In this document: positions 1 through 64,000 of the stretch, in pieces
Layout: every line of letters starts with the position of its first letter
How positions within the stretch are numbered: position 1 is the stretch's first letter
NCBI RefSeq assembly: GCF_023169965.1
Contig: NZ_AP025592.1
Coordinates: 2,542,001-2,606,000 of the forward strand
Length of the DNA stretch: 64,000 nucleotides
Origin: Anaeromyxobacter paludicola
GTDB lineage: Bacteria; Myxococcota; Myxococcia; Myxococcales; Anaeromyxobacteraceae
Reading direction: 5' to 3'
Position numbers and translations under genes: made by a program
The notes under the pieces: generated by a model
What the model was told of the DNA's origin: nothing
Database searches by the model: none
The model's input: the letters and a program-made list of their open reading frames with translations, nothing else

Positions 1-71
1 GACGCGGCGGCGGCCACCGGTTCCCCGCCGGCGGCCGCCGCCTCGCCCTTTCTTCGCCGGGGCGGCGCCTG

Positions 72-974
72 TCAGGCCTGCCCGGCGGCGACGAAGATGA
101 CGCGGAGGAGGAAGCCGCCCGCGAGGACCAGCACCGGCGCGAGGGCGGTGGGGCGCAGGCGATACCCGGTCTCGAGCGCCTCGAGCAGGAGCGGCAGCGC
201 GAGCCCGCCGAACACCACGAGGACCCAGAACGGCGCGGCCCAGGCGCCGCCGAGCAGCATCGCCGCGGCCTCCTTCCCCGCGGCCCCGGAGGTGGCGAGG
301 CCGGCGAGGAACAGGAACAGCACCAGCCCCTCGACCACGATGGCGAGCTGGTCGAAGCGGTGGAGCCGGTGCCGCTCCTCCTCCGAGAGCCCGAAGAGGA
401 GCAGGAAGGCGGCGCCGGTGGAGAGCCCGGAGACGAGGAACAGCGGCCCGAGCAGGGCCGAGCTCCAGAGGGCGCGCGCGCCGAGGGTGGAGAGCAGCAC
501 CCCGGTGTAGAGGCCGAGGCCGGCGCCGACCACCAGGTTGGCCCGCAAGAGCGCCGGCCGGTGGCGCAGGGCGAGGGCGCGCGCCGGCGCGAGGGCCGGC
601 CACGGCAGCTCGGCCTCGTCCAGGCCGCCGAGCGCGACGAGGAGCGAGACCGGCATCATCACCACCAGGATCCAGGCGCCCCAGCTCATGGGCGAGGTCC
701 AGCGGAACGCGAGGTAGAAGCGCCAGGCGTGGAGCTTGTAGGCGAGGTCGAGGAAGAGCGCCCCCATCCCCAGCCCCACCAGCACCGCCGGGGCGAAGGC
801 GAGCCGCCGCGCCACCTTGGAGGGCTTCGCGCCGCCGAGCGCGAGCCAGGAGGAGAGCACCATCGCGCCGGCGGCCACGCCGCCGAGGAAGAGGTAGACC
901 GGGATCTCCCAGCCCCAGACGTGGAGCTTGGGATCGATGAGGTGGCTGTACCGGGCGACGTCGAGCTCGTTCAT
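72..974 (-). CDS. NrfD/PsrC-family quinone-linked membrane anchor of a molybdoenzyme complex
   Basis: This 300-residue protein is almost entirely hydrophobic, with about eight predicted membrane helices, and resembles the NrfD/PsrC/DmsC group that exchanges electrons between the quinone pool and a periplasmic Fe-S subunit. The N-terminal stretch contains WGWEIPVYLFLGG, typical of the first NrfD helix. It is the last gene of a minus-strand operon after the catalytic and four-cluster ferredoxin subunits, starting 39 nt after the ferredoxin stop. The order A-B-C is that of polysulfide, thiosulfate and related reductases. The ATG at 972-974 is the natural start. The family call is good; the substrate of the complex is not visible here. 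Confidence 0.85.
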   Translation of the reverse strand: MNELDVARYSHLIDPKLHVWGWEIPVYLFLGGVAAGAMVLSSWLALGGAKPSKVARRLAFAPAVLVGLGMGALFLDLAYKLHAWRFYLAFRWTSPMSWGAWILVVMMPVSLLVALGGLDEAELPWPALAPARALALRHRPALLRANLVVGAGLGLYTGVLLSTLGARALWSSALLGPLFLVSGLSTGAAFLLLFGLSEEERHRLHRFDQLAIVVEGLVLFLFLAGLATSGAAGKEAAAMLLGGAWAAPFWVLVVFGGLALPLLLEALETGYRLRPTALAPVLVLAGGFLLRVIFVAAGQA

Positions 975-1013
975 GGGATCACCGTGGGCGCTGTTCGCGT
1001 TCCGTTGCCCGGC

Positions 1014-1553
1014 TCAGGCCAGGAAGAAGACCTGGGGCCGGTTCCCGCTCTCCTCGCGCAGCACCGTGAACCGGCGGCTCCGCAGGAGGCGCGACACCGG
1101 GCTGTCCGGGTCGGCGAGATCGCCGAAGGTGAGCGAGCGGGTGGGGCAGGTCTCGACGCACGCGGGCGCCCTGCCCTGCGTCACCCGGTGCAGGCAGAAG
1201 GTGCACTTGTCCACGTAGCCCTCGGGGTGGACGTAGCGCGCGCCGTAGGGACAGGCGGCGATGCAGGCCTTGCAGCCGGTGCACTTGTTGCGGGCCACCG
1301 CGACGACGCCGCCCTGGGCCACGTGCGAGGCGCCGGTGGGGCAGGCGTCCACGCAGGACGGGGCCGCGCAGTGGTTGCACCGCTCGGAGCGGATCTGCAT
1401 CGAGAGGTCCGGGAAGGCCCCGTGGACCTCCTGCGCGATCCAGTCGCGGAAGCCGCCCTCCGGGACCGCGTTCTCGGTCTTGCAGGCGATGACGCAGGCG
1501 TTGCAGCCGACGCACCGCACGGTGTCGACCGCCATGGCGAAGCGGGTGGTCAC
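1014..1553 (-). CDS. Four-cluster ferredoxin subunit of molybdoenzyme complex (PsrB/DmsB-like)
   Basis: This 179-residue protein has four cysteine groups: CVGCNACVIAC at C14-C24, CNHCAAPSCVDAC, CTGCKACIAAC, and the split CTFC...CVETC. Four groups of four cysteines are expected to hold four [4Fe-4S] clusters that wire the catalytic subunit to the membrane anchor. It has no signal peptide of its own, as usual for partners that ride out with a Tat-signal catalytic subunit. A GTG at 1553 is chosen because a GGAAGGGAG ribosome-binding site lies just upstream; an internal ATG at 1535 is the alternative. It sits 43 nt after the catalytic gene. Confidence 0.9.
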   Translation of the reverse strand: MTTRFAMAVDTVRCVGCNACVIACKTENAVPEGGFRDWIAQEVHGAFPDLSMQIRSERCNHCAAPSCVDACPTGASHVAQGGVVAVARNKCTGCKACIAACPYGARYVHPEGYVDKCTFCLHRVTQGRAPACVETCPTRSLTFGDLADPDSPVSRLLRSRRFTVLREESGNRPQVFFLA

Positions 1554-1596
1554 GCGATGCTCCCTTCCGGCGCCGGTCGCTCGAGTTCCCGTTCGC

Positions 1597-3831
1597 TCAC
1601 GCGGTCCTCCCCACCGGCTCGAGCCGGACGAAATTGACGCTCATCCCGGTGCCGCCCATGATCGGGTCCACCTTGTAGCGGGTGACGAGCTCGGCGTCGG
1701 AGGCGCCCTTCCCGTGGGCGTAGCGGAGCCGCTTCGCCCCCTGCCCCCAGCCGTGGACGAGGAACACGCAGTCGTCCCGGATGCGCTGCGTGACCTTGGC
1801 GCGCACCGGCCCGGAGCGGGCGCCGTCCTGGTTCACGAGCCAGACCCGCTCGCCGTTCCGCAGCGGGCCCGGGAAGCCGGGCAGCGCCTTCGCCGCCTCG
1901 GCGTTCACCCAGACCTCGTTCTCCGGGTAGGGCTCGGCGAGCAGCCGGTTGTTGACGGTGCGGCCGAAGGTGTGGGTCGGCGCGCGCCCCATGAGCAGGC
2001 GGAAGTGGCCCGCGGGCCCCTCCTCCTGCGGGACGTAGTTGGGGATGGGGTCGAAGCCGAGCCGCTTCAGCTCCTCGCTGTGGAGCTCGATCTTCTTCGA
2101 GTCGGTCCCGAGCTCGATGGCGAGCCCCTCCTCCTCGCAGACCGGCCCCACCTTGCCGAGCACCACGCCGCGGCGCCGGGCCTCGGCCACGTCGTGCCGC
2201 CCGAGGGTGAGCCGCGCGTCCACGTACTCGCGGGCGTCCTTCCACGGGAAGTAGTCGCCGAGTCCGACGCGGCCGGCCAGCTCCTTCGCGATCCACCAGC
2301 CCGGCTTCGACTCGTGGAGCGGGGGCACCGCCTCCTGGCGCAGCGCCAGGAACGGCTCCCGCCAGGGCGGCGCGAGCACGTCGTCCTCCCGCTCGAGGTA
2401 GCTGCACTCCGGCAGCACCACGTCGCTCCAGCCGCAGATCTCGGCCGGCAGCACGTCGATCGAGACCAGCAGGTCGAGGTTCTGGATGGCCTCGATGGTC
2501 TGCTTGCGGCTCGGGAGGGCCTGGATGAGGTTGCAGCCGTAGACCATCCAGCCCTTGAGATCGTAGAGCGCGTGGCCGGGGGTGGCCGCGTCGCAGAGGC
2601 CGGAGGCGATCACCTCGCCGGCCACCGGGTAGCCGCCGTTCCGGGGCTTGTCGGCCGCCCCCTTGCCGCCGTGGGGCATCTCCTTCCCGACCTTGTACGG
2701 CGGGAGCCCCATCTTGTTGAAGGTGAGGTAGCCGCCGCGCCGGCCCCAGCTCCCGAGCAGCGCCGCCAGGATGGCCATGGCGCGGGCCCGCTGGGTGTCG
2801 TCGCCGTACCAGGTGGTGTGGCGGCCGGGGTGGATGAGGGAGGCCGGCCGCGCCGCGGCGATGAACCTCGCCGAGTCGCGGATGAGCTCGGCCTTCACGC
2901 CGGTGATGGCGGCGGCCCACTCCGGCGTCTTCCCGGCCACGTGCGCCTTCAGCTCCTCGAGGCCGTTGGCGTGCTGGGCCAGGTACTCGGCGTCGCAGCG
3001 CTTCTCTTCCACAAGCACGTTCATCCAGGCGAGGAGGAGCGCGATGTCGGTGCCCGGCCGGATGGGCAGCCAGTAGCGGGCCTTGGAGGCGGCGACCGAG
3101 AAGCGCGGGTCCACCACCACGAGCTGCGCGCCGCTGCCGATCGCGTCGGCGAGGTCCTGCACCTGGGTGTTGTGCATGTTCTCGCCCAGGTGGCTCCCGA
3201 TGAGCGTGATGACCCGGGCGTGGGCGAGGTCGATCGGCTCCGGCGAGCCGAGCGGGGTGCCGTAGGTGAGGAGGTAGCCCGCCTCCCGCGGCCCGCGGCA
3301 CTGCGCGTAGGAGGGCGCGCCGACGTTCGGCGAGCCCCAGGCCTTCATGAAGTGCTTGAACCAGGTGCCGCCGGAGCCGTGGCTGAAGAGCGCCAGCGCC
3401 TCCGGGCCGTGGCGCCGCTTGAGCTCGAGCAGCCCCTCGCCCACCTTGTTGAGGGCGGCGTCCCAGCTCACCTCCTCGAAGACGTCCGCGCCGCGCTTCT
3501 GGGTGCGGACGAGCGGCCGCTTGAGGCGGTCGGGATCGTAGAGCAGCCCGGTCGCGCCGGCGCCGCGCGGGCAGAGCCGGCCCTTCGAGAGCGGGTGGTC
3601 GGGGTTGCCGGTGACCTTGGTGACGCGCCCGTCCTTCACGTGCGCCAGCACCCCGCAGCCCCAGAAGCAGAGCTCGCAGTACGAGGCGACCACGCGGTCG
3701 CCGTCGGTGCCGGGATCCTCGACCCGGTTCCGGTCGAGGCCCCACCAGCGGCTCGCCAGGCCGGAGGCGACGACGCCTCCGCCCACGGCGGCGCCGCCGA
3801 TCTGGATGAACTGCCGGCGCGTCAGGGCCAC
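1597..3831 (-). CDS. Periplasmic molybdopterin oxidoreductase catalytic subunit (Psr/Phs/Ttr-like)
   Basis: This 744-residue protein begins with a Tat signal (TRRQFIQIGG). A [4Fe-4S] motif follows at C52-x2-C55-x3-C59 and C87 (YCELCFWGCG ... GRLCPRG), then the usual molybdopterin-guanine-dinucleotide domains. C178 lies where the DMSO-reductase family places its metal-ligating residue, which points to the Cys-ligated polysulfide/thiosulfate/arsenate branch rather than the Asp or Ser branches. It is the first gene of the A-B-C operon and probably reduces or oxidises a small inorganic anion in the periplasm, coupled to menaquinone. The GTG start at 3831 has an AGGAAGGAG site 6 nt upstream. The exact substrate cannot be read from the sequence. 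Confidence 0.88.
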   Translation of the reverse strand: MALTRRQFIQIGGAAVGGGVVASGLASRWWGLDRNRVEDPGTDGDRVVASYCELCFWGCGVLAHVKDGRVTKVTGNPDHPLSKGRLCPRGAGATGLLYDPDRLKRPLVRTQKRGADVFEEVSWDAALNKVGEGLLELKRRHGPEALALFSHGSGGTWFKHFMKAWGSPNVGAPSYAQCRGPREAGYLLTYGTPLGSPEPIDLAHARVITLIGSHLGENMHNTQVQDLADAIGSGAQLVVVDPRFSVAASKARYWLPIRPGTDIALLLAWMNVLVEEKRCDAEYLAQHANGLEELKAHVAGKTPEWAAAITGVKAELIRDSARFIAAARPASLIHPGRHTTWYGDDTQRARAMAILAALLGSWGRRGGYLTFNKMGLPPYKVGKEMPHGGKGAADKPRNGGYPVAGEVIASGLCDAATPGHALYDLKGWMVYGCNLIQALPSRKQTIEAIQNLDLLVSIDVLPAEICGWSDVVLPECSYLEREDDVLAPPWREPFLALRQEAVPPLHESKPGWWIAKELAGRVGLGDYFPWKDAREYVDARLTLGRHDVAEARRRGVVLGKVGPVCEEEGLAIELGTDSKKIELHSEELKRLGFDPIPNYVPQEEGPAGHFRLLMGRAPTHTFGRTVNNRLLAEPYPENEVWVNAEAAKALPGFPGPLRNGERVWLVNQDGARSGPVRAKVTQRIRDDCVFLVHGWGQGAKRLRYAHGKGASDAELVTRYKVDPIMGGTGMSVNFVRLEPVGRTA

Positions 3832-3884
3832 TGGACGCTCCTTCCTCTGGAGTGCATGCGCGGGGGGACCACGGCGGCTCCCTT

Positions 3885-3900
3885 TGCGCGCGGCGTGCCG
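3885..3900 (-). promoter_or_regulatory. Candidate sigma-54 (-24/-12) promoter for the molybdoenzyme operon
   Basis: Read on the minus strand the site is CGGCACGCCGCGCGCA. It matches the -24 element GGCACG exactly, keeps the required GG-N10-GC spacing, and differs from the -12 consensus TTGCA in the two T positions. It would start transcription about 40 nt before the GTG at 3831. The divergent neighbour is a sigma-54 activator, which raises its credibility. High G+C makes chance matches more likely. Confidence 0.4.
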
Positions 3901-4044
3901 GGCCCGGTCCCCGAGGAACGGCGGCCACTTGCGCCCGCGGCGCCGCCGCGGTCGCGACGCCCCGTTTCAGTCCGCTTGCAACATCGTGTCTCGGCGTGAA
4001 CCGCTTCGTCGCACGCTGGCTCCCACGCAGCGGAGGGAACCCGC

Positions 4045-5421
<1,377 letters not shown>

Positions 5422-5513
5422 CGCCGCGGGTTCCCCCGACGGTGCGGCGTCCGTCGGGGCGATTGCACCCCGGCGGCGCGCGCCGCATCCTCACCGGCTC
5501 TGGATCCCATCCC

Positions 5514-6071
5514 ATGAACGACGATCCCTCGGCCCGCGCCGCCCTGGGCCGGCGCGCCCTGCTCCGCGCCGGCGTCGGCGCGGCGCTCGCCCTCGCCGCG
5601 CGCCCGGCGCTGGCGCTCGTGCCGGCCGCGCGCCGGCTGCGCATGCTCCACGCGCACACCGGGGAGCGGCTCGACGTCACCTACGCCGAGGGCGGCGAGG
5701 TGCTGCCGAAGGCGCTCGCCGAGGTCGATCGGTTCCTGCGCGACTTCCGGACCGGCGAGGTGCACGCCATGGACCCAAGGGTGCTCGACGTGCTCTGGGC
5801 CCTGGCGCGCGCGGCGGGGCGCCCCCTCGGGACGTTCGAGATCGTCTCCGGCTACCGCTCGCCCTGGACCAACGCCATGCTCCACGAGCGGAGCGCCGGG
5901 GTCGCCGTCCACAGCCTGCACCTCGAGGGCAAGGCGATCGACCTCCGGCTGCCGGGCGTCCCCACGAGCGACCTGCGCGCCCTCGCGCTCGGGCTCCGGC
6001 GCGGCGGCGTCGGGTACTACCCCGCCGCCGACTTCGTCCACGTGGACACCGGGCGCGTCCGCCGCTGGTGA
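5514..6071 (+). CDS. mepK: MepK/YcbK-like (DUF882) murein endopeptidase, Tat-exported
   Basis: This 185-residue protein has a Tat-like signal (ALGRRALLRAG, RR at 13-14) and a DUF882/peptidase M15-like domain. Zinc-ligand motifs are visible as SLHLEGKAIDLRL (His and Asp) and FVHVD (His), after the GYRSPWTNAML segment typical of the family. E. coli MepK cleaves 3-3 cross-links made by L,D-transpeptidases; the same role is inferred because an LdtD-like gene follows 78 nt downstream, as in E. coli ycbB-ycbK. The ATG at 5514 is chosen so that the Tat signal is N-terminal; a GTG at 5418, overlapping the upstream stop, would bury it. Confidence 0.85.
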   Translation: MNDDPSARAALGRRALLRAGVGAALALAARPALALVPAARRLRMLHAHTGERLDVTYAEGGEVLPKALAEVDRFLRDFRTGEVHAMDPRVLDVLWALARAAGRPLGTFEIVSGYRSPWTNAMLHERSAGVAVHSLHLEGKAIDLRLPGVPTSDLRALALGLRRGGVGYYPAADFVHVDTGRVRRW

Positions 6072-6149
6072 GGCCCCGCCGGGAGCAGACCCAAGCGCTC
6101 CGGCGCGCCGCGCCGGCCGGCTCGCGTACGATCGCGCCCGGGGGAGCGC

Positions 6150-7499
6150 ATGCGAGGGCTCGGCGCGGGCTGGCTGCTCCTGGCGCTCGGCGCGGCGCCC
6201 GGGCTCGCGTCGCCGGAGGAGCTCTGGCTCTCGCCCGCGGGCCCCACGCCGCAGGCCCTGGCCGTCGTGGACGCGCTCCGCCGGGCCGGGGAGAAGGGGC
6301 TCGTCCCGGACGACTACGACGGCCCCCGCTGGGCGGAGCGGCTCTCCGAGCTGGCGCGGTCCCCCGCGGCGCCGGAGCCCCGCGCGCGCTTCGACGAGGC
6401 GCTCACCGCGGCCGCGCTGCGCTACGCGTCCGACCTCGCCCGCGGCCGTCCGGTGCCCGGCCGGCCCGACCTCCGCGCCGCCTTCCCCGGCGCCCCGGCG
6501 CTCGACCTGCTGGCCTTCGTCCGCGACCGGCTCGCGGCCGGGCCGGACCCGGCGGCGGCGCTCGCGGAGCTCGAGCCGCCCTTCGCGGCCTACCGGCGGA
6601 CCCTGGCCGCGCTCGCCGAGCGGCGGCGGCTCGCGGCCGGCGGCGATCCGGCCCGCGTCGCCGAGGTCCACAAGCTCGAGCTCACCCTCGAGCGCTGGCG
6701 CTGGCTGCCGCGCCGCTTCGAGGCCCCGCCGATGGTCGTCAACATCCCGGCCTTCGAGCTCACGGCCCGCGATCCGGGGAGCGGCCGGCGGGTGGCGATG
6801 AAGGTCGTGGTGGGCAAGGCCTACGGGCTCCAGACCCCGGCGCTCGCCGCGTCGCTGACCGAGGTGGTCTTCCGCCCGGCCTGGAACGTGCCGGCGAGCA
6901 TCCAGCGCAAGGAGCTCGTCCCGAGGCTCGCGCGCGACCCGGGCCTCCTCGAGCGCGAGGGCTACGAGCTCGTGGACCGGCAGGGCCGGGTGGCGGCTCG
7001 CGCGCTCGATCCGGCCGGGCTCCAGGCGCTCCGCGCCGGCACCCTCCGGCTGCGGCAGCGGCCCGGGCCGAAGAACGCCCTCGGCGCGGTGAAGTTCGTC
7101 TTCCCGAACCCCCACGGGATCTACCTGCACGGCACCCCGGCCGTGGCGCTCTTCGCCCGCGGGCGGCGCGACCTGAGCCACGGCTGCGTCCGGGTCGAGG
7201 ATCCGCTGGCGCTCGCCGAGTGGGTGCTGCGCGGGCTGCCCGACTGGCCGCGGGCGCGGATCGCCGCGGCGATGGCCGGGCCGGAGCCCCGGCGCGTGCG
7301 GCTGACGCGCGCCATCCCGGTGCTCCTGGTGTACGGGACGGCGGTGGTGGGCGAGGACGGGACGGCGCGCTTCTTCGAAGACGTCTACGGGCACGACGCG
7401 GCGCTGGACCGGGCCCTGGCCGCGGGGCGGGGGTGGGGCCGGCGCCCCGCCGGATCAGGCGGTCCGCAGGGAGCGGTCGCGCAGGGTGCGCCGCCATAG
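6150..7499 (+). CDS. ldtD: L,D-transpeptidase of the YcbB/LdtD type
   Basis: This 449-residue protein has a cleavable signal peptide (GLASPEE) and a YkuD catalytic domain with GIYLHGTP and SHGCVRV, the cysteine being C346. The long N-terminal part fits the YcbB architecture that precedes the catalytic domain. The enzyme should form 3-3 (mDAP-mDAP) peptidoglycan cross-links in the periplasm, or attach proteins to them. It forms a likely functional pair with the upstream MepK-like endopeptidase. Its 3' end overlaps the 3' end of a convergent minus-strand gene by 45 nt. Confidence 0.9.
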   Translation: MRGLGAGWLLLALGAAPGLASPEELWLSPAGPTPQALAVVDALRRAGEKGLVPDDYDGPRWAERLSELARSPAAPEPRARFDEALTAAALRYASDLARGRPVPGRPDLRAAFPGAPALDLLAFVRDRLAAGPDPAAALAELEPPFAAYRRTLAALAERRRLAAGGDPARVAEVHKLELTLERWRWLPRRFEAPPMVVNIPAFELTARDPGSGRRVAMKVVVGKAYGLQTPALAASLTEVVFRPAWNVPASIQRKELVPRLARDPGLLEREGYELVDRQGRVAARALDPAGLQALRAGTLRLRQRPGPKNALGAVKFVFPNPHGIYLHGTPAVALFARGRRDLSHGCVRVEDPLALAEWVLRGLPDWPRARIAAAMAGPEPRRVRLTRAIPVLLVYGTAVVGEDGTARFFEDVYGHDAALDRALAAGRGWGRRPAGSGGPQGAVAQGAPP

Positions 7500-7748
7500 G
7501 CGCTCCAGCTCGGTCCGGTGCTGGTCGCGCAGCGACTTCATCGCGAGCTCGACCGCCGCGAGCTGCGCCGCGGTCTGGTCCTGGTAGGCGGCGCAGCGCA
7601 TCACGACCTTGCTGTCCGAGAGCGTCACCGAGAGCGACCAGCGCCCGGGCGCGAACTCGCGCACCTCGATGAGCGGCCGGCGCTGCTCGCCGAAGGCGTC
7701 GGCCAGGGCGGCGGTCCACTTTCCGTCGATGTTGACCCACTGGTCCAC
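7455..7748 (-). CDS. Conserved small cytoplasmic protein of unknown function
   Basis: A GTG at 7748 behind a GGAGG site gives a 97-residue protein that begins MDQWVNIDGKWTAALADAFG. A longer frame exists up to 7814 but has no ribosome-binding site. No signal peptide, membrane helix or known motif is seen; the C-terminal third is Arg/Leu-rich (RTELERLWRRTLRDRSLRTA). The sequence looks like a compact two-strand plus helix domain, possibly regulatory. It overlaps the end of the L,D-transpeptidase gene tail-to-tail, which argues for caution, but the good start site and a normal protein composition support a real gene. Confidence 0.55.
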   Translation of the reverse strand: MDQWVNIDGKWTAALADAFGEQRRPLIEVREFAPGRWSLSVTLSDSKVVMRCAAYQDQTAAQLAAVELAMKSLRDQHRTELERLWRRTLRDRSLRTA

Positions 7749-8032
7749 GCGCCCTCCTGCAGCGTCGGGATTGCAGGGGACAGGCCAGCCGGCCCCGCCC
7801 GTGAATCCGGCCACTTGACCTCGGCGGGCTGCGGCTGCGCCGACCCGCGCCGGCGGGTCTGACCCGAGGGCCTGACCCGGGGCGCCGCGTCAGGTGGTTG
7901 GCGTGCCGACCTTGACCTACCCGTCGGATCCAATTTCCTGACACGCCACGATCGAGGGACCCGCGGCCCGAATCCGCCAGGATCTCGCGGACCTCCTCGG
8001 CTGGTCCGCGCCGTGCAAAGCCACTCCCCGCC

Positions 8033-9007
8033 ATGTCCTCGCGCATCCTCCTCGCCCAGCTCTCCTCCCCGGCGGACGACCTCGCCAGCATGCTCTCCGG
8101 CTCCTCGTGCGAGGTGAAGCGCGCGACGGGCGCGGCGGGGGCGCTCCGGCAGGCGTTCAGCGACGCCCCGCCCGACCTCGTGCTGCTCGACGTGGCGCGC
8201 GCCGACGCGGAGGCGATCGAGCTGCTGCGGGCCCTCAAGGCGAGGACGCTGCCCCGCTTCGTGCCCGTCCTGGTGGTCTCGCGCGACGAGGAGGTGGCCC
8301 AGCGCGTGGCGGCCCTTCGCGCCGGCGCGGACGACTTCCTCTCGCGCCCCGTCCACGCGCTCGAGGTGGTGGCCCGGGTCGCCGCCATGCTCCGCATCCA
8401 GGCGTCGCAGGATCGGCTGCACCAGGCGACGACCGCGCTCGCCGCGCTCTCGGCGACCGACCCGCTCACCGGGCTCCACAACCGCCGCCACCTCCAGGAG
8501 CGGCTCGCGCAGGAGCTCTCGCGCGCCCGGCGTTACGGCGGTCCGCTCTCGCTCCTGCTCGTGGACCTCGACCACTTCAAGCGGGTGAACGACGGCTACG
8601 GGCACCAGGCCGGCGACGCGGCGCTCCGCGCGGTCGCCGGGATCCTCCGCACCACCCTGCGGACGCTCGACGTCTGCGCCCGCTTCGGCGGCGAGGAGTT
8701 CGCGGTGCTCATGCCGGCGACCGACTGGTCCGGCGCGCTCACCGTGGCCGAGCGGCTCCGCCGGCGCATCGCCGCGGCGCCGCTGCTCACCGCGCCGGCG
8801 CTGCGCGAGCCGTCCGCCGGCCCGGTGGAGGTCCGGATGACCGCCTCGCTCGGCGCGGCGTTCATGGCGAGCGGGGCGCAGGTGGGCGCCGACGAGCTGG
8901 TGCGCGCCGCCGACGCCGCGCTCTACCGCGCCAAGCAGCAGGGGCGCGACGCCACCTGCCTCGCCCCGGCGCTGGCCCGGCCCGCCGCCGCGGCCAGCGC
9001 GGCCTGA
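8033..9007 (+). CDS. Diguanylate cyclase with degenerate receiver domain (REC-GGDEF)
   Basis: This 324-residue protein joins an N-terminal receiver domain (about 1-125) to a GGDEF domain with LTGLHNRRHL, VDLDHFKRVND and the active-site GGEEF at 219-223. An RxxD product-inhibition site (RTLD) stands five residues before GGEEF, as in PleD. It should make cyclic di-GMP. The receiver keeps the phospho-acceptor position D53 but has Ala-Gln where the Mg2+-binding acidic pair normally sits (RILLAQL) and Arg in place of the conserved Lys (LSRP), so it may not be phosphorylated normally. No histidine kinase is adjacent. Confidence 0.9.
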   Translation: MSSRILLAQLSSPADDLASMLSGSSCEVKRATGAAGALRQAFSDAPPDLVLLDVARADAEAIELLRALKARTLPRFVPVLVVSRDEEVAQRVAALRAGADDFLSRPVHALEVVARVAAMLRIQASQDRLHQATTALAALSATDPLTGLHNRRHLQERLAQELSRARRYGGPLSLLLVDLDHFKRVNDGYGHQAGDAALRAVAGILRTTLRTLDVCARFGGEEFAVLMPATDWSGALTVAERLRRRIAAAPLLTAPALREPSAGPVEVRMTASLGAAFMASGAQVGADELVRAADAALYRAKQQGRDATCLAPALARPAAAASAA

Positions 9008-9054
9008 GCCCCCGACCGCGCCGGGCGCGCGCCGCGCCGGCTCACCGCGGGGGC
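9008..9054. terminator. Possible bidirectional stem-loop between convergent genes
   Basis: Between the GGDEF gene and the convergent CBS gene, GCCCCCG (9008-9014) and CGGGGGC (9048-9054) are perfectly complementary, and the interior is itself GC-rich and self-complementary. It could end transcription from both sides. There is no T-tract, so an intrinsic terminator of the textbook kind is not shown. Confidence 0.3.
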
Positions 9055-9070
9055 GTGGGACCGGAGCGGC

Positions 9071-10369
9071 TCACCGGCCCTCGCGCGGGCCCGCGCCGAC
9101 CAGCCCGCGCAGGAGATCGGCCCGGTCGAGGGCGCCGACCAGCCGCCCCTCCCCGTCGGTCACGCAGAGGAGGTCGTGGCCGCCCTCGAGCGACAGCGAC
9201 ACCGCCTCGGCGAGCGTCCCGTCCTCCCGCACCTGCGCCGCGTCTCCCATCAGCTCGGACGCGGTGCGGGCGAGCGCGTGCTGCTCGCCCGCGAGCTCGG
9301 CGGGCTCGAGGCTCGCCGGCGGCGCCCGGCGGGTGAGCGACTGGAGCGCCAGCGCGCGGAACGAGGGCGTCACGCGGTCGAGCAGCGCGGCGTCGCTCAC
9401 GACCCCGAGCGCCCGCCCGCCGGCGCCGGCCACGATGGCGCGGCCGACCGGCGTCGAGAGCACCGCCCGGAGCACCTCCGGCAGCGGCGCGTCGGGGGGC
9501 AGCACCGGCACGTCGTGCCGCACCAGCGCCCGGATCGGCGCGCCCGCCTCCACCCAGGCCTCGCGGGCCGGGACCTCGCCCGCCGAGAAGCCGCCGGCCA
9601 CGCTCCGGAGCAGGTCGAGCCGGGTCACGACGCCGGCCAGCCGCCCCTCGCGATCCACCACCGGCACCCGCTTCAGCTTGCGGTGCGCCATGACCTCCGC
9701 CACCCAGGGCAGCGGCATGTCGGCGCCGACCGCCACCGCGGGCCGGCTCATCACGTCGGCGGCGGTGCGCCCCTCCCCGCCGAGCCGCTCGAGCAGGCGC
9801 GACAGCTCGGGCGTGTCGAGCGCGGGCAGGAGGTCGAGCCGGACCGGGAGCCCGCCGCGGGTGACCAGGTCGCCGCCCGTGATCATGCCGACCGGCCGCC
9901 CCTCCTCCACCACCGGGACGCCGCGCCACGGCGCGCGGAGCGCGAGCTCCACCACCTCCCGGAGCGGCGCCCCGGGCGGCACCGACGCCACCTCGCGCGT
10001 CATGACGTCGGCGGCGGTGAGCCGGTGCGGCAGGGGCCGCAGCCGCAGCGGCCCCTGCGCCACCTCCACCGTCTCCACCGTCACGAGCGCCCGCGGCACC
10101 AGGGCGCAGGCGCGGGTGAGGAGCCGGTCGACCACCCGCGGGTCGTCCACCCACTCCACCAGGATCGGGAGCCGCCGCGCCACGTCCACGAGGTGGCTCA
10201 CGTGCAGCTCGCCCCCGCCGCCGAACCCCTCGACGGCGCGGAACGCGCTCGCCCCCCGGGCGCCCTCGCGCTGCAGCCACTCGACGAGCGCGAGGTGGGC
10301 CGGCTCCCGCCCGACCCGGTCGTCCTCGCCGAGGTAGATGCGGACCCGCTTCGCGGTGACGGCGTCCAT
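9071..10369 (-). CDS. DUF190-CBS protein: PII-like domain plus four CBS motifs
   Basis: This 432-residue cytoplasmic protein starts with a DUF190 domain (about 1-105, RVRIYLGEDDRVG ... GFGGGGELH), a GlnB/PII-like fold. Four CBS motifs follow in two tandem pairs; recognisable units are TAADVMTREVASVPP, TAADVMSRPAVAVGAD, a third around APIRALVRHDVPVLPPD and a fourth near ASELMGDAAQVREDG. CBS pairs usually bind adenosine nucleotides and DUF190 trimers may bind small ligands, so a sensory role is inferred. DUF190 often accompanies fluoride exporters (CrcB), but no crcB is nearby. The start is an ATG at 10369; the gene appears monocistronic. Confidence 0.85.
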   Translation of the reverse strand: MDAVTAKRVRIYLGEDDRVGREPAHLALVEWLQREGARGASAFRAVEGFGGGGELHVSHLVDVARRLPILVEWVDDPRVVDRLLTRACALVPRALVTVETVEVAQGPLRLRPLPHRLTAADVMTREVASVPPGAPLREVVELALRAPWRGVPVVEEGRPVGMITGGDLVTRGGLPVRLDLLPALDTPELSRLLERLGGEGRTAADVMSRPAVAVGADMPLPWVAEVMAHRKLKRVPVVDREGRLAGVVTRLDLLRSVAGGFSAGEVPAREAWVEAGAPIRALVRHDVPVLPPDAPLPEVLRAVLSTPVGRAIVAGAGGRALGVVSDAALLDRVTPSFRALALQSLTRRAPPASLEPAELAGEQHALARTASELMGDAAQVREDGTLAEAVSLSLEGGHDLLCVTDGEGRLVGALDRADLLRGLVGAGPREGR

Positions 10370-10447
10370 GGGAGCCCCCTGACGATCCTACCGCGCCGGC
10401 GAGGGGCGGGCCGTCCCGGTGAGGGGGTCACACGCCCGGTGGCCCCG

Positions 10448-10963
10448 TCAGCTCCGCCTGGCGAACTGCGCCACCAACGCCGCCCGGAGGGGCTCGTGCC
10501 GGCCCGGCGCGAACGCGGCGCAGCGCCGGGCCACCACCTCGGCGAGCCCCGGCCAGGCCTCGAAGAACCTGCCCGCCGGCAGCTCGCCGCGGTGCACCGC
10601 CTCGAGGAAGTCCCAGACGACCGCCCGGATCTCGTCGGCGAGCCGCTCCGCGTCGGCGCGGTCGAGCCCCAGCGGGGACGCGACGGCGGCCGAGATCCGC
10701 GCCGACATGATGCGCCCCTCGAGCAGGGAGAGCTCCAGCGCGTCGTCCGCGCGGTACCAGCGCTCGCCGCGGCGCCGGGCGGCGCGCTGCACCTCCGCCT
10801 CCTCCACGCTCAGGAGCCGCGCGCCGTGCCCGAGCAGGTCGAGCGCCGCGTGGCAGCAGCGCTCCACGTCGGCGCCCACCGCGAGCTCCACGAGCGCGAA
10901 CCGCCCCGAGCCCTCCATGGCGGCGGCGGCGACGCCTTCGATCGCTTCCAGTCGCGCCAGCAC
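10448..10963 (-). CDS. Conserved hypothetical protein, 171 residues
   Basis: I do not recognise this protein. It has no signal peptide or membrane helix. An N-terminal alpha/beta-like stretch (LARLEAIEGVAAAAMEG) contains a vicinal CC pair (VERCCHAAL); a helical C-terminal half has LADEIRAVVWDFLEAVHRGE. Amino-acid composition and high third-position G+C look like a real gene. It ends 78 nt after the start of the DUF190-CBS gene on the same strand, but the two need not be co-transcribed. The upstream 238 nt contain no other gene. Confidence 0.5.
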   Translation of the reverse strand: MLARLEAIEGVAAAAMEGSGRFALVELAVGADVERCCHAALDLLGHGARLLSVEEAEVQRAARRRGERWYRADDALELSLLEGRIMSARISAAVASPLGLDRADAERLADEIRAVVWDFLEAVHRGELPAGRFFEAWPGLAEVVARRCAAFAPGRHEPLRAALVAQFARRS

Positions 10964-11201
10964 GGGCGCGATCAGGGTCCCTCAGGCGAGCCCCGGGACG
11001 GGACCTCAGCCGAAGCGGGAAGAGTGGAACGCCAGGGAAACGGGCATGGGCGGCGAGTCTACTCCCATCCGGCGCGAGCCGCGCTCGGCGCGCCGCTCTT
11101 CGTTCGGGGGTGCCTCACCGGAGGCAGGGCGCGCGCGGCGCCGCTCCCGCTCGCGCGGACGAGCGGCCGCACCCGCGCGGCGGGCCGTTCTCGACTAGGC
11201 T

Positions 11202-11960
11202 GTGCCGGTGACCCCGGGAACCATCGCCCTGCTCGCCCTCTCGGCCTTCGCGGCGGGCGCCGTGGACGCCGTCGCCGGCGGCGGCGGCCTCATCACGGTG
11301 CCGGCCCTCATCGCGGCGGGCCTGCCGCCGCACCTCGCGCTCGGCACCAACAAGGGCCAGGCCGTGTTCGGGGTGCTCGCCTCCTACCTCCGCTTCCGCC
11401 GCGCCGGGATGATCGACGCCGCCCGCGCCAAGGTGGCCTTCCCGGCGGGGTTCGCGGGCTCGCTCCTGGGCGCGGGGCTCGTGCTCCTCCTCTCCCCCGC
11501 CGCGCTCAAGCCGGTGGTGCTGGGGCTCCTGGTGGCGGTGGCGGCCTTCCTCGCCTTCCGGCGCCCCGGCCCGCCGAAGCCGCGCGCGCGGCCGCTCCCG
11601 CCCGGGCCCACGGCGGCGGCCATCGCCCTCGTCATCGGCTGCTACGACGGCTTCTTCGGGCCCGGGACCGGCACCTTCCTCATCGTGGCCTTCGTGGCGC
11701 TCCTGGGCGACGGGCTGGCGCAGGCGTCGGCGGGGGCCAAGGTGGTCAACCTCGCCTCCAACCTGGCGGCCTTCGCCCTCTTCGCCTGGCGGGGCACGGT
11801 CCTCTGGCCGGTGGCGCTCCCGATGGCCGTGGCGCAGATGAGCGGCAGCTGGGTGGGGGCGCACCTCGCGGTCCGGCGCGGGGACGCGTTCGTGCGCAAG
11901 GTGGTGCTGGCGGTGGTGCTCGCGCTGGTGGTGAAGCTGGGGAGGGACCTCCTCTCGTAG
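11202..11960 (+). CDS. TSUP/TauE-SafE family membrane transporter
   Basis: This 252-residue protein has about seven to eight predicted helices with the family features AGAVDAVAGGGGLITVPALIAAG in the first repeat and GCYDGFFGPGTGTFL at the start of the second. The family exports sulfite, sulfonates or other organic anions from the cytoplasm, and this length is typical. A GTG at 11202 or a second GTG at 11208 can serve as start. There is no sulfur-metabolism gene next to it, so the substrate is open. Confidence 0.85.
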   Translation: MPVTPGTIALLALSAFAAGAVDAVAGGGGLITVPALIAAGLPPHLALGTNKGQAVFGVLASYLRFRRAGMIDAARAKVAFPAGFAGSLLGAGLVLLLSPAALKPVVLGLLVAVAAFLAFRRPGPPKPRARPLPPGPTAAAIALVIGCYDGFFGPGTGTFLIVAFVALLGDGLAQASAGAKVVNLASNLAAFALFAWRGTVLWPVALPMAVAQMSGSWVGAHLAVRRGDAFVRKVVLAVVLALVVKLGRDLLS

Positions 11961-12098
11961 CGGCCTTCCTCGGGCCTCGCCTCCCGCCCCCTCCGGTCTG
12001 CGCGGGCGCGCCCCGTCCGAGCCGGTGCGTGGCGAGGCGGGCCGGTTAGTCAAGCCGTCCGACGTCACCTTCCGTCAACGGTCACCCAAGGAGCCGCC

Positions 12099-12380
12099 AT
12101 GAAGCGCCTCGCCCTCGCCGCCGTCCTCGCCTCGCTCGCCCTGCCGGCCGCCGCGCGCCAGCCCAACACCTACCAGGTGACGGGGCCGGTGCTGGAGGTC
12201 TCGGACGACATGGTCGTCGTGCAGAAGGGGAAGGAGAAGTGGGAGATCGCCCGCACCGCCGACACCAAGGTCACGGGCGACCTCAAGGTCGGCGCCAAGG
12301 TCACGGTCGAGTACCGCATGACCGCCGCCACGGTCGAGGTGAAGGGCGACAAGGCTGGCAAGGCCAAGGCCAAGAAGTAG
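12099..12380 (+). CDS. Small secreted protein with OB-like beta domain
   Basis: This 93-residue protein begins with a signal peptide (KRLALAAVLASLALPAAA) and carries one short beta-rich domain (TGPVLEVSDDMVVVQKGKEK ... LKVGAKVTVEYR), followed by a Lys/Ala tail. The pattern 'effect of X on V, then GAKVTVEYR' is that of small DUF5666-like or OB-fold periplasmic proteins. A second protein of the same kind occurs at 34182-34508. It is preceded by an AAGGAGCC site and ends 4 nt before the nitronate monooxygenase gene, so the two may be co-transcribed. Function unknown. Confidence 0.7.
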   Translation: MKRLALAAVLASLALPAAARQPNTYQVTGPVLEVSDDMVVVQKGKEKWEIARTADTKVTGDLKVGAKVTVEYRMTAATVEVKGDKAGKAKAKK

Positions 12381-12384
12381 CGCC

Positions 12385-13458
12385 ATGACCTGGCCACGCG
12401 ACCTCGCCGACCGGCTCGGCGTCCGGCTCCCGATCTTCCTGGCGCCGATGGCCGGCGGCCCCTCCACGCCGGCGCTCGCGGCGGCCGTCTCGGAGGCAGG
12501 CGGGCTCGGCGCGCTCGGGTGCGGATACTCCGCGCCCGAGCAGATCCGGGCCGAGGTGGAGGAGGTGCGGCGGCGCACGCAGGCGCCGTTCGCGGTGAAC
12601 CTCTTCGCCCCGGAGCCCCACGACTGGCCGCCGCCCGCCGAGCCGCTCGCCCGCGCGGCGTCGCGGCTGCAGGCCTACCGCGACGAGCTCGGGCTCGGGC
12701 CGGTGGGCGACCTGCCGCCGCCACCCGACTTCGATGCGCAGCTCGAGCTGGTGCTGGAGCTGCGGCCGCGGGCGCTGTCGATCACCTCTGGCGCCCTCCC
12801 GCCCGCCCGCGTGAAGACGCTGCACGACGCCGGGATCCTCGTGATGGCGACGGCGACCACGCCTGCCGAGGCAGAGGTGCTCGAGGCCTCGGGCGTGGAC
12901 GCGGTCGTGACGCAGGGGGCGGAGGCGGGCGGACACCGCGCGAACTTCCTCGCACCGGGCGAGCGCTCCTTCATCGGGACGATGGCTCTCGTGCCGCGGG
13001 TGGCCGACGCGGTGAAGGTCCCGGTGGTGGCGGCGGGCGGGATCATGGACGGGCGCGGCATCGCCGCCTGCCTCGCGCTCGGCGCGAGCGCCGTCTCGCT
13101 CGGGACGGCGTTCCTGGCCTGCGACGAGAGCGGGGCAGCCGCCGCGCACAAGGCGGCCCTGCGCGCCGCCCCCGGCGATGACGCGACCGGGCTCACGCGC
13201 GCCTTCTCGGGGAAGCCGGCGCGGGGGCTCGTGAACCGGTTCATGCGCGAGCAGGCCGCGAGCGCCGACGTCCTCCCCTATCCGGCACAGAACCAGCTCA
13301 CCGCCGGGCTGCGCCGCGAAGCGGCCAGGCAGGGCCGGTCCGACCTCATGAGCTTCTGGGCGGGCCAGGGGGCGCCGCTCGCGCGCGGCGGGCCGGCGGG
13401 CCGGCTCCTCGCGGCGCTCGCCGAGGAGGCCGAGGCGGCGCTGCGCCGGCTGGGCTGA
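12385..13458 (+). CDS. Nitronate monooxygenase (2-nitropropane dioxygenase family)
   Basis: This 357-residue FMN-dependent TIM-barrel protein has the class I signature segments: LPIFLAPMAGG at the N-terminus, TQGAEAGGHRANF with the catalytic His, and VVAAGGIMDGRGIAACLALGA for phosphate binding of FMN. It oxidises nitronates such as propionate-3-nitronate, mostly as detoxification. The ATG lies 4 nt after the small secreted protein gene. The length is normal for the family and nothing is missing. Confidence 0.88.
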   Translation: MTWPRDLADRLGVRLPIFLAPMAGGPSTPALAAAVSEAGGLGALGCGYSAPEQIRAEVEEVRRRTQAPFAVNLFAPEPHDWPPPAEPLARAASRLQAYRDELGLGPVGDLPPPPDFDAQLELVLELRPRALSITSGALPPARVKTLHDAGILVMATATTPAEAEVLEASGVDAVVTQGAEAGGHRANFLAPGERSFIGTMALVPRVADAVKVPVVAAGGIMDGRGIAACLALGASAVSLGTAFLACDESGAAAAHKAALRAAPGDDATGLTRAFSGKPARGLVNRFMREQAASADVLPYPAQNQLTAGLRREAARQGRSDLMSFWAGQGAPLARGGPAGRLLAALAEEAEAALRRLG

Positions 13459-13581
13459 GGCGCGCCCGCCCTCGCTGATTCCCGCTGCCGCGCCGGCGGC
13501 CTCGCGCCGCGTCTCAGTGGGGGATCCGCGCGCTGCGAGCCTGCGAGCCGCCGCGCGGCCGGTTAACGAATCGCAAACCTC

Positions 13582-13597
13582 CCTTTTCTCCAAAAGG
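13582..13597 (+). promoter_or_regulatory. Ribosome-binding site of the liv operon inside a short inverted repeat
   Basis: The Shine-Dalgarno AAAAGG (13592-13597) pairs perfectly with CCTTTT (13582-13587) across a CTCC loop and lies 8 nt before the ATG at 13606. The site decides the start codon. Pairing would hide the ribosome-binding site, so translational control is conceivable, though six pairs rich in A-U is weak. Confidence 0.35.
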
Positions 13598-13605
13598 TGA
13601 CACGC

Positions 13606-14751
13606 ATGCACCCGCTCGCACTCACCCTCGCCCTGCTCGCCGCGGCCGGCGGCGAGGTCAAGATCGGCGTCTTCTCCCCCTTCACCGGCGGCTCCGCCGG
13701 GATGGGGCTCTCGATGCGCAACGGCGTCCGGCTCGCCGCCGACGAGATCAACGCCAAGGGCGGGATCCTCGGCAAGAAGGTCGTGCTGGTGGAGCGCGAC
13801 GACGAGGCCAAGAACGAGAAGGGCGGCCAGATCCTGCAGGAGCTCATCAACCGCGAGCACGTGGCCGCCATCCTCGGCCCCACCAACACCGGCGTGGGCG
13901 ACGCCTCCACCCGCTACGCCGAGCAGGCGAAGATCCCCATGATCGTGAACGTGTCGGCCGGCACGCGGGTGAACGAGCTCTTCCCGCAGTACCCCGACAA
14001 CTACGTCTTCCGCCTCGCCGCCGGCGACGTGGTCCAGTCGGACATGATCGTGAAGGAGGCGCTCGACGCCCGTCACTTCAAGAAGCCGGCGCTCCTCTGC
14101 GACGACACCAACTACGGCCAGAACGGGCGCGCCAAGATGGAGAAGGCGCTCGAGAAGCGCGGGGTGAAGCCGGTGTACGTCGGCAAGTTCAAGATCAAGG
14201 ACACCGACATGACGCCGCAGCTCCAGGAGGCGCGCGCCGCCGGGGCCGACGTGATCCTGGCCTACGGCATCGGCCCCGAGCTCGCCGCGGTCGCCAACTC
14301 CATGGAGCGCATCGGCTGGAAGACCGACCTCATCGGCAGCTGGACGCTCTCGATGGCGGCCTTCATCAACAACGCCGGCCAGAACGGCAACGGCGCGACC
14401 ATGCCCCAGACCTTCATCGAGGCCGGGGCCACCAGCGGCAAGGCGAAGCAGTTCGTGGACGCCTACCACAAGAAGTTCAACGAGAGCCCGATCTCGGTCG
14501 CCGTGGCCGCCGCCCAGGGCTACGACTCGCTCTACCTGCTGAAGCTCGCCATGGAGCAGGCCGGCTCGACCGACGGCCCGAAGGTGAAGGCCGCCCTCGA
14601 GAACCTCAAGGCGCCCTACGACGGCGTCACCGGCCACTACGCCCCGCCCTTCACGCCGCAGGACCACGAGGCGGTGAAGGAGGCCAACGTGGTGATGGGC
14701 GTGGTCAAGGGCGGCAAGGTGGTGCCGCCCGGCGCCACGGCGAAGAAGTAG
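13606..14751 (+). CDS. livK: Branched-chain amino-acid ABC transporter, substrate-binding protein (LivK type)
   Basis: This 381-residue protein has a short signal peptide and a mature part beginning EVKIGVFSPFTGGSAGMG, the standard opening of Leu/Ile/Val-binding proteins (type I periplasmic binding fold, Peripla_BP_6). It captures the substrate in the periplasm for the LivH/LivMG/LivF transporter encoded directly after. Ligands could be branched-chain amino acids, amides or aromatic acids; the sequence does not decide. The ATG at 13606 is preferred because of the AAAAGG site; a GTG at 13597 overlaps that site and would add an Arg to the signal. Confidence 0.88.
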   Translation: MHPLALTLALLAAAGGEVKIGVFSPFTGGSAGMGLSMRNGVRLAADEINAKGGILGKKVVLVERDDEAKNEKGGQILQELINREHVAAILGPTNTGVGDASTRYAEQAKIPMIVNVSAGTRVNELFPQYPDNYVFRLAAGDVVQSDMIVKEALDARHFKKPALLCDDTNYGQNGRAKMEKALEKRGVKPVYVGKFKIKDTDMTPQLQEARAAGADVILAYGIGPELAAVANSMERIGWKTDLIGSWTLSMAAFINNAGQNGNGATMPQTFIEAGATSGKAKQFVDAYHKKFNESPISVAVAAAQGYDSLYLLKLAMEQAGSTDGPKVKAALENLKAPYDGVTGHYAPPFTPQDHEAVKEANVVMGVVKGGKVVPPGATAKK

Positions 14752-14760
14752 GGGGCCCCC

Positions 14761-15669
14761 GTGCAGACCCTGCAGCTCCTCTGGAGCGGCGTGGCGCAGG
14801 GGATGATCTACGCGCTGGTGGCCTTCGGCTACAACATCACCTTCTCCACCTCGCGGACGCTCAACTTCTCGCTCGGCAACATCCTCATGGTGGGGGGCGT
14901 GGTGGGGTACGTCCTCTACATGACGCAGGGCCACCCGTTCCTCTACCCGGTGGCGGGCGTCATCGCGGTGGGCGCGGTCACCGGCCTCGTGCTGCACAAG
15001 GTGGCGGTGGAGCCCTCGCTCCGGACCCGCTCGCAGCACGCCTGGATCCTGGCGACGCTGGCGTTCGGCATCATCCTCAAGAACGCGGCCGAGGTCTTCT
15101 GGTCCACCGACGACTTCAAGATGCGCTCCCCGCTCGGCGACGCGCCGCTCCGGCTCCTCGGCCACCGGGCCGCCGACGGCTCGGTCCAGGGCGGCCTCGG
15201 GATCTACCCCCAGGAGATCCTCATCATCGCCGTGTCGCTCGCCATCGTCGCCGGGGTGGAGTTCCTGAAGCGGCGCACCCTCCTCGGCAAGGCGGTGGTG
15301 GCGGTCTCGGAGGACAAGGAGACCGCGAGCCTCATGGGGGTGGACCAGAAGAAGGTGATCCTGGGCTCGTTCGCGCTCTCGGCGGCCATCGCCGCCGTGG
15401 GCGGCCTCCTGGTCGCGCCCATCACGCTCGTCTCCGCCACCATGGGCACGGTGCTCGGCGTGAAGGCCTACTCGGCCTCGATCATCGGCGGCCTCGAGTC
15501 GGGGCTCGGCGCGGTGGTGGGCGGCCTGGTCATCGGCCTCTCCGAGGCGCTCACCGCCCGCTTCGTCTCCACCGGCTACAAGGACATCCCGGGCTTCGCC
15601 TTCCTCATCCTCCTGCTCCTCTTCAAGCCGTCCGGCCTGTTCGGCAAGGCCGCGATCCGGAAGGTCTGA
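14761..15669 (+). CDS. livH: Branched-chain amino-acid ABC transporter permease LivH
   Basis: This 302-residue inner-membrane protein has about eight helices. The opening QLLWSGVAQGMIYALVAFGYN and the EAA-like loop AVSEDKETASLMGVD with IIGGLESGLGAVVGG match LivH. It forms one half of the membrane channel with the LivM half of the next protein. The GTG start is 9 nt after the livK stop, so translation is coupled. Confidence 0.92.
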   Translation: MQTLQLLWSGVAQGMIYALVAFGYNITFSTSRTLNFSLGNILMVGGVVGYVLYMTQGHPFLYPVAGVIAVGAVTGLVLHKVAVEPSLRTRSQHAWILATLAFGIILKNAAEVFWSTDDFKMRSPLGDAPLRLLGHRAADGSVQGGLGIYPQEILIIAVSLAIVAGVEFLKRRTLLGKAVVAVSEDKETASLMGVDQKKVILGSFALSAAIAAVGGLLVAPITLVSATMGTVLGVKAYSASIIGGLESGLGAVVGGLVIGLSEALTARFVSTGYKDIPGFAFLILLLLFKPSGLFGKAAIRKV

Positions 15670-15676
15670 CCCCGCG

Positions 15677-17539
15677 ATGCGCCGGCTCTGGCCCCTGCTC
15701 CTCCCGCTGCCGCTCCTCCTGCCGGTGCTGGTGGAGAGCCCCTACTACGTCCACGGGCTTGCCTGCCGCATCATGATCTACACGCTGCTCGTGGCCTCGC
15801 TCGACCTGGTGGTCGGCTACATCGGCGACGTCTCGATCGGCCACGCCGGCTTCTTCGCCATCGGCGCCTACACGGTGGCGATGCTCACCGCCACCCCCGA
15901 GGTGAACCCCGACAGCTCGGTGGCCTTCTTCCCGCAGCTGCCGTTCCTGGTCGCCCTCGCGGCCGGCGTGCTCCTCGCCGCGCTCGCCGGCTTCGTGCTC
16001 GCCTTCCCCGCCCTGCGATCGTCGGGCCCCTACCTCGCCGTCATCACCATCGCCTACGGGCTCATCGTCTACACCTTCATCAACGAGCAGGAGCGGTTCA
16101 CCAACGGCACGAAGGGCGTGACCCTGCTCCCGCTCCGCGCCTTCGGCGTGGACCTGTCCGGGAACCACTTCGTCTGGGTGGTCTACCCGTTCCTGGCGCT
16201 GGTGCTCTATGGCCTCCACAACCTGGGGCGGAGCTTCTGGGGGCGCGCCTTCGAGGCCATCAAGCACTCGAGCGTGGCGGCGAGCTGCTGCGGCATCTCG
16301 CGCCCCTACTACAAGATCTGGGCGTTCGTGATCTCGGCGGCCGTGGCCGGGCTCGCCGGCGGCCTCTTCGCCCAGCTCGACGCGTACATCGCGCCCAACA
16401 CCTTCTCCTACAACCTCTCGGTGGAGTTCCTCATCGCCCTCATCTTCGGCGGCGTGCGCTCCATCCTGGGCAACCTGGTGGGCGTGTCGGTCTTCGTGGT
16501 GCTGCCCGACGTCTTCAGCGCCTTCGCCGACTACCGGCTCATGGTCTACGGCGCGCTGCTGCTGGTGGTGCTCTTCTTCCTGCCCGCCGGCATCGCCGGC
16601 CTGGTGCGGCGCGCCCTCGCCCCGTTCACGCGCAAGGACCTCGAGGCGGAGCGGGCGGCGCTCGAGGACGCGTCGCGGGGCCTGGCGGTGCTCCCCGAGC
16701 CGCCGCCGCCGGGCGCGGCCGCCGCCCCCTCGCTCGCGCTCGACGGCGTCACCATGCGCTTCGGCGGCCTCACCGCCGTGAACGGCCTCAGCTTCGAGGT
16801 CGCGCCCGGGAAGGTGCGCGGGCTCATCGGGCCGAACGGCTCCGGCAAGAGCACCACCGTGAACCTCCTCACCGGGCTCTACGTCCCCACCTCGGGCGGG
16901 ATCTCCTTCCGCGGCCGCGCCCTCGGCAGGCTCCCGCCGCACGAGCGGGCCCGCGCCGGGATGGCCCGGACCTTCCAGAACCTGCAGCTCTTCGGCGACC
17001 TCACCGCGCTCGAGAACGTGCTCGTCGGGCTGCACGCCTCCTTCCACTGCAAGCTCTGGCAGGTGGCGCTCCGCACCCCGGCGGCCCGGCGCGAGGAGCG
17101 GGCGCTCCGGGCGCGGGCGTACGCGCTGCTCCGGTTCGTGGGGCTCGAGCGGAGCGCGTTCGAGCTGGCGCGGAACCTCCCCTACGGCCAGGCGCGGCTC
17201 CTCGAGATCGCGCGCGCCCTCGCCCTCGCGCCCCGGCTGCTCCTCCTCGACGAGCCGGCGGCCGGGCTGACCGGCGGCGAGATCGAGGCCATGAGCGCGC
17301 TGGTGGGGCGCATCAAGGCCGCCGGCATCGCGGTGCTCCTCATCGAGCACCACATGGACATGGTGATGGCCGTCTCCGACGAGGTGACGGTGCTCGACTT
17401 CGGGAAGAAGATCGCCGAGGGCGCGCCCCGCGCGGTGCAGGACGATCCGGCCGTGCAGGAGGCCTACCTCGGCAAGCACGCCTCGGCCATCGGGCGCTTC
17501 GAGCCGCCCACGGACGAGGCGGGGACGGTGCGGGCATGA
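15677..17539 (+). CDS. livM/livG: Fused LivM permease-LivG ATPase of the branched-chain amino-acid transporter
   Basis: This 620-residue protein is a natural fusion. Residues 1 to about 320 are a LivM-type permease with DLVVGYIGDVSIGHAGFFAIGA and EAIKHSSVAASCCGI; a Pro-rich linker (LPEPPPPGAAAAPS) leads to a LivG-type ATPase. The ATPase has Walker A GPNGSGKS (385-392), LLLDEPAAGLTGGE for Walker B, and the LivG ending with the H-loop IEHHMDMVM. The usual LSGG-type signature is replaced by NLPYGQARLLEIARAL, as usual in LivG proteins. It begins 7 nt after livH and overlaps livF by 4 nt. Fusion fixes a 1:1 ratio of this permease half and ATPase. Confidence 0.92.
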   Translation: MRRLWPLLLPLPLLLPVLVESPYYVHGLACRIMIYTLLVASLDLVVGYIGDVSIGHAGFFAIGAYTVAMLTATPEVNPDSSVAFFPQLPFLVALAAGVLLAALAGFVLAFPALRSSGPYLAVITIAYGLIVYTFINEQERFTNGTKGVTLLPLRAFGVDLSGNHFVWVVYPFLALVLYGLHNLGRSFWGRAFEAIKHSSVAASCCGISRPYYKIWAFVISAAVAGLAGGLFAQLDAYIAPNTFSYNLSVEFLIALIFGGVRSILGNLVGVSVFVVLPDVFSAFADYRLMVYGALLLVVLFFLPAGIAGLVRRALAPFTRKDLEAERAALEDASRGLAVLPEPPPPGAAAAPSLALDGVTMRFGGLTAVNGLSFEVAPGKVRGLIGPNGSGKSTTVNLLTGLYVPTSGGISFRGRALGRLPPHERARAGMARTFQNLQLFGDLTALENVLVGLHASFHCKLWQVALRTPAARREERALRARAYALLRFVGLERSAFELARNLPYGQARLLEIARALALAPRLLLLDEPAAGLTGGEIEAMSALVGRIKAAGIAVLLIEHHMDMVMAVSDEVTVLDFGKKIAEGAPRAVQDDPAVQEAYLGKHASAIGRFEPPTDEAGTVRA

Positions 17540-18270
17540 CGGCGCTCCTGCAGGTCTCGGGGCTCGAGGTCGCCTACGGCCGGATCCTGGCGCTGAAGGG
17601 GCTCGACCTCGAGGTGGCCCCGGGCGAGCTGGTGGCGGTCATCGGGTCGAACGGCGCCGGCAAGACCACCACGCTCAAGACCATCTCCGGGCTCCTGCGC
17701 CCGGCGGCGGGCGAGGTCCGCTTCGAGGGGCGCAGCCTCGCCGGCGTGGCGCCGCACGCCATCGCGGCGCTCGGCATCGCGCACGTCCCGGAGGGTCGCA
17801 AGGTGTTCGCCACGCAGACCGTCGCCGACAACCTCCAGCTCGGCGCCTACCTGCGCCTGCGGCGCGGCGAGAAGCGGGCGGTGGCCGCGTCGATCGCGTC
17901 GATGTACGAGACCTTCCCGCGGCTCGCCGAGCGGCGGGATCAGCTCGCGGGGACGCTCTCCGGCGGCGAGCAGCAGATGCTCGCCATCGCCCGCGCGCTC
18001 GTCTCCGAGCCGAAGCTCCTGCTCCTCGACGAGCCGTCGATGGGGCTCGCGCCGGTCGTCATCGACGAGGTGATGCGGCTCGTCGAGCGGCTGAAGCAGG
18101 CGCGCCAGGTGACGATCCTGCTCGTGGAGCAGCTCGCCTACCGCGCCCTCGAGGTGGCCGACCGCGGCTACGTGATCGAGCAGGGCCGGATCCGGCTCTC
18201 GGGGCCGGCCCGCGACCTCCTCCGCGACGAGGGTGTCCGGCGCGCCTACCTCGGCTCCACCGCCGCCTGA
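17536..18270 (+). CDS. livF: Branched-chain amino-acid ABC transporter ATPase LivF
   Basis: This 244-residue ATPase has Walker A GSNGAGKTT, signature LSGGEQQMLAIARAL and Walker B LLLLDEPSMGLAP, all typical of LivF. It pairs with the LivG half of the fused protein to power uptake. The ATG overlaps the livMG stop (ATGA), so it is the last gene of the four-gene liv operon. The region after it is non-coding and rich in palindromes. Confidence 0.93.
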   Translation: MTALLQVSGLEVAYGRILALKGLDLEVAPGELVAVIGSNGAGKTTTLKTISGLLRPAAGEVRFEGRSLAGVAPHAIAALGIAHVPEGRKVFATQTVADNLQLGAYLRLRRGEKRAVAASIASMYETFPRLAERRDQLAGTLSGGEQQMLAIARALVSEPKLLLLDEPSMGLAPVVIDEVMRLVERLKQARQVTILLVEQLAYRALEVADRGYVIEQGRIRLSGPARDLLRDEGVRRAYLGSTAA

Positions 18271-18311
18271 GCCGCGACGCGACCCGCCGCGCCGCCGCGA
18301 CCCGGCTCACT

Positions 18312-18463
18312 CCCCGTACGGGTCACGACTCGGACCCGTTCGCCACCCGTACGGGTGAACTCCGAGTGCATCCCCGGAGCCGGGGAGGTTCGGCCGCAGG
18401 ACCGCCGGAATTGCGCGGCGCAATCGTCCGGATTGCGATGCCGGAGGGCAAAAGGTCTTTTGC
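18312..18463. repeat. Cluster of five perfect inverted repeats between convergent genes
   Basis: The 248 nt between livF and the convergent peptidase gene hold CCCGTACGGG palindromes at 18313-18322 and 18346-18355 (centres 33 bp apart; the second extends to ACCCGTACGGGT). They also hold TCCCCGG-AG-CCGGGGA at 18371-18386, ATTGCGC-G-GCGCAAT at 18410-18424, and GCAAAAG-GT-CTTTTGC at 18448-18463. Further GATTGCGAT and GCAATCG copies follow up to about 18495. The last hairpin has no following T-run on either strand. This could be a bidirectional terminator region or a DNA-binding site array; no gene is seen in it. Confidence 0.6.
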
Positions 18464-18518
18464 ACTCCGCGTGACAATCACTCTGAGCGCAATCGCCCCG
18501 CACCGCCTCCGGCGCGGC

Positions 18519-19313
18519 CTACTCGGTCTGGCGGATGGTCCAGAAGTCGGCCGAGAGCCCCTCGCTCTCGAGGTACGCGTACGGCAGCGTGAAGTACCCG
18601 GCCTGCCCCCAGCGCTCGCCCCACGAGTTCCGCACCAGGAACCGCCTCGCGGCGTCGTCGTACCCCACCGCCACCACCGCGTGTCCCCCCAGCATCCGCT
18701 CCTTCGGGCCGGGCAGGCTCGCCACGCCGGTGCGGGCCACCTCGGCGGTCTCGAAGCTCTCGTACACCGCGAACCCGAACACGAAGGGGAAGCCGGCGGC
18801 GAGGCAGGCCTTGAGCTGCGGGACGGAGCGCGCCACGCGCTTGTAGCGGAGCACCTGGAAGTCGAGCGCGACCTCGTAGCAGCGCTGCGGCGGCCGGGTC
18901 GCGAAGTGCGCCGGATCGTACGGCCAATCGCAGTCCCGGGGCGGCCGGCTGCGCTCGGGGCAGACGCCCTGCTGCACCACGCACTTGAGCCCGTCGCGCA
19001 GCATCGCGCCGGAGTCCTCGCTCACCGTCCCCTCGATGACGCGCTCGTTGAAGTAGACGAAGAGCCGCGACGGCATGAAGTCGGTGAGCCCCTCCTTGCG
19101 GCGCGCGAACTGGAACGCCGCGGCGACCGCGTTGGCGGTGCAGCTGCCGAGGTCTCCCTGGTCGTACGGCGGCGCGAACCCGGGCCGCAGGTCCACCGCC
19201 GCGGGCAGCGCCGCCACCGCCTCGGGCGGCGCGCTCCAGGCGAGGTCGCGGTGGTCGGGGAGATCGGGGATCCAGCCGTAGCGCTGCACCTTGCGAGTAC
19301 GCGGGGTGGTCAT
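18519..19313 (-). CDS. Papain-like cysteine peptidase (family C1A), cytoplasmic
   Basis: This 264-residue protein has all papain-family catalytic elements in order: oxyanion Q52 and nucleophile C58 in DQGDLGSCTANA, H211 in GGHAVVAVGYDD, and N229 in VRNSWGERWGQAGYF. The short N-terminal segment KVQRYGWIPDLPDHRD resembles the start of bacterial, archaeal and phage C1A proteins that lack a long inhibitory propeptide. No signal peptide is seen, so it probably acts in the cytoplasm or leaves by another route. The ATG at 19313 has a GGAAGGA site; a frame extending to 19382 lacks one. It is divergent from the hydrogenase operon, sharing a 344-nt upstream region. Confidence 0.85.
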   Translation of the reverse strand: MTTPRTRKVQRYGWIPDLPDHRDLAWSAPPEAVAALPAAVDLRPGFAPPYDQGDLGSCTANAVAAAFQFARRKEGLTDFMPSRLFVYFNERVIEGTVSEDSGAMLRDGLKCVVQQGVCPERSRPPRDCDWPYDPAHFATRPPQRCYEVALDFQVLRYKRVARSVPQLKACLAAGFPFVFGFAVYESFETAEVARTGVASLPGPKERMLGGHAVVAVGYDDAARRFLVRNSWGERWGQAGYFTLPYAYLESEGLSADFWTIRQTE

Positions 19314-19416
19314 GGTCCTTCCGCTTCTCGACGGTGTGACCCACAGTGTCAACGGGAAACGCCGACGGGCGGGGCTGCGCAATATGGTGTGCGCTGGTCC
19401 ACGATGCCTGCCCGGA

Positions 19417-19446
19417 CGAGTCGATTATCCGAAGGCGGTCGACTCG
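19417..19446. promoter_or_regulatory. Dyad-symmetric element in the hydrogenase upstream region
   Basis: CGAGTCGA (19417-19424) and TCGACTCG (19439-19446) are perfect inverted 8-bp arms around a 14-nt loop. A T7 tract begins 16 nt later. It could be an operator for a dimeric regulator, or a weak attenuator; the T-tract is too far away for a standard intrinsic terminator. Confidence 0.35.
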
Positions 19447-19572
19447 AGAATCGGTCGGCCTCTTTTTTTCTTGCTCTCCGTCAATTCGCCGACGTTTCTC
19501 CACTCGGGCGCACATCAAGAAACACCTCGATTTACGGGGCGTTCTCGCTTTCGTGGGCTCCATCCGGGACCG

Positions 19573-19586
19573 TTGATGGAGATCAC
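19573..19586 (+). promoter_or_regulatory. FNR/CRP-family-like binding site upstream of hybO
   Basis: TTGAT-GGAG-ATCAC matches the FNR consensus TTGAT-N4-ATCAA at nine of ten positions. A -10-like TTTTAT lies at 19612-19617, which would place the start of transcription near 19623 and the box about 43 bp upstream, the distance of a class II FNR-activated promoter. Anaerobic control of an oxygen-sensitive hydrogenase would make sense. The regulator itself is not in the window. Confidence 0.4.
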
Positions 19587-19657
19587 GCAGAGTCGGGGCT
19601 CGGCGGTTGCTTTTTATGTTGCACCGACTAATCTGCCGGCCCACGGAGGTAGGGCTA

Positions 19658-20782
19658 ATGGACAATTCGAGCTCCGGGGACAATCTTCTCGCCCGGCTGG
19701 AAGCGAAGGGTGTTTCTCGTAGAGACTTTCTGAAGGTCTGCACGATCGCCGCTGGCGCGGTCGGCCTCCCGGCCTGGGCCGGCGAGCAGATGGCGGAGAA
19801 GGCGGCAGGGGGAGCCAAGCCGTCCGTCATCTGGCTGCACTTCCAGGAGTGCACCGGCTGCACGGAGTCGCTCCTGCGCACTTCTCACCCCGGCGTCGCC
19901 GAGGTGATCCTCGACCTCATCTCGCTCGACTACCACGAGACGCTCTTCGCGGCGGCCGGGCACCAGATCGAGGAGGCGATGGAGCAGGCGATCGCGGCCA
20001 ACAAGGGCAAGTACGTCCTCGTGGTCGAAGGCGCCATCCCCCGCAAGGACGGCGGCATCTACTGCCAGGTCGGCGGCAAGAACGCCATCGACACGCTGAA
20101 CCGCGTGGCGGCCGACGCCGGCGCCATCATCGCCCTCGGCTCCTGCGCCAGCTTCGGCGGCGTGGCCGCGGCCGAGCCGAACCCCACCGACGCCACCGGC
20201 GCCCCGATGATCCTCAAGGGCAAGACGGTCGTCACCCTGCCGGGCTGCCCGGCCAACCCGTACAACCTGCTCGGCGTGGTCCTGCAGTACGCCACGTTCA
20301 AGACGCTGCCGAAGCTCGACAAGCTCGGCCGCCCCGAGTTCGCGTACGCCCGCACCATCCACGAGGACTGCCCGCGCCGTCCGCACTTCGACGCCGGCCG
20401 CTTCGCCCAGAAGTTCGGCGACGACGGTCACCGCGCCGGGTACTGCCTCTACAAGCTCGGCTGCAAGGGCCCGGCGACCCACGCCAACTGCTCGCTGCTG
20501 CCCTTCTGTGAGGTCCCGGGCGCCTGGCCGGTCGGCATCGGCCACCCGTGCGTCGGCTGCACGGAGCAGCAGGTCGCCTTCCGCGTGCCGATCCACACCA
20601 CCATCGACGTGGAGCGCCCCACGGCTCCCGGCACCTACCCGGCCATCCACCCCGACCACAGCGTCGTGGGCCCGGCCGCGGTCGGCCTCGGCGGCCTCGC
20701 CGTCGGCGCCATCGTCGGCGCGGGCGTCGTGGCGAGCAAGAAGCTCACCGCCGAGTCGGAGAAGCACGAGGAAAGGGAGTAG
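19658..20782 (+). CDS. hybO: [NiFe] hydrogenase small subunit, periplasmic membrane-bound (HybO type)
   Basis: This 374-residue precursor carries a Tat signal (VSRRDFLKVC) and the proximal-cluster motif CTGCTES with C65 and C68. Further motifs are GSCASFGGV, a distal His/Cys region (HEDCPRRPHF) and the medial-cluster region AWPVGIGHPCVGC. A C-terminal helix (GPAAVGLGGLAVGAIVGAGV) anchors it to the membrane. It passes electrons from the Ni-Fe site towards HybA/HybB. The Gly in CTGCTES means it lacks the extra cysteine of oxygen-tolerant Hyd-1-type enzymes, so an oxygen-sensitive enzyme is expected. One oddity is Cys where most relatives have Asn in the CPxxxFN-like segment (here CSLLPFC). The ATG at 19658 has a GGAGGT site. 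Confidence 0.93.
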   Translation: MDNSSSGDNLLARLEAKGVSRRDFLKVCTIAAGAVGLPAWAGEQMAEKAAGGAKPSVIWLHFQECTGCTESLLRTSHPGVAEVILDLISLDYHETLFAAAGHQIEEAMEQAIAANKGKYVLVVEGAIPRKDGGIYCQVGGKNAIDTLNRVAADAGAIIALGSCASFGGVAAAEPNPTDATGAPMILKGKTVVTLPGCPANPYNLLGVVLQYATFKTLPKLDKLGRPEFAYARTIHEDCPRRPHFDAGRFAQKFGDDGHRAGYCLYKLGCKGPATHANCSLLPFCEVPGAWPVGIGHPCVGCTEQQVAFRVPIHTTIDVERPTAPGTYPAIHPDHSVVGPAAVGLGGLAVGAIVGAGVVASKKLTAESEKHEERE

Positions 20783-20786
20783 GCCC

Positions 20787-21758
20787 ATGCGCATCTCCCG
20801 TCGATCCCTCCTCAAGGGGGCCGCGGCAGCCGGGGCAGCCGGCGCCGTCACGGCCCTCGCTGGAAAGGCGGAGGCGTCGGAGCACGAGTCCAAGCATCGC
20901 CCGGACGCGGTGGGCATGCTCTACGACTCGACCCTCTGCGTCGGCTGCCGCGCCTGCGTGACGAAGTGCAAGGAAGCCAACCAGCTTCCGGTGGACCAGT
21001 CCGCCATGCAGGGCACCGAGAAGGCCGTCTACGACGCGCCGAGCGACCTGAACGGCCAGACCAAGAACATCATCAAGGTGTTCAAGGACGGCGAGCGCTT
21101 CGCCTTCATGAAGCAGCAGTGCATGCACTGCGTCGAGCCCTCCTGCGTGTCCGTCTGCATGATGGGCGCGCTACACAAGGAGGGCGAGGGCACCCGCTCG
21201 TTCGAGGGCGAGAACAAGGGCACCGGCATCGTGGTGTACGACAAGTACACCTGCGTCGGCTGCCGCTACTGCCAGATCGCCTGCTCGTTCAACGTGCCCA
21301 AGTTCGAGTGGTTCGATCCGCTCCCGCGCATCGTCAAGTGCGAGCTCTGCAAGCACCGCGCGGACAAGAACAAGACCGGCCCCCTCGCCGTCGCCAACCC
21401 GGCGTGCTGCGAGGTCTGCCCCCGCGAGGCCGTCATCTACGGCAAGCGCGAGGAGCTGCTGGCCATCGCCAAGAAGCGCATCGCCGCCGACCCCAAGCGC
21501 TACAACGCCAAGGTCTACGGTGAGAAGGAAGGCGGCGGCACGCAGGTGCTCTACCTCGCCCCGGCGAGCGTGAGCTTCCAGGAGCTCGGCCTCCCCGAGC
21601 TGCCCGAGCACTCGGCCGCCTCGTTCTCGGAGCACGTCTCCCACACGCCGTACCTGCACGGCGTCACGCCCATCGCGCTGTACGCCACCGCCGCCTTCTT
21701 GATCCACCGGAACAAGAAGAAGGAAGAAGAGGCGGAGCACCACGAGGAGGGGAAGTAG
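20787..21758 (+). CDS. hybA: HybA-type four-cluster ferredoxin subunit of hydrogenase
   Basis: This 323-residue protein has a Tat signal (ISRRSLLKGAAAAG) and four cysteine groups, CVGCRACVTKC, CMHCVEPSCVSVC, CVGCRYCQIAC and CELC...CCEVC, for four [4Fe-4S] clusters. A C-terminal membrane helix near residues 295-310 ends in a charged tail, as in E. coli HybA. It connects the small subunit to the quinone-reactive HybB in the periplasm. It begins 4 nt after hybO and abuts hybB. Gene order hybO-A-B-C equals that of E. coli hydrogenase 2. Confidence 0.93.
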   Translation: MRISRRSLLKGAAAAGAAGAVTALAGKAEASEHESKHRPDAVGMLYDSTLCVGCRACVTKCKEANQLPVDQSAMQGTEKAVYDAPSDLNGQTKNIIKVFKDGERFAFMKQQCMHCVEPSCVSVCMMGALHKEGEGTRSFEGENKGTGIVVYDKYTCVGCRYCQIACSFNVPKFEWFDPLPRIVKCELCKHRADKNKTGPLAVANPACCEVCPREAVIYGKREELLAIAKKRIAADPKRYNAKVYGEKEGGGTQVLYLAPASVSFQELGLPELPEHSAASFSEHVSHTPYLHGVTPIALYATAAFLIHRNKKKEEEAEHHEEGK

Positions 21759-22982
21759 ATGAGCGCCCACGCACATCCCAAGGCCATCGGCGGGAAGCTG
21801 CTCGATCCCACGATGAAGATCCTCCTCGGCCTCTTCGGCATCGCCGCGGTGGTCATGGTGTACCGCTTCTTCACCGGCATCGGCCCGGTCAGCAACATGA
21901 CCGACGGCTACGCCTGGGGCATCTGGGAGCCGATCAACGTCGTCGTCTTCACCGGCATCGGTGCGGGCGCCTACTCGGTCGGCCTCCTCTGCTACCTGCT
22001 CAACAAGGGCAAGTACCACCCCTACGTCCGCCCGGCCGTGCTCGTCGGCGCCATCGCCTACTCGCTCGGCGGCTCCTCGATCGTCATCGCCCTCGGCCGG
22101 TACTGGAACGCGTACTGGCTCCCGGCGGTGCCGATCTGGAACCTGAACTCGGTGCTCCTCGAGGTCGCCGTCTGCGTGATCTCGTACGTGCTCGTGCTCT
22201 GGGTCGAGGTGCTCCCGGCGGTCCTGGACGGCGCGGCGTCGAGCAAGTCGCCGGGCTGGTCGCGCTTCGGCGCGAAGTGGGGCCAGCGGCTCTCGAAGGC
22301 GATGCCGTTCGTCATCGCCCTCGCGGTGGTGCTGCCGACCATGCACCAGAGCTCCCTCGGCGGCCTGATGCTCATCGCGACCACCAAGGTGGACCCGCTG
22401 TGGCACACCTGGGCGCTGCCGCTGCTCGCCCTCATCTCCTGCCTCTCGATGGGCTACGGCACCGTGGTGGTGCTGACCAACATCCTGGGGATGACCTGGA
22501 AGGCCAAGTACGACCAGGCGCTCTTCGCGGACATGTCGAAGGTGAACGGCGGCCTGCTGTTCCTCTTCAGCGCGATCCGCCTGGGCGACATCGTGGTGCA
22601 GGGCAAGCTGCACTACCTCGGCCGCCTCGACCACCACCTGTTCTTCTTCGTGCTGGAGATGGCGCTGTTCCTGGTCCCGGCCTTCATGTTCTTCTCGCCG
22701 AAGGTCCAGCAGAACCGGGGCCGGCTCTTCGCGGCCGCCCTCATGGCCATCGCCGCCGGCGCGCTCTGGCGCGTGGACGCCTACCTGACCTGCTACAACG
22801 CGGGCGAGGGTTGGGAGTACTTCCCGTCGATGGGCGAGACGATCGTCACCATCGGCATGGCGGCCATCGGCATCGCGGTGTTCATCTTCGTCTCCAGGTT
22901 GTTCCCTGTCGTGGTCGTCGATGACGCCCACCGTCACTCCAACGTCGGCGCCGACCAGGTCCGGTCGGCTGCCAGCCGGTAG
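21759..22982 (+). CDS. hybB: HybB-type integral membrane subunit (NrfD family) of hydrogenase
   Basis: This 407-residue protein has about ten predicted helices and the NrfD/HybB features AYAWGIWEPINVVVFTGIGAGAYSVG and ALGRYWNAYWL. It lacks haem, unlike HyaC-type anchors, and exchanges electrons with menaquinone. In E. coli the equivalent subunit permits reversible, proton-motive-force-linked catalysis. It starts directly after the hybA stop and is followed 10 nt later by the large-subunit gene. GC and codon use match its neighbours. Confidence 0.92.
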   Translation: MSAHAHPKAIGGKLLDPTMKILLGLFGIAAVVMVYRFFTGIGPVSNMTDGYAWGIWEPINVVVFTGIGAGAYSVGLLCYLLNKGKYHPYVRPAVLVGAIAYSLGGSSIVIALGRYWNAYWLPAVPIWNLNSVLLEVAVCVISYVLVLWVEVLPAVLDGAASSKSPGWSRFGAKWGQRLSKAMPFVIALAVVLPTMHQSSLGGLMLIATTKVDPLWHTWALPLLALISCLSMGYGTVVVLTNILGMTWKAKYDQALFADMSKVNGGLLFLFSAIRLGDIVVQGKLHYLGRLDHHLFFFVLEMALFLVPAFMFFSPKVQQNRGRLFAAALMAIAAGALWRVDAYLTCYNAGEGWEYFPSMGETIVTIGMAAIGIAVFIFVSRLFPVVVVDDAHRHSNVGADQVRSAASR

Positions 22983-22992
22983 AGGTGCTTAA

Positions 22993-24696
22993 ATGAGCCA
23001 GCGAATCACCATCGATCCAGTCACCCGAATCGAGGGGCACCTCCGCATCGACGTCGAGGTGGAGGGGGGCAAGGTCGCGAAGGCGTGGTCCACCGGGACC
23101 ATGTGGCGCGGCATCGAGGAGATCGTGAAGGGGCGCGACCCGCGCGAGGCGTGGGTCTTCGTCCAGCGCATCTGCGGCGTGTGCACCACCGTGCACGCGA
23201 TGGCTTCCGTGCGCTCGGTCGAGAACGCTCTCAACCTCGAGATCCCGATCAACGCCCAGTACATCCGCAACCTGATCGTGAGCGCGCACTCGCTCCACGA
23301 CCACATCGTGCACTTCTACCACCTGTCGGCGCTCGACTGGGTGGACGTGGTCAGCGCGCTGAAGGCCGATCCGGCCAAGGCTGCTCAGATCGGCCAGAGC
23401 ATCAGCGACTGGCACCTGAACAGCGTCCAGGAGCTCACGGCCGTCAAGGCCAAGCTCGAGTCGTTCGTGAAGGCCGGCCAGCTCGGCATCTTCACCAACG
23501 GCTACTGGGGCCACCCGGCGATGAAGCTCCCGCCGGAGATCAACCTCCTCGCCGTGGCGCACTACCTCCAGGCGCTCGACGTCCAGCGGAAGGCCAACCA
23601 GATCGTCGCGATCCTGGGCGGCAAGACGCCGAACATCCAGAACCTGGCCGTCGGCGGCGTCGCCAACGCCATCAACCTGGACAACCCGGCGACGCTGAAC
23701 ATGGAGAAGCTGTACCAGGTGAAGGACCTCCTCGACGAGGTCACCACCTTCGTGCAGCAGGTGTACTTCCCCGACGTCTGCGCGGTCGCGGCGCACTACC
23801 CCGACTGGCTCGGCTACGGCAAGGGCGTCAACAACTACCTCGCCGCCCCCGAGATCCCGCTCGACGGCAAGGGCACCAAGTTCGCGCTCCCCGGCGGCAC
23901 CCTCATGGCGAGCGACCTCAAGTCGCTCAAGCCCATCACCAAGTTCGGTGACGACTACTTCAAGAAGAACGTGGTCGAGGACACCGCCCGCGCCTACTAC
24001 GCCAACTCGGCCAACGCCCTCCACCCGTGGAAGGGCGAGACCAAGCCGGCGTTCAACGGCAAGTGGGATCCCGAGGGCAAGTACAGCTGGGTGAAGGCGC
24101 CCCGCTTCGACGGCAAGCCGATGCAGGTCGGCCCGACCGCCGCGGTGCTGGTCGCCGTCGCCTCCGGCAACGAGCCGATGACCCGCTGGGCGGTGAAGTG
24201 CCTCGAGGTGGCCGGCAAGCTCGCCGGCGCCAAGCTCACCCCCGCGGTCCTCGAGTCCACCCTCGGCCGCCACGCCGCCCGCTGCATCCGCGCCGCGGTC
24301 ATGGCCGAGCAGGCCCAGGCCCAGTGGAAGCTCCTCGTCGAGAACATCGGCAAGGGCGACACCGCCACCTACAACGAGCCCCACTTCCCGAAGGGCACGA
24401 TCGAGGGCGTCGGCTTCCACGAGGCGCCGCGCGGCCTCCTCTCGCACTGGTGCGTCATCACCGACGGCAAGATCGCCAACTACCAGGCGGTGGTGCCCTC
24501 GACCTGGAACGCCGGTCCCCGCGACGAGAAGGGCGTGATGGGTCCCTACGAGGCCTCCCTCGTCGGCAACCCCATCGCCGACCCGAAGAAGCCGCTCGAG
24601 GCGCTCCGCACGATCCACTCGTTCGACCCGTGCCTCGCCTGCGCGATCCACACGGTGGACGAGGACGGCAACGAGGTCACGGTGAAGGTGCTGTAG
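22993..24696 (+). CDS. hybC: [NiFe] hydrogenase large subunit (HybC type), catalytic
   Basis: This 567-residue protein holds the Ni-Fe site. The L1 motif is RICGVCTTVH with C61 and C64; the L2 motif is DPCLACAIH with C547 and C550. The 14 residues after H553 (TVDEDGNEVTVKVL) form the C-terminal peptide that the HybD protease removes after nickel insertion. It has no signal of its own and travels with the Tat-signal small subunit. The gene is the last of hybOABC and is followed 27 nt later by a strong terminator. Confidence 0.95.
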   Translation: MSQRITIDPVTRIEGHLRIDVEVEGGKVAKAWSTGTMWRGIEEIVKGRDPREAWVFVQRICGVCTTVHAMASVRSVENALNLEIPINAQYIRNLIVSAHSLHDHIVHFYHLSALDWVDVVSALKADPAKAAQIGQSISDWHLNSVQELTAVKAKLESFVKAGQLGIFTNGYWGHPAMKLPPEINLLAVAHYLQALDVQRKANQIVAILGGKTPNIQNLAVGGVANAINLDNPATLNMEKLYQVKDLLDEVTTFVQQVYFPDVCAVAAHYPDWLGYGKGVNNYLAAPEIPLDGKGTKFALPGGTLMASDLKSLKPITKFGDDYFKKNVVEDTARAYYANSANALHPWKGETKPAFNGKWDPEGKYSWVKAPRFDGKPMQVGPTAAVLVAVASGNEPMTRWAVKCLEVAGKLAGAKLTPAVLESTLGRHAARCIRAAVMAEQAQAQWKLLVENIGKGDTATYNEPHFPKGTIEGVGFHEAPRGLLSHWCVITDGKIANYQAVVPSTWNAGPRDEKGVMGPYEASLVGNPIADPKKPLEALRTIHSFDPCLACAIHTVDEDGNEVTVKVL

Positions 24697-24723
24697 GCAC
24701 CTGACCGCGCTCGACTGAACCTG

Positions 24724-24753
24724 GGGCCGGAGCGACGTCGCTCCGGCCCTTTT
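24724..24753 (+). terminator. Intrinsic terminator after hybC
   Basis: GGGCCGGAGCGAC (24724-24736) and GTCGCTCCGGCCC (24737-24749) form a perfect 13-bp inverted repeat with no spacer, followed directly by TTTT (24750-24753). It separates the structural genes hybOABC from the maturation genes and should reduce or end read-through. Confidence 0.75.
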
Positions 24754-24759
24754 CAGTTT

Positions 24760-24978
24760 CACGGGACATGCTGTCCGGCTTTCACACGGGACATGCTGTC
24801 CCGCCCCGCCGGCGGAGCCGTCGGGGCCCCACCCTCCGCTCGGCGGGTCCCTTGCGCTTCGCCTCCGGCGAAGCTCGGACATTTACACGGGACATGCTGT
24901 CCCGCCCCGCCGGCGAAGCCGTCGGGGCCCCACCCTCCGCTCGGCGGGTCCCTTGCGCTTCGCCTCCGGCGAAGCTCG
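24760..24978 (+). repeat. Tandem 93-bp direct repeats with a partial third copy, between hybC and hybD
   Basis: Two 93-bp copies at 24785-24877 and 24886-24978 differ at one base and are separated by 8 nt. A 17-bp partial copy lies at 24760-24776. Each full copy starts with the palindrome GGGACA-TGC-TGTCCC and ends with the hairpin GCTTCGCC-TCC-GGCGAAGC. Past the repeats, up to hybD at 25097, lie GGAGGGC-GCT-GCCCTCC (24987-25003) and CCCCCGC-TGC-GCGGGGG (25002-25018). No gene is seen in the 400-nt interval. The arrangement looks like a cluster of REP-type intergenic palindromes. Confidence 0.85.
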
Positions 24979-25096
24979 CCCGCCCTGGAGGGCGCTGCCC
25001 TCCCCCGCTGCGCGGGGGCCCCTCCCGCGCGAAGAACGGCGCCGGGTGGCGCCGGCGCTTGTGCTCTCCCTCCCCGGCTTGCTACGAGGTACCTCC

Positions 25097-25627
25097 ATGG
25101 CCCGCATCCTGGTTCTCGGCATCGGCAACGTCCTCATGGGCGACGACGCCCTCGGCTCGCACGTCATCAAGGAGCTGGAGGCCCGCTTCACCTTCCCGGA
25201 GGAAGTGACCCTCATCGACGCCGGCACGCCCGGCGTGGACCTCACCGCCTACATGGCCGGGCACGAGACGCTGCTCGTCGTGGACGTGGTGCGCGCCAAG
25301 GGCCAGCCGGGCGAGTTCCGCTACTACGACCGGGCGAAGCTCATGGAGAAGGCGCCCATGGTGGCGATGAGCCCCCACGAGCCGGGCCTGCGCGAGGCGC
25401 TCCTCACCGCCGACTTCATGGGCGTGGCGCCTTCCGAGGTGAAGCTCATCGGCGTCATCCCCGACGTGGTGGACCTCGGCGTCCGCCTCTCCGAGCCGGT
25501 CCGCGCCGCGCTGCCCCGCGTGATCGACGAGGTGGTGGCCGACCTCACCGCCCACGGCGCCGCCCCGACGCCGCGCGATCCGCCGGCCAAGCCCGACCTC
25601 TGGTGGGAGACGCCGCGCGGGATGTGA
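25097..25627 (+). CDS. hybD: Hydrogenase maturation endopeptidase HybD
   Basis: This 176-residue protein belongs to peptidase family M52: ILVLGIGNVLMGDDALG at the N-terminus, with D16, D63 and H94 at the positions of the nickel-sensing E16, D62 and H93 of E. coli HybD. It cleaves the C-terminal peptide of HybC once nickel is in place. The ATG at 25097 follows a GAGGT site. It is separated from hybC by a terminator and repeats and is followed by hypF after 150 nt. Confidence 0.93.
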   Translation: MARILVLGIGNVLMGDDALGSHVIKELEARFTFPEEVTLIDAGTPGVDLTAYMAGHETLLVVDVVRAKGQPGEFRYYDRAKLMEKAPMVAMSPHEPGLREALLTADFMGVAPSEVKLIGVIPDVVDLGVRLSEPVRAALPRVIDEVVADLTAHGAAPTPRDPPAKPDLWWETPRGM

Positions 25628-25777
25628 CGCCGCGCCCTGGCGTCCAGCCTGCCGGGGCGCCTCGGGGGGGCCTCACCGCCGCGAGCGGCCCCTTCCGGGT
25701 TGAAGGCTCCCCTCCCGGCTGGTACTCTCGGAAGTCCTAGCAGCGACGGGCGGTTAGATCATCGCTCGACCGCCCCG

Positions 25778-28141
25778 ATGCCCTCCACCCTCGCCCCACC
25801 TCCGCCGTCCCCCGCCGTCGAGGGGCGGCGCGTGGCGATCCGCGGGACGGTGCAGGGCGTCGGCATGCGCCCCTTCGTCTTCCGCGTGGCCGGCGCCTGC
25901 CGGATCCGGGGCCGCGTCCGCAACGACGCCCGCGGGGTGACCATCGAGGCCTTCGGCGCTCCGGCCGACCTCGACGCCTTCCTGGCCCGGCTCGAGGCCG
26001 ACAAGCCGCCCGCGGCCCGCTTCGACGCGGTCGAGGTCGCCCCCATCCCGGCGGAGCCGGCGCCCGACTTCCGCATCGTGGAGAGCGAGGGCACCGGCGC
26101 CTCGGCCGAGCTCCGCGTCTCCATCCCCGCCGACCTCGCCACCTGCCCGGACTGCCTGCGCGAGCTCGCCGACCCGGCGAACAAGCGCCACCGCTACCCG
26201 TTCACCAACTGCACCAACTGCGGCCCGCGCTTCACCATCGCCCGCGGCGTCCCCTACGACCGGCCGCTCACCACCATGGCGGCGTTCCCGCTCTGCCCCG
26301 ACTGCCGGCGCGAGTACGAGACCCCCACCGACCGCCGCTTCCACGCCGAGCCCAACGCCTGCCCGGTGTGCGGCCCGCACCTCACCCTGCTCGCGCCCGG
26401 CGGCGCGCCGCTCGCGGACCGCGACGCCGCCCTCCGCCAGGCCGGCCGCGCCCTCGCGGACGGCAAGATCCTGGCCGTGAAGGGGCTGGGCGGGTTCCAC
26501 CTCGCCTGCGACGCCACGAGCGCGGAGGCGGTCGCGACCCTGCGCGCCCGCAAGCACCGCGAGGAGAAGCCGCTCGCGGTGATGGTCCCCGACCTCGACG
26601 CCGCCGAGGCGCTCGCGCACCTCACCGACGCCGACCGGGAGCTCCTCGCCTCGGTGGAGCGCCCCATCGTCCTCGCCCGGCGCCGCGAGCCCTCCCCGCT
26701 CGCCGCCGGCATCGCCCCCGCCACCCCGCTCGTCGGGCTGCTCTTGCCGTACGCGCCGCTCCACCACCTCCTGCTCGCCGAGGCGGGCCGTCCGCTGGTG
26801 ATGACCTCGGCGAACCTCTCCGAGGAGCCGATCGCCTACCGCAACGCCGAGGCGCTCGAGCGGCTCGGCGGGATCTGCGACCTCTTCCTGGTCCACGACC
26901 GCGAGATCGAGACCCGCTGCGACGACTCGGTGGCCCGCGTCGTGGCCGGCCGGCCGCTGGTGATGCGCCGCTCCCGCGGCTACGTGCCCCGGGCGGTCCC
27001 GGCGCCGGCGCGCTTCGAGCGCCCGGTGCTCGCCTGCGGCGCCCACCTCAAGAACACCTTCTGCATCGGCCTCGGCGACGCCGCCTGGCTCGGCCCGCAC
27101 ATCGGCGACCTCGAGAACCTCGAGACCACCGAGAGCTTCGAGTCGGCCGTGGCGCGGCTGGAGCGCTTCCTCGAGACCCGGCCCGCGCTCCTCGCCCACG
27201 ACCTCCACCCGCAGTACCTCTCCACGGCCTACGCGCTGCGGCGCGCGGCCGAGCTCGGGATCCCGGCCGTCGGCGTGCAGCACCACCACGCCCACGTCGC
27301 CGCCGGCATGGCGGAGCACGGGCTCGAGGGCCCGGTCCTCGGCCTCGCCTGGGACGGGACCGGCTTCGGGCCCGACGGCTCGAGCTGGGGCGGCGAGCTG
27401 CTCCTCGCGGGCTACGCCGGCTACGAGCGGCTCGCGACCCTGCGCCCCCTGCCCCTCGCCGGCGCCGACACCGCCGTGCGCCAGCCCTGGCGCGTGGCCC
27501 TGGCGGCCCTCGACGACGCCTTCGACGGCGCGCCGCCGCTGGAGGCGCTCCCGCTCTTCCGCGGGCTGCCGCCGGCCGAGGTGGAGCTGGTGCGGCGGAT
27601 GATCCGCGGCGGCTTCAACAGCCCCCTCGCCCACGGCGCCGGGAGGTGGTTCGACGCCGCGGGCGCGCTCGTGCTCGGGCGCGCCCGCGCCCGCCACGAG
27701 GGGCAGGTGGCGATGGCGCTGGAGGGGGCCGCCGACCCGGCCGAGCGCGGCGCCTACCCGTTCCGGATCGACGACGGGCGCGCGCCCTGGGAGCTCGACC
27801 TGCGCCCCGCCGTCCGCGCGCTGGTGGAGGACCTCCTCGCCGGCGCGCCCGCGCCCGCGGTGGCCGCGCGCTTCCACGAGACCCTCGCCGCCGCCGCCGC
27901 CGCCCTGGTGCGCCGGGCCGCGCGGGAGCGGGGCGGCCTGCCGGTCGTGGCCTCGGGCGGCTGCTTCCAGAACGCCCGGCTCGCGGAGCGGTTGCTGGGG
28001 AATCTCGCGCCCGATTTTCGGGTATACCTGCACGGGCACATCCCGCCGGGCGACGGCGGGATCGCGCTCGGGCAGGCGGTGGTCGCGCAGGCCGTTTCCA
28101 CGCAGGACCCCGGGCAGCGCCCCGGCGGCAGGAGGTCGTGA
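25778..28141 (+). CDS. hypF: Carbamoyltransferase HypF
   Basis: This protein of about 787 residues makes the cyanide ligands of the Ni-Fe site from carbamoyl phosphate together with HypE. The domains in order are acylphosphatase (VQGVGMRPFVFRVA), two Cys4 zinc fingers (CPDC...CTNC and CPDC...CPVC), a YrdC-like domain and a Kae1-like carbamoyltransferase domain with HHHAHVAAGMAEHG and LAWDGTGFGPDGSSWGGE. The ATG at 25778 is chosen because the acylphosphatase domain follows closely; the frame opens upstream at a TTG (25700) without a good ribosome-binding site. The stop is directly followed by hypC. Confidence 0.93.
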   Translation: MPSTLAPPPPSPAVEGRRVAIRGTVQGVGMRPFVFRVAGACRIRGRVRNDARGVTIEAFGAPADLDAFLARLEADKPPAARFDAVEVAPIPAEPAPDFRIVESEGTGASAELRVSIPADLATCPDCLRELADPANKRHRYPFTNCTNCGPRFTIARGVPYDRPLTTMAAFPLCPDCRREYETPTDRRFHAEPNACPVCGPHLTLLAPGGAPLADRDAALRQAGRALADGKILAVKGLGGFHLACDATSAEAVATLRARKHREEKPLAVMVPDLDAAEALAHLTDADRELLASVERPIVLARRREPSPLAAGIAPATPLVGLLLPYAPLHHLLLAEAGRPLVMTSANLSEEPIAYRNAEALERLGGICDLFLVHDREIETRCDDSVARVVAGRPLVMRRSRGYVPRAVPAPARFERPVLACGAHLKNTFCIGLGDAAWLGPHIGDLENLETTESFESAVARLERFLETRPALLAHDLHPQYLSTAYALRRAAELGIPAVGVQHHHAHVAAGMAEHGLEGPVLGLAWDGTGFGPDGSSWGGELLLAGYAGYERLATLRPLPLAGADTAVRQPWRVALAALDDAFDGAPPLEALPLFRGLPPAEVELVRRMIRGGFNSPLAHGAGRWFDAAGALVLGRARARHEGQVAMALEGAADPAERGAYPFRIDDGRAPWELDLRPAVRALVEDLLAGAPAPAVAARFHETLAAAAAALVRRAARERGGLPVVASGGCFQNARLAERLLGNLAPDFRVYLHGHIPPGDGGIALGQAVVAQAVSTQDPGQRPGGRRS

Positions 28142-28426
28142 ATGTGTCTCGGCGTTCCCGGTAAGGTCCTCGCCATCGACGGCATGAACGCCACGGTGGA
28201 CTTCTTCGGGGTCAAGAAGGAGCTCCGGCTCGACGTGGTGGACGAGCCGGTGTCGGTGGGCGACTACGTGCTCAACCACGTCGGCTTCGCCATCCGGCGC
28301 ATCCCGCCCGACGAGGTGGGCGAGACCCTCGCCATGTTCGACCAGATCCTGAAGGACGTGGCCCAGGACGACCTCATGGCCGCCGACGTGATCGGCGAGA
28401 TGGCCGCCGGCAAGGAGAAGGCCTGA
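28142..28426 (+). CDS. hypC: Hydrogenase maturation chaperone HypC
   Basis: This 94-residue protein starts MCLGVPGKVLAI with the essential Cys2 that binds the Fe(CN)2CO moiety with HypD. It then escorts the iron to the large-subunit precursor. The protein is slightly longer than the usual 75-90 residues. Its start abuts hypF and its stop overlaps the hypD start by one base (TGATG). It is the only HypC/HybG-type chaperone in the cluster. Confidence 0.95.
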   Translation: MCLGVPGKVLAIDGMNATVDFFGVKKELRLDVVDEPVSVGDYVLNHVGFAIRRIPPDEVGETLAMFDQILKDVAQDDLMAADVIGEMAAGKEKA

Positions 28427-29568
28427 TGGCCTCCCCCGCCGAGCTGGCGCAGCAGCTCAAGTTCCGGGATCCCGAGAAGGCCCGCGCCCTCGCCGCCGCG
28501 CTGCAGCGCGAGGTGGACGCCATCGGCCGCGACGAGATCACCATCATGCACGTGTGCGGCAGCCACGAGCAGTCGATCGCCCGCTTCGGCATCCGCGCCG
28601 TCCTGCCGCGCCAGATCTCGCTCATCATGGGCCCGGGCTGCCCGGTCTGCGTCACCGACGCCCCGGAGATCGACGAGGGCGTGGCCCTCGCGAAGCAGGG
28701 CTGCCGCGTCCTCACCTACGGCGACATGCTCAAGGTGCCGGGCACGGTGAAGTCGCTCGGCGACGCCCAGGCCGACGGCGGCAAGGTGGACATCGTCTAC
28801 GGCGTCGAGCAGGCGCTCGAGATCGCGCGGGCCCACCCCGACGAGGAGGTGGTCTTCTTCTCCTCCGGCTTCGAGACCACCGCGGTGGCCACCGCCGCCG
28901 CCATCCTGCGCGGCCTGCCGAAGAACCTCTCGGTGCTCTCGGCCCACAAGTACGTGCCGCCGGCGATGGAGATCGTGGCCGGCATGCCGGGCTCCAAGGT
29001 CGAGGCCTTCCTCGCCGCCGGGCACGCCGCCATCATCACCGGGTGCGACTGCTTCCGCCCCATGGCGCAGAAGTACCGGATGCCGATCGTGGTCACCGGC
29101 TTCGAGCCGCTCGACGTGCTCGCGGCCATCCTCAAGACGGTCGAGATGATCCGCCACGGCGAGCACGACGTCGCCAACTGCTACCCGCGCTGCGTCACCG
29201 GGCCGGGCAACCTGCCGGCCCAGAAGATGCTGTGGCAGGTGTTCGAGCCGGTGGGCGGCCAGTGGCGCGGCATCGCCGTCATCCCCGACGGCAACCTGCG
29301 GCTCAAGGCCGAGTTCGCCGCGGTGGACGCGCGCCGCCGCTTCGACATCGACGTGAGGTCGCTCTGGGACTACGCGCCGCCCAAGCTCGCCGAGCGCTGC
29401 ATCTGCGGCGAGATCATGGCTGGCTTCAAGTCGCCCAAGGACTGCGCCCTCTTCGGCAAGGAGTGCCTGCCCGAGTCGCCGGTGGGCGCCTGCATGGTCT
29501 CCTCCGAGGGCACCTGCAAGATCTGGCACCAGTACGGCGGCGTCCCGGACCTGAAGGAGGTGGGGTAG
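28426..29568 (+). CDS. hypD: Hydrogenase maturation protein HypD
   Basis: This 380-residue Fe-S protein is the scaffold on which Fe(CN)2CO is built. The conserved motifs HVCGSHEQSI, GPGCPVCVTD and FSSGFETTAVATAA, and the C-terminal cysteine set (RCICGEIMAG ... CALFGKEC ... CMVSSEGTCK) that binds the [4Fe-4S] cluster, are all present. Translational coupling with hypC by a 1-nt overlap fits their physical complex. Confidence 0.95.
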   Translation: MASPAELAQQLKFRDPEKARALAAALQREVDAIGRDEITIMHVCGSHEQSIARFGIRAVLPRQISLIMGPGCPVCVTDAPEIDEGVALAKQGCRVLTYGDMLKVPGTVKSLGDAQADGGKVDIVYGVEQALEIARAHPDEEVVFFSSGFETTAVATAAAILRGLPKNLSVLSAHKYVPPAMEIVAGMPGSKVEAFLAAGHAAIITGCDCFRPMAQKYRMPIVVTGFEPLDVLAAILKTVEMIRHGEHDVANCYPRCVTGPGNLPAQKMLWQVFEPVGGQWRGIAVIPDGNLRLKAEFAAVDARRRFDIDVRSLWDYAPPKLAERCICGEIMAGFKSPKDCALFGKECLPESPVGACMVSSEGTCKIWHQYGGVPDLKEVG

Positions 29569-30591
29569 ATGTCGGCAGCGGATCGGGTGGGCCTGCGCCA
29601 CGGCGCGGGCGGGCGGGCGATGCGCCGGCTCATCGAGGAGGTGTTCCTCGGGCTCGGCGGACCGGTGGAGGACGGGGTCGGGCTCGCCGCCATGGACGAC
29701 GGCGCGGCCATCCGCGTCGGCGACCAGTGGGTGGTGATGACCACCGACAGCCACGTGGTCCACCCCCGCTTCTTCCCCGGCGGCGACATCGGCCGGCTCA
29801 GCATCTCGGGCTGCGTCAACGACCTCGCCATGATGGGCGCGACCGAGCCGCTCGGCCTCACCTGCGCCGTGATCATCGAGGAGGGCTTCCCGCGCGAGGA
29901 GCTGGAGCGGATCCGCGACTCGATGCAGCAGGCCTGCCGGGAGTCGGGCGCCAACATCGTCACCGGCGACACCAAGGTGATGGGCAAGGGCGAGGTGGAC
30001 GGCATCGTCCTCAACACCGCCGGCTTCGCGGTGACCCGCCGGGTGGTGACCGACGCCGGCCTGCGCGCCGGCGACAAGCTCATCGTCACCGGCGCCATCG
30101 GCGACCACGGCATGGCGGTGATGACGCGCCGGCACGGCCTCGACATCGAGGGCGACCTCCGGAGCGACGTCGCCCCCATCAACCGGCTCGTCCGGGCCGC
30201 GCTCGACGCCGGCGGCGACGACGTGGTGGCGATGAAGGACCCGACCCGCGGCGGCGTCGCCTCGGTGCTCCACGAGTTCGCCGAGAAGGGCAAGGTGGGC
30301 GTGGTGGTGGACGAGCAGAGCCTGCCGGTGCACGCCGAGGTGCGGGCCGCCGGCGAGATGCTCGGCATCGACCCGCTCGTGGTCGCCAACGAGGGCAAGG
30401 CGGTCATCGGCGTCCGCGCCGGCTCGGCCGAGAAGGTGCTGGCCGCGCTCCGCGCCCACCCGCTCGGCCGCGAGGCGGCGATCATCGGCGCCGCGGTCGC
30501 CGAGCGGCCCGGCCAGGTGATCGTGGACACCGGCTTCGGCCGGCGCCTCCTCGCCGAGATCGAGGGCGAGCCGCTCCCCCGGATCTGCTGA
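29569..30591 (+). CDS. hypE: Hydrogenase maturation protein HypE
   Basis: This 340-residue PurM-like ATPase ends in LPRIC. The final Cys is carbamoylated by HypF and dehydrated to the thiocyanate that supplies CN- to HypD. The start LRHGAGGRAMRRLIEEVF and the ATP-binding DDGAAIRVGD segment are standard. It follows hypD directly, and its TGA overlaps the hypA ATG by one base. Confidence 0.95.
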   Translation: MSAADRVGLRHGAGGRAMRRLIEEVFLGLGGPVEDGVGLAAMDDGAAIRVGDQWVVMTTDSHVVHPRFFPGGDIGRLSISGCVNDLAMMGATEPLGLTCAVIIEEGFPREELERIRDSMQQACRESGANIVTGDTKVMGKGEVDGIVLNTAGFAVTRRVVTDAGLRAGDKLIVTGAIGDHGMAVMTRRHGLDIEGDLRSDVAPINRLVRAALDAGGDDVVAMKDPTRGGVASVLHEFAEKGKVGVVVDEQSLPVHAEVRAAGEMLGIDPLVVANEGKAVIGVRAGSAEKVLAALRAHPLGREAAIIGAAVAERPGQVIVDTGFGRRLLAEIEGEPLPRIC

Positions 30592-30935
30592 TGCACGAGT
30601 ACTCGCTGGTCCAGGCGGTGGTGGAGCGGATCGAGGAGGAGGTCCAGAAGCAGCGGGCCCTCGCCGTGCACGCGCTCACGGTCTCCGTGGGCGAGCTCGG
30701 CGGCGTCGACCCGGAGCTCTTCCGGACCGCCTTCGAGACCTTCCGCCAGGGGACGGTCTGCGAGAAGGCGGCGCTCACGGTGCGCGTGGTCCCGGCCACC
30801 TGGAGCTGCCCGGCCTGCGGCAAGGCCATCGAGAAGGGGGCGGTGCTGCGCTGCCCCGCCTGCGATCTGCCCGCGAAGATGGGCGAAGGTTCCGACGGAT
30901 TGACGCTCGACCGAGTCGAGCTGGAGGTGCCCTAG
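30591..30935 (+). CDS. hypA: Nickel metallochaperone HypA
   Basis: This 114-residue protein starts MHEYSLVQAV with the nickel-binding MHE motif. A zinc site is formed by CPACG and CPAC (residues about 74-93). It delivers nickel to the large subunit together with HypB. The ATG overlaps the hypE stop by one base, and the stop abuts the hypB start. The length is normal. Confidence 0.95.
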   Translation: MHEYSLVQAVVERIEEEVQKQRALAVHALTVSVGELGGVDPELFRTAFETFRQGTVCEKAALTVRVVPATWSCPACGKAIEKGAVLRCPACDLPAKMGEGSDGLTLDRVELEVP

Positions 30936-31841
30936 ATGTGCACGACCTGCGGCTGCGGTGACACCGAGCTCGTCCCGGTGGAGCTCCACGACAAGATCCT
31001 GGCCGGCAACGACCGGCAGGCGGCGCACAACCGGGAGCACTTCCTCGGCCACGGCGTGCTGGCGCTGAACCTCATGGGCTCGCCGGGCGCCGGCAAGACG
31101 GCGGTGCTGGAGGCCACGAGCCGCTTCGCCGAGGGGCGGCTGAAGCTCTCGGCGGTGTCGGCCGACCTCGCCACCGACAACGACGCCCGCCGCCTCGAGA
31201 AGGCCGGCATCCCGTCGAAGGCCATCACCACCTTCCAGGCCTGCCACCTCGACGCGGCGATGGTGCACCACGCCCTCGACGGCTTCCCCTGGGACCGCTC
31301 CGACGTCTTCTTCATCGAGAACGTGGGCAACCTCGTCTGCCCGGCCATCTACGACCTCGGCCAGGCGGCCAACGTGGTGGCGCTCTCGGTGACCGAGGGC
31401 GAGGACAAGCCCATCAAGTACCCGGTGATGTTCCAGAAGGCCGATCTCGTGCTGGTCACCAAGTGCGACCTCGTGCCGCACCTCGACATCGACCTCGCCC
31501 GGATCGACGACGCCATCTCCCGCGTCATGCCGAACCCCAAGGTGCTGCGCGTCTCGGCCCGCACCGGGGAGGGGCTGGCCGAGTGGTTCGCGTGGCTCGA
31601 GGAGCAGCGCCGGCCTATCGTCCAGGGGAAGGGAGCGCACATGCACGGGCACGCCCATTCCCACGAGCACACCCACTCGCACGAGCACACGCACGCGGAC
31701 GGGACGGTGCACAGCCACCCGCACGCGCACGTGCACGAGCACCCGCACGAGCACGGCGAGGCGAAGGCCGAGGAGCACCAGCACGAGCGCGAGGCCGGGC
31801 ACGCCCACGACCCGGCGGAGAAGCACGAGCACCGGCACTGA
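30936..31841 (+). CDS. hypB: Nickel-inserting GTPase HypB with C-terminal His-rich tail
   Basis: This 301-residue SIMIBI-class GTPase has an N-terminal Cys motif (MCTTCGCGD), P-loop GSPGAGKT, and the usual metal-binding Cys/His pair around TFQACHLDAAMVHHAL. Unusually, the last 70 or so residues form a tail with 25 histidines (HMHGHAHSHEHTH ... HEHRH). In most His-rich HypB proteins the histidine stretch lies near the N-terminus. The tail could store nickel or other metals. The gene closes the hyp cluster; a 786-nt region follows before the porin gene. Confidence 0.95.
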   Translation: MCTTCGCGDTELVPVELHDKILAGNDRQAAHNREHFLGHGVLALNLMGSPGAGKTAVLEATSRFAEGRLKLSAVSADLATDNDARRLEKAGIPSKAITTFQACHLDAAMVHHALDGFPWDRSDVFFIENVGNLVCPAIYDLGQAANVVALSVTEGEDKPIKYPVMFQKADLVLVTKCDLVPHLDIDLARIDDAISRVMPNPKVLRVSARTGEGLAEWFAWLEEQRRPIVQGKGAHMHGHAHSHEHTHSHEHTHADGTVHSHPHAHVHEHPHEHGEAKAEEHQHEREAGHAHDPAEKHEHRH

Positions 31842-31869
31842 TCCCGCCGCGCGGTCGTCCTGGCCGCCG

Positions 31870-31977
31870 GAGTGCGCCGGAGCCCCTCGGGTCCCGCCCG
31901 GCGGGGAGGGAGTGCGCCAGTCCCTCGGGGTCCCGCCCGGCGGGGAAGGAGTGCGCCGGAGCCCCTCGCGCGAGCTG
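31870..31977 (+). repeat. Tandem repeat with 39-40-bp unit, about 2.6 copies
   Basis: Units begin GAGTGCGCC at 31870, 31910 and 31949 and continue with CCTCGGG...TCCCGCCCGGCGGGGA. The second unit differs by a few bases and the third breaks off after GGAGCCCCTCG. Each full unit includes the inverted repeat CCCGCC-CGGCGGG. Confidence 0.75.
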
Positions 31978-31990
31978 CCCACCCCGAGCC

Positions 31991-32036
31991 CATCTTCCCC
32001 TCTCCCGCGGAGCGGGAGAGGGACAGGGAGGGGGCG
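31991..32036 (+). repeat. REP-like palindromic element, intergenic copy
   Basis: The core CTCTCCCGC-GGA-GCGGGAGAG forms a 9-bp stem with a 3-nt loop and is followed by GGACAGGGAGGGGGCG. The reverse complement of 53244-53286, inside a permease gene, matches this element over nearly its whole length, so it is a dispersed repeat family. Confidence 0.7.
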
Positions 32037-32453
32037 AGGCGGAGCACCCGGCCGGCGCGCCCATCGCAGTCAGCGCCGCAACCCAGGCCGACGGGAGCCC
32101 TCCCGAGGCGCGCAGCGCAGGCGGGCGCCCGCCGGCATCGGACCGCGTGACACGATGGCAGCGCCGCTCCCCCGTGCCACGCCGTAGCCGGAGCCTCACG
32201 CCCTAGCCAGATCGGAGCCGCAGCGGGCTCGAGCGCCCTGCGCCCGCGGCGCCGCTCGCCTGGCAGCGACCCGGCGGAGCCGCCGCAGCGAGCACCGCAG
32301 CGGTGGGCTCCCGGCGGCCCCCGCGGCACCGGTCGAGCATCGGCGACCCAGGCGGCCCGGCGCCCTGCACCGTGGCCGCCCCTCCCCCGCCCTCCCCGCC
32401 CGAGCGGGGAGGGAGTGCCTCGGTGGCTCCTCCCGAGAAGCGCCCTTCCTGGG

Positions 32454-32510
32454 ACGTCGCGTCGCGCCGTGAAACGTCGCGTCGCGTCTCGCTGAAACCT
32501 CTCGTCGCGT
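32454..32510 (+). repeat. Short direct repeats upstream of the porin gene
   Basis: ACGTCGCGTCGCG occurs at 32454-32466 and again at 32474-32486, exactly 20 bp apart, with a shorter CGTCGCGT at 32503-32510. Phased repeats 118-174 nt before the porin start could be regulator sites. No protein is assigned. Confidence 0.5.
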
Positions 32511-32627
32511 CCCTGCCGGCGCGCCGGCGCGATCCCCCTGGAATCAGGCCGTTTTCCCCGGGGCACAGCCCGTGCACCCTCACGCCCCATGCGGTCCCTT
32601 CAACGAGTGATCCCAGGGAGAAAGAGA

Positions 32628-34100
32628 ATGCCTAGACCGATCGCAGCACTGCTCGCGCTGACGGCGCTGACGAGCCTCGCGGGCGCGCCGCTGGCTCGCG
32701 CCGAGGACGCGCAGCAGCAGAAGATCGACGACCTCACGAAGAAGGTCGAAGCCCTCGAGCAGCGCGTCAAGAAGGACGAGGACAAGTCCCTCAGCCACTG
32801 GCTGACGATCGGCGGCGACTACCGCTTCCGGATCGACTCGCTGGGCGGCTCGGTGCCGAACTACTACCAGTACACCGGCCCGACCTCGATGCCGGTCGCC
32901 GCGCCCGGGTTCGACCCGAAGAACGACACGCTGATGACCAACCGCTTCGGCCTGAACCTCAAGGCCAAGGCGACGCAGGACGTGAGCATCTCGGCCCGCC
33001 TGCTCATGTACAAGGTCTTCGGCATGGAGACGTCGGCGCCCGTGAACGCCGGCTTCTTCGCCGACCGGATGCAGACGCTCGACGGCACCATCGGTCACGT
33101 GCCGATCGACAACACCCTGCGCGTGGACCAGGTGTACGCGACCTGGAACAACATCGGCGGCCAGCCGATCTGGTTCTCGGTCGGTCGTCGCCCCTCCACC
33201 GGCGGCTCGCCCACCCACGTCCGCCAGAACGGCGACCGCCCGGGTAACGGCGGCGTGCCCGGCCTGCTCGTGGACTACGCCTTCGACGGCATGACGCTCG
33301 GGGTCGCCCCCGAGATCGACGCCCTCCCCGGCGCCTTCGGCAAGATCTGCTACGGCCGCGGCTTCGAGGCCGGCTACGGCAGCGGGAGCAACTCGCTCAA
33401 CGACACCGAGATGCTCGGCTTCCAGCTCGTGCCCGTGGACACCGACCCGCTCCGCATCGACTTCCAGTACAACCGCGGCTTCAACATCTTCGACAACCCG
33501 AACGCCGTCGGCAACCAGCTCGGCGACATGGACTGGATCGGCGTCGGCCTCCTCAGCACGCTCAAGAAGGTGGGCCCCGGCAACCTGACCTCGTTCGCGA
33601 GCGGCGGCCTCAGCATGACCCACCCGAACGGGAACCACGCGCTCCTCGCCGGCGCGGGCTCGCCCGACTCCGGCGCCGGCCTCCTCGTGAACGGCCCCGA
33701 CACCAGCGGCCACACCGGCTGGTCGGTCTACGCCGGCCTCCGCTACGACCTGCCCACCGGCACCAAGATCGGCGCCGAGTACAACCACGGCTCCGAGTTC
33801 TGGATGCCGTTCGACCCGGCCGCCGACGACATGTGGACGAGCAAGCTCGGCACGCGCGGCAACGTCTACGAGGCGTACCTGATCCAGGAGCTCCCGCTCC
33901 AGCCGATCTCCTCGTTCAACGCCAAGACCTTCGTGCGGCTCGGCTACCAGTACTACGACTTCACCTACACCGGCAGCAACAACTGGGTCGGCGCGCCGGT
34001 GAAGATCTCCGACCTCGCGGCGAGCCCGATGAACGCCCAGATGTTCGCGCCCCTCAAGTCGGCGCACGACATCTACGCGACGTTCGAGGTGAAGCTCTAG
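32628..34100 (+). CDS. Outer-membrane beta-barrel porin-like protein (DUF3373-like)
   Basis: This 490-residue protein has a signal peptide (PRPIAALLALTALTSLAGAPLARA), a short coiled coil (QQQKIDDLTKKVEALEQRV) that may reach the peptidoglycan or trimerise, and a long barrel-like remainder. The remainder has alternating aromatic strands and a final strand ending in YATFEVKL. Family resemblance is to the DUF3373 outer-membrane proteins of Geobacter-type bacteria; I am moderately sure of that label. It is followed by a terminator, a small periplasmic protein and an octaheme cytochrome, so a role in moving electrons or substrates across the outer membrane is possible. The ATG at 32628 has a purine-rich ribosome-binding site; an upstream ATG (32589) has none. 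Confidence 0.75.
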   Translation: MPRPIAALLALTALTSLAGAPLARAEDAQQQKIDDLTKKVEALEQRVKKDEDKSLSHWLTIGGDYRFRIDSLGGSVPNYYQYTGPTSMPVAAPGFDPKNDTLMTNRFGLNLKAKATQDVSISARLLMYKVFGMETSAPVNAGFFADRMQTLDGTIGHVPIDNTLRVDQVYATWNNIGGQPIWFSVGRRPSTGGSPTHVRQNGDRPGNGGVPGLLVDYAFDGMTLGVAPEIDALPGAFGKICYGRGFEAGYGSGSNSLNDTEMLGFQLVPVDTDPLRIDFQYNRGFNIFDNPNAVGNQLGDMDWIGVGLLSTLKKVGPGNLTSFASGGLSMTHPNGNHALLAGAGSPDSGAGLLVNGPDTSGHTGWSVYAGLRYDLPTGTKIGAEYNHGSEFWMPFDPAADDMWTSKLGTRGNVYEAYLIQELPLQPISSFNAKTFVRLGYQYYDFTYTGSNNWVGAPVKISDLAASPMNAQMFAPLKSAHDIYATFEVKL

Positions 34101-34108
34101 TCGTCCCC

Positions 34109-34142
34109 GGGCGGGGAGGGGGCGCGAGCCCCCTCCCCGCCC
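34109..34142 (+). terminator. Strong stem-loop after the porin gene
   Basis: A perfect 15-bp inverted repeat (34109-34123 with 34128-34142) closes a GCGA tetraloop of the GNRA class. It starts 8 nt after the porin stop. Only TT follows, so it may act as a partial terminator or as an mRNA-stabilising 3' structure within the operon. Confidence 0.65.
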
Positions 34143-34181
34143 TTCCCGTCTCCGCATCACGCAGTCAGGAGGAGCAACGTC

Positions 34182-34508
34182 ATGAAGAGAGCAGCCGCAG
34201 TCGTCCTCGCCGCAGTCCGCGTCATGCTGGTCGTCCTCGCCCTGGGCGGCGTCGCCCGCGCCGACGAGACCAAGATGGTGGGCGTCATCACCAAGATCGA
34301 CATCGCCGGGCAGGACGCCAAGGTCGCCACCGCCACGCTTCGGGACGTCAAGACCGACAAGACGGTGGAGATCACCGTCCACGACGACCTCACCCTCGAC
34401 AAGTTCAAGGATCACCGCATCAACGAGGGCGACGAGATCCGCTGCCGGTACGAGGTGAAGAAGGGCAAGAACGTCAGCACCTACTTCCGCAAGACGGCCG
34501 GCTGCTGA
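34182..34508 (+). CDS. Small periplasmic protein with OB-like beta domain
   Basis: This 108-residue protein has a signal peptide (residues 1 to about 27, ending VARA) and one short beta-rich domain (MVGVITKIDIAGQDAKVATATL ... GDEIRCRYEVKKGKNVSTYF). It ends with a single Cys. It resembles the protein at 12099-12380. It lies between porin and octaheme cytochrome, 25 nt before the latter, so it may be an accessory of that module. Function unknown. Confidence 0.65.
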   Translation: MKRAAAVVLAAVRVMLVVLALGGVARADETKMVGVITKIDIAGQDAKVATATLRDVKTDKTVEITVHDDLTLDKFKDHRINEGDEIRCRYEVKKGKNVSTYFRKTAGC

Positions 34509-34533
34509 CGGTCCCGGGAACGAGCACGCACCA

Positions 34534-35913
34534 ATGAACAACCTGGCACGACTCGGCGCGGCGCTCGCCGCGCTGATCTGGGCAGGCGGCGCCCGGGCCG
34601 GAGAGCACCCCGGCCGGGCGCAGATCGAGAAGGACGGCTACCGCGGTCCTTCCACCTGCGAGGCCTGTCACCCCGGCAAGGCCAAGGAGATCCTCGGCAC
34701 GGTCCACTGGAAGCACGCCTCCAAGGTGGACAACGTGGAGCACCTCGACCCGAAGGTCGAGCACGGGATGAAGGATCGCATCTACACCATGTGCAACGGC
34801 AACGACGTGGTGAACGATCTGAAGGAGATCCCGAAGAACGCCGCCGGCAAGACCAAGCTCACCGGCTGCAACACCTGCCACCCCGGCAACCACCTCGAGG
34901 GCGTCGGCAGCACCGGGCCCGCGGCCGAGGCGGCCGTGGACTGCCTCATCTGCCACTCCAGCGCCTACGACCTGCGGCAGCGCAAGCCGTACAAGGACCC
35001 GCAGGGCCGGGTGCTGATGGGCCAGGACCGGAGCACGCAGGCGGCGCTCGCGGTCGGCAAGCCCACCGTCAAGAACTGCATGTTCTGCCACGAGTCGGCC
35101 GGCGGCGGCGTCCTGGTGAAGCGCGGGTTCGCCTTCAACAAGGAGAACGACGTCCACGCCGCCAGGGGCATGGTCTGCGTGGACTGCCACGGGTCGAAGG
35201 ACCACCGCATCCCCACCGGCTTCGACCCGAACAACTGGGCCAACGACGGCGTGCGGGTGGCCTGCACCGACTGCCACGGCGAGAAGCCGCACAAGAGCGC
35301 CGACTACAACCGGCACGTCGCCCGGATCGCCTGCCAGACCTGCCACATTCCCCGCACCGGCGGGGCGGTGGCCAAGGACTTCACCGAGTGGACGCGCGGC
35401 TCGGACCAGTTCTACGAGCCGACCACGCTCAAGCGTGAGGCCAACGAGACCACCCCGGTCTACGCCTGGTACGACAAGACGGTCCGCAACGAGCCTCGGT
35501 TCATCGGGCCCCACGGCAGCCGCAAGGACGGGAAGAGCAAGATCTACCCGTTCAAGATCTACATGGGGAAGGCCTACTACGACCGCGGCACCGGCCAGCT
35601 GCTCTCGATGGACTTCGCGCCGCCCATGGCCACCGGCGACACCCGCGCCGGCGTGGCGTCGGCCGCCCGGACCCTCGGGATGAAGGAGCCGGAGCGGGTC
35701 GCCAAGGAGGCGGTGCCGGGCTGGCAGACCGTCTACTTCGGCAGCAACCACCTCGTGACCCGCGGCAAGGCGCTCAACTGCTCCAACTGCCACGGCCCGA
35801 ACGGCGTGCTCGACTTCCGCAGCCTCGGCTACTCCGACGCCGAGGTGACGAAGCTCACCAACCCGGACTTCTGGTTCGAGCAGCTCATCGAGGCCCAGAA
35901 GTCGGAGTGGTGA
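34534..35913 (+). CDS. Octaheme c-type cytochrome, OTR (octaheme tetrathionate reductase)-like
   Basis: This 459-residue precursor has a signal peptide and eight CxxCH motifs at C42, C112, C137, C182, C215, C244, C267 and C416. Length, heme number and the segments STCEACHPGKAKEI...VHW, CNTCHPGN and VDCLICHSS fit the periplasmic octaheme OTR family. Shewanella OTR reduces tetrathionate and also nitrite and hydroxylamine in vitro; what this protein does is unknown. Its neighbours, a porin and a small periplasmic protein, suggest a redox module that may receive electrons derived from the adjacent hydrogenase through the quinone pool; that link is inference. It ends 46 nt before a convergent gene. 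Confidence 0.78.
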   Translation: MNNLARLGAALAALIWAGGARAGEHPGRAQIEKDGYRGPSTCEACHPGKAKEILGTVHWKHASKVDNVEHLDPKVEHGMKDRIYTMCNGNDVVNDLKEIPKNAAGKTKLTGCNTCHPGNHLEGVGSTGPAAEAAVDCLICHSSAYDLRQRKPYKDPQGRVLMGQDRSTQAALAVGKPTVKNCMFCHESAGGGVLVKRGFAFNKENDVHAARGMVCVDCHGSKDHRIPTGFDPNNWANDGVRVACTDCHGEKPHKSADYNRHVARIACQTCHIPRTGGAVAKDFTEWTRGSDQFYEPTTLKREANETTPVYAWYDKTVRNEPRFIGPHGSRKDGKSKIYPFKIYMGKAYYDRGTGQLLSMDFAPPMATGDTRAGVASAARTLGMKEPERVAKEAVPGWQTVYFGSNHLVTRGKALNCSNCHGPNGVLDFRSLGYSDAEVTKLTNPDFWFEQLIEAQKSEW

Positions 35914-35959
35914 GGCGAAGCGCCCGCGCGGCGTGCGGGGCAGGGGGGAGTGCTGGCCC

Positions 35960-37222
35960 CTACCCGCCCGCCGCGCGGATCATCTTCTCGAGCCGCCCGA
36001 GCGCCAGCTCGAGCGTGGCCATCCCGGGCCCGAACGAGAAGCGCACGTAGCTCTTGTAGCGGGCGCTGTGCTTGCCGCGCCGCTTGCCCGGGTTCACGTC
36101 GAAGAACTCGCCGGGCACGCAGATGACCTTGTGCTCGAGCGCGGCCCGGAAGAAGCCCATGCCGTCGTTGAGCGGCGGCGGGAGCGCCTCCACGTTGCCC
36201 CAGACGTAGAAGGTGCCGTCCGGCGCGCGGTCGATGCGCACGCCGAGCTTCTCGAGCCCGGCGAGGAGCCGCAGCCGCTTGGCGCCGAAGGCCTGGTGGA
36301 TGGCGCGGGTCTCGGCGGCCACGTGGTCGTCGGCGAGGAGCGGGATGGCGGCCCGCTGCAGCGGCTTCGAGCCGCCGCCGTCGAGGAAGGAGCCGGCGCT
36401 CGCGACGGCGTCGATCACCTTCCTCGGGCCGATGGTCCAGGTGCAGCGCCAGCCCGGGTAGCGCCAGTTCTTGGTGAGCCCGTCGAAGAGGATCACCGGG
36501 TCCTGGTTCACGTCCTCCACGAACCGGGCGGCGCTCTCGACCGGCAGCTGGCCCGGCTCGCCGGTCCAGACGTAGTGCGAGTAGAACTCGTCGAGCAGGA
36601 TGGAGCAGTCGAGCTCGCGCGCCACCTCCACCCAGCGCCGCAGCTCCTCCCCCTGCACCAGCTTGCCGGTGGGGTTGCAGGGGTTGGAGGCGAGGATGGC
36701 GGAGAGGCCGCGCCCCTCGACCTCGCGCCGCAGGTCGTCGGCCGTGAAGGCGTAGCCGCGGTCCCCCTCGAGCAGGATGGGGATGGCGGTGAAGGCCTTG
36801 AAGATGTCGAGCAGCTCCTCGTAGGCCGTGTAGTCGGGGAGGAAGTGCCCGAGGTTCACGTGCCCGAGGCTCGCCGCGGCCCGCGTGAGCGCGGCGCGCC
36901 CGCCGCCGGAGACGCTCACGTTCTCGGCCGAGTACTGCGACGGCAGCCCGCGCCGGTAGAGCCGGTTGTAGAGCCCGGCGATGGCCTCGCGCAGCTCCCA
37001 GATGCCGGCGACCGGGGCGTACTCCTGGTCGTCGAGGTCGATGCTCACCGTGTGGACGCGCGGGGGAGCGCCCGGCAGGTCGCCCGTCTCTGGCTGGCCC
37101 TGCCCGAGGTTGCACCAGTCGGGGTTGGCGGAGGAGAAGCCGCGCTTGGTCGCCTCGGTGGTCACGTAGATGACACCGGTGCGCGGCACGGAGCGGAAGG
37201 CGTGGGTCTCGTTCTGGGTCAC
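35960..37222 (-). CDS. Class I/II aminotransferase (PLP-dependent)
   Basis: This 420-residue cytoplasmic protein has fold-type I aminotransferase features: EYAPVAGIWELREAIAGLYN, SNPCNPTGK, LLDEFYSHYVW and the probable PLP-binding Lys in DGLTKNWRYPGWR. The substrate cannot be decided. The GTG at 37222 starts VTQNETHAFRSV and agrees with the family N-terminus; the frame stays open much further upstream but runs antisense to nothing recognisable. The gene lies just downstream (38 nt) of the LarA-like gene and may be co-transcribed with it. Confidence 0.85.
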   Translation of the reverse strand: MTQNETHAFRSVPRTGVIYVTTEATKRGFSSANPDWCNLGQGQPETGDLPGAPPRVHTVSIDLDDQEYAPVAGIWELREAIAGLYNRLYRRGLPSQYSAENVSVSGGGRAALTRAAASLGHVNLGHFLPDYTAYEELLDIFKAFTAIPILLEGDRGYAFTADDLRREVEGRGLSAILASNPCNPTGKLVQGEELRRWVEVARELDCSILLDEFYSHYVWTGEPGQLPVESAARFVEDVNQDPVILFDGLTKNWRYPGWRCTWTIGPRKVIDAVASAGSFLDGGGSKPLQRAAIPLLADDHVAAETRAIHQAFGAKRLRLLAGLEKLGVRIDRAPDGTFYVWGNVEALPPPLNDGMGFFRAALEHKVICVPGEFFDVNPGKRRGKHSARYKSYVRFSFGPGMATLELALGRLEKMIRAAGG

Positions 37223-37257
37223 GGGACCGGGGAGCGTACCACCACGACCGGGCGGCG

Positions 37258-38430
37258 TCAGCCCACCGCCGGGACGAGGTCGCTCCCGTCGGGGATGACG
37301 AGCACCCGGGCGTCGCGGCCGCGGATGTGGAGCGCCTCGCTGAGCGCCGCCTCGAGGCCGGGCGCGTAGTGGGCGTAGCTCGTCGCCACCACCTCCGGGG
37401 CCATCCCCGAGACGAGCAGCACGGCGCAGCGGGGCGGCAGGTAGCGCCGCACCCCCAGCTCGAAGATGGCCCGGTTCACCACCTCCGGGCCGCCCGGCCC
37501 GATCCCCTCCGGGCACTCGGCGCAGAGCACCACCACCCCGCCGTCCTCGAGGAAGGCGCCGGCCGGGGGGAGGAGCTTCGAGGCCTGGTAGAGGCTCGCG
37601 GTCACCGGGAGCGGCGCCGAGATCACCACCACGTCGGCCTTCCTCGCCCGCGCCTCGCAGAACGGGCGCGCGAGCCGCACCGCCTCGCGGTGCGCGGCCA
37701 CGAGCTCTCCCGAGACCGCGCCCATCACCGCGCCCGAGAGCTCCACCACGTCGAGCAGGAAGGCGGGCCGCTTCACGAGGCGCGCCGCCTCCTCCACGTC
37801 CTCGCGGCAGGGGTTGCCGTCGGCGCGGCCGAGCGACGAGGCCGGGTCGGCCTTGAGCAGGTGGTTCTGCCGGATGTCGTCCACGTAGCCCAGGCCGGGG
37901 AAGAGCCCCTTCGCCCCGCCGCCCCAGCCGGCGAAGTAGTGCGGCTTCACGCGGCCGGTGACGACGACCAGGTCGGCCTCGAGGGCGGCGCGGCTCACGC
38001 GGACGCGGGTGCCGCGCGCGGTGCGCCCGACGTCCACCACCGCCGCCGCGTCGCGGCCGTCGTGGTTCACCACCGGGTGCCGCCGCAGCGCCTCCTCGAG
38101 CCCCAGCGCCTCGAGCGGCGCCGGCCCGTGGGTGCCGGTCGCGATCGCGAGCGCGATCCGCTCGTCGGGCAGCGCCGCGAGCTCCCGCCGCGCGGCGGCG
38201 TAGAGGGCCGCCCGCGGCTCGTCGCGGGTGGCGTCGGAGACGATGACGAGGGCGCGCCTCGCCTGCGCCGCGAGCTCCCGCAGCGGCGGGCTCCGCACGG
38301 GCCGCGAGAGGGCCTCCTCGAGCGCCCGCTCCACGTCCACGGCGGGCGGCGGCGGCAGCGCCAGCACCTCCGAGCCGAAGCCCTCCGGGAGCACGAGCGG
38401 CGCGCGTCCGTAGCCGAGCGCGATGGCCAT
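37258..38430 (-). CDS. LarA-family nickel-pincer enzyme (lactate racemase-like, DUF2088)
   Basis: This 390-residue protein has the LarA signatures: SDATRDEPRAA, ATGTHG with H101, KPHYFAGWGGGAKGLFPG with H164 and K174, and DDIRQNH with H190. Spacings between the last three equal those of H174, K184 and H200 in Lactiplantibacillus LarA, so binding of the nickel-pincer cofactor is likely. The family racemises or epimerises 2-hydroxy acids; the substrate here is open. No larB, larC or larE is in the window, so cofactor synthesis must be encoded elsewhere. It is followed by an aminotransferase. Confidence 0.85.
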   Translation of the reverse strand: MAIALGYGRAPLVLPEGFGSEVLALPPPPAVDVERALEEALSRPVRSPPLRELAAQARRALVIVSDATRDEPRAALYAAARRELAALPDERIALAIATGTHGPAPLEALGLEEALRRHPVVNHDGRDAAAVVDVGRTARGTRVRVSRAALEADLVVVTGRVKPHYFAGWGGGAKGLFPGLGYVDDIRQNHLLKADPASSLGRADGNPCREDVEEAARLVKRPAFLLDVVELSGAVMGAVSGELVAAHREAVRLARPFCEARARKADVVVISAPLPVTASLYQASKLLPPAGAFLEDGGVVVLCAECPEGIGPGGPEVVNRAIFELGVRRYLPPRCAVLLVSGMAPEVVATSYAHYAPGLEAALSEALHIRGRDARVLVIPDGSDLVPAVG

Positions 38431-38492
38431 GCCCCCATGCTAGCAAATCCACCCGCCCCCGGCCGGCCCGCGGCGCTATAACCGGCCCTCCC

Positions 38493-39815
38493 ATGGCAGA
38501 GCGCCCGCACCTGGTGATCGTCGGCGCCGGCTTCGCCGGCCTCTACTGCGCCCGCGCCCTCTCGCGCGCCCCGGTCCGCATCACGCTCCTCGACCGCCAG
38601 AACCACCACCTCTTCCAGCCGCTCCTGTACCAGGTCGCGACCGCCACGCTCTCGGTCGGCGACATCGCCGCGCCGGTGCGCCACGTCTTCCGCAAGCAGA
38701 AGAACGTCGAGGTGCTCCTCGGGGACGTGAAGTCGATCGACCCGGTGGCGCGCCGGGTGCTGCTCGGGGACCGCAGCCTCGCCTACGACCACTGCCTGCT
38801 CGCCGCCGGGACCACCCACTCCTACTTCGGCCACCCGGAGTGGGCCCGCTACGCCCCGGGCCTCAAGACGCTCGAGGACGCCATCGAGATCCGCCGGCGC
38901 ATCCTCACCGCCTTCGAGATGGCGGAGCGGGAGCCCGATCCGGCGCGGCAGCGGGCCTGGCTCACCTTCGTGGTGGTGGGCGCCGGCCCGACCGGCGTCG
39001 AGCTCGCCGGGGCGCTCACCGAGATCGCCCGCTTCTCCATGGGCGGCGACTTCCGGCGCATCGACCCGGGCGCCGCGCGGGTGGTGCTGGTGGAGGGGGC
39101 GCCGCGGGTGCTCCCGCCGTTCCCGGAGCCGCTCTCGGAGAAGGCGCGCCGGCAGCTCGAGAAGATCGGCGTGGAGGTGCGCACCGGCACGCCGGTCTCG
39201 CGCATCGACGCGAGCGGCGTCACGCTCGGCGAGGAGCACCTCGCGGCGCGGACCGTGCTCTGGGGCGCCGGCGTGGCCGCCTCGCCGGTCGCCCGCTCGC
39301 TCGGCGTGGCGCTCGACCGGGCCGGCCGGGTGCGCGTCATGCCCGACCTCACCGTCCCGGGCTACCCCGAGCTCTACGTGGCCGGCGATCTCGCCGCCAT
39401 CTCGCGCCCCGACGGGCGGCCGGTGCCGGGCGTGGCGCCCGCCGCGATCCAGATGGGCCGGCACGTGGCGCGGAACGTCCTCGCCGGCCTGGAGGGGAAG
39501 CCGCGCCAGCCCTTCCGCTACTGGGACAAGGGATCGCTCGCGACCATCGGCCGCGCCGCCGCCGTGGCCGAGTTCGCCGGGATCCGGCTCTCCGGGATCC
39601 TGGCGTGGCTCGCCTGGCTCCTCGTCCACATCTACTTCCTCATCGGCTTCCGCAACCGCTTCGCGGTGCTCGCCCACTGGGCCTGGAGCTACGTGACCTT
39701 CGAGCGGGGCTCGCGGCTCATCACCGACACCGCCAGCCACGCCCGCCTGCAGGCGCTCGAGGCCGAGGAGGCGGAGGCGGCCGCCATCGCGCGGCGGCGG
39801 CGGACCGAGGGTTAG
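38493..39815 (+). CDS. ndh: Type II NADH:quinone oxidoreductase (NDH-2)
   Basis: This 440-residue FAD protein has two Rossmann dinucleotide sites, VIVGAGFAGLYCARAL for FAD and FVVVGAGPTGVELAGAL for NADH, and the membrane-active C-terminal region (AWLAWLLVHIYFLIGFRNRF) typical of NDH-2. It feeds electrons from NADH to quinone without proton pumping. It starts 62 nt from the divergent LarA-like gene and ends exactly where the convergent plsC-like gene ends. Confidence 0.93.
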   Translation: MAERPHLVIVGAGFAGLYCARALSRAPVRITLLDRQNHHLFQPLLYQVATATLSVGDIAAPVRHVFRKQKNVEVLLGDVKSIDPVARRVLLGDRSLAYDHCLLAAGTTHSYFGHPEWARYAPGLKTLEDAIEIRRRILTAFEMAEREPDPARQRAWLTFVVVGAGPTGVELAGALTEIARFSMGGDFRRIDPGAARVVLVEGAPRVLPPFPEPLSEKARRQLEKIGVEVRTGTPVSRIDASGVTLGEEHLAARTVLWGAGVAASPVARSLGVALDRAGRVRVMPDLTVPGYPELYVAGDLAAISRPDGRPVPGVAPAAIQMGRHVARNVLAGLEGKPRQPFRYWDKGSLATIGRAAAVAEFAGIRLSGILAWLAWLLVHIYFLIGFRNRFAVLAHWAWSYVTFERGSRLITDTASHARLQALEAEEAEAAAIARRRRTEG

Positions 39816-40586
39816 CTACCCGGCCCGGGAGGAGTCGCCCGCGCCCTCCGGCCCCTGCGCCGTCACCGTCTCCCCGAGCGCCTCGGCGATGCGGGCGCGC
39901 GCGAGGTCGCGCAGCCGGGCCACGTCGCCCGGCCCCATCCCCGCGGTCGGGATCGGCGCGAGGATCCGCGCGGTCGGGCTCGCCGGCCGCACCCAGGGGC
40001 CGTCGGCCGGCATCCCCTCCGCCGTGCCGGAGACCGCGATGGGCAGCACCGGCACCCCCGCCTCGATGGCGAGCCGGAAGGCGCCCGACTTGAACGGCAG
40101 GAGCTTGCCGGTCCGGGTGCGCGTCCCCTCGGGGAAGATCATGACGTGCATGCCGCGGTCGAGGTAGCGGCGCGCCTTCGCCATGACCTCCTTGCCGCTC
40201 GCGGCGTCGCCGCGCTTCACCGGGATGTCGCCGGAGAGCCGCAGCATCCAGCCGGCCCACGGGATCTTGAAGAGCGACTCCTTGCCGATCCACTTCATCT
40301 CGCGCGGCAGGTGCGAGATGAGGAAGATGTCGAGCATCGACTGGTGGTTCGAGACCACCACGTAGGCCCCCTTCCCCGCCGGCCACCGCCCCTCCACGCG
40401 CACCTTCCAGTACGGGAAGGTGTGGGCGATGAACACCGCCAGGAAGCGCAGGAAGCGGCCCGCCACGCGCCGGTTGCGGTCGAAGGGCAGCGTCACCGCG
40501 AGCACGAGGAGGAGCGCCGGCATCCAGAGGACGATGGCCAGGATGGAGAGGACGTAGGCGAGGAGCGCCGTGGCGTGGACCAGCAT
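39816..40586 (-). CDS. plsC: 1-acyl-sn-glycerol-3-phosphate acyltransferase (PlsC family)
   Basis: This 256-residue membrane-associated protein has the acyltransferase motifs NHQSMLD (HX4D), VKRGD and FPEGTRTR after two N-terminal hydrophobic helices. It transfers a fatty acyl group to lysophosphatidic acid in phospholipid synthesis. The ATG at 40586 is chosen because the N-terminal helix follows directly. It lies 14 nt downstream of the amidase gene on the same strand. Confidence 0.9.
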   Translation of the reverse strand: MLVHATALLAYVLSILAIVLWMPALLLVLAVTLPFDRNRRVAGRFLRFLAVFIAHTFPYWKVRVEGRWPAGKGAYVVVSNHQSMLDIFLISHLPREMKWIGKESLFKIPWAGWMLRLSGDIPVKRGDAASGKEVMAKARRYLDRGMHVMIFPEGTRTRTGKLLPFKSGAFRLAIEAGVPVLPIAVSGTAEGMPADGPWVRPASPTARILAPIPTAGMGPGDVARLRDLARARIAEALGETVTAQGPEGAGDSSRAG

Positions 40587-40600
40587 GGGAGAGCCCTCTA

Positions 40601-42028
40601 TCACAGGAGCGCGAGCGGTGGCCGCTGCCGGTGGTGGTCGGTGACCGATTGGAAGAGCGCCGCCGCCGAGAGCACCTTCGCCTCCTCCAGCGGGCGGCCG
40701 ACGAGCTGCAGGCTGACCGGCAGCTTCCCCGGCCCGGCGAAGCCCATCGGCAGCGCCGCCGCGGGCAGCCCGCAGAGGTTCCCGGCCGCGCCGACCGGAT
40801 CCGGGACCCCCTCGAAGAGCAGGTCGAGGCTCTCCGAGACGAGCGGCGCGACCCAGGGCATGTTGGGCGCGAGGACGAGGTCCCGCCCCTCGAGGAAGCG
40901 GGCCAGGATCCGCTGCCCCTCGCCGCGCAGCCGCATCGCCCGCACGTAGTCGGCCGCGTTCGCGAGCGGCTGGTAGTCCTCGGGCTTCTTCTCCTGGTGG
41001 GTGCGGTCGGCGAGCTGCCGGGTGCGGCCGCTGCGGATGAGGTCCTCGAAGGCGCTCGCCGCCTCGGCCTCGATGAAGAGGGTGGCCAGGTCCTCCCAGG
41101 GGAAGTCGGGGAAGCGGACCGGCTCGAGCTTCAGGCCGGCGCGCTCGAGCGCGAGGAGCGCCTTCTCCCAGGCCGCGGCGGTGGCCGGCGCCACCACCGG
41201 CTTCTCCGGGAGCTCCACCACCGCCGCGCGCAGCCCCCGGCCGGCCGCCGGCCGCACCGCCGCGAGCCCGGGCGGCGCGGCGATGCTGGTCGGATCGGCC
41301 GGGTCCGCCCCCGCGAGCGCGCCGAGCACGAGCGCGCAGTCCTCGGCGGAGCGCGCCAGCGGGCCGAGCTTGTCGAGCGTGTACGAGAGCGCCATCGCCC
41401 CCTTGCGCGAGAGGACGCCGTAGGTGGGGCGCAGCCCGGTGACGCCGCAGAAGGCCGCCGGGCAGGTGATGGAGCCCCAGGTCTCCGAGCCGAGCGCGAA
41501 GGGGACGAGCCCGGCCGCGACCGCCGCGGCGGAGCCGGAGGACGAGCCGCCCGCCCAGCGCGCCGGGTCCCACGGCGTGCGGCAGGCGCCGTTCAGGGCG
41601 GCGTCGGCCTGGTGGTAGCCGAGCCCGCCGGCGAGCTCGATGAGCGAGAGCTTGCCCACGAGCACCGCCCCGGCCTCACGCAGCCGCGAGACGAGCGTGG
41701 CGTCGCGGCGCGGCACGCGGTCGGCGTAGGGCCGGGCGCCGCAGGTGGTGCGGATGCCGGCGGTGTCGAGGAGGTCCTTCACGCCGCAGGGGACGCCGTG
41801 GAGCGGCCCGCGCCAGCGCCCCGCCGCGAGCTCCGCCTCGGCGCGGCGCGCGTCCTCGCGGGCCCGCTCGGCGGTGACCGTCACGAAGCAGCGGAGCTTC
41901 GGGGCGTAGGCCTCGACGCGCGCGAGCGCCGCCTCGCACAGCTCCACCGGCGACAGCGCGCGCGAGCGCAGCCGGCGCGAGAGCTCGGCGACGCCGGCGT
42001 AGAGCAGCTCCTCCCCCGGGTCGCTCAT
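40601..42028 (-). CDS. Amidase-signature family hydrolase
   Basis: This 475-residue protein has the Lys-cisSer-Ser triad region of the amidase family: GVPCGVKDLLDTAG for Lys, GGSSSGSAAAVAAG for cis-Ser and ALGSETWGSITCPAAF for the nucleophile. Trp in GSETWGS replaces the usual Gly. GatA of the tRNA amidotransferase belongs to the same family, but there is no gatB or gatC here, so a free amidase is more likely. It overlaps an upstream Tat/lipoprotein gene by 4 nt (ATGA) and precedes plsC. Confidence 0.88.
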   Translation of the reverse strand: MSDPGEELLYAGVAELSRRLRSRALSPVELCEAALARVEAYAPKLRCFVTVTAERAREDARRAEAELAAGRWRGPLHGVPCGVKDLLDTAGIRTTCGARPYADRVPRRDATLVSRLREAGAVLVGKLSLIELAGGLGYHQADAALNGACRTPWDPARWAGGSSSGSAAAVAAGLVPFALGSETWGSITCPAAFCGVTGLRPTYGVLSRKGAMALSYTLDKLGPLARSAEDCALVLGALAGADPADPTSIAAPPGLAAVRPAAGRGLRAAVVELPEKPVVAPATAAAWEKALLALERAGLKLEPVRFPDFPWEDLATLFIEAEAASAFEDLIRSGRTRQLADRTHQEKKPEDYQPLANAADYVRAMRLRGEGQRILARFLEGRDLVLAPNMPWVAPLVSESLDLLFEGVPDPVGAAGNLCGLPAAALPMGFAGPGKLPVSLQLVGRPLEEAKVLSAAALFQSVTDHHRQRPPLALL

Positions 42029-42270
42029 GGGCTCTCGGCGGGCGCCACCGCCCGGAAGACGAAGGCCGGCTCGGCGTCGGCCGGGAGCGGCTGGTCGCGG
42101 ATGGCGCGGAGCGGGTCCTGCGCCGGCGCGGCGGGCGCGGCGCGGCCCGGCCGCGGCTCCGCCTCGCCCGGCGGCTGCCGGCCGGCGAGGGCGCAGCCGG
42201 CGGCGACCGGCGCCGCCGCGAGGAGCTCGAGCACCAGCCGGCGGGAGAGCCGCTTCGGAGCGCCGTCCAT
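42025..42270 (-). CDS. Small exported protein with twin-arginine signal and lipobox
   Basis: This 81-residue protein has RLSRRLVLELLAAAPVAAGC, that is, a twin-Arg before a hydrophobic stretch ending in a lipobox-like AAGC, followed by a Pro/Ala-rich tail. It would be a small lipoprotein anchored after Tat export. Its stop overlaps the amidase start (ATGA), so the two are translationally coupled; it might place or regulate the amidase. The role is unknown and the protein has almost no folded domain. Confidence 0.6.
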   Translation of the reverse strand: MDGAPKRLSRRLVLELLAAAPVAAGCALAGRQPPGEAEPRPGRAAPAAPAQDPLRAIRDQPLPADAEPAFVFRAVAPAESP

Positions 42271-42330
42271 GCCCCGGCTCATACTCCCGCCCGGCTGCGA
42301 AGGCCATTTCCCACGTGGTACGATCCGGCC

Positions 42331-42804
42331 ATGAACGATCGGGAGCTGGTGGAGGCGCTGCGCGAGCGCGCGCGGCTGGTCTACGAGGGCAAGGCGGTGC
42401 CGCACCGGAGCTGCGGGATCGCGATCGCCGAGACCTTCGGCGTGCCGACCCGCCCCTACGGCGCCCTGCGGCGCGGCGGCCTCACCGGCGAGGGGCGCTG
42501 CGGCGCCGTGCAGGCCGGGCTCCTCGTCCTCGGCGAGCTGCTCGGCGACCCCGAGCCGGCCGGACCGGTGACGCCGGCGCTCCGCGAGGCGGTCGCCTGG
42601 TACGCCGCCGAGGTGGAGCGGCGGCTCGACCGGGGCGGGGCCGCCACCCTCGTCTGCAACGACCTGACCGGACGGTTCCCGGTGTTCCAGTCGGAGCCGC
42701 GCCACGCCTTCTGCACCGAGCTCGTGACCGTGGTGGCGGAGGTGCTGGCCGAGGCGCTGGCGCGCGCCGGGCGGCTCCCCGCGCCGCCGGCGGCGCTGAC
42801 GTAG
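42331..42804 (+). CDS. C_GCAxxG_C_C-family redox-Cys protein
   Basis: This 157-residue cytoplasmic protein carries the spaced cysteines of the C-GCAxxG-C-C family: SCGIAIAETFG, GRCGAVQAG, LVCNDLTG and AFCTEL. The family is common in anaerobes and is thought to be redox or metal related, but no reaction is established. It is divergent from the small Tat lipoprotein gene by 60 nt. Length and motif order are normal. Confidence 0.75.
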   Translation: MNDRELVEALRERARLVYEGKAVPHRSCGIAIAETFGVPTRPYGALRRGGLTGEGRCGAVQAGLLVLGELLGDPEPAGPVTPALREAVAWYAAEVERRLDRGGAATLVCNDLTGRFPVFQSEPRHAFCTELVTVVAEVLAEALARAGRLPAPPAALT

Positions 42805-43001
42805 CGAACTGCAGCCGGGCGCCGCTCTCGTCCCGCGCTGCTCCGGCGACGCGGCTGGCACCGTGTCCGGCACGCCCGCAGAGTGAATACGAGAATCAGG
42901 GTCAGGACTGCTGCTCGTGTGTGTATCGAGGGAGCTCTCGCCTATTGCGATCAATGGCGGAGGGGGCGCGTACTGGCGGCGGCTAATCGGGAGGAATCCC
43001 A

Positions 43002-44522
43002 ATGTCTCCTGCCCTTCGGTTCTCGCTCTGCGCGCTCCTGTGGCTCGGCCTGGCTTGTGGAGGAGGAGGCGGCGTCACCGGCACGAGCGCGACCCCGACG
43101 CCGACCGCTACACCGACGGCGGCGCCTACCACGACGCCAACGCCCGGGCCCGAGCCGACCTCCGCCCCTGCGCCGACACCGGTGCCTAGCCAGACGCCGT
43201 CCCCGGTTCCGACGCTGACGCCCGCTCCGACGCCGACCCCCGCGCCCACTTCCGCTCCCGCTCCGTCACCCACGCCCGCTCCGGCGCCCTCCCCCTCCCC
43301 TTCGCCCACTCCAACTTCCGGTGCCGTGCCGAATCCCGGGGACGCGAGGTGGGTACAGATCTTGTCGAGGCCGGGCGACGATCTGCTGTTCGGGATTGGG
43401 GCCACGAAAGAAGGCCAGGCATTTGCGCTCTGGTACGGAGGCGACAGGACTGCGCTGACGCTGTCTCGCGTCGCGGACTCCGGGACGACGACCGCGCAAT
43501 CCTGGCAGCTGAGCGGGAGTCTGGTTGGCGGCCACCTCATCGTCGGCGCGGACGACAGGCTCTACCTTTCGGAGTTCAGCTCGGCCGGGCTCCTGCTGGG
43601 AAGCAACCCTGGCAATACCGTCTCGGCGGTGGTCGTGCGCCTCAATGCGGACGGAAGCTTTGGGAGCGTACTCGACACGTGCACGCAATCCGACAACGGA
43701 TGCTCAGCGTACCTGCTCGCGGCGAGCGCTGACGGCGATACGATCCTACAGCTGCTCGATTGGTCTGGAGGAGGGGGGACAGACATCGATCTGGTCCGGG
43801 CAGACGGAACCATATTGGCGCTCTTTTCCACGAAGAATCCCAGCACCCCGCTCTATGACTCCGGCTGCTGGGCGGCCGCCTTCGACCCCCAGGGGAACAT
43901 CGTCTGCGGCGGCGCGACGGCAAACGGGAAATTCGTTCCCCTCGGGCAGTCGGGGCGCGCCGCGGACGGAGCGGTGGCGCAACCCGTCGTGGTCAAACTG
44001 GACCCTTCGGGAAGCGTGATCTGGAAGCAGCGACTGCCGGTCACCGGCTCCGTCGCCGGGATCGGTGCCAGCGCCCTCGGCACGGTCGTCGCGTCGGGCT
44101 TCTTCCGGGGCTCGGGGCAGTTCGGAGCGGACCGTCTCGACCATGGCGTAGCTGGAACGGGCGACTACGCCGGCTTCCTCGTGACCTACGAACAGGGCGG
44201 GCAGGAGCGATGGGCGAGGCAGCTCGAGCTTCCCGCAGGGCTCCTGGCGGTCGATCCTCCTGGGCGCGCCGCGGTCCTGAGCGGCAAGCTCCGGGTGCTC
44301 TCCGACGGCAGGTCCGTGATCTCCGACGATTCGAGCGTGAGGTACTACGATCTCGCCGGCGCCTTTCATTGGTCCAGAGCGGTGCCCGCGACGGTCTACG
44401 GCATCGCCATCCGCGATCACGACGTGCTCGTCGGGGGCAACTGGACCGGGAGCTTCGACTTTGGACGTGGCCTCACGACTTCCAACGACAGCGACGTCTT
44501 CGTCCTGGACATCGTGCCCTGA
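43002..44522 (+). CDS. Lipoprotein with long Pro/Thr linker and beta-propeller-like domain
   Basis: This 506-residue protein has a lipobox (LGLACGGGGG), then about 75 residues of nearly pure Pro/Thr/Ala/Ser, then a domain of about 390 residues. The domain has repeating blade-like segments (VVVRLNADGSFGS, VVVKLDPSGSVIW, HDVLVGGNWTGSFDFG) that resemble SBBP/beta-propeller repeats of surface proteins in myxobacteria. It is probably surface exposed. The gene has lower G+C and less biased codon use than its neighbours and lies beside a transposase element, suggesting transfer. It starts at an ATG behind a GGAGG site. The function is unknown. Confidence 0.7.
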   Translation: MSPALRFSLCALLWLGLACGGGGGVTGTSATPTPTATPTAAPTTTPTPGPEPTSAPAPTPVPSQTPSPVPTLTPAPTPTPAPTSAPAPSPTPAPAPSPSPSPTPTSGAVPNPGDARWVQILSRPGDDLLFGIGATKEGQAFALWYGGDRTALTLSRVADSGTTTAQSWQLSGSLVGGHLIVGADDRLYLSEFSSAGLLLGSNPGNTVSAVVVRLNADGSFGSVLDTCTQSDNGCSAYLLAASADGDTILQLLDWSGGGGTDIDLVRADGTILALFSTKNPSTPLYDSGCWAAAFDPQGNIVCGGATANGKFVPLGQSGRAADGAVAQPVVVKLDPSGSVIWKQRLPVTGSVAGIGASALGTVVASGFFRGSGQFGADRLDHGVAGTGDYAGFLVTYEQGGQERWARQLELPAGLLAVDPPGRAAVLSGKLRVLSDGRSVISDDSSVRYYDLAGAFHWSRAVPATVYGIAIRDHDVLVGGNWTGSFDFGRGLTTSNDSDVFVLDIVP

Positions 44523-44618
44523 GAGCTACGCGTGCGCCGCACGCCTCGTTCTAGCGGGATAGCTGGCAGCTCCGGTTGCCCCGACCCTCCGGCGAGCATG
44601 CCTTCGGCCTGATGCACA

Positions 44619-45647
44619 AGGGTCCGCCAATTCAAGAGCAAGTTCGACGGACCGACCCAAGCGGACCTGAACGCCTGTTCCGTTCTCGTGGCATGATGCA
44701 CTCATGCCCTCGCGCTCGCACCGCACCCGCCGTTCCCGCCAGGCCGATCTCGCCTTTCGCTCCCACGGCGGCGCGCGGCGCGGCGCCGGGCGCAAGCCGA
44801 AGAACAGGGTGAAGGCGGGTGCCTCCCACGCCGTGCGCGCCGAGCTCTCCCCGCGCCACCCCGTCCACCTGACGCTCCGGCCGAGAGCCGGCGTCTGGAA
44901 CCTGCGCAGCCGCCGGGCCTTCCGCGTCATCGGTCGCGCGCTGCTCGGGCTCGCCTCGGCACGGCGCGACTTCCGGGTGGTCCACTTCTCGGTCCAGGGA
45001 AATCACCTGCACCTCCTCGCGGAGGTCCAGGGCAAGTCGGCGCTCACCGAGGGCGCGCGCTCGCTCGCGGTCCGGCTCGCCATGGGCCTGAACCGGCTCA
45101 TGGGCACCCGCGGCCAGGTCTTCGACGACCGCTACCACGCCCACGTGCTCCGGACGCCGTCGGAGGTGAAGCGCGCCCTCGCCTACGTCCTCGGCAACTT
45201 CGCCTCGCACGCGCGGCGCCGGGGCGAGCCACTGCCGCGCGGGTTGGTGGACCCGTTCTCGTCGGCGGCGTTCCGGCGCCGTGGCGAGGCGGACGCGGCG
45301 CGAGTGGCCTGGGGCCCACCGCGCTGGTTCGGCGGACTCGAGCGGCTGGTGGCGCCGCCGCGGACGTGGTTGCTGCGAACGGCGGCCTGAAGCGACTCAT
45401 CGGCCCGGCCCAGGAGAGCGCCAGATCGAAAGGGCTGGCGCTGCCGACCTGCGCGGCGCGATGGGGCCGCCGTCGCTCCCCGTCACCGCCCTCCCGGACG
45501 GCGCGCCGGTGTAGGGCGAGTGGCAGGACAGGCCTCGCGTTACCGGCGCCGCTCCAACCGGTCACCGCCCTGACGCCGTCGCGACCATCGACGTGCGCGC
45601 ACCGTCCTCTCCACGAACCGGCACCCGCTCTTGAATCGGCGGACCCT
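44619..45647 (+). mobile_element. RAYT-type element bounded by 21-bp inverted repeats
   Basis: A 21-bp sequence at 44619-44639 (starting AGGGTCCGCC, ending CAAGAGC) recurs inverted at 45627-45647 with one mismatch. They enclose 1029 bp with a single gene, a REP-associated-type Y1 transposase. No flanking target duplication is seen, as expected for HUH/Y1 enzymes. The left repeat can also pair GGTCCG (44621-44626) with CGGACC (44648-44653), a hairpin as found at RAYT recognition sites. Confidence 0.6.
44704..45390 (+). CDS. REP-associated tyrosine transposase (RAYT-like, Y1 HUH family)
   Basis: This 228-residue protein has the RAYT N-terminus GGARRGAGRKPK, the segment RHPVHLTLR, the HUH motif GNHLHLL (H101, H103) and the candidate catalytic tyrosine Y161 in ALAYVLGN. 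RAYTs cut and join single-stranded DNA at palindromic repeats and are thought to spread REP elements within a genome rather than to act as free IS elements. It is intact. The element's inverted repeats lie 65-85 nt before the ATG and about 240 nt after the stop. Confidence 0.82.
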   Translation: MPSRSHRTRRSRQADLAFRSHGGARRGAGRKPKNRVKAGASHAVRAELSPRHPVHLTLRPRAGVWNLRSRRAFRVIGRALLGLASARRDFRVVHFSVQGNHLHLLAEVQGKSALTEGARSLAVRLAMGLNRLMGTRGQVFDDRYHAHVLRTPSEVKRALAYVLGNFASHARRRGEPLPRGLVDPFSSAAFRRRGEADAARVAWGPPRWFGGLERLVAPPRTWLLRTAA

Positions 45648-45683
45648 CCATCCCGCGGCCGAGAGCCCCGTTCGCCGCCACGG

Positions 45684-45739
45684 CTGCGGAGCGGAGCGCC
45701 TGGGTGGGCGGAGGGCGCCTTGCGGAGCGCCGCCATGAG
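45684..45739 (+). repeat. 56-bp dispersed repeat, copy 1
   Basis: This copy starts CTGCGGAGCG and ends GCCGCCATGAG. The reverse complement of 63757-63812 matches it at 54 of 56 positions. The interior GGCGGAGGGCGCCTTGCGG is rich in GGCGCC-type self-complementarity. It lies 37 nt outside the right end of the RAYT element. Confidence 0.8.
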
Positions 45740-45834
45740 CCCCTCGGATCAGCGGGCCCCGTTGGCGCGGCGCGCCATCGCACGCCCCGTTCCGGGTGCG
45801 TAGAAACACACGCACGCGCAGCAAAAGTGGCGTC

Positions 45835-45863
45835 TTGACAAGGTTCGGGGGTTGGAGTCTGAC
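45835..45863 (+). promoter_or_regulatory. Candidate sigma-70-type promoter of maeB
   Basis: A perfect -35 TTGACA (45835-45840) is followed after 17 nt by TCTGAC (45858-45863), which matches the -10 consensus at three of six positions. Transcription would start near 45870, with the AGGAAA ribosome-binding site at 45890 just before the ATG at 45900. Confidence 0.4.
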
Positions 45864-45899
45864 TGTTCCCCCCTCCACTACTTCGCGTCAGGAAAAGCC

Positions 45900-48200
45900 A
45901 TGGCCACCGACTTCACCCAGAAGAAGCCCGACGGCGGCAACAAGAAGGTGCGCCGCGAGGACGCGCTCGCCTACCACTCGAGCGGCCGCAAGGGGAAGAT
46001 CGAGGTCGTCCCGACGAAGCCCTGCTCCACGGCGCGCGACCTCGCGCTCGCCTACAGCCCCGGCGTCGCCGAGCCCTGCCTCGAGATCGCGAAGGACGAG
46101 GAGCTCTCGTACCAGTACACCGCCCGCGGCAACCTCGTGGCGGTGGTCTCGAACGGCACCGCCGTGCTCGGCCTGGGGGACATCGGCCCGGCCGCAGGCA
46201 AGCCGGTCATGGAGGGCAAGGGGGTCCTCTTCAAGAAGTTCGCGGACGTGGACGTCTTCGACATCAACATCTCCGCCAAGACCGTGGACGAGGTCTGCCA
46301 GGTGGTGCGGGCGCTCGAGCCGACCTTCGGGGGCATCAACCTCGAGGACATCAAGGCCCCCGAGTGCTTCATGATCGAGGAGCGGCTCAAGCGGGAGATG
46401 AACATCCCCGTCTTCCACGACGACCAGCACGGCACGGCCATCATCAGCGGCGCGGCGCTCCTCAACGCGCTCGCCATCACCGGCAAGGAGATCGGCAAGG
46501 TCCGGGTGGTGGTCTCCGGCGCCGGCGCGTCCGCCATCGCCTGCACCAAGTTCTACCTGTCGCTCGGCGTGCGGCGCGAGAACGTGCTCCTCGTGGACAC
46601 CAAGGGCGTGGTCTACAAGGGCCGCACCGAGGGAATGAACCAGTGGAAGGCGGAGTTCGCCGCCGACACCCGCTGCCGCACGCTCGCCGACGCCATGGAG
46701 GGGGCCGACGTCTTCCTCGGCTGCTCGGTGAAGGGGCTCGTCACGCAGGACATGGTCCGGTCGATGGCGAAGGACCCGATCGTCTTCGCCCTCGCCAACC
46801 CCGATCCCGAGATCAGCTACCCCGACGCGGTGGCCGCCCGCGAGGACGTCATCATGGCCACCGGGCGGAGCGACTACCCGAACCAGGTGAACAACGTCCT
46901 CGGCTTCCCGTTCATCTTCCGCGGCGCCCTCGACGTGCGCGCCAAGGCGATCAACGAGGAGATGAAGATGGCGGCGGCCCGGGCGCTCGCCGCCATGGCC
47001 CGCGAGGAGGTGCCGGAGTCGGTCTCCCGCGCCTACGGCGGGGACAAGTTCTCCTTCGGCCGCAACTACATCATCCCGAAGCCGCTCGACCCCCGCGCGC
47101 TCCTCTGGGTGGCCCCGGCGGTGGCGAAGGCGGCCATCGACAGCGGCGTGGCCCGGGTGCAGCTCTCGATGCCCGAGTACGTGGAGCGGCTCAAGAAGCT
47201 CCAGAGCCGCAGCCACCAGGTGATGGGCTCGGTCTTCGCGAAGACCCGCGGCCCGAAGCGGGCGCGCATCGTCTTCCCGGAGGGGCACCTCCCCAAGATC
47301 CAGCAGGCCGCCGCCATCCTCCGCGACGAGGGGATCTGCGAGCCCATCCTGCTCGGCCCGCCGAAGCTCCTCCAGAAGACCATCGAGGAGCAGCGGCTCG
47401 AGGACCTCGCCGGCGTCACCATCATCGACCCCATCGAGAGCTCCGAGTTCCAGCGCTACGTGAACGCCTACTACACGCAGCGGCAGCGCCACGGCGTGAC
47501 CCTCGACAGCGCCCGCAAGCGGCTCCGCCAGCGCGCCTACTTCGGCTCGATGATGGTGCACCTCGGCGAGGCCGACGGCCTCGTGACCGGCCTCGCCACG
47601 CCCTACCCGGAGGCCATCCGGGTGCCGCTCGAGATCATCCGCACCCACGGCGGCCGGCGCGCCGGCGGCGTGAACATCCTGGTCCAGAAGAACGACGTCC
47701 GCTTCTTCGCCGACTGCACGGTGAACGTGGACCCGACCGCCGAGGAGCTGGCCGAGATCGCCATCAGCACCGCGAGCCTGGCCCGCTTCTTCGGCGTCGA
47801 GCCGCGGGTGGCGATGCTCTCCTACTCGAGCTTCGGCAGCGCCCGCGGCGCGAGCCCGGCCAAGGTGCGCCGCGCGACCGAGATCGCCCGCGCCGGCAAC
47901 ATCCAGGTGGACGGCGAGATCCAGGTGGACCTCGCCTGCTCGCCGGAGCTGCGCGCCGCCGAGTTCCCCTTCAGCACGCTCCAGGACGAGCCGAACGTCT
48001 TCGTGTTCCCGAACCTCGACTCGGCCAACATCGCCTACCAGCTCCTGGAGCGGCTCGGCGGGGCCGAGGTGATCGGGCCGGTGCTGCTGCACATGGCCAA
48101 GCCGGTCAACATCCTGCAGATGGGCTCCGGCGTGCAGCAGATCGTCAACCTGGCCGCGGTCACGGCGGCCCGGGCGGTGGGCGGCGAGTTCGTGTTCTAG
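45900..48200 (+). CDS. maeB: NADP-type malic enzyme with phosphotransacetylase-like C-terminal domain (MaeB)
   Basis: This 766-residue protein combines a malic enzyme (residues 1 to about 430; [30 protein letters not shown] and [11 protein letters not shown] are visible) with a C-terminal phosphate-acetyltransferase-like domain (from about 445; [17 protein letters not shown]). It decarboxylates malate to pyruvate with reduction of NADP. In MaeB proteins the C-terminal domain is regulatory and binds acetyl-CoA rather than catalysing acetyl transfer. The ATG at 45900 has an AGGAAA site. Length is normal. Confidence 0.93.
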
Positions 48201-48213
48201 CGGGTCCGGCCGC

Positions 48214-48603
48214 TCACTCCAGGCCGGCGAGCACGCGCGCGAGCCGCTCCCGCACCTCGGCCGCGATGGGCGCGAGCGAGGGGAGCGCCGCCGCCATCGT
48301 GGCCGAGGGATCCACGGCGTCCACCTCGGTCCGCCCGTCGTCGCGCTCGAACACCACCACGTTGCAGGGCAGCATCACCCCGACCGACGGCTCGCTCGCG
48401 AGCGCCCGGTGCGCCAGCGCCGGGTTGCAGGCGCCCAGGATCCGGTAACGGCGGAAGTCCACCCCCAGCTTCTGCTTCAAGGTGTCCTTCACGTCGATCT
48501 GGGTGAGCACGCCGAAGCCCTCCGCCTTCAGGAGGTCCGGCAGCTTCGCCAGCGCCTCCTCGTAGCCGAGGCCCACCGTCTTCTTCATCGAGAACGTCGC
48601 CAT
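48214..48603 (-). CDS. DUF302-family protein
   Basis: This 129-residue protein matches DUF302: the N-terminal YEEALAKLPDLLKAEGFGVLTQIDV, then YRILGACNPALAHRAL and VGVMLPCNVVVFE. The fold is a small alpha/beta dimer; function is unknown, but such proteins often occur in stress or heavy-metal contexts. Two cysteines (GAC and LPC) are conserved in many members. It is convergent with maeB (13-nt gap) and divergent from the basic protein gene. Confidence 0.85.
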   Translation of the reverse strand: MATFSMKKTVGLGYEEALAKLPDLLKAEGFGVLTQIDVKDTLKQKLGVDFRRYRILGACNPALAHRALASEPSVGVMLPCNVVVFERDDGRTEVDAVDPSATMAAALPSLAPIAAEVRERLARVLAGLE

Positions 48604-48722
48604 GTGAGCTCCCTCCCCGTCTCGCCGTGGGAGCCGATACCGGGGGCGCGCGGTGCGGCAACGACCCCGAGGGGCTTCCGCTTCGGGCGGGGGATCCCTA
48701 TCTCGCCGGTGAGGAGGTCCGC

Positions 48723-49148
48723 ATGCCGGAGAAGAGGACGCTGGCCCGCGCGCGGCGCGACAGGCGCGAGGGGAAGGCCGCCACCACGCAGGCGGGGGAG
48801 TTCGTGCGCGAGGAGATGGAGCACGCCAAGGAGGGCAAGCACCCGGTGAAGGGGCGCAAGCAGGCCATCGCCATCGGGCTCTCGAAGGCGCGGCGCGCGG
48901 GAGTGAAGGTGCCGCGCAAGAAGAGAGGGGCCGGCGGCCGCGGCGCGGCGGGGAAGGGCGCGGCCCGGAAGACCGCGGCGCGCGGCGGCGCGCGCAAGTC
49001 GTCGGCGGGCGGCGGGGCGCGGAAGTCCTCGACCGCGCGGCGCCCGTCGAGGAGCGCGACGCGCAAGGCGCCGGCGCGCAGGGCGGGCGCGCGGGGGGCG
49101 GCGGCGTCGCGCAAGGCGTCGCCCCGCAAGGCGGCGCGGCGGCGCTAG
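48723..49148 (+). CDS. Histone-H1-like basic protein with DUF6496-like N-terminal segment
   Basis: This 141-residue protein has an N-terminal segment, TQAGEFVREEMEHAKEGKH...KQAIAIGLSKARRAGVKVP, that is a conserved small domain. A disordered tail of Arg/Lys/Ala/Gly/Ser follows (ARKTAARGGARKSS and variants). The composition suggests DNA or RNA binding, as in bacterial H1-like proteins. The ATG at 48723 has a GAGGAGG site; a frame from 48627 is open but has none. The last 4 nt overlap the convergent outer-membrane protein gene. Confidence 0.75.
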   Translation: MPEKRTLARARRDRREGKAATTQAGEFVREEMEHAKEGKHPVKGRKQAIAIGLSKARRAGVKVPRKKRGAGGRGAAGKGAARKTAARGGARKSSAGGGARKSSTARRPSRSATRKAPARRAGARGAAASRKASPRKAARRR

Positions 49149-50548
49149 AGCGCCACCCGCAGCGCCAGCCCGGCGTCGAAGACCTGCGCCGCGACCGAGA
49201 CGTGCGGCACCGCCCCCTGCGCCGGGATGTCCACCCCGAGCCGGAACTCGCCGCGCTTGTCGCCGTAGTGCGCCGCCGCGTAGGCCTCGACGCGCAGGTA
49301 CGTCAGGACGAGCACCTGCCAGTCGAGCCGCGTGATGAACGAGCGATCGGAGAGGTTCGCGAGCGTGGAGAGCGTGATGGTGGTGTCGTTCCAGCGCCCC
49401 GGCTTGGGCAGCAGGAACCAGGCGCCGGCGTAGTGGCGCCCCAGGTAGAAGGGCGTGAACGCGCCGGTGACGAAGAGGACCGGGTAGAGGTCGGGGCCGG
49501 CGTAGCCGTTGTCGTCGAAGGCGTACTCGCCGCCCACCGTGAAGGTGTCCTCGTCGGAGTACTTGTAGGACCAGCTCGCGCCGGCCGTCACCGCGGGGCG
49601 GAAGCCGCCGGGCTGCCAGGCCTGGTAGCTCGTGAGCTCGCCCGGCACCGCGAGCCGGTAGAGCGGGCGCACGCTGCCCCAGCGCAGCGCCGCCTCGCCG
49701 TACACGTCCACCTCGCCCACCCCGGCCGACAGGTCGAGCCCGAAGCGCGGGTCCATGCCCTTGCGCACGAGGGCGTCGAGCCCGAGCTCGGCGTTGCCGA
49801 GCACGATCTCGGCCCGCCCGCCGGCGCCGAGCTTGCCGGCCTGGTTGGCCGCCTCGTCCCCCTCGAGCAGCGCCACGCCGTAGAAGTTCCAGCCCCGCTC
49901 CTCCCACGGGACGTGCACCTTCACCATGCTGGTCCCGGTGCGGGCGTCGAAGAGCGCGAGCGGGTCGCGGCGGACGGCGTGCAGGTAGTCGGTCGGGTTC
50001 CAGAACCGGGCCACCCCCCACTTCACGTGCTGCCGCCCAGCGGTCACGAAGGCGCGGTGGCTCACGTCGAAGTTGACCCAGAGCTGGTCGAGCACCACCT
50101 GCGTCTGCGCGCGCGCCGGGGTGCCGAAGGGGCCGGGCTGGCTCGGGTCGATGGTCGGGTCGAAGAAGGTCCGGGCCAGGACGAAGCCGCGCACCCGGTC
50201 GTTGGGGCGCGCGTCGAGGTAGCCGTCGATGATCGACGGCGAGGAGAGCGCCCACTCCGAGAGCGGCACGCCCTCCTGCGCGAGGAGGACGGACCGCAGG
50301 TAGAGCTGGCCGCCGATGGCGAGCGGATCGGGGCGGGCCGGCGCGGGCGGCTGCTCGGCCTCGGCGCCCTGGGGGGTCTGGGGCGGCGGCGGGCGCCCCT
50401 GCGCGCCCGGCGTGGGCGTGGCCTCGGGGCCGGGCCGCTCCGGCGCCGCGGGCGCGCCGAAGATCTCCTCGTCGGAGGGGCGCTCCTGCGGGGCGGCGGC
50501 GAGCGGTGCGGCGGCGGCGAGCGCGGCCGCGAGCGCGAGGGCCCTCAT
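49145..50548 (-). CDS. Outer-membrane beta-barrel protein of ABC/LolA-like operon (DUF1302-like)
   Basis: This 467-residue protein has a signal peptide, a Pro-rich spacer (about residues 25-70), and a beta-barrel-like domain rich in Trp/Tyr strands that ends DAGLALRVAL. It resembles DUF1302-type outer-membrane proteins; that label is tentative. It is the last gene of a five-gene operon with an ABC ATPase, two FtsX-type permeases and a LolA-like carrier, overlapping the LolA-like gene by 4 nt. It could be the outer-membrane target or exit point of that system. Confidence 0.7.
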   Translation of the reverse strand: MRALALAAALAAAAPLAAAPQERPSDEEIFGAPAAPERPGPEATPTPGAQGRPPPPQTPQGAEAEQPPAPARPDPLAIGGQLYLRSVLLAQEGVPLSEWALSSPSIIDGYLDARPNDRVRGFVLARTFFDPTIDPSQPGPFGTPARAQTQVVLDQLWVNFDVSHRAFVTAGRQHVKWGVARFWNPTDYLHAVRRDPLALFDARTGTSMVKVHVPWEERGWNFYGVALLEGDEAANQAGKLGAGGRAEIVLGNAELGLDALVRKGMDPRFGLDLSAGVGEVDVYGEAALRWGSVRPLYRLAVPGELTSYQAWQPGGFRPAVTAGASWSYKYSDEDTFTVGGEYAFDDNGYAGPDLYPVLFVTGAFTPFYLGRHYAGAWFLLPKPGRWNDTTITLSTLANLSDRSFITRLDWQVLVLTYLRVEAYAAAHYGDKRGEFRLGVDIPAQGAVPHVSVAAQVFDAGLALRVAL

Positions 50549-51309
50549 CGGCTCTTCGCCTCGAGCCAGGCCTTCGTGAACAGGTTCGGGTCGAGCGGCC
50601 GCAGGTCCACCGACTTGATGAGGATGAGCGTCTGGTTGGCCTTCTCGATCTCGTCGTAGAAGCGCATCTCCTCCGGGAACCAGACGTCGCCCTTCTTCGA
50701 CTCCGAGTGGAGCTTCTTCCAGCGCGGGTAGAGGCTCGTGCGCATGAGCTTGCCGGAGAGCGCCAGCTCCTGCCGCTTCAGCACGTTGTGCGTCGCCTCG
50801 TCCACCCAGAGCCGGATCTGCGGGAAGGCCACGTCCACGCCCGGCTTCACCGTGAGGAGCAGCCGGTGGACCTGATAGGCGCCGAGCCTGGCGTCGCCCT
50901 CCCACTTCGCGTCGTACTCCTCGGCGAGGCGCGACTCGTCGAGGTCGCCGCGGCGGGTGTCGGTCCCGCCGATCCGCTCGCGCTCGGTCCGCCGCTCCCA
51001 GCGTCCCACCGCCGGGTCGTAGAACCAGAGGTTCTTCTCGATGCGGAGGTAGCCCTTCCCCTGCTCGGAGCGGGGCTTGTCGAACAGGATCATGAACTTC
51101 TGGTCGGCGGAGCGGCGGAAGACCGTCAGCTCGTAGACCACGTCGGTCTTGTCCTTCTCCTTCGCCTCCATGTAGCAGAGCGAGCGCCAGTCGCCGGCGT
51201 TGCGCTGGCGCTCGTCCACGGTCTGGACCACCCGCTTCACCTCGTCGGGGGTGAGGGCGCGCGCGGGGAGCGGGGCGAGGAGGAAGAGGGCGAGCAGGAT
51301 CCGCGTCAT
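50545..51309 (-). CDS. LolA-like periplasmic outer-membrane-sorting protein
   Basis: This 254-residue protein has a signal peptide (TRILLALFLLAPLPARA) and a LolA-like fold signature: LTVFRRSADQKFMILFDKPRSEQGKGYLRIEKNLWFYDP, then GDARLGAYQVHRLLLTVKPG and IRLWVDEATHNVLKRQELA. Such 'outer membrane lipoprotein-sorting' proteins carry lipids or lipoproteins across the periplasm. Its place between two FtsX-type permeases and an outer-membrane barrel supports the idea of a dedicated transport chain. It overlaps the barrel gene by 4 nt and follows the permease by 4 nt. Confidence 0.82.
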   Translation of the reverse strand: MTRILLALFLLAPLPARALTPDEVKRVVQTVDERQRNAGDWRSLCYMEAKEKDKTDVVYELTVFRRSADQKFMILFDKPRSEQGKGYLRIEKNLWFYDPAVGRWERRTERERIGGTDTRRGDLDESRLAEEYDAKWEGDARLGAYQVHRLLLTVKPGVDVAFPQIRLWVDEATHNVLKRQELALSGKLMRTSLYPRWKKLHSESKKGDVWFPEEMRFYDEIEKANQTLILIKSVDLRPLDPNLFTKAWLEAKSR

Positions 51310-51313
51310 GGGC

Positions 51314-52618
51314 TCATCCGATGTGGTGCATGGCGGTGACCGGCTCGAGCCGGGCGGCGCGCCGGGCGGGGTAGAGGGCGGCGAGGGTGGTGACGAGGGC
51401 GATGCCGGCGGCGTCGCGCAGCACCGTCGCGCCGTGGACCGAGAGCGTGAGGTTGCGCTGCATGAGGAAGAACTGCACCGCCGTCGGGACCGCCACGTGG
51501 GCCCGGTTCACGGCCGCGGCGAGCCCCCAGCCGAGGAGCGCGCCGGCGGCGGTGCCCAGCACGGCGAGGAGCGCCGCCTCGAGCAGGAAGAGCCAGAGCA
51601 CCTTTCGCCGCTGCATCCCGATGGCCCGGAGCGTCCCGATCTCGCGCGTCCGCTCCCGGATGGCGATCCAGAGGGTGTTCATGATCCCGACCACCACGAT
51701 CACCATCAGCACGGTGGCGAGGATGCCGGTGAGCCCCTGCAGCGCCGAGAGGATCCAGGTGAGGAACGAGAGCTCGTCCTCCCAGGTGGTCACGTCGAGC
51801 TTCTGGCCGGTCCAGTCCTCCGAGTTCACGCGCTGGAACTTCTGCCAGTAGGGCTGCGGATCGGCGTCCATCACCTTCCAGCCGTCGCGGGCGAGATCGT
51901 CCCGGAGCCGCGCCGCCACCCGCCCCGCCTGCTTCGGGTCCGCGAGGAAGAGGTGGATGGCGCCGGCGTTGTCGGCCTTGAGCTGGTAGAGCTTGCGGAT
52001 CTCGCCGATGGGGACGAAGGCGTGGAAGGAGGAGAGCAGCCCGACGCTCTTCGCCACCGCCACCACCCGCAGGTCGGCGGTGTTGTTCATGCCGCGGGCG
52101 GTGGGGGCGGAGATCGTGAAGGCGTCGCCCACGCCCACCCCGAGCCGCTTCGCCTGGTCCTCGAAGAGGAGCACCGTCCCGGGCTCCTTCAGCCCGTCGA
52201 GGTCGCCGGCCTGGAGCTGCACCACCTCGCGGAAGCGCGGCTCGGTGACCACGTCGATCCCGGCGAGCACCAGGTTCATCGAGCCCTGCTCGGAGACCGC
52301 CTTCCCGTAGCCGCGGCCGCGCACCACCGCGTACTCGAGCTCCGGCACGTGGCGGCGCACGCTCGCGAGGATGTCGGGGTACCGCGTCACGAGCGCGCCC
52401 GCCATGCCGCTCGTGATCTTGTAGAAGCCGCCCACGTTGACGTGGCCGGTCATGATGGTGGTGGCCGAGTCGAGCATCGCCTCGCGGATGCCGGCGGTGA
52501 GCCCGCCGAGGAGCACCAGCAGCGCGGTCACCGCGGCGATGGCGCTCCCGAGGAACAGGTTCCGGCGGGTGTGCCGGGCGAGGTTGCGGCCGGAGATGAG
52601 GAGGTCGGTCGCCAGCAT
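51314..52618 (-). CDS. ABC transporter permease, LolC/E-MacB (FtsX) family, second subunit
   Basis: This 434-residue protein has one N-terminal helix, a MacB-type periplasmic domain (about 45-290), and three C-terminal helices with the FtsX signature TREIGTLRAIGMQRRKVLWLFLLEA. It pairs with the larger permease encoded directly upstream and the LolD-like ATPase. Such complexes lift lipoproteins or other amphiphiles out of the inner membrane by mechanotransmission. The ATG at 52618 lies 2 nt after the upstream stop. Confidence 0.87.
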   Translation of the reverse strand: MLATDLLISGRNLARHTRRNLFLGSAIAAVTALLVLLGGLTAGIREAMLDSATTIMTGHVNVGGFYKITSGMAGALVTRYPDILASVRRHVPELEYAVVRGRGYGKAVSEQGSMNLVLAGIDVVTEPRFREVVQLQAGDLDGLKEPGTVLLFEDQAKRLGVGVGDAFTISAPTARGMNNTADLRVVAVAKSVGLLSSFHAFVPIGEIRKLYQLKADNAGAIHLFLADPKQAGRVAARLRDDLARDGWKVMDADPQPYWQKFQRVNSEDWTGQKLDVTTWEDELSFLTWILSALQGLTGILATVLMVIVVVGIMNTLWIAIRERTREIGTLRAIGMQRRKVLWLFLLEAALLAVLGTAAGALLGWGLAAAVNRAHVAVPTAVQFFLMQRNLTLSVHGATVLRDAAGIALVTTLAALYPARRAARLEPVTAMHHIG

Positions 52619-52620
52619 GG

Positions 52621-54777
52621 CTAGTCCTCCCCCGACTGCATCGCCTCGAGCGGCGTGACCCGGGTGGCGATGAGGGCCGGGTAGAGCCCCGAGACCACGC
52701 TCACGAGGAGCACGATGGTGAGCGAGACCGCGAGCGAGCCGGCGCCGAGCCGGGGCAGCAGGCTCGGCCCGGAGAAGAAGAAGTACATCCGGTCGCTCGT
52801 GGCCGGGATCCCGCCGGCGGCGCGGATGAGCCAGACCACGCCGGCGCCGATGGCGCTCCCGACGAGCCCGAAGGCGACGCCGACCGAGACCGACTCGACG
52901 AGGACCATCGCCCAGACGAAGCGGCGCTGGGCGCCGATGGCGCGCAGGGTGCCGATCTCGGTGACCCGCTGCAGGGTCGCCATCACCATGGCGTTGTTGA
53001 TGATGACCAGGGCGACCGCGAAGATGATGAGGACGGCCACGTAGAGGACGAGGCGCGCCAGGGTGACGAACTGCCCCACCATCCCGGCCGCCTCCTGCCA
53101 GGTGACCGCCTTGAGGTGGAGCCCCGCCCGGTCGCCGGCGGCGACGATGTCGCGCATGGCCTGGGGGATGTGGCGCGGGTCGTCGAGGATGACGGCGGCG
53201 TTGAGGGCGACGCCCTGGTCCGGGTCGCTCGGGGACGTGGCAGCGCCCCCTCCCTGGCCCTCCCCCGCTTCGCGGGAGAGGGGATGAGGCTGCTCCGGTG
53301 CCGCCGGCCCCGGCGGCGCCGCCGCGACCGGCCCCGTCACCACCGGCGGCGCCGCCGGCGCGGAGCCGAACAGCGACGCCTCGGCCTCCTCGCGCGAGAG
53401 GTCCTTCACCCCCGCCGCCGCCTTGAGCCCGCGGATCTCGGCGCGGGCCTCCGGCGTCAGCCACCCGAAGAGCTCGCGGAAGGAGTCGATGTCCATCACG
53501 CTCATCACGCCGGCGAACCCCGACTTCTCGAGCCCCTTGAACTGCACGAGCCCCCACACCTTCAGGTTCACCGACTTGGTGTAGCCGGAGCGCGCCGCGC
53601 CCTGGACCGTGACCGCGTCGCCCACCTTGAACGGGTAGAGCTGCAGCATCGGCGCGAGCTCGCCGTAGAAGATCCGGTAGCGCTCGGCGAAGTTCCGGTC
53701 GTCCACGGCGAGGAGCTGCCCGAGGAGCTTCCCGAGGTCCTGCTCGCCCGAGCCGAGCGCCGTCCGGAGCCGCCGCGCCGCCTCGGCCGCCTGCATGGGG
53801 TCGAGCTGCATCAGGATCTCGCGCGTCTGCCCGCCCGCCTCCTTGACCCACCGGGTGAGCTCCTCGTCGCCGGCGATCTTCCGGTGGTGCAGCGTGATCG
53901 CCTCCTGGAGCTGATCGAGCCGCCGCGCCGCACGGAGCTTGAGGTAGTCCTCGGCGTAGAGCTTCCCGATGAGGAGCCCGCGCTGGCCGGGCGGCGGCAG
54001 GCTGCCCTCCACGATCTCGAGCCGGTCGAAGGCGCGCCGGAACTGCTCGAGGTCGGTGCCGACGTAGCGGATGTAGATGAGCGTCCCCTCGAGCGCGAGC
54101 GGCGCGATCCGGTTCTCCAGGAACTCGAGCGCGGCGAGCGGATCGCGCGGGAGCTCCTCGTCCCAGAACTCCGGGGAGGTGGCGCGGGCGAGGTCCTCGG
54201 CGTTGCGCGCCCGCTCGGCCGCCTCCTTCCCGCCGATCTCGATGATCTCGGTCGCCTGCCGGAGGTCGTCGCGCAGGAGCGTGGCCATCCGGCGCAGGTG
54301 GGCCGCGTGCGCTTCGGTGCGGGCCTCGAGCTCCGGACCGCCCTGCCCGGCGAGCCGCGCCCGGACGTCGGCGCGGAGCTTCGCCACCGCCTGGTCGAAG
54401 AGGTTCCCGGGCGACACCATCGCGGTGCCGAGCCCCATCGGCACCACCTGCTTCACGCCGGGGACGGCCGAGATCGCCGACTTCACCCGGGCGAAGTCCT
54501 CGAACGGCGTCAGCTCCGGGTCGCCCATCATGCTGCCGTAGAGCGCGAGCGGGTCCTTCGAGCGGGCGTCGTAGACCTGCACGTGGCCGGCGAGGCTCCC
54601 CTGGATCGAGGCGCGCATGCCCGCGTCCACCGTGTCCACGAGCGAGCTCCCCACCACCACCAGCACCGCGCCGAACAGGATGATGCCGCCGACGATGAGG
54701 GTCTTGGCGCGGCTCGCGAAGAGGTCGCGGAAGGCGATCTGCAGGAGGATCCGCAGCGCCGCCATCCGGCCGCTCAC
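52621..54777 (-). CDS. ABC transporter permease, FtsX family, large subunit with extended periplasmic domain
   Basis: This 718-residue protein is much longer than LolC/LolE (about 400). It has an N-terminal helix (residues 25-45), a periplasmic region of about 480 residues, and three C-terminal helices with the FtsX motif ATLQRVTEIGTLRAIGAQRR. The periplasmic part includes helical segments that may form coiled coils (around 130-200) and a low-complexity stretch, PHPLSREAGEGQGGG, encoded by a REP-like DNA repeat. The GTG at 54777 overlaps the ATPase stop by 4 nt and has a GGAGG site; an ATG at 54765 is the alternative. Confidence 0.85.
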   Translation of the reverse strand: MSGRMAALRILLQIAFRDLFASRAKTLIVGGIILFGAVLVVVGSSLVDTVDAGMRASIQGSLAGHVQVYDARSKDPLALYGSMMGDPELTPFEDFARVKSAISAVPGVKQVVPMGLGTAMVSPGNLFDQAVAKLRADVRARLAGQGGPELEARTEAHAAHLRRMATLLRDDLRQATEIIEIGGKEAAERARNAEDLARATSPEFWDEELPRDPLAALEFLENRIAPLALEGTLIYIRYVGTDLEQFRRAFDRLEIVEGSLPPPGQRGLLIGKLYAEDYLKLRAARRLDQLQEAITLHHRKIAGDEELTRWVKEAGGQTREILMQLDPMQAAEAARRLRTALGSGEQDLGKLLGQLLAVDDRNFAERYRIFYGELAPMLQLYPFKVGDAVTVQGAARSGYTKSVNLKVWGLVQFKGLEKSGFAGVMSVMDIDSFRELFGWLTPEARAEIRGLKAAAGVKDLSREEAEASLFGSAPAAPPVVTGPVAAAPPGPAAPEQPHPLSREAGEGQGGGAATSPSDPDQGVALNAAVILDDPRHIPQAMRDIVAAGDRAGLHLKAVTWQEAAGMVGQFVTLARLVLYVAVLIIFAVALVIINNAMVMATLQRVTEIGTLRAIGAQRRFVWAMVLVESVSVGVAFGLVGSAIGAGVVWLIRAAGGIPATSDRMYFFFSGPSLLPRLGAGSLAVSLTIVLLVSVVSGLYPALIATRVTPLEAMQSGED
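53244..53286 (-). repeat. REP-like palindromic element inside a permease coding sequence
   Basis: On the minus strand this segment reads CATCCCCTCTCCCGCGAAGC and onwards and matches the intergenic element at 31991-32036 over nearly its whole length, including the CTCTCCCGC stem. It is translated in frame as part of PHPLSREAGEGQGGGA within the periplasmic domain. The reading frame stays open through it, so the repeat behaves as an in-frame insertion. Confidence 0.7.
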
Positions 54778-55499
54778 GGGGCGCCTCCGCCGGCCGCCTC
54801 CCGGGGAGGGGCCTCGCGCGCGGCGACGATCCGGCCGTCGGCGATCCGCACCACCGCCGAGGCGTGGCTCATCACCCGCGCGTCATGGGTGGAGAAGATG
54901 AAGGTGGTGCCGCCCCGCCGGTTCATCTCCTTCATGAGGTCCACCACCGCGCCGCCGGTGGCGGAGTCGAGGTTGGCGGTCGGCTCGTCGGCGAGCACCA
55001 GCGCCGGCCGGGTGACGAGGGCGCGGGCCACCGCGACGCGCTGCCGCTGCCCGCCGGAGAGCTCGCTCGGCCGGTGGCGGGCGTGGCTCGCGAGCCCGAC
55101 GCGCTCGAGCAGCTCCCCCACCCGCGCCCGCCGCTCGCGGGCGGCGAGCCCGCCCTGGAGCAGCAGCGGGAACTCCACGTTCTGCTCCACCGACAGCACC
55201 GGGACGAGGTTGAAGCTCTGGAAGATGAAGCCGATCCGGTGCAGCCGCAGGTCGGTGAGCCTCCGCTCCGAGAGCGTGCCGGTGTCCAGGCCGGCGAGCG
55301 CGACGGTGCCGGACGAGGGCGTGTCCACGCAGCCGATGAGGTTGAGGAGCGTGGTCTTGCCCGAGCCGGACGGCCCGGCGATGGAGAGGAACTCGCCCTC
55401 GGCCACCTCGAGCGAGACGTCCTGCAGGGCCCGCACCTCGGTCTTGCCGAGCTGGTAGACCTTGCTCACGTTCCGGACCGAGACGATGCTCTCGCCCAT
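54774..55499 (-). CDS. ABC transporter ATPase, LolD/MacB type
   Basis: This 241-residue ATPase has Walker A GPSGSGKTT, signature LSGGQRQRVAVARAL, Walker B ALVLADEPTANLDS and an H-loop FSTHDARVMSHA. It is of the LolD/MacB subclass that drives FtsX-type permeases. It is the first gene of the five-gene operon. The ATG at 55499 is chosen; a GTG at 55505 is equally possible. It begins 15 nt downstream of the CPXCG protein gene on the same strand. Confidence 0.92.
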   Translation of the reverse strand: MGESIVSVRNVSKVYQLGKTEVRALQDVSLEVAEGEFLSIAGPSGSGKTTLLNLIGCVDTPSSGTVALAGLDTGTLSERRLTDLRLHRIGFIFQSFNLVPVLSVEQNVEFPLLLQGGLAARERRARVGELLERVGLASHARHRPSELSGGQRQRVAVARALVTRPALVLADEPTANLDSATGGAVVDLMKEMNRRGGTTFIFSTHDARVMSHASAVVRIADGRIVAAREAPPREAAGGGAP

Positions 55500-55514
55500 G
55501 CGCACCCCCGTGCG

Positions 55515-55697
55515 TCAGTCGTCCTGCCGCGCGATCCCGACCGCGAAGCCCCCGGGCTCCTCCTCGACGGCGTGGATCACCCAGGGGCGGCAGCAGACCG
55601 GACAGTCCTCCTCGTAAGTCTGCACGTCCCCGCCACCGGGGTCGATGAAGATCGTCACCCACTCCCCGCAGTAGGGGCACTGGATCTCTTGGTCCAT
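55515..55697 (-). CDS. Small CPXCG-motif cysteine-rich protein
   Basis: This 60-residue protein has CPYCGEWVTIFIDPGG and DCPVCCRPWVIH, a zinc-ribbon-like pair of Cys motifs that defines the CPXCG family. The function is unknown. It may be the first gene of the ABC operon that follows after 15 nt. Its start overlaps the upstream region of the divergent Smr gene. Confidence 0.82.
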   Translation of the reverse strand: MDQEIQCPYCGEWVTIFIDPGGGDVQTYEEDCPVCCRPWVIHAVEEEPGGFAVGIARQDD

Positions 55698-55716
55698 GGC
55701 CGGCCCGGCTTATAGT
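55689..55716 (+). promoter_or_regulatory. Promoter placing the Smr gene start at +1 (leaderless mRNA)
   Basis: TTGGTC (55689-55694), a 16-nt spacer and TATAGT (55711-55716) form a good sigma-70-like promoter. Transcription would start about 55722-55723, which is exactly the GTG at 55723. No ribosome-binding site precedes that GTG, as expected for a leaderless message. Confidence 0.45.
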
Positions 55717-55722
55717 TCCTTC

Positions 55723-56376
55723 GTGGCGAAAAAGCCCTTCAACAACCCCTTCACCCGGGTGAAGCTCCCGCCGCCGGAGCCGCCGGAGCCGCCGCCCCCG
55801 GCGCCCGAGCCGCTCGCCCCGCCGGCGCGGGAGCCCACCGAGGAGGAGCTCTGGGCGGAGGCGACCGCGGGGGCCCACCCGGTGACGCGCGGCCCGGAGC
55901 GGGTCGAGCCGTCCCTGCCGCACGGGCGGGCGCCGGCCTTCTACCACCCGGACCTCGAGGCGCTCGACGAGCTCAAGGCGCTGGTGTCGGGCGCGGGCTC
56001 GTTCGACGTCGCCGACACCGACGAGTTCATCGAGGGGCGGGTGAACGGGCTCGACCCGCAGATCGTGCGGCGCCTGCGCAAGGGCGAGTTCGCGGTGCAG
56101 GGGCACGTGGACCTGCACGGCCTCACCCGGGCCGAGGCGCGGGCGGAGGTGGAGGCCTTCCTGCGCGCCGCGCGGACGGCCGGGAAGCGCTGCGTCCTCG
56201 TGGTGCACGGGCGCGGGCTCCACTCCGACGACCAGGTCCCGGTCCTCAAGGAGGCCCTCAAGACCTGGCTCGCGCAGGGCCGCTTCGCCCGCCACGTGCT
56301 CGCGTTCGCGAGCGCGCGGCCCTCCGACGGCGGGACGGGGGCGGTGTACGTGCTACTTCGCCGCGCCGGCCGCTGA
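55723..56376 (+). CDS. Smr-domain protein
   Basis: This 217-residue protein has a Pro-rich N-terminal third (PPPEPPEPPPPAPEPL) and a C-terminal Smr domain with VDLHGLTRAEA and VVHGRGLHS, the conserved HGxG-type nuclease motif. Stand-alone Smr proteins are nicking or RNA endonucleases; some cleave mRNA at collided ribosomes. The GTG at 55723 is preferred because of the promoter position; an ATG at 55696 is possible. The last 24 nt overlap the convergent HExxH gene. Confidence 0.85.
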   Translation: MAKKPFNNPFTRVKLPPPEPPEPPPPAPEPLAPPAREPTEEELWAEATAGAHPVTRGPERVEPSLPHGRAPAFYHPDLEALDELKALVSGAGSFDVADTDEFIEGRVNGLDPQIVRRLRKGEFAVQGHVDLHGLTRAEARAEVEAFLRAARTAGKRCVLVVHGRGLHSDDQVPVLKEALKTWLAQGRFARHVLAFASARPSDGGTGAVYVLLRRAGR

Positions 56377-58269
56377 GGCGGGCGCCGCCGCCTTCTCCGT
56401 CTTCGCCCCGAGCACGTCGAGCCCGTCCTGCGACTGGATCAAGGCCTGGATGCCCTGCCCCGGCGCCTTGTCGCTCCAGCCGGCGGAGAGCACGTAGGTG
56501 CGCCCCTCCCCGGCCACCGCGAGCACCCTTCCGGCGCTGCCCTTGCCGGCGTAGCGCACCGCCCAGGCCTCCCGCCCGTCGCCGCGCTTCTCGGCGTTGC
56601 TCTTGCTGACCTTGCCGGCCGGCAGCTTCGAGGCCAGGCCGCCGGCGAGCCGCTCGGCCACGTCCTTCACCAGGAGCGGCTGAGGGAGCACGGTCACCCG
56701 GAGCTGCAGGTCGCCGCGCGGGCTCGCCAGGATCACCGGCGTGAACTGGAGCCCGGTGGAGGTGGGGCCGTCCTCGAACCGGAGGGCGGGCGACTCGGGG
56801 CGGGTGAGCGCGAAGGCGAGCCGCTCGTGGACGTAGTGGCGCCCCTCCTCGCGGCCGCGGCTGGTCTCGACCTGGCCGTGGGCGGCCGGCGTGTAGACCG
56901 CGCCCGGGAGCGGCGGCCGCGGGGGCACGGCGGCGGGGATCACCGCGGCGAGCTGCTCGGAGAGGAAGGCGGCGAGGTCGCCCGGCGCGTCGCGCACCAG
57001 CGCCACCTGCCGGCCGTTGCGGCAGAGCGCGTCGGAGCGGGCCCCGCGCTGGTAGACGCGGCAGCCGGAGGAGCGCAGCTGCGGCCCGCGGTGCGCCTGC
57101 ACGGCGGCGGCGGAGCTCTCGAACTCGGCCGCGTCGGCGTCGGTGTCCCACGACGTGAGCCAGAGGAGCGCCGGCGCCTCGCCGGCCTTCTCGTAGAGCG
57201 CGTACCGGTCCCCGTTCCAGCCGGCGGCGGCCTCGGCGCCGGTCTCGCGGCTCGCCCAGAGCCCCGCCCAGATCCGGATCCCGAGCTCGCCCAGGCTCCG
57301 CTCCGCCTTCTTCTCGAAGTGGCGGGAGCGCAGGACGGAGTCGTCCGCGGGGAGCTTCACGTGCGCCGGCAGCTCGCCGGCGAAGTACTTCTCCGGGTGG
57401 AGGGCCTGCTCGGTCGAGGCCGGCGGCGCCGAGAAGGCGCGGTCGAGCAGCTCGGGGCCGCCGCTCCGGAGCAGCGCCGCGCAGAGCAGCATGCCGTCGG
57501 CGTAGGCGGCGAGGAGCGACTCCGAGAGGTAGGGCGGCACGTCCTCGAGGCCGGCCTGCCGGCCCGCGCGCATGGCCTGGACCAGGGCCGGGACGGCGTC
57601 GAGATCGAGCTGCGGCGCGTTGGCGCGGAGCATCGAGAGCGAGGCGTCGCCCTCGAGGAGGAGCGGCACGGCCTCGTCGGCGTCGCCCTGGGCGGGCTCC
57701 TCCCGCGAGGCGGCGAGCAGCTTCGCGAGGCCGAGGTGCTGCGCCTGGAGCGCGTGGACCAGCTCGTGGACCACCACCAGGTTCCGCGCCGCGTCGCGGT
57801 CGGACTTCTCGCGGGCCTCGGCGGCGGCGTCCGGCTTGGGCGCGCCCGCCGGCGGCGGCGGGACCGGCGGCTCCTCGCCGAGCACGAGGACGTCCTGCTC
57901 CTCGTCGTAGTAGGCCACCACCTGGCCCGAGAGCATGGCGGCGGTGGTCGCGGCGAGGTCGGTGACGTCGGCCGGGAGGAGCTCGAGCGCCTTCAGGGCG
58001 GCGAGCTCGCGGTCCCAGCGGGCCTTCGGGACCTCGCGGACCTTCCGGTCCACCATCGCCTTGATCTGCTCGGCCTTCTCGACGCGCACCTTCACCGGGT
58101 GGGTGAACTTGAGGCCGCGGAGGTCCTCGGCCGCCTTGACCAGCGCCGGGAAGCGCTCCTGCGCGGTGGCGGGGGCGGCCGCGGCGGGGGCGGCGAGGGC
58201 CGGGGCGGCGGAGAGGAGCGCGACGGCGGCGGCGAGCGTCGCGAGGCTGCGGTTCGGGTGGGTGCTCAT
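56353..58269 (-). CDS. Exported HExxH metallopeptidase-like protein
   Basis: This 638-residue protein has a signal peptide (cleavage near ALAAP) and a zincin-like motif, [16 protein letters not shown] (H168, E169, H172), with a plausible third ligand E206 in LLLEGDAS. That pattern is seen in a family of uncharacterised bacterial metallopeptidases. The C-terminal third (about 430-638) is a separate beta-rich domain ([20 protein letters not shown]). It overlaps the pyrF gene end (4 nt, ATGA) and the Smr gene end (24 nt). The substrate is unknown. Confidence 0.7.
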
Positions 58270-58955
58270 TCCTGGATGCTCTCCGCGATGGCGCGCGCGG
58301 CGGCGGCGGGGTCGTTCCCCTCCCGCAGCGGGCGCCCGATGACGAGGACGTCGGCGCCGGCCCGGACGGCCTGCGACGGCGTGGCGATGCGCGACTGATC
58401 TCCCTTCGCCGCGCCGGCCGGCCGGACGCCGGGGACGACGAGGAGCACGCCCGGGCCCACCGCCGCGCGCACGGCGTGGACCTCCTGCGGCGAGCAGACG
58501 ATGCCCCGCGCGCCGGCGCGCACCGCGAGCCGGGCGAGCCGCACCACCGCCGACTCGGCCGGCCCGGCGAGGCCGATCTCGTCGAGGTCGGCGTCGTCGA
58601 GGCTGGTGAGGGCGGTGACGGCGAGCACCTTCACCTCCGGCCCGGCGCCGCGCACCGCGGCGGCCACCATGTCGCTGCCGCCCGAGGCGTGGACGGTGAG
58701 CAGCGCGGCGCCGCTCCGGGCCGCGCTGCGGGCCGCGCCCTCCACCGTGTTCGGGATGTCGTGCAGCTTCAGGTCGAGGAACACGGGGCGCCCGAGCGCC
58801 GCGGCGGCCCGGACCGCCGGCGGCCCCTCCGCCACGAAGAGCTCGAGCCCCACCTTGAGCATCCCCACCCCCGGCGCCACCGCCCGCGCGAACGGCTCGG
58901 CGGCGGACCAGGTCGGGAAGTCCAGGGCGGCGCAGATTCGGTCACTACCCGTCAT
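58266..58955 (-). CDS. pyrF: Orotidine 5'-phosphate decarboxylase
   Basis: This 229-residue TIM-barrel enzyme makes UMP from OMP. The catalytic motif [12 protein letters not shown] and the phosphate-binding end [16 protein letters not shown] ... [10 protein letters not shown] are clear. The start [18 protein letters not shown] is standard. It lies 22 nt after proS on the same strand and overlaps the next gene by 4 nt. Confidence 0.95.
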
Positions 58956-58977
58956 CGTCTCTCCTCCGGGCAGCGCC

Positions 58978-60699
58978 CTACTTCACCGTCGCCAGCAGCT
59001 CCGAGGCCTTGGCCTTCACCTCGCCCACCGGCACCATCGCCACGTCCTTGCCCGAGCGGAGCTTCCACTCGACGGCGCCCTGGGCGAGCCCCTTCCTGCC
59101 GACGGCGATCCGCAGCGGGATGCCGAGCAGGTCGGCGTCCTTGAACTTCACGCCGGCGCGCTCGTCGCGGTCGTCGTAGAGCACGTCCATCCCCGCCTGC
59201 TCGAGCGCGGCGCAGACCTCCTGCGCCGCCTTCGCCAGCTCCGGCTCGGCGCCGAGCGTGAGCACGGTGGCGTGGAACGGCGCGATCGAGAGCGGCCAGA
59301 CGATGCCCGCCTCGTCGTGGTGCAGCTCGATGGCGGCGGCCATGATCCGCTCCACGCCGATGCCGTAGCTCCCCATCACGATGGGGACCTCCTTGCCCTC
59401 GGCGGTGAGCACGGTCGCCTTCATCGAGTCGGAGTACTTGGTGCCGAGCTTGAAGATGTGGCCCACCTCGAGCGCCTTGAAGACGTCGAGCGTGCCGTCG
59501 CACTTCGGGCACCCCTCCCCGGCCTGCACCGTGCGCAGGTCGGCGAGCCTGCCGTGGGCGAGCAGATCGCGCTTCACGTCCACGCCGCGCAGGTGGAAGC
59601 CGTCCTCGTTGGCGCCGGTGGTCATGCCGGTGCGCCCCTCGAGCGCCAGGTCCACGAAGACGCGGCACTTCGTGAAGCTCACCGCACCGAGCGAGCCCGC
59701 GTGCGCGCCCATGAGCCCCGGGATCTCCTCGGGGTGCGCCGGGCGGACGTTGCTCGCGCCGGTGGCGGTCTGGAGCTTCGCCTCGTTGAGGTCGTGGTCG
59801 CCGCGGACCACCGCCACCACCGGCTGGTCGTCGGCCATGTAGACCAGGGTCTTGAGCTGCCGCTTCGCGCCCACGCCGTAGGGCTGGCGCTGCAGGGCCT
59901 CGATGGTCACCACGCCCGGCGTGGCGAACTTCTCCGGGACCGGCAGCGAGGGCAGGTCCTGCTCGGCCGGGAGGCGCGAGGTGGCGGTCTCGGTGTTGGC
60001 GGCGTAGCGGCACCTCGGGCAGGCGGCGACGAGGTCCTCGCCGGCGTCGGTCTTGACCATGAACTCCTGCGAGCCCGAGCCGCCCATCGCGCCCGAGTGG
60101 GCCTGCACCGCCACGAAGTCGAGGCCGCAGCGGCTGAAGATCTTCTCGTAGGCCCCCTTCTCGTCGTCGTAGCGCTGGTCGAGGCCGGCGTAGTCGACGT
60201 CGAAGGAGTAGGCGTCCTTCATGGTGAACTGGCGCACCCGCAGGAGGCCCGACTTCGGCCGGGGCTCGTCGCGGAACTTGGTCTGGAGCTGGTACCAGAC
60301 CTGCGGCAGCTGCCGGTAGCTGCGCAGCTCGTCGCGGGCGATGGCGGTGAAGATCTCCTCGTGCGTCATGCCGAGGCAGTAGTCGCCGCCCTTGCGGTCC
60401 TTCAGGCGGAACATGTTGTCGCCCATGACGTCCCAGCGGCCGCTCTCCTTCCAGATCTCGGCCGGGTGGAGGGCGGGCAGGTAGAACTCCTGCGCGCCGA
60501 TGGCCGCCATCTCCTCGCGGATGATGGCCTCGATCCGGGTGAGCGTGCGCTTGGCCAGCGGCAGGACGTCGTAGATCCCGGCGCCGAGCTGCCGGATGAA
60601 GCCGGCGCGGACGAGCAGCTTGTGGGAGGCGACCTGGGCGTCCGCCGGGGCCTCCTTGAGCGTGGGGATGAAGAGCTGGCTGTAGCGGGAGATGGGCAT
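58978..60699 (-). CDS. proS: Prolyl-tRNA synthetase, bacterial (editing-domain) type
   Basis: This 573-residue class II synthetase charges tRNA-Pro. Motif 1-like [15 protein letters not shown], motif 2 [21 protein letters not shown] and motif 3-like [14 protein letters not shown] are present. The insertion domain that hydrolyses Ala-tRNA-Pro lies between motifs 2 and 3 (about residues 220-390). The ATG at 60699 gives the standard N-terminus [14 protein letters not shown]. It heads a run proS-pyrF-HExxH. Confidence 0.95.
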
Positions 60700-60834
60700 G
60701 GGAGCCGGGTTATAGCCCAGCCGGAAGCCCCCGGTCATCACTGTCCGGCGCTTCCCCGACCCCCCGCTCCGGGGTACAAACGGGCCCACGGCACACGTCC
60801 GCGGGGGCCGTCGCCCCCGGCCGCTGGAGGCCCC

Positions 60835-62403
60835 TTGAACTACCCGGTCTGGCAGCTCGAGATGGGAGGCGGGCTGCTCATCGCGCTCGTCGCCGTCACC
60901 CACGTCTTCGTCTCGCACTTCGCCGTGGGCGGCGGGCTCTTCCTGGTGATGGCGGAGCGGCGGGCCTACCGCACCCAGGACGCCGGGCTCCTCGACTGGC
61001 TCCGGCGCCACGCCCGGTTCTTCGCCCTCCTCACGCTCGTGTTCGGGGCGGTCTCCGGCGTCGGGATCTGGTTCACCATCGGCCTCGTCCACCCCGCCGC
61101 CACCTCGGCGCTCATCCACGTCTTCGTGTGGGGCTGGGCCATCGAGTGGGTCTTCTTCTTCGTCGAGATCGCGGCGGCGGTGATCTACGCCTCGACCTGG
61201 GACCGGCTCGACCGGCGCACCCACCTCGCGGTCGGCTGGATCTACTTCGTCGCCGCCTTCATGAGCCTCGTGGTCATCAACGGCATCCTGGCGTTCATGT
61301 TCACGCCGGGGGCCTGGCTCGACCCGGCGACGCGCTCCTTCTGGACCGGCTTCTTCAACCCCACCTACTTCCCGCAGCTCCTCGTCCGCACGCTCGCGGC
61401 GGTGGCCTTCGCCGGCCTCTACGTCTTCGCCACCGCCTGGCGCGCGCCGCTCGCCGAGCGCCCCAAGCTCGCCCGCTACGCCGCCCTCTGGGCGCTCCCC
61501 GCCACCCTCGCCGGCCCGCTCGCGGCGGTGCTCTACCTCCAGGCCGCCCCCGGGGCGAAGGACCTGGTGTTCGGCACGGCGATCCCCGGCGCGACCCACT
61601 CGTTCCGGATGGTGATCGGGTGCGCCGTGCTCTACGGCCTCCTGCTCGCCGCGGTGGCGCTCCTCGCGAGGCGCCGGCCCGGGATCGTGTCGCTCCCCAC
61701 CGGCGTCGCGCTCCTCGTCCTCGGATACGGCTCGATCGCCGGCGCCGAGTTCGTGCGCGAGTCGATCCGCAAGCCCTACGTCATCGGCAACCCGCAGGCC
61801 GGCTACCTCTACGTGAACGGCCTCACGCCGGCCGACACCGCCCGCGCGCAAGCGTCCGGGCTCCTCGCCGAGGCCCGCTGGGTGAAGGGCAAGGACGGCG
61901 CGCCGCTCGCCGGCGCCGAGCGCGGGGCCGAGGTGTTCCGGGTCGCCTGCCGCGGCTGCCACTCGCTCGCGGGCTACCGGCCCATCCGCAAGTACGTGGA
62001 CGGCAAGCCGGTCGCCGCCATCGCCACGATGGTCGGCCGGCTCGACAAGCTGCGCGGCCGGATGCCGCCCTTCCCCGGCGCCGCCGACGAGGCCCACGAC
62101 CTCGCCCTCTACCTCGGCGGCCTGGACGGCGAGCTCGAGCCGCAGGAGCCGGCCCCCGGCGGCGCCAAGGTGGCCGACGCCAAGGCGCTGCTCCAGGACA
62201 AGTGCCTCGCCTGCCACGACCTCGACGGCAAGGGCTCGAACCCGCTCCGGCCCAAGGTGAAGGGTTGGAGCGCCGCGGTGGCCTACGAGAAGCTCGGCAA
62301 GCTCTCTCAGCTCAACGCCGGGATGATGGGCATGGACGTCACCGACGAGGCCGAGCGCAAGACGCTCGCCGGCTACCTCGCCACCCTGGCCACGGAGAAC
62401 TAG
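60835..62403 (+). CDS. Cytochrome bd-superfamily oxidase subunit I with C-terminal dihaem cytochrome c
   Basis: This 522-residue membrane protein begins with a CydA-like helical core: H23 and H28 in [18 protein letters not shown], then [18 protein letters not shown] with E104 and E111, which resemble the haem-site and proton-path glutamates of CydA. A periplasmic C-terminal part carries two c-type haem motifs, CRGCH (C372-H376) and CLACH (C457-H461). Such fusions are known from genome surveys as bd-family members that probably take electrons from cytochrome c. There is no recognisable long Q-loop. The TTG at 60835 has a GGAGG site; no ATG gives the first helix in full. It is 2 nt upstream of its partner subunit. 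Confidence 0.8.
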
Positions 62404-62405
62404 AG

Positions 62406-63518
62406 ATGAACGAGCCGCTCGTCTTCCCGGCCGTGGACGCGATCCCGCTGCCCGCGCCGGTCTGGCTGCTCCAGGTCTTCCTCACCCTCTGCTTCACGCT
62501 CCACGTCGTGCCGATGACCGTGACGCTGGGCGGCGGCTTCTGGGCGCTCGCCGCTCGCGCCAAGGGGGCCGACCCCGCGTTCGCCGCGCTCGCCCACCGG
62601 ATGGGCAAGTGGCTGCCGTACTGGACCGCCGCCGCGGTCACCACCGGCGTGGCCGCGCTGCTCTTCCTGCAGGTGCTCTATGGCCCGGCGTTCTACGCGG
62701 CGAGCGTGCTCATGGCGTGGCCGTGGCTCTCGGTCGTCGCGCTCGTGCTCGTCGGCTACTACGGCTACTACTTCCGCGCGTACCGCGACGAGCAGAGCCC
62801 GCGGGCGGCGTTCGCGGTGGGCGCGGTGGCGTTCGCCGCCTTCCTCGCCGTCTCGTTCCTCTACTCGAACGTGATGACGCTCATGATCGCGCCGGCCCGC
62901 CACTACCGCATGTACCTCGCGGACGCGGGCGGGACCTGGCTCAACCTCGCCGACCCGACGCTCGGCGCGCGCTGGCTCCACATGGTGCTCGGCGCCGTCG
63001 CCATCGGCGGGCTCTGGGTGGCCGCGCTCGGCGCGCTCGCGGTGAAGCGCGGCGAGGAGGACGCGGGTCGCAAGGTGCTCGCCTTCGGCGCGCGCGGGTT
63101 CGCGCTCGCGACGCTGGCCGAGGTGGTGAGCGGGTTCTGGTTCCTGGCGGCCTTGCCGCGGGACCAGAAGGTCCTCTTCATGGGCGGCAGCGGGCGCGCG
63201 ACGGGCTACCTCGTCGCCAGCCTGCTCCTCACCTTCTCGGTGGTGCTCATCGCCTTCCGGGCGCCCGGCAAGGCGCAGCCGCTCCGCGCCGTGATCTCCG
63301 CCGCCGGCCACGTGCTCGCCGTGATCGTGCTCATGATCGCCATGCGCGGCGCCATCCGCGCCGAGGCGCTGCGCGGCGTGCTCGAGCTCTCTTCCATGAG
63401 GGCGGAGCCGCAGTGGGGGGTGATCGGGATCTTCCTCGTGCTGCTGGTGGCCGGGCTCGGCACGGTGGCCTGGATGCTGCTTCAGGTGCGGCGGGCGGCG
63501 CCGGAGGGGGCGCGGTAG
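62406..63518 (+). CDS. Second membrane subunit of the c-haem bd-type oxidase
   Basis: This 370-residue protein has about nine predicted helices ([51 protein letters not shown] and others) and no cofactor motif. It resembles the CydA-related or CydB-like partner found next to c-haem-fused subunits of the bd superfamily. His in [13 protein letters not shown] is at the place of an N-terminal haem-ligand His, so a duplicated CydA-like core without the fused cytochrome is possible. It starts 2 nt after the upstream stop and must be co-translated. Confidence 0.7.
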
Positions 63519-63865
63519 CGGGCCGCTGAGGCGCGCGCTCAGCAGGTTGCTGTTCAGAGACCGGCTGCGCTCCCGCGCCGGGGTGTGCTCCGGGCGCTGA
63601 GCTCCGCGCCGGCTCGGTGCGACACGGCCGGCCCGCGCGGTCGGGGTTGATCACGTGCGCGCCTGCGGAACTCCGCCGCCCGGCTGCGCCGGTCGTCGTC
63701 GGGCAGTCCTCGGCGCGCTCACGAGGCACGACGGGCGCGGCCCGGCACACGAGGTACTCATGGCGGCGCTCCGCAAGGCGCCCTCCGCCCACCCCGGCGC
63801 TTCGCTCCGCAGGGTCGCGCGAATCGGTCCGAGCTTCCGAGCCGCGTTGTGGGATCCTAGCAACC
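63519..63865. other. Non-coding region with a dispersed repeat near the right edge
   Basis: These 347 nt contain no credible gene. They include the second copy of the 56-bp dispersed repeat at 63757-63812. The remainder is GC-rich and falls in G+C towards 63900, where a different gene begins. Confidence 0.55.
63757..63812 (-). repeat. 56-bp dispersed repeat, copy 2 (inverted relative to copy 1)
   Basis: The reverse complement of this segment equals 45684-45739 at 54 of 56 positions; the differences are G/A and T/G. It lies 18 kb from the first copy and 54 nt before a partial gene at the window edge. Confidence 0.8.
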
Positions 63866-64000
63866 ATGCCCTGCGCAAAATGCGAAGCGATCGTCGAGAC
63901 GCCTAACGTCCCTCACGTCGTACGCACTTGTGAAGGATGCGGCCGCGAACTTCGCGTCCCGTCGCCGGGTCCGCACGGAATCGGGATCATGGTGCCCGAG
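63866..64000 (+). CDS. Start of a zinc-ribbon protein, cut by the window edge
   Basis: An open frame from the ATG at 63866 runs to the end of the window (45 codons). It begins MPCAKCEAIVETP and has a second CxxC in TCEGCGREL, so a short zinc ribbon is likely. Its codon use is less GC-biased than that of the upstream oxidase genes, like other acquired segments. No ribosome-binding site is strong. The rest and the function lie outside the window. Confidence 0.45.
   Translation, partial: MPCAKCEAIVETPNVPHVVRTCEGCGRELRVPSPGPHGIGIMVPE

Follow-up and report, generated by a model that had tools for sequence, protein, structure and literature searches.

A CydA-like subunit with fused cytochrome c domains and its CydA-like partner in Anaeromyxobacter paludicola: a probable cytochrome c-fed member of the bd superfamily

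Introduction

Can the oxygen-reducing site of a cytochrome bd oxidase be fed by cytochrome c rather than by quinol? This question is raised by two adjacent genes, here termed SU-I and SU-II, in the window (the whole stretch of 64,000 nucleotides analysed here) from the complete 4.59 Mb chromosome of A. paludicola. Later papers divide the bd superfamily into the groups qOR, OR-C and OR-N; a quinol site is conserved in qOR alone, and cytochrome c or some other donor is presumed to serve OR-C and OR-N (PMC13189123, PMC8509429, PMC10839748). The OR-C family is that of Murali, Gennis and Hemp 2021, as cited in PMC13189123, PMC11707229, PMC10839748 and PMC8509429, and OR-C profiles are already in use for genome surveys (PMC11707229). 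According to a 2021 review, every characterised bd enzyme is a quinol oxidase (PMC8509429), and a survey of 2015 that did encounter cydA fused with c-type cytochromes discarded these chimaeric genes as not being proper bd oxidases because they lacked cydB (PMC5322542). Our literature search found no biochemical study of the family to which SU-I and SU-II belong.

Results

The gene pair

The features of the locus are as follows.

60835..62403, forward strand: SU-I, TTG start, 522 amino acids; CydA-type core of 8 transmembrane (TM) helices plus two fused c-type cytochrome domains
60835..61788, forward strand: SU-I membrane core, residues 1-318; superposes on CydA TM1-TM8, without a Q-loop and without equivalents of H186 and M393
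Within 60835..62403, forward strand: SU-I active-site residues H23, E104, E111, S144, E309 and R312
61948..61962, forward strand: first haem-c motif, CRGCH, SU-I residues 372-376; both the motif and the likely axial ligand Met410 are invariant across 50 aligned relatives
62203..62217, forward strand: second haem-c motif, CLACH, SU-I residues 457-461; variable across the family, whose SU-I proteins carry 1, 2, 3 or 8 motifs
62406..63518, forward strand: SU-II, 370 amino acids; CydA-like paralogue with 9 helices; H33 and H192 invariant, no active-site Glu, no Pfam or NCBIfam family

A GGAGG sequence lies upstream of the SU-I start codon, and the ATG of SU-II follows the SU-I stop by 2 nt. GC content at third codon positions is 99% in both frames, from which we conclude that both are real genes. 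The second polytopic subunit that a preliminary description of this DNA had placed 2 nt behind the first is thus present, with nine long helices in its structural model.

SU-I retains the active site of bd oxidases

The N-terminal half of SU-I matches the CydA family (PF01654, 4e-18). Its AlphaFold model (mean pLDDT 86.7) comprises eight long helices followed by the haem-c domains, and superposes on CydA of E. coli, Geobacillus and mycobacteria with Z-scores of 28-31 over approximately residues 6-328, so the CydA-like core proposed from the letters alone is borne out by both profile and fold (Z about 30). The superposition ends where TM9 would start; because it spans these residues only, TM9 has been lost and the haem-c domains come directly after TM8.

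In bd oxidases, H19, E99 and E107 (E. coli CydA numbering) form part of the two-haem catalytic site. SU-I residues H23, E104 and E111 align with these three, respectively, and in a phmmer comparison with solved structures they stand opposite H21, E101 and E108 of Geobacillus thermodenitrificans CydA (5doq_A, numbers read off the alignment); the two glutamates are 7 positions apart as in Geobacillus, compared with 8 in E. coli. When 83 SU-I sequences were aligned with 37 CydA sequences, equivalents of E. coli H19, E99, E107, S140 and R448 were found in every SU-I, and that of E445 in 82. The preliminary description had singled out E104 and E111 together with a histidine pair, H23/H28. Both glutamates and H23 do fall on the bd haem site, in the alignment as well as in the model, but H28, although conserved in 80 of the 83 sequences, matches no known haem ligand. 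A role as ligand is not supported, since no CydA ligand aligns with it and it is replaced by Gln in 3 tandem copies. The latter come from loci of the Ignavibacteria/Bacteroidota (L033, L044 and L053) in which two tandem SU-I genes precede a single SU-II; both copies possess the active-site residues, and the Gln is found in the first.

Genuine cytochrome c domains follow the core

Behind the core of SU-I lie two Pfam cytochrome c domains (PF13442, 1.7e-12; PF00034, 1.3e-7). As the CRGCH and CLACH motifs sit inside these statistically supported domains they are not chance occurrences, and their initial reading as haem-c sites in the tail of SU-I stands. In profile comparison with solved chains SU-I matched CydA (5doq) as well as cytochromes c that are either free or linked to oxidases, and no solved structure of the SU-I/SU-II family was found. 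The end of TM8 is periplasmic in CydA, and c-type haem is attached on the periplasmic side of the membrane; we infer that the haem-c domains of SU-I are periplasmic.

The quinol and b558 sites are absent from SU-I

In the alignment with the 37 CydA sequences, the haem b558 ligands H186 and M393 are gone from all 83 SU-I proteins, the commonest residues at these positions being F/A/I/V/T and A/G/S/L/V, respectively. In all 83, gaps take the place of the quinol residues K252 and E257 and of the Q-loop, and the AlphaFold model has a loop of only about 13 residues (238-250) between TM6 and TM7. The lack of an evident Q-loop, first remarked for the A. paludicola sequence, extends to the whole comparison set, and a search of the N-terminal core for a conserved quinol site found none.

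These losses bear on the simplest alternative, namely a canonical CydAB quinol oxidase to which haem-c domains have been added. SU-I does match PF01654, and the fold of canonical CydAB (E. coli bd-I, 6rx4; Geobacillus, 5doq) is shared by SU-I residues 6-328 and by SU-II, with the equivalents of H19, E99, E107, S140, E445 and R448 kept in SU-I. However, SU-I differs from the canonical subunit in lacking the quinol residues, the b558 ligands, the Q-loop and TM9, its partner is not CydB, and in a phylogenetic tree the SU-I clade stands apart from quinol CydA with support of 100/100. We rejected a canonical CydAB identity on the missing quinol and b558 residues and the missing CydB, and consider such a derivation highly improbable.

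SU-II is a second CydA-like subunit

The SU-II model (pLDDT 94.4) is closest to CydA (5doq_A, Z 31.9 over 350 residues, 3.1 Å), with CydB chains scoring below CydA in Foldseek. Profile comparison relates SU-II to SU-I with an E-value of 2e-14 and to CydA with 9.7e-6, while the A. paludicola protein itself reaches only 0.027 against PF01654. None of the 53 SU-II members matched a Pfam or NCBIfam family at 1e-3, and no solved chain matched the SU-II profile. SU-II is therefore a CydA-like paralogue and not CydB, an identity that we rejected because the protein is homologous to SU-I, has its best fold match in CydA and does not match PF02322 (CydB); in the host genome PF02322 matches adjoin only the two other CydA genes.

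SU-II lacks both active-site glutamates, V110 and G117 standing opposite SU-I E104 and E111, and has H33 at the H23/H19 position (alignment read by eye); in the profile alignment with CydA, H192 falls exactly on H186. Residues H33, R189, H192, M310, R314 and R318 are invariant in all 53 SU-II sequences. Given that SU-I is devoid of H186 and M393 equivalents while SU-II keeps H192 and H33 throughout, we tentatively entertain, as a possibility rather than an expectation, that the electron-accepting haem of ordinary bd oxidases might have moved to SU-II. The pair could then form an oxidase of two paralogues in which one subunit takes up electrons through haem c and the other houses a b-haem; electrons might enter by two routes, one from cytochrome c and one from the membrane. 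To our knowledge this layout of haems has been seen in no solved bd oxidase.

The same invariant H33, H192 and R189 could alternatively bind a b-type haem close to the membrane surface in a quinone-linked redox complex that is no oxidase and connects the quinone pool with periplasmic cytochromes, electrons moving in either direction. A published proposal assigns such a role to the bd-like proteins of nitrite oxidisers (Nitrospina, PMC3578206), the core fold is distantly common to ACIII/NrfD membrane subunits (Z 16-19), and in some relatives multihaem c7/c3-like modules have been fused on. The O2-site residues H23, E104, E111, E309 and R312 are all kept, however, and simple electron transfer would not require them; SU-I also offers neither a Q-loop nor a known quinol residue, so that we regard this role as unlikely.

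Distribution and locus variants

The family scan confirmed at least 503 relatives, of which 80 are listed, and our comparison sets comprise 83 SU-I, 53 SU-II and 81 loci. Among the matches listed, relatives occur in Acidobacteriota, Calditrichota, Ignavibacteria (Ignavibacteriota/Bacteroidota), Desulfobulbales, Geobacterales and others. Within the phylum of the host, SU-I was found in only 5 of 195 genomes; in the tree the A. paludicola protein groups beside that of a congener and, weakly (82/72), near Acidobacteriota. SU-II adjoins SU-I in nearly all loci listed, exceptions being mostly contig ends, and no further gene is widely shared with the pair among the 81 loci, whose neighbours give no indication of the electron donor.

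Several loci depart from the A. paludicola arrangement. In five (L075, L078, L086, L091 and L015) SU-II comes first, followed by an SU-I with a long C-terminal multihaem part of 8 CxxCH motifs that matches Cytochrome_C7/c3 or MtrC/F-like Pfam families, a bd-like core being joined here to a multihaem cytochrome. At a proS-adjacent site (equivalent to window positions 60705-62403), L173/L017 (G053) has an SU-I that is devoid of the ligand-bearing helices and has kept both haem-c domains; at this site other family relatives (L165, L169, L175, L181 and L164) possess a small free-standing cytochrome c with one haem, similar to the terminal haem-c domain of A. paludicola SU-I. Either an oxidase has been eroded here or a local cytochrome c has been fused on. 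Lastly, an Acidobacteria genome (G197, locus L109) encodes a 629-amino-acid protein with a modest PF01654 match, followed by a gene with at least 2 CxxCH motifs; the two may represent a bd-like oxidase whose cytochrome c is a subunit of its own.

The taxonomic spread brings in a further alternative, in which the pair reduces NO or peroxide or scavenges trace O2, serving detoxification in largely anaerobic bacteria and not respiration. Desulfobulbales and Geobacterales are groups rich in anaerobes, the pair stands alone without conserved respiratory neighbours, and the host genome encodes other terminal oxidases. Yet the active site is of the O2-reductase type and the neighbourhood bears no sign of NO or peroxide metabolism, and we judge a detoxifying function to be decidedly unlikely.

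Respiratory context of the host

The host genome also contains two CydAB quinol oxidase pairs and, in the COX1 family, one aa3-type oxidase and two qNOR-like proteins (L159 and L160), the types being assigned by eye. This genome yielded no bc1-type cytochrome b. Beside the aa3 oxidase lies an ACIII-like cluster with pentahaem ActA-like, ActB-like and NrfD genes; a source of reduced cytochrome c therefore probably exists, and ACIII could be the complex that supplies it. The window itself begins with a reverse-strand gene (75-923) for an NrfD/PsrC-like membrane protein (PF03916, 3.8e-40).

Discussion

Our preferred reading is that the pair is probably an OR-C-type oxygen reductase of the bd superfamily, reducing O2 with electrons from a periplasmic cytochrome c or other periplasmic redox protein. 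It builds on four observations: the active-site ligands are kept, the quinol and b558 sites are lost, the cytochrome c domains are genuine and the pairing with SU-II is near-constant. In the scheme that we envisage, electrons would come from reduced cytochrome c, or from a different redox protein of the periplasm, and enter SU-I at its haem-c domains. The first of these would pass them to the two-haem site held by H23, E104 and E111, where O2 would be reduced to water. SU-II would sit where CydB sits in the canonical enzyme, and probably binds one or more b-type haems. Against a cytochrome c-fed oxidase we count that several host groups are largely anaerobic, that A. paludicola already possesses an aa3 oxidase besides two bd oxidases of the quinol type, that only quinol-oxidising bd enzymes have been characterised (PMC8509429), and that chimaeric cydA without cydB has been judged improper (PMC5322542).

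SU-I combines bd ligands in a CydA-type helical bundle, the absence of a quinol site and a CxxCH motif on the CydA-type subunit; a haem-c-binding CxxCH in this place is what we take to be the defining feature of OR-C. As far as the family descriptions in citing papers go, the pair fits the published OR-C branch. Compared with those descriptions it shares a two-haem bd site without a quinol site, the bearing of c-haem and, presumably, cytochrome c as the donor, with no difference evident. The cydA-cytochrome c fusions of the 2015 survey (PMC5322542) likewise have a CydA-like core, C-terminal c-type cytochromes and no cydB; in contrast to fusions dismissed for that lack, SU-I is adjoined in nearly all loci by the CydA-like SU-II. 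The OR-N/CydAA' enzymes (Nitrospirota and Nitrospinota; archaeal CydAA') resemble the pair in that OR-N is also without a quinol site and in probably consisting of two superfamily paralogues, a pairing that SU-I and SU-II display (2e-14; Z 31.9). The bd-like protein of Nitrospina, however, is described as having 14 helices, three of them replacing the Q-loop (PMC3578206), whereas SU-I has 8 helices and fused haem-c domains. Relative to OR-C as cited in later papers, the present analysis adds a CydA-like partner that is nearly constant and has two invariant histidines.

A family that has retained the O2 site while lacking the quinol site, and that is spread over many phyla, is therefore a natural test of a cytochrome c-driven bd active site, which would bear on energy conservation. 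SU-II is the least explored part of the pair and, as a constant partner outside the Pfam and NCBIfam families, provides, together with SU-I, a clearly delimited target of two genes for expression and structure determination.
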